DNA of 13,596 nt from Clostridiales bacterium (GTDB taxonomy: Bacteria; Bacillota; Clostridia; Lachnospirales; Lachnospiraceae): contig JAATEU010000492.1 in NCBI GenBank assembly GCA_015655565.1, positions 1-13,596 of the forward strand. Reading direction: 5' to 3'. Position numbers and translations under genes: made by a program. Positions 1-13,596 of this stretch are shown one piece after another. The notes beneath the pieces were generated by a model, which saw only the letters and a program-made list of their open reading frames with translations, ran no database searches and was not told the origin of the DNA. Positions within the stretch are counted from its first letter, which is position 1; each line of letters opens with the position of its first letter.

Positions 1-303
1 AATATGCAGATCTTTACCCGGATTAAAGATATATTCCATATAGTCTTCCATTTTTGCCGTAATGGTGTCCTTATCCATGGTATCCGTTCCATACCCGCCA
101 TCAAGTCCAAATATATGATATTCCTGGAACAAAGGAAGATAATATTCTCCTGACACCGAGTCCATAGCGGTGTAAAGGGCACGTTCTATATACACTTTTG
201 CCCCATTCACTCTTGCTGCCTCCACAGTAGTCATGATAACCGCCAGGATTAGCAGTAATATAAGGCTTAAAAATACGGTAATGGAACCTTCCTTTTCTTT
301 CAT
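1..303 (-). CDS. DUF5702-family pilus-locus protein, N-terminal 101 residues (partial)
   Basis: The ATG at 303-301 opens a frame that runs uninterrupted off the left edge of the window. The protein begins MKEKEGSITVFLSLILLL, a short charged stretch followed by a single hydrophobic segment (about residues 7-26). It continues with VEAARVNGAKVYIERALYTA and a YHIFGLDGGYG motif. This is the N-terminal signature I associate with DUF5702 proteins, TadE/TadG-like envelope proteins found in the Flp/Tad pilus loci of Clostridia. A GAGGGG ribosome-binding site lies about 9 bases upstream. The gene follows a pilin remnant by 34 bases on the same strand, which fits a tad-type operon. The shorter open frame at 101-331 in another frame is only its shadow. 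Role in pilus assembly is inferred from family and neighbourhood. The C-terminus is outside the window. Confidence 0.8.
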   Translation of the reverse strand, partial: MKEKEGSITVFLSLILLLILAVIMTTVEAARVNGAKVYIERALYTAMDSVSGEYYLPLFQEYHIFGLDGGYGTDTMDKDTITAKMEDYMEYIFNPGKDLHI

Positions 304-337
304 CCTGTTCACCCCTCTTTCCCTGCACCATTTCTGC

Positions 338-457
338 CTACCGAATCGTTTTAGTTTTGTCAGTAACAGTTTGAAATATGTCATTAACTATCTGTTCAAT
401 ATTATTTCTAAATATGATAACTAATCCGATTAAGATTACCAATATATTTACTAAAAT
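338..457 (-). pseudogene. Flp1-type type IVb pilin, 3' remnant (5' part missing)
   Basis: The open frame ends at TAG (340-338). It encodes a hydrophobic segment LVILIGLVIIF, then RNNIEQIVNDIFQTVTDKT and a short basic end, about 39 residues in all. This matches the C-terminal two thirds of small Flp1-family pilins: one membrane helix ending in IGLVxIF, then a polar helix with xxIVNxIF. The frame has a stop (TAA, 460-458) immediately upstream and no start codon. The conserved G-M-G-x-V-E leader-processing motif that should precede the helix is absent. The last few upstream codons (ILVN) already diverge from the family, so the break is probably at about 440-457. I infer that insertion of the neighbouring mobile element removed the 5' part, leaving the DUF5702 gene downstream without its original promoter context. 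Confidence 0.6.
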
Positions 458-539
458 TTATGAAATGTAGTGTTTTCAAGGGTTTTAACACGATACACAA
501 TGTGTATACTGTAAACTATAGGTTAAATATTTCTACAAA

Positions 540-929
540 CTACAGATTTTTAATATAATTCAAATCTTTTTTATTTAATGCTTTTTGCAATTCTTGATTT
601 TTCTTTGAAAGATTTCCATTATCATTTTTGAGCTTATCAATCTGCCTCTGTAAAATCTGTACCTGCTTATCCATTGCTTTATCAAGAATAACTTTTTGTA
701 CTCTTGTATAGGTTTTACCCTTTTGCAAATCTTTTGCTTGTTCTAATGCCTTAGAGACTTCCTTGTTCTTATAAAAAAATGCTCTCGATAAGCCCGTTTG
801 CTTTACCAGTTCTCCCACTGATATCTGAACATTCTCTTGTAACATTATAGAAATTGTTTTCTGGGCTTTTTCTATTTTTTCCAAGCTTTTTGCTTTATTG
901 GTGGCAACCATTTTGTCAAACTTCTCCAT
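540..929 (-). CDS. tnpC: TnpC-like transposition accessory protein (DUF6262)
   Basis: A small basic protein of 129 residues from the ATG at 929. That start is preferred because AAAGGGGTGG lies about 8 bases upstream; the GTG at 941 overlaps the preceding gene. The sequence has an N-terminal helical part, then a helix-turn-helix-like segment (VGELVKQTGLSRAFFYKNKE). A heptad-like coiled coil makes up the C-terminal third (QILQRQIDKLKNDNGNLSKK onward). Size, position at the end of the operon and architecture match Tn554 TnpC, about 125 residues, which is not a recombinase but influences transposition efficiency and orientation. The gene begins 5 bases after the stop of the third recombinase and is the last of the operon. 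No strong terminator follows before the presumed element end. Confidence 0.8.
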   Translation of the reverse strand: MEKFDKMVATNKAKSLEKIEKAQKTISIMLQENVQISVGELVKQTGLSRAFFYKNKEVSKALEQAKDLQKGKTYTRVQKVILDKAMDKQVQILQRQIDKLKNDNGNLSKKNQELQKALNKKDLNYIKNL

Positions 930-934
930 TTTGA

Positions 935-2428
935 TTACCACCCCTTTACCAACTCTCTTAAAATCTCATCCATACTCTGTCGCATTTCTTTTGTTTCAGC
1001 CGCCAGAACATCATTGCTTAACTTACGATAATACTTTACGGAACTCATATTAGCATGTCCCAATAATTTTGCTATGGTTTTATCGTCCACATGCATTTCT
1101 GTCAGTTTCCTGCCATAACTATGTCTGAATAAGTGTGTTCCTACTCCAAATAGTTCTCCATTGTCATCCCTTAAATCTTTTTCCCGAATCATTACCATGA
1201 GCCGGTACTGGATTGTTGCATAGGACATAGGTCTTGTCTGGTCATTATCTGAAATAAAAATATATTTGTTTTCACCATAATGCTTTTTAGAGTAACCGAT
1301 AGAAGCATTAACAAGTGATATCACATCCTCATTCACGGTCTTACTAAAACTACGTCTGGTTTTCACCTGATTTATTGTAATGATATCTCTTCCGCTCTTC
1401 TTAGAAAGACAGGTTTGCAATAACGTCAGTGTATCAGATATTCGTGTTCCCAGCATTTGATGTAATATTAACGCCCTTGCTATCTGCTCATCCATTTCAA
1501 CAATTGAAGCATTCAGCCTTAACAGCTCTTCATCCGAATATGCCTTATAAAGAACCTCTGGACTTCTTGGAATATCGGAATCAAGAAACAGGCTGCAAAT
1601 ATCTCTCCAATCATTCATTCTTCCCACTAGCTCCAATACACTTTTCAAATGCAATAAATCAGTTCGGTAACATTTCCTATCTGATGCTTCCGTATTCAGA
1701 TGAATGAGATAATTTTCTATATGTTCTCTTTTAAGTTCCCCAAACGATCTCATATCCGGATAATTTCTATCAAGAAATTGTGTAAAGCGATTCACGGATA
1801 TAAGCTGCGTAGTTATCGTTCCAAGAGCCTTATAGCTTAGATCCATAAGGGATGCTTTCTTTACCTCCTCTTTCATTTCATTTTGTGGTATCTTTGAAAA
1901 ATTCAAAGTCTTGATATTTTTCACTGGATTTTTCCATACATTAATCTCTAACTTCCCAATTTCCCATATATCCTTCTCTGTTTCTTTCCGTGCATCCTCT
2001 GGTTTAAGAAATGAGTACACTTTTCTAAGGTAACTAATGGTTTCCGCTTCCCTATGAGTTACACTATCAAACTGTTTTTTAAACCGTTTAGCAGTCAGAC
2101 TGTAATTATTTTTTAATAGCCACGCTTTCATCATTTTTACAAGCTGATTCTCTGAAAGTTCTAACAAACTGTTTCTTTTAGAAACTTTATCACTTAAAAA
2201 TTTGCAAAGGATATTATAATTCCATATCTCACTTCGTAAGCTAAGTACCGTGATATGCTCTCCATTTCCACGCTCCTGTATAAACGATCTTAACTCCTTT
2301 TTCAATCCTTCTGTTGGAAGCCTGTCTAAATCAAAACACCTGTTACGGCTCTTATAAACGGACGAATCTGTGCCTACATGCAACTTCTGATAACAAGGTA
2401 ACTCGTAAAGGTAAATCTTATTGCTCAT
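935..2428 (-). CDS. Tyrosine recombinase, third member of the trio (497 aa)
   Basis: A phage-integrase-family protein that should cut and rejoin DNA through a tyrosine nucleophile. Visible catalytic residues: Arg329 in LGTRISD, His432 and Arg435 in THLFRHS, His458 in LLGHANMSS, and Tyr467, nine residues after that His as in the other two recombinases. A SAM-like core-binding region lies at roughly residues 195-270 (FTQFLD, HIENYLIHL). The first 190 residues are a poorly conserved N-terminal extension. The ATG at 2428 overlaps the end of tnpB by 11 bases and has GGAGG just upstream, implying translational coupling. Classical Tn554 has only TnpA and TnpB as recombinases, so this is an additional paralogue. 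Its position between tnpB and tnpC suggests all three act together, as in trio-type (RIT-like) systems. Confidence 0.88.
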   Translation of the reverse strand: MSNKIYLYELPCYQKLHVGTDSSVYKSRNRCFDLDRLPTEGLKKELRSFIQERGNGEHITVLSLRSEIWNYNILCKFLSDKVSKRNSLLELSENQLVKMMKAWLLKNNYSLTAKRFKKQFDSVTHREAETISYLRKVYSFLKPEDARKETEKDIWEIGKLEINVWKNPVKNIKTLNFSKIPQNEMKEEVKKASLMDLSYKALGTITTQLISVNRFTQFLDRNYPDMRSFGELKREHIENYLIHLNTEASDRKCYRTDLLHLKSVLELVGRMNDWRDICSLFLDSDIPRSPEVLYKAYSDEELLRLNASIVEMDEQIARALILHQMLGTRISDTLTLLQTCLSKKSGRDIITINQVKTRRSFSKTVNEDVISLVNASIGYSKKHYGENKYIFISDNDQTRPMSYATIQYRLMVMIREKDLRDDNGELFGVGTHLFRHSYGRKLTEMHVDDKTIAKLLGHANMSSVKYYRKLSNDVLAAETKEMRQSMDEILRELVKGW

Positions 2429-4382
2429 GCCGACCTCCCATCTTTATTTTTCCTGCAAGACTGCTCTTTTTCTCCTTGAAATATTCCTCATTTGCCTTAT
2501 CAATCTTTTCTGGTATGTAATCCAAATATTGCTTAGTCATATTTTCGTCTTTATGTCCCAGATAATCCCTTACTGCCTGCAAGGAAGCTCCATGTGCATA
2601 TAATGAGGTTGCCACCATATGCCTATAATCGTGGGAACGAAACGTATAATCACCACAGCTAATACCTAATTCCCTACACTTTGTTACCATTTGCTTACTA
2701 AATGTGTTTACGTCAAAAGCTCCACCTTTTGCATTCTGAAAAACATATTCACCCGGCATAATCTGATTTCTCTCAATATATGCCCTCATTAATTCATAAA
2801 GTATAGACGGAATGGGCACCGTTTTCTCCGCTTTCATTTTGTTCTGATACAGCTTAATCCATGTATCCCCTTTCCTCTGGTAGTAAGCATTTACTTTAAG
2901 CATGCAGACTTCATTAACCCTAAGTCCAATGCTCCATAGATGAAGATACATAAGTCTTAAATGCTCAGGGAACAAATAAAGGTTGGTAAGCATTTGTGAT
3001 ATAGTGGCTTGCTGCACCGACCTGTTATGGTGAACCGGAAAGGTATCTTTCAGATAGTATTCCAGTACAAATGGTACTTTTCCTATATGCACTTTTACCC
3101 AAAGGAACCGGAAAAACCTATATATATTAACCACTTTTCCATTGAATGTTTCCGGTTGGATATTTTCTTCGATGGTTTTTAAATATTCATCCACGTCCTG
3201 CCCTGTTATTTGTGTTACCAATATTCCTTTTTTGTCACAATACTGTAGAAATTCTAATATGCGATAATGCTGGCATCTTATATTCTGTATTGCTATGTTC
3301 GTAATCCCAATTAAATATTGCATATAGCCTTGAAAGTACTTTCTATTCTCCTTGCTATGCACTTGGAAAAATGAAATACTCAAAACAGGATTGCTTGGAT
3401 TCATTCGGTCACTTTGCAAGTGAAACCGTTCCATATACCAGACGTTTGCTTCCCAATTTGTCTTAGCCGCATCCAAAAACAAGAACTTTCTTATATTGTC
3501 TACAATCTGCATATACGAATCATCTAGTGTGTTCCCTATCTCAATAAGACTTTTCCTAAATGCTTCAATCTGCTCTTCTTCCAGTCTTTCCATATCCTCT
3601 ATTCCATGCTCAATACAAAACTGGTAAAGCAATTTTAATGGGACTATAAATCGTTCTCTCCTGTCATGACGTGCCATCACATTTTCTAACGTATAATTGA
3701 GCATATCAAAAATCTGATGCTTTATTTTTACCGGGGCAGGTAGGGAGAAATCAAATACCAGTTCTTTCTTGTCTCTGGTATAGTAAAATGACATTGCTAA
3801 ATCATAATCAGCATGATACAAAAGAAATATCTTCTCTTCCGAAAAATTTAGTTTCCTGCTCTTAAATGGACCTTTCTCACATTCTCTTTTAATTGCATTG
3901 AGCTTGATGATATCCAATATTTTAAGATATTCCTTTATCTTGTTTTCGTTTATGTAATTCGCTAGATAGGCTTCATAGGAACTGCGTACCTTATAATCAA
4001 TATCCCGTAAGGAAGAAACGTTATGAGAAATTAAATATGTTTCCGCCTTCCTCAAAGCTGCGGTTAACTGCATATCCTTTTCAATTTCTTTTAGCATTTC
4101 CCCATGGGCTACGCTATAATAGTGAAGCTGTAGCATTTCTAATGAGGATATATAATAACTTTTCTGCCCATCTGACAAATCCTTTCTTCTACCAAGATAG
4201 TTTTTGAAATTCAACTTATCCTTATCGTTAATATCCCCTATGGAATAAATGCCTTCCTGAAGTAGAAATTCCCTGACCGTATTACGCATCCTACCTTGAA
4301 CATTTATGCAGCCATTCAGCTCTGCGTCAAGCTTGGCAACCTTTGCAGTCATATCAAATTGTAGAATGGATAATGCAGCCAT
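2418..4382 (-). CDS. tnpB: Tn554 TnpB-like tyrosine recombinase (654 aa)
   Basis: A large tyrosine recombinase, close to the about 630 residues of Tn554 TnpB. The C-terminal catalytic domain (about residues 455-625) shows Arg488 in IGLRVNEV, His584 and Arg587 in SHDYRHMVA, His610 in YLGHKDENM and the nucleophile candidate Tyr619 in KQYLDY; Lys515 or Lys517 is a candidate for the beta-hairpin lysine. A core-binding segment lies at about 340-430. The long N-terminal region (1-330) has repeated helical stretches and no motif I recognise. The ATG at 4382 follows the tnpA stop by 15 bases and has AGGGGGTG at good spacing. The 3' end overlaps the next recombinase. In the Tn554 family, TnpA and TnpB are both needed for transposition; the same is inferred here. 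Confidence 0.9.
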   Translation of the reverse strand: MAALSILQFDMTAKVAKLDAELNGCINVQGRMRNTVREFLLQEGIYSIGDINDKDKLNFKNYLGRRKDLSDGQKSYYISSLEMLQLHYYSVAHGEMLKEIEKDMQLTAALRKAETYLISHNVSSLRDIDYKVRSSYEAYLANYINENKIKEYLKILDIIKLNAIKRECEKGPFKSRKLNFSEEKIFLLYHADYDLAMSFYYTRDKKELVFDFSLPAPVKIKHQIFDMLNYTLENVMARHDRRERFIVPLKLLYQFCIEHGIEDMERLEEEQIEAFRKSLIEIGNTLDDSYMQIVDNIRKFLFLDAAKTNWEANVWYMERFHLQSDRMNPSNPVLSISFFQVHSKENRKYFQGYMQYLIGITNIAIQNIRCQHYRILEFLQYCDKKGILVTQITGQDVDEYLKTIEENIQPETFNGKVVNIYRFFRFLWVKVHIGKVPFVLEYYLKDTFPVHHNRSVQQATISQMLTNLYLFPEHLRLMYLHLWSIGLRVNEVCMLKVNAYYQRKGDTWIKLYQNKMKAEKTVPIPSILYELMRAYIERNQIMPGEYVFQNAKGGAFDVNTFSKQMVTKCRELGISCGDYTFRSHDYRHMVATSLYAHGASLQAVRDYLGHKDENMTKQYLDYIPEKIDKANEEYFKEKKSSLAGKIKMGGRHEQ

Positions 4383-4397
4383 CTTTTCACCCCCTTG

Positions 4398-5516
4398 TTA
4401 TATTAGTTTGTCCACCATAAAGATAGATTTGTTTTTGTTGTAATAATCATCAGTAGCCTTACCAAGCTCATCCGTATCAATATCTAAGTATTGTTCCGTT
4501 GTACTAATATGCTTATGTCCCAACGCCTTTGATATCAATAGAATATCCCATCCACTCTTACGTCTTTCATTTGCAAAATAGTGTCTTAGCATATGTGGAG
4601 TTGCTTTTATTCCTGTTTTTTCTTCCAACCGTTTCAACATGGCATATACTGTATTGGCGTTTAATGGATCACCTGCATCCTGCCCTGCCAGATTCACAAA
4701 TAAGTAATCGTTATCCTTTAACAGATCCATATATTCAGAAAGATAATACATCAAAATATCAAATGTTTCCCGACTTATTTTTGCCCTCCTATATTCCGCA
4801 TATTTTGCTCTTGCCAAATTCTCATTATCTTCCCGATAGAATACCTTCAATGTTCTCTTGTCAAAGTCAATATCCTTCGTATAACGAATACCTAATAACT
4901 CACCTATTCGAAATCCTGTCTCTGCCAATAACAAGATGAGTGCCTGATCTCTACAGTTCACACATGCATCCAGAAGCGTTACTATGTTATCCTGTTCAAT
5001 TGTCTTTCCTCTATGTTCCTCCTCTCTAAAATATCCTTTGAATATCTTACAGGCTATGCTAAACCTCAAACCGGTTGTATTAGTAAAAGAAACAACTTTT
5101 CTTGATAATACTTTTAAATCTCCAAACTGCTCATATTCTAGCTCTAAAAATTGAAACCATCCAAACACATCTCTTAAGTAAGTATTACAGGTTGAATTGC
5201 TTGGTATTTTTTTCATTTTATTGCCGTTATGATTACCGTTCTTAAGCCATGTAAGAAAATCAATGAAGTGTTTATGCTGCTTATCATAAGGCAGCTCAAA
5301 GACCTCTCCAAGAGTCATGTTCCTGCCTTCAAGATAAGTAAAATAATAAGATAGGGAAAAGGCTATTCTCTTCACTGTGTTTGGAGATGCCTTTGCTCTG
5401 GTCTTATGAGTTAGATATTTTGTAGGAAGGGGGATGATAGACATATCTTCCATACAGCGGATGAAATAGTATGTTACAGGGCCATCCATTGCCTTATCTA
5501 CAATATATGGATTCAT
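4398..5516 (-). CDS. tnpA: Tn554 TnpA-like tyrosine recombinase (372 aa)
   Basis: First gene of the recombinase operon. From the chosen start (MNPYIVDKAMDG), catalytic residues are Arg203 in ETGFRIGELL, His308 and Arg311 in PHMLRHYF, His334 in LGHKHIS and Tyr343 in TEQYLD, with a core-binding domain at about residues 35-130. Length fits Tn554 TnpA (about 361). The frame is open upstream to an ATG at 5621. That start is rejected because a consensus promoter (TTGACA at 5581-5576, TATAAT at 5558-5553) lies inside the extension, whose residues are low-complexity I/N/Y. The ATG at 5516 has GGAGAGGTG just upstream. Expression is probably repressed by the divergent XRE protein through the repeated operators overlapping this promoter. 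Confidence 0.9.
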   Translation of the reverse strand: MNPYIVDKAMDGPVTYYFIRCMEDMSIIPLPTKYLTHKTRAKASPNTVKRIAFSLSYYFTYLEGRNMTLGEVFELPYDKQHKHFIDFLTWLKNGNHNGNKMKKIPSNSTCNTYLRDVFGWFQFLELEYEQFGDLKVLSRKVVSFTNTTGLRFSIACKIFKGYFREEEHRGKTIEQDNIVTLLDACVNCRDQALILLLAETGFRIGELLGIRYTKDIDFDKRTLKVFYREDNENLARAKYAEYRRAKISRETFDILMYYLSEYMDLLKDNDYLFVNLAGQDAGDPLNANTVYAMLKRLEEKTGIKATPHMLRHYFANERRKSGWDILLISKALGHKHISTTEQYLDIDTDELGKATDDYYNKNKSIFMVDKLI

Positions 5517-5544
5517 ATCATCACCTCTCCTTACATTTCTAACT

Positions 5545-5581
5545 GTATACACATTATACACATTATTGATATATATGTCAA
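5545..5581 (-). promoter_or_regulatory. Consensus sigma-A promoter of the tnpA operon
   Basis: On the minus strand, TTGACA (5581-5576), a 17-bp spacer and TATAAT (5558-5553) match the housekeeping consensus exactly. The predicted transcript starts near 5546, about 30 bases before the tnpA ATG at 5516. A tandem 9-bp repeat, ATACACATT twice (5547-5564), covers the -10 and start site. Operator copy 1 (5566-5581) covers the -35. A promoter this strong on a transposase operon implies that repression is important. Confidence 0.8.
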
Positions 5582-5668
5582 TTATAATAATGATATTTAT
5601 ATCAATTAAATACTTGAACACTTGATTTTTATGTCAATATATTGTTCATAAATTGACTTTGGAATCAA
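5566..5668. promoter_or_regulatory. Four-copy operator array, TTGA-N8-TCAA
   Basis: Four 16-bp palindromic sites lie between the divergent genes: 5566-5581 (TTGATATATATGTCAA), 5590-5605 (ATGATATTTATATCAA, one mismatch in the left arm), 5622-5637 (TTGATTTTTATGTCAA) and 5653-5668 (TTGACTTTGGAATCAA). Start-to-start spacing is 24, 32 and 31 bp. The first overlaps the tnpA -35 and the fourth overlaps the -35 of the XRE gene. The adjacent XRE protein is the obvious candidate ligand, giving autoregulation and repression of transposition. Binding is inferred; symmetry and position are directly visible. Confidence 0.75.
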
Positions 5669-5681
5669 TGAATGCTATCTT
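5653..5681 (+). promoter_or_regulatory. Probable promoter of the divergent XRE regulator
   Basis: TTGACT (5653-5658), a 17-bp spacer and TATCTT (5676-5681) are a reasonable sigma-A match reading toward the regulator. The -35 lies inside the fourth operator copy. The predicted start, about 5688, coincides with the GGAGGA ribosome-binding site, so the leader would be very short; an alternative -10 cannot be excluded. Confidence 0.5.
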
Positions 5682-5700
5682 ATATATGGAGGAAGCCATT

Positions 5701-6399
5701 ATGAACAATAACTTTGATAAAACTAAATTTTCCATTTTGGTAAAGCGGGCAATAGGCTCTGGAAAACAAAAAGACTTTGCTCAGAAGATACAGCTTAGCC
5801 CTGAACATCTTTCCAGAATAATAAATTCCAAATACGATAAACCGCCTTCAATCGAAACAATAAAGAAGATTGCTAAAAATGCCTTAAATGATGTAACCTA
5901 CTTTGAACTTTTAGAATCCGCCGGTTATGCCTCTAAACAGGATATACCGGATAATTTTTCTCTTCCAGAACAACCAGTAATAGAAAAATTTATGTCCGGA
6001 ACCATTTTAACGGCATTGCAAAATATCCATGTTCCTTGGACACTTGAAACGGATAACAAAGAAGGTATTTATAATCTTTCCATATCCCTCAACCAAGGCT
6101 TCTTTAAGCGTTGGTATTTCTTCTATTTAAATAGCGCCAATCAAGAGCTAAGAAAAAATCAGTTCAATTCATACTACCTGAGACTAATTTTTGAATGCTT
6201 AGAACCTACCGATAAAATCAGCTTTGTTACCAGTCTGGATGAAGAGTATAAATTATATATGGAAAGAACACCGAATAATTTAAATCTTAATCTTTCTATC
6301 ATTTTAATTGATGAACCTAATCTTTCCATTAAAACAGAATATTGGCTTCGTACAAATTCAATACTGGATGATAAATCAAAAAGTTTTTATACCTTATAA
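5701..6399 (+). CDS. XRE-family transcriptional regulator, probable repressor of the tnp operon
   Basis: A 232-residue protein with an N-terminal helix-turn-helix of the Cro/CI type at about residues 8-65 (QKDFAQKIQLSPEHLSRIIN, then PSIETIKKIAKNA). The remaining 150 residues carry a domain I do not recognise, possibly for sensing or dimerisation. The start is taken at the ATG at 5701 because GGAGGA lies 7 bases upstream; the frame is open back to 5653, but that extension contains the predicted promoter and operator 4. It is transcribed divergently from tnpA across a 184-bp region with four palindromic sites, so it is likely a self-limiting repressor of recombination. Whether an inducer or a cleavage event relieves repression cannot be told; no RecA-type cleavage motif or peptidase domain is evident. 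Confidence 0.8.
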   Translation: MNNNFDKTKFSILVKRAIGSGKQKDFAQKIQLSPEHLSRIINSKYDKPPSIETIKKIAKNALNDVTYFELLESAGYASKQDIPDNFSLPEQPVIEKFMSGTILTALQNIHVPWTLETDNKEGIYNLSISLNQGFFKRWYFFYLNSANQELRKNQFNSYYLRLIFECLEPTDKISFVTSLDEEYKLYMERTPNNLNLNLSIILIDEPNLSIKTEYWLRTNSILDDKSKSFYTL

Positions 6400-6413
6400 A
6401 AATCATAAGAAAA

Positions 6414-6473
6414 ACATATGACGGAACTGCTAAACCACTGTCATATGTCTCTTATAAAGGACGTTATCCTTTA
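6414..6473. terminator. Pair of hairpins between convergent genes
   Basis: A perfect 9-bp inverted repeat, ACATATGAC (6414-6422) with GTCATATGT (6440-6448), is followed by a second hairpin, TAAAGGA-CGTTA-TCCTTTA (6455-6473). They lie just after the XRE stop on the plus strand and just after the recombinase-like gene on the minus strand. No long T-run follows on either strand, so termination is only probable. Confidence 0.45.
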
Positions 6474-6478
6474 ATATT

Positions 6479-6877
6479 CTATTCTGTATCAATTTCATCT
6501 ATTGTTTCGTCTAAACCTTCTTTAATGGAATGAATGGATACCCCCATGTTTTTCGCCTCTGACAGAAAATAGTATAGCTGTTCCTCTTTCATTGCTATTT
6601 CCTTAATATCCCTGACGAATATAACCTCAACATACTCCTTTTTCATCCAGTTTAATAAGTCATCAATTGCTTTTCGTTTAATGTCAGTTTTATTCTCCAT
6701 ACCTATATCATCACAACGATACACCACAATATCTAGCAATTTAGTTTCTTTTTTACTGGCATATTTATAAATTTCACTACAAATATCCATAATTTCTGAA
6801 TCTGATTTTCTTGACTTAACAAAGCCAATTCCAATATATTTATAAAAAGCTTGTCTCCCTTTTGAGAATCGTGCCAA
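6479..6877 (-). CDS. Degenerate serine-recombinase N-terminal domain protein, probably catalytically inactive
   Basis: A 132-residue protein whose fold pattern follows the resolvase/invertase catalytic domain: strand IGIGFVKSR, helix to about 45, strand LLDIVVYRCDDIG, a KRKAIDDLLNWM helix, strand VEVIFVRDIKEI, a YYFLSEAKNMGVSIHSI end and an acidic tail. Active members carry Y-V-R-x-S with a Ser nucleophile. Here the aligned residues read F-V-K-S-R, so the Ser is displaced or replaced by Arg23, and the usual D-R-x-x-R of the later motif reads D-I-K-E-I. No DNA-binding C-terminal domain is present. The TTG at 6877 is preferred over the GTG at 6886 because GAGGTGAG lies just before the TTG. It probably binds DNA or partners rather than cutting; the function is unknown. 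A long structured leader precedes it on the same strand. Confidence 0.6.
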   Translation of the reverse strand: MARFSKGRQAFYKYIGIGFVKSRKSDSEIMDICSEIYKYASKKETKLLDIVVYRCDDIGMENKTDIKRKAIDDLLNWMKKEYVEVIFVRDIKEIAMKEEQLYYFLSEAKNMGVSIHSIKEGLDETIDEIDTE

Positions 6878-6916
6878 TATACTCACCTCACAATTTAAGC
6901 ACTAATCTAATCATAA

Positions 6917-6993
6917 ACTTGTCCTCTCACAAAAGAAGATTCATATTTCATAAATAATAAAAATTTCTAATCTTCTCATGTGGGAAGACAAGT
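6917..6993. repeat. 25-bp imperfect inverted repeat in front of the recombinase-like gene
   Basis: The arm at 6917-6941 pairs with 6969-6993 at 21 of 25 positions, around an AT-rich 27-base loop. The right arm also contains GGGA-A-GACA (6982-6990), which pairs with TGTCTCCC (6997-7004) in a shorter hairpin. The two foldings exclude each other, as in attenuators and RNA switches. No clear T-run follows the long stem in the minus direction, so it is not a simple terminator. Confidence 0.65.
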
Positions 6994-7390
6994 AACTGTC
7001 TCCCTTGGTCTATCGACCTGTCTCTCGACATTCCCCCAGCCGGGTAACATATACTAAGTTTGCTTAACCATCACTACACTTCTGCAATGCCCATCCAAGC
7101 ATCATCTGTAAGTAGCCACCCTCTGAATATGCTTTACGCTGATATTCAGGCGTTGTAATATCTCATTAGCTCCTGTTGCAACACAGGTAGGCACAATCCT
7201 CTGCTCTTATCCTTCACAGGCAACGGTAATATAACCGCAGGGTAATCATCGCACGAAATGGGATTCTGCCACCCTTCTATTTTGAAAGGCGAAAATATCA
7301 TCAAGGTATATGCGTGTCCTATTCAGTTTTGGATAGGTCTACAAGAATTTCTGTTTTTCCTTTGCTTTGTCAAAGGCTCTTTCTACTAAA
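6917..7390 (-). ncRNA. Candidate long structured RNA upstream of the degenerate recombinase gene
   Basis: No frame codes for more than about 40 codons here, and base composition is clearly richer in G+C than the flanks. Read on the minus strand it forms a run of local hairpins. CTGAATAT/ATATTCAG forms an 8-bp stem at 7149-7123. CCTGT/ACAGG lies at 7187-7172. Two abutting 4-bp stems follow, TGTC-GAGA-GACA (7030-7019) and GGTC-GATA-GACC (7018-7007), each closed by a four-base G..A loop. The next stem is GGGAGACA/TGTC(T)TCCC (7004-6982), then the long 25-bp stem. Abutting tetraloop stems are typical of folded RNAs. A possible promoter lies at 7428-7399. It may be a stand-alone RNA or a leader of the gene at 6877. 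I cannot assign it to a known family; boundaries are approximate. Confidence 0.55.
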
Positions 7391-7398
7391 TACTATGC

Positions 7399-7428
7399 AA
7401 TATATAGCCAGTATGTTTTTTGTGTTAA
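7399..7428 (-). promoter_or_regulatory. Possible promoter for the structured RNA
   Basis: On the minus strand, TTAACA (7428-7423) is followed after 16 bases by TATATA (7406-7401), or after 18 bases by TATATT (7404-7399). Transcription would begin near 7392 and run into the hairpin-rich region and the recombinase-like gene. Both boxes are imperfect and AT-rich, so this is tentative. Confidence 0.35.
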
Positions 7429-7505
7429 ATCTTGTTGACCATGTACAAATTATATATGTATTCTTTTCGCTTTCAGAGTGAGTAGTACTCTTTTTAGTGG
7501 CATTT

Positions 7506-7829
7506 TCACTCTTTTAGCAAATCAATGTTTTTAATTATGTCGTTTACCATATACATAATAAACTTCTTTTCTGGTACACTTCTTCCTTTTAACATTACGT
7601 TCAACTCTGATTTAGGTTCTTTTCCTACAATTATAAAATCCAAAGACACTCCGAAATAATCGGCTATACAAACCAACGTATCAACTTTGGCTCCATTGAC
7701 TCCTCTCTCGATTTTCCGATATCCATCTAAAGAAATACCTATAGCCTCAGATACATCTTCCTGTCTTAATTTTTTATCAATTCTCAACCCTTTAATTCTC
7801 TTTCCACTTGTCTTAATATCATAATACAT
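7506..7829 (-). CDS. ICE-type XRE-family transcriptional regulator (107 aa)
   Basis: A small DNA-binding protein beginning MYYDIKTSGKRIKGLR. Its Cro/CI-type helix-turn-helix lies at about residues 8-65 (RQEDVSEAIGISLDGYRKIE, then VDTLVCIADYFGVSLDFIIVG). The MYxxxKxSGKRI start and the FGVSLDxxxxG motif are characteristic of small XRE proteins on Tn916/Tn1549-type conjugative elements of gut Clostridia. The C-terminal 35 residues are basic and helical. AGGAGGATAAAGC before the ATG is a strong ribosome-binding site. It is transcribed toward the structured RNA and preceded by about 370 bases of non-coding leader. It probably controls transfer or excision genes of the surrounding element, but the target is not visible here. 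Confidence 0.8.
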   Translation of the reverse strand: MYYDIKTSGKRIKGLRIDKKLRQEDVSEAIGISLDGYRKIERGVNGAKVDTLVCIADYFGVSLDFIIVGKEPKSELNVMLKGRSVPEKKFIMYMVNDIIKNIDLLKE

Positions 7830-8200
7830 GCTTTATCCTCCTGATTTTCATGAAATATCCTGTTAACTCGAAAATCAGAAATTGTTACTGACTCCTGCAT
7901 CTTGGCACTAATTTGAACATGTTGATTCCCCTTTCAAATACGCACCTGTAAATGCACAGCAATAAAGCCTATTCGTATCTTATTTATTCCACTTCCTAGA
8001 TTCACAAAAGCAGTATCCAGCAAAACAGTAAGTACCCTCATGTAAAAGCTTTCACTGGTCTATTTCAGTCAACTCAATTCCTTGTTGCTGCTTTACGCTG
8101 TACCTTATACCGAAAAGTGACATTATGAGTTACCTTTTATCTGATGACCTTTAAAGGTCCCATCAATTTGAGAAGTTCATTTCTAAATTTTTTTTTGTAT
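7830..8200 (-). other. Long non-coding leader of the XRE gene with small ORF remnants
   Basis: No complete gene is seen in this stretch. On the minus strand there is an 11-codon ORF, MFKLVPRCRSQ (7920-7885), with AAAGGGG in good position; it could be a leader peptide. There is also a 23-codon ORF beginning MSLFGIRYSVKQQQG in the interval 8127-8055. A further frame contains cysteine-rich runs such as YCFAGYCFCESRKW. These look like pieces of an eroded conserved leader rather than intact genes. Any attenuation role is speculative. Confidence 0.35.
8146..8159. promoter_or_regulatory. Perfect 14-bp palindrome, candidate operator
   Basis: GACCTTTAAAGGTC is perfectly self-complementary. It lies far upstream of the XRE gene and just downstream of a terminator, where a promoter for the leader would be expected. 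The binding protein is unknown; the adjacent XRE regulator is one candidate. Confidence 0.4.
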
Positions 8201-8237
8201 TAAAAAAGAGGGATAGTGTTTTGATACACTATCCCTC
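8201..8237 (-). terminator. Strong rho-independent terminator (minus strand)
   Basis: GAGGGATAGTGT (8208-8219) pairs perfectly over 12 bp with ACACTATCCCTC (8226-8237) around a 6-base loop. On the minus strand the stem is followed by TTTTTT (8207-8202). It would stop any read-through from the agr side before the XRE leader. Confidence 0.85.
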
Positions 8238-8335
8238 CTATGGAGCAGACAAGTTTCACCGCCTCACTTTGGAGTACAGTTGGAATTATAAATTATCTTT
8301 ACAAGACTTTTTATCATTGAACTATAAATAACATA

Positions 8336-8379
8336 TAAAAAATAGACATAAAAGCCAAACTAATACCTTTGCCTTTATG
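8336..8379 (-). terminator. Rho-independent terminator after the agr-associated region
   Basis: On the minus strand CATAAAGGCAAA (8379-8368) pairs with the TTTGGCTTTTATG arm (8359-8347), with one bulged G and one G-T pair. A five-base spacer and TTTTTT follow (8342-8337). It lies 10 bases beyond the stop of the small interrupted ORF, so it is the likely 3' end of the agr transcript. Between here and the next terminator (8238-8335) no gene is seen. Confidence 0.7.
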
Positions 8380-8388
8380 CCTGTTAAT

Positions 8389-8592
8389 TCAGTGTAGCAT
8401 TATTAATTGATATTCTTGATATAAATCCTCATCAAAAGCACCATCTATAATAGACTCCTTAATAAGCAGAGACTTACACATCTTCAGAAACTGTTTTTTG
8501 AGTAGCTATATATGTTCCCTGCTTATATAAAAATACTTTTGATAGGAGTTGCTACAAAACAGACATTTATACGGATTTATTAAAGATTCCAT
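8389..8592 (-). pseudogene. Small CxxC / sigma-like HTH protein interrupted by an in-frame amber codon
   Basis: The frame opens at ATG 8592-8590, just after AGGAGAG. It encodes MESLINPYKCLFCSNS, a Cys-x2-Cys knuckle, for 28 codons, meets TAG (8508-8506), and continues in the same frame for 38 more codons to TGA. The second part, with KKQFLKMCKSLLIKES and FDEDLYQEYQLIMLH, resembles the start of sigma-70 region 2 or the HTH_16 domain of small ICE regulators, where a D-x-D-L-x-Q-E motif is typical. A single stop in otherwise protein-like sequence suggests a recent nonsense mutation; stop-codon read-through is the less likely alternative. The C-terminus also looks short for the family. Confidence 0.45.
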
Positions 8593-8627
8593 CTCTCCTG
8601 ATATTTAATCGTATTTTTAGCAACTCC
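8545..8627. repeat. Perfect 10-bp inverted repeat enclosing the start of the interrupted ORF
   Basis: GGAGTTGCTA (8545-8554) and TAGCAACTCC (8618-8627) are exact inverted copies 63 bases apart, with short AAA/TTT pairing further in. In minus-strand RNA the arms would bring the ribosome-binding site and first codons of the 8592 ORF into one loop. The plus-strand right arm is followed by AATTTTTT. It could control translation or be a relic of a small element. Confidence 0.45.
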
Positions 8628-8633
8628 AATTTT

Positions 8634-8849
8634 TTACCTATATAGTTTTCTGCGACAAAATTGAACAATTTTTACTAAAACTATTGCAAAGAGAAGAGTT
8701 ATTAACCAGATTTCAACACCTGAATGATGATATTGTCGGCATATTTATTCATTGGTCATATTTGTGTTAATAAGTTTTATACTTTTATCTTGTAAAAACT
8801 CTCCAAGAAATTGCCCAATACTTATACCTACTAATATTTGGCTTTGCTT
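8634..8849 (-). pseudogene. Eroded small membrane-protein ORF downstream of agrD
   Basis: One frame runs from 8849 to TAA at 8636-8634 with a single internal TAA (8747-8745) and no clear start. The first part reads ILVGISIGQFLGEFLQDKS. The second contains one hydrophobic span, IWLITLLFAIVLVKIV, followed by a basic CRRKLYR end, a layout seen in single-span membrane peptides. I do not recognise the family. Protein-like composition on both sides of the stop suggests a broken gene that once belonged to the agr operon; chance cannot be excluded. Confidence 0.3.
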
Positions 8850-8878
8850 CTATCTTTAGTAGATTCGTTCTCCCTTTC

Positions 8879-9070
8879 CTATTTTTGTACTGAAGTATCA
8901 TCTTCCTTTTGTCCCAATTTAGGGTTTCTTGTTGGTCGCTTCGGTTGATAAAATAGTCCCATACAAACGGGGGGCCAGCCCCAATCATTAGATTCGTTAG
9001 CCACATTGCGAGCTGCACGAGCTGCGAATGCAATTGCCATTTGTTTTAATGTTTTTTTGTTCTTACCCAT
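8879..9070 (-). CDS. agrD: AgrD-like cyclic lactone autoinducer precursor (63 aa)
   Basis: This encodes the propeptide of a quorum-sensing signal. The N-terminus (KKTLKQMAIAFAARAARNVA, about residues 5-24) is an amphipathic helix of the kind that anchors AgrD to the membrane. Cys36 begins the segment C-M-G-L-F followed by YQPKRP (41-46); clostridial AgrD proteins typically have Cys, a few hydrophobic residues, then a (Y/H)xPKxP motif. The predicted signal is a five-residue thiolactone closed between Cys36 and Phe40, with an N-terminal tail of uncertain length (perhaps within WGWPPV). A 17-residue polar tail with acidic residues follows. The ATG overlaps the agrB stop by 8 bases and has AAAGGAGG upstream. 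Precursor identity is well supported; the mature peptide is inferred. Confidence 0.85.
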   Translation of the reverse strand: MGKNKKTLKQMAIAFAARAARNVANESNDWGWPPVCMGLFYQPKRPTRNPKLGQKEDDTSVQK

Positions 9071-9656
9071 GTTTCGATACCTCCTTTTTATTAAATTTAG
9101 CTGATATTAATGAAATAGCCACCAAAATAATTGCCAAACAAGCCGAAATAATAATTGATGGCTTAACATTTACTAGTAAAAGTAATACTATTATAATCAG
9201 TTCTATTAATAAAAATAATCTTGAAAGTTTCTTGCATTTCTCCACTTCATGCATAGTAAGATTTAGATTAGGATGATTAACTGGCGAATAAATAATTATA
9301 CTTATAGATGATAAAATAAGAAATATTGGCAATCCTGTAAGTGCAATTTTAGGTTTCATATTATCTGCCACGAGAATAGAAAACAAACTTATTATAATAG
9401 AATAAAAAATGCAGCCATAGGTTGTTTGTAAATGAAAGCCTCCTGTTTGTCCCCTAAGAAGCATCAGAAATACCATAAAAACAATCATTTCTGGTAAAAG
9501 CTCAAAGGTAAGTCCGATAATCAATAAAATTGAATAGGTGACCGCTTTCATGATAAGTATTTCAAATCCATATATATACGTTTTTTTATTCGCCAAGAAA
9601 CTATCATTGGACTCCATTGATAAAATCGCCAGCCTACATGATAACTTATGTATCAT
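9063..9656 (-). CDS. agrB: AgrB-like autoinducer-processing membrane protease (197 aa)
   Basis: An integral membrane cysteine endopeptidase that should cut the C-terminal part of AgrD and promote thiolactone formation. The conserved motif is RGQTGGFHLQTTYGC, giving His75 and Cys82, the same seven-residue spacing as the catalytic His77/Cys84 pair of Staphylococcus aureus AgrB. Hydrophobic segments fall at about residues 38-52, 56-68, 83-97, 106-122, 145-160 and 166-183, and the length matches the family. The ATG has GGGGGA about 8 bases upstream. It overlaps agrD, so the two are co-translated. It is separated from agrC by about 190 bases containing a possible independent promoter, suggesting separate control of signal production. 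Confidence 0.92.
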   Translation of the reverse strand: MIHKLSCRLAILSMESNDSFLANKKTYIYGFEILIMKAVTYSILLIIGLTFELLPEMIVFMVFLMLLRGQTGGFHLQTTYGCIFYSIIISLFSILVADNMKPKIALTGLPIFLILSSISIIIYSPVNHPNLNLTMHEVEKCKKLSRLFLLIELIIIVLLLLVNVKPSIIISACLAIILVAISLISAKFNKKEVSKHG

Positions 9657-9687
9657 CTATATTTCCCCCAAGTGTTAATAATTTCTA

Positions 9688-9767
9688 ATTATAGTATATA
9701 TTTTAAATTATTTGGATTATTCTTCAAGTAATTATGCATTTTTAATGGCTCTATTACATTTTTAATG
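9688..9767 (-). promoter_or_regulatory. Candidate agrBD promoter with 11-bp direct repeats (possible AgrA site)
   Basis: On the minus strand TATAAT lies at 9693-9688, 32 bases before the agrB ATG, with no good -35. Upstream are two exact copies of CATTAAAAATG (9767-9757 and 9747-9737), 20 bp from start to start. LytTR regulators typically bind two direct repeats about two helical turns apart, upstream of promoters with poor -35 boxes. The arrangement therefore suits control by the AgrA-like protein encoded upstream. The repeat does not closely match the S. aureus AgrA site. Confidence 0.5.
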
Positions 9768-9848
9768 CACATCTCAAAGACTTCCTTTTGATTTCGTATC
9801 CAATTTTATTAATGCAACAAATTGAAACTGATGCCCATTACAATCCAT

Positions 9849-11093
9849 TTAAAAATCTCCGTTACATTTTTTCAAAGACATAGCTACATTTTGAATTCCA
9901 AGTCCATGTCTGCTCTTATCTTCCTTTGTTGTCGCAATCCTATTATTAACTATTTTCACTGATTTTGACACTGGATTTATGACTGAAAATATAAAAAAGT
10001 CATTTTCAATTATTAATTTAACTGTTATAATTTTTTTAGTCTTAGCCTCTTCACAAGCCTCAATTGCATTATCTAGTACATTTGCAATTATTACAACAAG
10101 ATCCTCAGCTGGAAGATTTAATGTTGATAAATCCCCTGCGTGTATATCCATAGTTATTCCTACTTTCTGGGCAATTTGATCCTTTTGATTCAGTATAACA
10201 TCGATAATATCATGATTGGTTTTAATCCTATAAAGACTATAGTAAATATCTCCTGACAAATTTCTAACATAGGATAAGGCTTGGTCGTAATTATTTGTAT
10301 TTAACATTTGGTAAATAATTGTGATATGATTCTTGTAATCGTGCATTATATTTCTTTGCATATCGTATGAATTTTTTAATGAAACAATACTCTTCATTTC
10401 AATATCCAATTGCATTTTAATCAATGCATTTTCTCTAACATTTTTACCGTGTTTGGCTGCCGCTTCAAGGAGCTCAAAAACTAATAGTGTTGAAAACAAT
10501 AGACCAACACCAGTAATTTCAACAATATATGGAATATTTTTCAAGCCTGTACATAATTCAATTATCGTAATTAGAGCTAGTATTGTTATAATTGAATACA
10601 CTATTAAAATAATCCAGTCTCTCTTTGTCACATATTCGATTGCTCGATTACGTGAAATAATTCTTGAAAATAAAACAAATGATAGGGATAATAGCACTTT
10701 TGAAATAATTGCAGCAAAGGGGAAGAATATTGTACTACTAATAATTGTCTCCGATGATGCCGAAAAAGCAGCCATCAAAGCAAGTAAAACAAAATGGTCC
10801 AATGCTATAATTGTTGTATATAAGATAATTGACGAGCCAATGCAAACCCAGAACTTCGACTTATAAAATAATATTGCAATAAACATATAAAGCATTATAA
10901 TCAATAATACTTTAATGAATGGGAATGAAACAAAATATGATATGATTAATCCAGGTATGGCAATAGACAAAAGTATAATATATTTATCCAGTCTATTGTT
11001 TATAATTTGCTTTTTATCCATTATTGAGCTAAAGAAAATCATACAACACATTGACTCGTAAAGAACAATTGCAATACTAAATAATATGCTCAT
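9849..11093 (-). CDS. agrC: AgrC-like GHKL sensor histidine kinase, 3' end altered by a frameshift
   Basis: A membrane kinase expected to sense the cyclic peptide and phosphorylate the AgrA-like regulator. The first 210 residues hold six or seven membrane spans. A coiled linker (215-245) leads to the phosphoacceptor region with His251 in NIMHDYKNHITI. The GHKL ATPase has its N-box at 335-350 (IIANVLDNAIEACEEA) and its G-box at RHGLGIQNV (396-403). The frame stops right after KKCNGDF. If one T is dropped from the run of five at 9855-9851, the frame continues as KWIVMGISFNLLH to a stop at 9811-9809, a family-like final strand. So the gene is either slightly truncated or carries a homopolymer error. 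The ATG overlaps the agrA stop as ATGA, implying coupling. Confidence 0.88.
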   Translation of the reverse strand: MSILFSIAIVLYESMCCMIFFSSIMDKKQIINNRLDKYIILLSIAIPGLIISYFVSFPFIKVLLIIMLYMFIAILFYKSKFWVCIGSSIILYTTIIALDHFVLLALMAAFSASSETIISSTIFFPFAAIISKVLLSLSFVLFSRIISRNRAIEYVTKRDWIILIVYSIITILALITIIELCTGLKNIPYIVEITGVGLLFSTLLVFELLEAAAKHGKNVRENALIKMQLDIEMKSIVSLKNSYDMQRNIMHDYKNHITIIYQMLNTNNYDQALSYVRNLSGDIYYSLYRIKTNHDIIDVILNQKDQIAQKVGITMDIHAGDLSTLNLPAEDLVVIIANVLDNAIEACEEAKTKKIITVKLIIENDFFIFSVINPVSKSVKIVNNRIATTKEDKSRHGLGIQNVAMSLKKCNGDF

Positions 11094-11794
11094 AATTTAC
11101 CTCTATAGAGAAATAATCTCTTTTTCGTTTCTGTAAATTTATTCTGACTTATGGGTAATTTAGTATCATTTTTGAGAAACGCCGTATAGTTCTTCACGTT
11201 TAATAAATAACTTATATTTACCAAATAGCTTTTATGAATTCTTATAAAATCATCAGAAGGTAAAATCTTTTGTATACCATCTAATTTACCATAAAGGTGC
11301 CTTCTTTCTTTATCCCCATTAAAATAAAAATATAGAGTATGGAGCTTGCTTTCTATATAAATTAAATTTTCTGTAAATATCGTTTCAGCACCATATACAA
11401 AATCTAATGTAATTTCCGTTCTAAAAAAACCCATCTCATGCAATATGGCATCCATTGTTATATCAAACAATGATTTTAATTGGTCTTTGAGAATATACCG
11501 AAAAGCTTTTACCTCATATCCGCTCGGAGCGTATTCTACATATGATGATACAAAAATCAAGATAAAATTAGGGTTCTTTCGTCGTAAAATGCTAGCTACT
11601 TCTATTCCATTCAAATCAGCCATCTGAATATCAAGGAAAACAAGGTCAATTTGACCTATGCTAGAGAGAAGTGATTCCCCAGATATATGATGTTTGATTG
11701 TAAATGGAATATTGTTCGTAGCCAAATATGTTCGTAGGTAATTGTCTAAACTACAAATAAAACGGCCATCGTCATCGCATATGACAATATTCAT
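11090..11794 (-). CDS. agrA: AgrA-like response regulator with LytTR DNA-binding domain (234 aa)
   Basis: A transcription factor of the AgrA/ComE type. The receiver domain covers about residues 1-120: acidic pocket CDDD at 6-9, phosphoacceptor Asp55 in LVFLDIQM, then FVSSYVEYA and AFRYILK. The LytTR domain covers about 135-232 (LIYIESKLHTLYFY, DDFIRIHKSYLVNI, LPISQNKFTETKKR). The ATG at 11794 is preferred to the ATG at 11800 because AAGGAGG abuts the latter and is spaced 6 bases from the former. It is the first gene of the locus, whereas many agr loci run BDCA. It probably activates agrBD through the repeats at 9737-9767. No matching repeats were found ahead of agrA itself, and bases 11801-11948 hold no other gene. 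Confidence 0.9.
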   Translation of the reverse strand: MNIVICDDDGRFICSLDNYLRTYLATNNIPFTIKHHISGESLLSSIGQIDLVFLDIQMADLNGIEVASILRRKNPNFILIFVSSYVEYAPSGYEVKAFRYILKDQLKSLFDITMDAILHEMGFFRTEITLDFVYGAETIFTENLIYIESKLHTLYFYFNGDKERRHLYGKLDGIQKILPSDDFIRIHKSYLVNISYLLNVKNYTAFLKNDTKLPISQNKFTETKKRLFLYRGKL

Positions 11795-11948
11795 TTGCAT
11801 CCTCCTTTGTGAAATAAAAAGATCTGTTTATCGAAATAGCTCATTCGCATACCTTATTAATTGCTTCATGTAAAATACATTATCCCGTGGACAATTAACA
11901 ATCAGAGACTTGTAATACCGTAATTTTCATAGAGCATTAGATATTTAT

Positions 11949-12089
11949 TTAATAATAAGCAGTTTTTCCCTCAACAAGTCCATAATATGCTTTTGATATT
12001 TCAAGGAACTCAGCTATCTGATCTTGTGTTAGGTTAAGCCCCCCATTTATCCTTACATCTATTTTAATATATTTTTGGATATAATAAAA
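11949..12089 (-). pseudogene. Fragment of an XRE-type helix-turn-helix protein
   Basis: The open frame follows a TAG (12092-12090) and ends at TAA (11951-11949). The core GLNLTQDQIAEFLEISKAYY, followed by GLVEGKTAYY, is a textbook first half of a Cro/CI-type domain (LTQxQxAxxLxIS...Y..xE). It has no start codon in frame, and the C-terminal half of the domain is missing. It lies upstream of agrA on the same strand, and could be a remnant of a former regulator of the locus. Confidence 0.55.
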
Positions 12090-12256
12090 CTAAATAATTG
12101 TATTTTTTTGTGAAAATATGTATATTATTTGTTAAATTAATAATATCATAATACATAATATAAATGTAAGAGTTTTAAATACTCTACATATGTCAGAATT
12201 GGTAGAATTGAATCAAATCTGTTTAATCTTGTTAATGTAAATAACTCCCAGCACAA

Positions 12257-12376
12257 TCAAAGTCTTGGCCTATAGAAAAGTCTAGCAAAAGCTGACTTTA
12301 TATGAAGAAACTCATCCAAATTTGAATGACTGTCCAAATATAAATTGAACTGTTTTTCTATTTCTTTAATATATAT
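12257..12376 (-). pseudogene. Orphan helical ORF remnant
   Basis: A 39-codon open frame without an ATG, bounded by TGA codons. It reads KEIEKQFNLYLDSHSNLDEF, then LHIKSAFARLFYRPRL. The composition is amphipathic and protein-like, and it could be the C-terminal end of a regulator or relaxosome protein. I do not recognise it. Its N-terminal side abuts the SOS promoter of the opposite strand, where any upstream part is lost. Confidence 0.25.
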
Positions 12377-12391
12377 TCAATATATTACCTG

Positions 12392-12445
12392 TTTACACGG
12401 GAACGTTCGTTTGCTATATTGTTTTGCACGGGTGAACTTACGTTC
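12392..12445 (+). promoter_or_regulatory. SOS promoter with two LexA boxes
   Basis: TTTACA (12392-12397), a 17-bp spacer and TATATT (12415-12420) form a good sigma-A promoter. The spacer contains GAACGTTCGTTT (12401-12412). A second box, GAACTTACGTTC (12434-12445), lies just after the predicted start site. Both fit the Gram-positive LexA/DinR pattern GAAC-N4-GTTY, the second with perfect symmetric arms. The position ahead of a translesion polymerase relic is what is expected for a damage-inducible gene. The control region looks intact although the gene is not. Confidence 0.8.
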
Positions 12446-12448
12446 GAT

Positions 12449-12878
12449 AAAATTATTTTTCACATTGATGTTAAATTCCACTTTCCTTAATTGGGAAACG
12501 ATTATAAACTAAAGATATTGGGTGGCAAAAAGGATTTACGCTTAATTCCCTCTGCTGTGGCCGGAGATAAGAAAAATGAGGCATGGTATTATCCTTGCCA
12601 AGTCCTTTCCGGCAAAACAGCACGGAATAAAAACTAGGGAAATGATAGGCGAGGCTATGAAGAAATATCCTGAGTTGACATTAGTACCCTCACATTACGG
12701 TTTGTATGAAAAGAATTCTAAGGCTTTTATGGAGCCGTTAAGACGATTTTCCCCGGTAGTTGAGCAATACTCTATAGACGAGGCATATTGTGATATGTTT
12801 GGCACTATCAGTCTATATGGTTCTCCTGTTGGCAGCCAATTATTTAAAAGATGCTATCCACACCGAATTAGGCTTAGG
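12449..12878 (+). pseudogene. umuC: Y-family DNA polymerase (UmuC/DinB type), N-terminal relic with at least four frameshifts
   Basis: The family sequence can be followed across frames. FHIDV at 12458-12472 carries the first catalytic Asp. An extra A at 12473-12475 follows, then NSTFLNWETI, then a lost T near 12503, then YKLKILGGKKDLRLIPSA. An extra A in the run 12572-12576 precedes MRHGIILAKSFPAKQHGIKT. The SIDEA catalytic motif lies at about 12774-12788, and another shift near 12832 precedes NYLKDAIHTELG. Homology then ends; the fingers, thumb and little-finger domains (about 270 residues) are missing and no start codon remains. When intact it would copy past DNA lesions under SOS control. 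The single open frame 12576-12986 is only the longest surviving piece and joins polymerase to unrelated sequence. Confidence 0.85.
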
Positions 12879-13130
12879 GCTACCGAGGAAAACAGGGAAA
12901 AACTGAATGCCGCAATTGAAGTTATTGAAAAAGCCAAAAAACAAAACCGCATACCCTCCGCCAAAGAAGCAAGGGAATGGGAGTAATGGTATAATAATGC
13001 GGCAATTGAAGGAGACGGATGCGTCGATCACATAATTAGTTTGGAGGAATATGAAAGAGCGAAATCAAGTCAGAGTTGGAAAGAGATGCGGTATAATGGA
13101 GCAAAGAAAGATTACTGTGATGATAAATAA
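12879..13130 (+). pseudogene. Small charged ORF fused to the polymerase relic and broken by a stop
   Basis: In frame with the polymerase relic, the sequence changes to ENREKLNAAIEVIEKAKKQN and RIPSAKEAREWE. It then meets TAA (12984-12986) and continues in the same frame as NNAAIEGDGCVDHIISLEEY and ERAKSSQSWKEM to TAA at 13128-13130. It is helical and highly charged. It probably represents a separate small gene that lay between the polymerase and the AbrB-like gene in an operon, joined to the polymerase by a deletion. I do not recognise its family. Confidence 0.45.
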
Positions 13131-13307
13131 GGCCGGAGGAAACGCTAGTATTTCCTCTTATAATTACAGGATATCCCTCCCGTCCGCTTGGACGAAGGAG
13201 ATGGGTATAACTAAAGAAAGCCGAGGAGTGGTATTGTCTTTAATTTTATTATCTCGAAAAAACATTTTAGTGGCAGGGATGATATGATTAAAACGCTGAA
13301 CAAATGA
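13096..13307 (+). pseudogene. AbrB/MazE/SpoVT-type DNA-binding protein, frameshifted
   Basis: From the ATG at 13096 the frame reads MEQRKITVMINKAGGNASIS, then YNYRISLPSAWTKEMGITKE and VVLS. This is the swapped-hairpin AbrB-type pattern (KITVxINKAGG...SLPxxWxKEMGI). After LS (about 13239) the native frame should give FDG-x-x-I-I-I. Instead the frame runs to TGA at 13285-13287 with unrelated residues, while the neighbouring frame gives FIISKKHFSGRDDMIKTLNK to TGA at 13305-13307. So a small deletion or frameshift has broken the gene. The start overlaps the preceding broken ORF by 35 bases, an operon-like overlap. Such genes often accompany UmuC-type genes on Firmicute mobile elements; a toxin partner is not visible. 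Confidence 0.65.
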
Positions 13308-13327
13308 AGAAGTATAGAAGCGAAAAA

Positions 13328-13357
13328 GGAAACCACATATAATGTGGCTTCCCTTTA
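13328..13357 (+). terminator. Hairpin terminator after the AbrB-like relic
   Basis: GGAA-CCACAT (13328-13338, one mismatch) pairs with ATGTGG-TTCC (13342-13352) around a 3-base loop. It is followed by CTTTAATAAAA rather than a clean T-run. It closes the decayed SOS operon; moderate strength. Confidence 0.55.
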
Positions 13358-13596
13358 ATAAAAGCAAACTTATCCAAATCTACAGATTTAAATATCCGAC
13401 AATTAAAATATATCACAACTTATTCATAATAACAAGATGCTTTATGCAACTCACTCCGAGGGGTTTTATTAATTTTTCTTCCCAAATTACATATTTTTCA
13501 ATATCTTTCTACGTAGAAAATAAAAACTTCTTATTTGTAAACGTGAAAATAATATCGTTGAACCAATACCCATACCCATTACTTGTTGGATATAGG
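13358..13596. other. Right-edge sequence with ambiguous partial minus-strand ORFs
   Basis: No confident gene is seen. Two minus-strand frames are open at the window edge. One ends at 13509 and reads NGYGYWFNDIIFTFTNKKF. The other ends at 13487 and reads QQVMGMGIGSTILFSRLQIR with a basic tail. At most one can be the end of a gene lying outside the window. AT-rich sequence without clear repeats fills the rest. Confidence 0.25.

Follow-up and report, generated by a model that had tools for sequence, protein, structure and literature searches.

The window, by which we mean the whole stretch of 13,596 nucleotides analysed here, carries on its minus strand a large, strongly conserved folded RNA. 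This RNA sits upstream of, and is co-oriented with, recombinase genes. We lean, at slightly better than even chances, towards reading it as a cis-acting, untranslated leader at the 5′ end of the recombination operon of a mobile element. The genome assembly from which the window comes consists of 632 contigs and is 63% complete, the window being contig 103. The features discussed below are collected in Table 1.

Table 1. Features of the leader RNA and its neighbouring genes in the window, in order of minus-strand transcription
Feature	Position	Strand	Basis
XRE-family regulator gene (107 aa), next to the RNA on its upstream side	7506..7829	-	Pfam HTH_3, E 1.5e-10
Promoter-like site CTGAAA-16-TATAAT, putative leader start	7449..7476	-	10/12 consensus matches
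boxA-like stretch CCTATCCAAAACTGAATA, bordering the core	7320..7337	-	degenerate: 12/18 letters, 33/100 shuffles as good
RNA core, closed by helix P1	7029..7322	-	covariance model R1, 295 bits, the window being one of its 18 training sequences; covariation
P1 5′ strand	7306..7313	-	A1 columns 10-17; 5/7 pairs changed on both sides
Hairpin CTGAATAT/ATATTCAG, 8-bp stem 7123-7130/7142-7149	7123..7149	-	helix 9 of the covariation test
P1 3′ strand	7047..7054	-	A1 columns 597-605
Pair of abutting hairpins, loops GAGA and GATA	7007..7030	-	by eye; paired in the computed fold
Hairpin GGGAGACA/TGTCTTCCC, possible competitor of the terminal helix	6982..7004	-	by eye
25-nt terminal helix, 5′ arm	6969..6993	-	helix search; helix conserved among loci
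25-nt terminal helix, 3′ arm	6917..6941	-	helix search; helix conserved among loci
132-aa serine-recombinase catalytic-domain protein, TTG start at 6877, stop included	6479..6877	-	Pfam, model
Second XRE-type regulator gene	5704..6399	+ (opposite strand)	HTH_3, E 3.3e-6
Tyrosine recombinase 1	4398..5621	-	Phage_integrase, E 4.9e-33
Tyrosine recombinase 2	2418..4382	-	Phage_integrase, E 2e-26
Tyrosine recombinase 3	935..2428	-	Phage_integrase, E 4e-18
DUF6262 protein after the recombinases	540..941	-	E 4e-32

A gap of 619 nt separates the listed open reading frames at 7506-7829 and 6479-6886, all on the minus strand. When the 542 nt from 7428 to 6887 were folded as the minus strand, the energy was -154.9 kcal/mol, whereas 100 dinucleotide shuffles averaged -123.8 ± 5.4 and none was as low (z -5.8); read as the plus strand, the same 542 nt gave a z of -2.9, with 1 of 100 shuffles as low. 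The preliminary description had called this stretch long, non-coding and rich in hairpins, and the gap, the minus-strand fold and the presence of every hairpin that it named all agree with this. By eye, the abutting stems read TGTC-GAGA-GACA (7030-7019) and GGTC-GATA-GACC (7018-7007). The arms of the GGGAGACA/TGTCTTCCC hairpin, at 7004-6997 and 6990-6982, form a bulged stem that would take up part of the 5′ arm of the terminal helix, itself 84% exactly complementary. Nine promoter-like sites were found in the region against 6.7 expected and CTGAAA-16-TATAAT is weak on its own; TATAAT-like hexamers are visible at some related loci. A minus-strand scan of the leader for intrinsic terminators showed none. 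Away from the RNA, at 8208-8237, a hairpin (GAGGGATAGTGTTTTGATACACTATCCCTC) that is possibly a terminator lies beside T- and A-rich runs and coincides with a weak Rfam P31 match (8171-8237), which was set aside.

The evidence for a conserved structure comes from 26 distinct sequences aligned without reference to structure (alignment A1), for which RNAalifold predicted 65 pairs. Across these 65 pairs and 26 sequences, paired cells amounted to 95.2% against 80.4% in shuffles, 37 pairs had changes on both sides against 26.5, and the covariation score was 0.456 against 0.187 ± 0.009, values that none of 500 shuffles reached. The weakest measure, the number of further pair types, was 99 against 90.3 in shuffles, and 4 of 500 shuffles reached it. 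Slid controls gave covariation scores of at most 0.105; structure and test share one alignment, which favours the structure over the slid controls, but hardly by this margin. The 8-bp stem CTGAATAT/ATATTCAG had 99% of its cells paired, with compensatory changes in 4 of 5 pairs, and the alignment shows a compact multi-helix core with many invariant unpaired positions. The structured RNA that had been proposed from the hairpins alone thus does covary.

The same data indicate which strand is conserved. With G-U barred from the prediction, the core has 52 pairs, holding 47 G-U against 8 A-C cells, and with G-U and A-C penalised alike the terminal helix holds 110 G-U against 29 A-C. The free consensus energy was -59.9 on the RNA strand and -36.5 on the complement. 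Raw counts of G-U against A-C (156 and 14 in the core, 166 and 30 in the terminal helix) were set aside as biased, since the prediction and the helix scoring had both favoured G-U. From the neutral tests together with the strand energies it follows that the minus-strand transcript is the conserved entity.

Copies of the RNA were sought in several collections. A DNA search of 145 relatives, the window's own genome included, found it in three, and a blastn search of phage and plasmid records at E 1e-3 found no relatives. An exact pattern returned seven viral-contig stretches, six of them with the RNA, and 46 stretches in GTDB genomes. Of the latter, 43 were scored by covariance model and all matched; two of the remaining three are the contigs of loci L004 and L005, which were scored there, and the third, L018, was rejected as a chance match of the pattern with missing words. 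The 45 GTDB stretches with the RNA belong to Lachnospiraceae, Roseburia, other Clostridia and one unplaced bacterium. The covariance model, built from 18 sequences, matched in 17 of 397 family genomes and in 1 of 398 genomes of a phylum-wide sample, namely the window's own, under strict filters that may lose weak copies. It places the RNA in species that include Roseburia faecis, R. inulinivorans, R. hominis and Anaerobium acetethylicum. All 67 loci chosen as carriers of the RNA, the 18 training sequences included, match at 127-324 bits. Two weak matches among the large-recombinase modules were dropped, L183 (E 0.022) since by our reading it lies inside a coding region, and L181 (E 0.91) since the match to the full model spans a mere 61 nt.

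In 42 of 45 loci a near-perfect helix of 21-32 nt lies 3′ of the core (the median for the full set of 45 is 28 nt); L006 has another helix as its longest, and L025, L092 and L093 have shorter helices. When scored by Watson-Crick pairs only, the helix still reached at least 20 nt in 40 of the 45. Since this helix can stand about 300 nt ahead of the first recognised gene, it does not simply mask a ribosome-binding site. We looked for a rival structure with a gapless test that seeks an upstream segment able to pair with the 5′ arm of the terminal helix. Scores of at least 7 were obtained for 31 of 42 loci, including the window, where the register differs from that of GGGAGACA/TGTCTTCCC. The mean was 7.8 against 6.4 when upstream regions were swapped between loci, a control run without the loop rule, and 34 of 42 loci exceeded their own swapped mean. 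Against shuffles the gain was modest (mean 7.3 against 6.2, 28 of 42 loci at 7 or more), and in 11 of 42 single loci at most 3 of 60 shuffles did as well. The gain over swapped regions and the modest gain over shuffles make a competition between terminal helix and upstream hairpin plausible, short of proof. Both hairpins of the pair originally noticed, a 25-bp stem and a shorter rival, are present, and their competition stands as plausible.

Just 5′ of the core, many loci read TTTGAAAACTGAATA or something near it. For the boxA test an 18-letter word was picked after such loci had been viewed, and its best match within about 200 nt was recorded; in 25 of 42 loci its position coincided exactly with the edge of the core, and in the other 17 it lay elsewhere. 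Taken singly, 15 of the 42 loci had a match equalled by at most 5 of 100 shuffles, the window's copy not being among them. A closely similar word, TTCCTTGAAAACTGCATA, is found in the spacer that separates the 16S from the 23S gene in one related genome; since a 16S 3′-end query in seven genomes gave no matches, the rRNA spacer comparison rests on that one genome. The account of rRNA leaders in PMC10250234 has boxA recruiting NusB and S10, with the modified polymerase resisting termination, and proposes that the tethered leader aids a long-range leader-trailer helix. The new RNA resembles the leader and spacer of rRNA operons in that, at many loci, boxA-like words immediately precede a long, untranslated, folded RNA in which the 5′ strand pairs with the 3′ strand (P1). 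It differs in that no rRNA lies 3′ of it and in that the boxA-like words are degenerate in the window and in some lineages.

The 67 loci reduce to 47 distinct ones, 37 of which have at least 2.9 kb of downstream sequence; many loci are related and the locus counts are not independent. Among these 37, a large serine recombinase is encoded downstream in 33, its first frame 0.4-2.8 kb away, and a tyrosine recombinase in 2, so that 35 have one type or the other. DUF6870 follows in 30, a PemK/MazF-like gene in 21, and a small recombinase-like protein in 22, which is of the window's type in 20. On the upstream side, 27 of the 43 distinct loci for which the sequence sufficed have an XRE-type frame no more than 1.5 kb away. 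Where the sequence sufficed to count large-recombinase frames, 15 of 18 loci had three or four and 3 had one. Three recombinase settings are found 3′ of the RNA, namely tandem large serine recombinases, the tyrosine integrase of L093, and the three tyrosine recombinases of the window, which we take to be a Tn554-like arrangement. In the window an opposed XRE gene stands between the gene for the 132-aa protein and these recombinases. In L093 a small protein, which by our reading resembles an excisionase, precedes the integrase; in L094 there is a small protein only, in L091 one large recombinase and no other recognised module gene, and in L092 an apparently decayed copy of the RNA amid unrelated genes. 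Large recombinases of the first type were found at 19 places in 17 of 200 genomes; 6 have the RNA, 3 are cut by contig ends and 10 have no credible match, so that 10 of the 16 testable modules of this type lack a credible copy.

Several further genes were observed around the RNA. An agr-type quorum-sensing operon lies upstream of it on the minus strand of the window (8882-11800; AgrD-like, AgrB, a sensor-like ORF and a LytTR response regulator), and related Agr-type genes are also upstream in L086, L087 and L051. In L094 and L035 (Anaerobium), the RNA and small protein lie beside genes that we read as a Tad pilus cluster; an ORF at 1-384 of the window may belong to a similar Tad-like cluster, possibly a shared insertion region. 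A short ORF at 12576-12986 clusters (c10) with genes that we label Y-family-polymerase-like and that lie near the RNA at other loci; the window's copy is much shorter.

The preliminary description had paired the RNA with a resolvase-like protein of 132 residues in which the catalytic motifs are not conserved. The protein itself was as described. It matches Pfam Resolvase at E 4.3e-5, just past the cut-off, with no further Pfam domain past the cut-off, and its predicted model has the fold of a serine recombinase catalytic domain, a fold that the models give to two types of small recombinase-like protein. YxRxS and SRxxR are invariant in 20 large serine recombinases, and the aligned residues of the window protein are FVKSR and DIKEIAM; by alignment, then, it lacks the Ser nucleophile and the SRxxR motif of active serine recombinases. 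The model consists of one catalytic-type domain and a low-confidence end, with no DNA-binding domain found in the protein. A DNA-binding role through the 132-aa protein alone is unlikely, since a catalytic-type domain is present without an attached DNA-binding domain. Small recombinase-like proteins often end in -GC (L084, L085 and L089 are examples), perhaps from a stop region overlapping the ATG of the next gene, as seen by eye in one locus, and this may point to translational coupling.

The link between the two is looser than had been supposed. In 299 family genomes, 19 close relatives of the small protein were found (E at most 1e-12, open frame of at most 190 aa), 10 at RNA loci, 7 without RNA, meaning no model match at E up to 10, and 2 cut by contig ends; the query profile was made from RNA-locus proteins, which favours recovering RNA-linked relatives. 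All 7 RNA-less relatives have XRE and PemK genes nearby, and 6 of them also a tyrosine or serine recombinase within the stretch retrieved. Conversely, small recombinase-like proteins of any type are missing in 15 of 37 RNA loci. The inactive recombinase-like protein is thus a frequent neighbour of the RNA, not a fixed partner. The mobile-element setting that had been described for the pair stands, but the usual partner of the RNA is the recombination operon. Since the small protein and the large recombinases both also occur without it, the RNA is a module of recombination operons that no single gene requires and no single gene has to itself.

When the window (E up to 5) and seven related loci (E up to 1) were compared with Rfam, weak or unrelated matches alone came back, which bears out the first impression of an RNA unlike known families. 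The comparison gave no match to the models of ROOL, GOLLD, OLE, raiA, HEARO or group I and II introns in the window or the seven loci. Two miRNA matches on the 25-nt stem of the window (E 0.14 and 0.22), far under their cut-offs, were put down to chance matches to a long hairpin, and RsmY in L021 (E 0.011) and mir-3688 in L009 (E 0.22), near the RNA and also under cut-off, were likewise taken as chance. In its size, intricacy and strong conservation the RNA resembles ROOL, GOLLD, OLE and raiA; ROOL and GOLLD are often found on mobile elements. The HTH-XRE RNA (RF02923) occurs in the same elements or in close siblings, but is a separate small motif at another place; in L085 (8382-8461) and L050 (2881-2960) it shares a stretch with the new RNA and lies upstream of it. 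IS110 bridge RNA and the IS607 TnpB RNAs belong to RNA-guided mobile-element systems, in which a structured RNA lies beside a recombinase or nuclease. The new RNA is likewise encoded beside a recombinase, but the recombinases 3′ of it are of unrelated types. Searches of the literature, PMC12904643, PMC11109978 and PMC8040213 among it, turned up no description of it that we recognised.

A further comparison is with the cis-regulatory pemK RNA (RF02913, cut-off 34.8 bits), which had no match in the window at E up to 5 or in the seven loci at E up to 1. It is found in 51 of 150 family genomes and, like the new RNA, lies in sibling modules of the same family before genes for PemK and large serine or tyrosine recombinases; three sibling modules without the new RNA carry it (L180, L153 and L154). 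It too is preceded by boxA-like words: of 30 loci checked (L186-L215), 19 have a match that at most 5 of 100 shuffles equalled, and 15 have the words at positions -151 to -163. The two differ in sequence and helices, the pemK model being 61 nt long, and the window has no PemK frame downstream of its RNA. An AUGAUA..UUCG word common to both in a few loci was dropped, as it is not conserved in the family. When 13 pemK loci were aligned from the boxA-like words to the motif (A8), 27 pairs were found, 20 of them with compensatory changes, and one helix with such changes falls entirely 5′ of the Rfam motif. This helix and the boxA-like words suggest that the 61-nt pemK RNA of Rfam is the 3′ portion of a longer leader headed by boxA. 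A third kind of folded leader, unclassified, is present in 2 of 150 genomes, G213 (L174:2530-3020) and G039 (L217), at 97% identity; in G213 it is about 450 nt long (z -5.4) and precedes genes for PemK, DUF6870 and a large recombinase.

Read as a leader, the RNA would be started by a promoter behind the XRE gene. By analogy with rRNA leaders, Nus factors bound at boxA could keep RNA polymerase going through the long untranslated leader and let it escape Rho, and the boxA-like words could tether the P1 5′ strand while the core is made, which would aid pairing of the P1 strands. The choice between terminal helix and upstream hairpin might set the expression level of the operon, and the agr-type operon upstream in the window would be one candidate input. 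Against the leader reading count a core far larger than a simple attenuator needs, the large-recombinase modules without a credible copy, and the lack of a terminator in the scan of the leader. A sensor leader, riboswitch-like or protein-binding, would instead control translation of the operon or RNA stability without Nus-factor antitermination. It would suit the compact core with its many invariant unpaired positions, the possible competing 3′ hairpins and the leader position. Against it, the gene set gives no ligand hint, several unrelated recombinase types follow the RNA, and such a leader has no need for boxA-like words at a fixed place; we consider it rather unlikely.

It is doubtful that the RNA is cut from the operon to act in trans, forming a ribonucleoprotein with the large recombinase or the inactive recombinase-like proteins that takes part in choosing partner, site or direction of recombination. 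Its size and strong conservation, the large recombinases in 33 and small recombinase-like proteins in 22 of 37 loci, and the modelled recombinase fold of two small protein types would fit this, but the same RNA precedes unrelated tyrosine recombinases in the window and L093, the small proteins are often missing, and recombinases also occur without the RNA. Slightly less probable still is the idea that a complex of the RNA with the large recombinases and the inactive recombinase-fold proteins, shared across elements with unrelated recombinases, decides whether, where or in which direction the element recombines. The PemK-type gene in 21 of 37 loci and the pemK RNA of sibling modules raise the question of an RNA antitoxin or autoregulator of the MazF/PemK-like protein of the same operon, yet there is no such gene in reach in 16 of 37 loci, the window included. 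As to a Type III RNA antitoxin, no tandem repeats were found in the leader and no ToxN/MazF-like gene among the window proteins scanned. We regard an antitoxin as very improbable. Hardly credible at all is an element that works as DNA, be it an attachment site, a transfer origin or a cruciform, in place of an RNA; the long inverted repeat and the mobile-element position would favour one, but G-U exceeds A-C in both the core and the terminal helix, an excess expected for the transcribed strand only.

What is new here is a class of large structured RNA with clean covariation that heads operons which move DNA. With Rfam's pemK RNA as one part of a second leader of this type, the finding suggests that mobile elements in the family make repeated use of folded leaders headed by boxA. 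The RNA also offers a ready test of whether transcription elongation is the step at which their excision is controlled.
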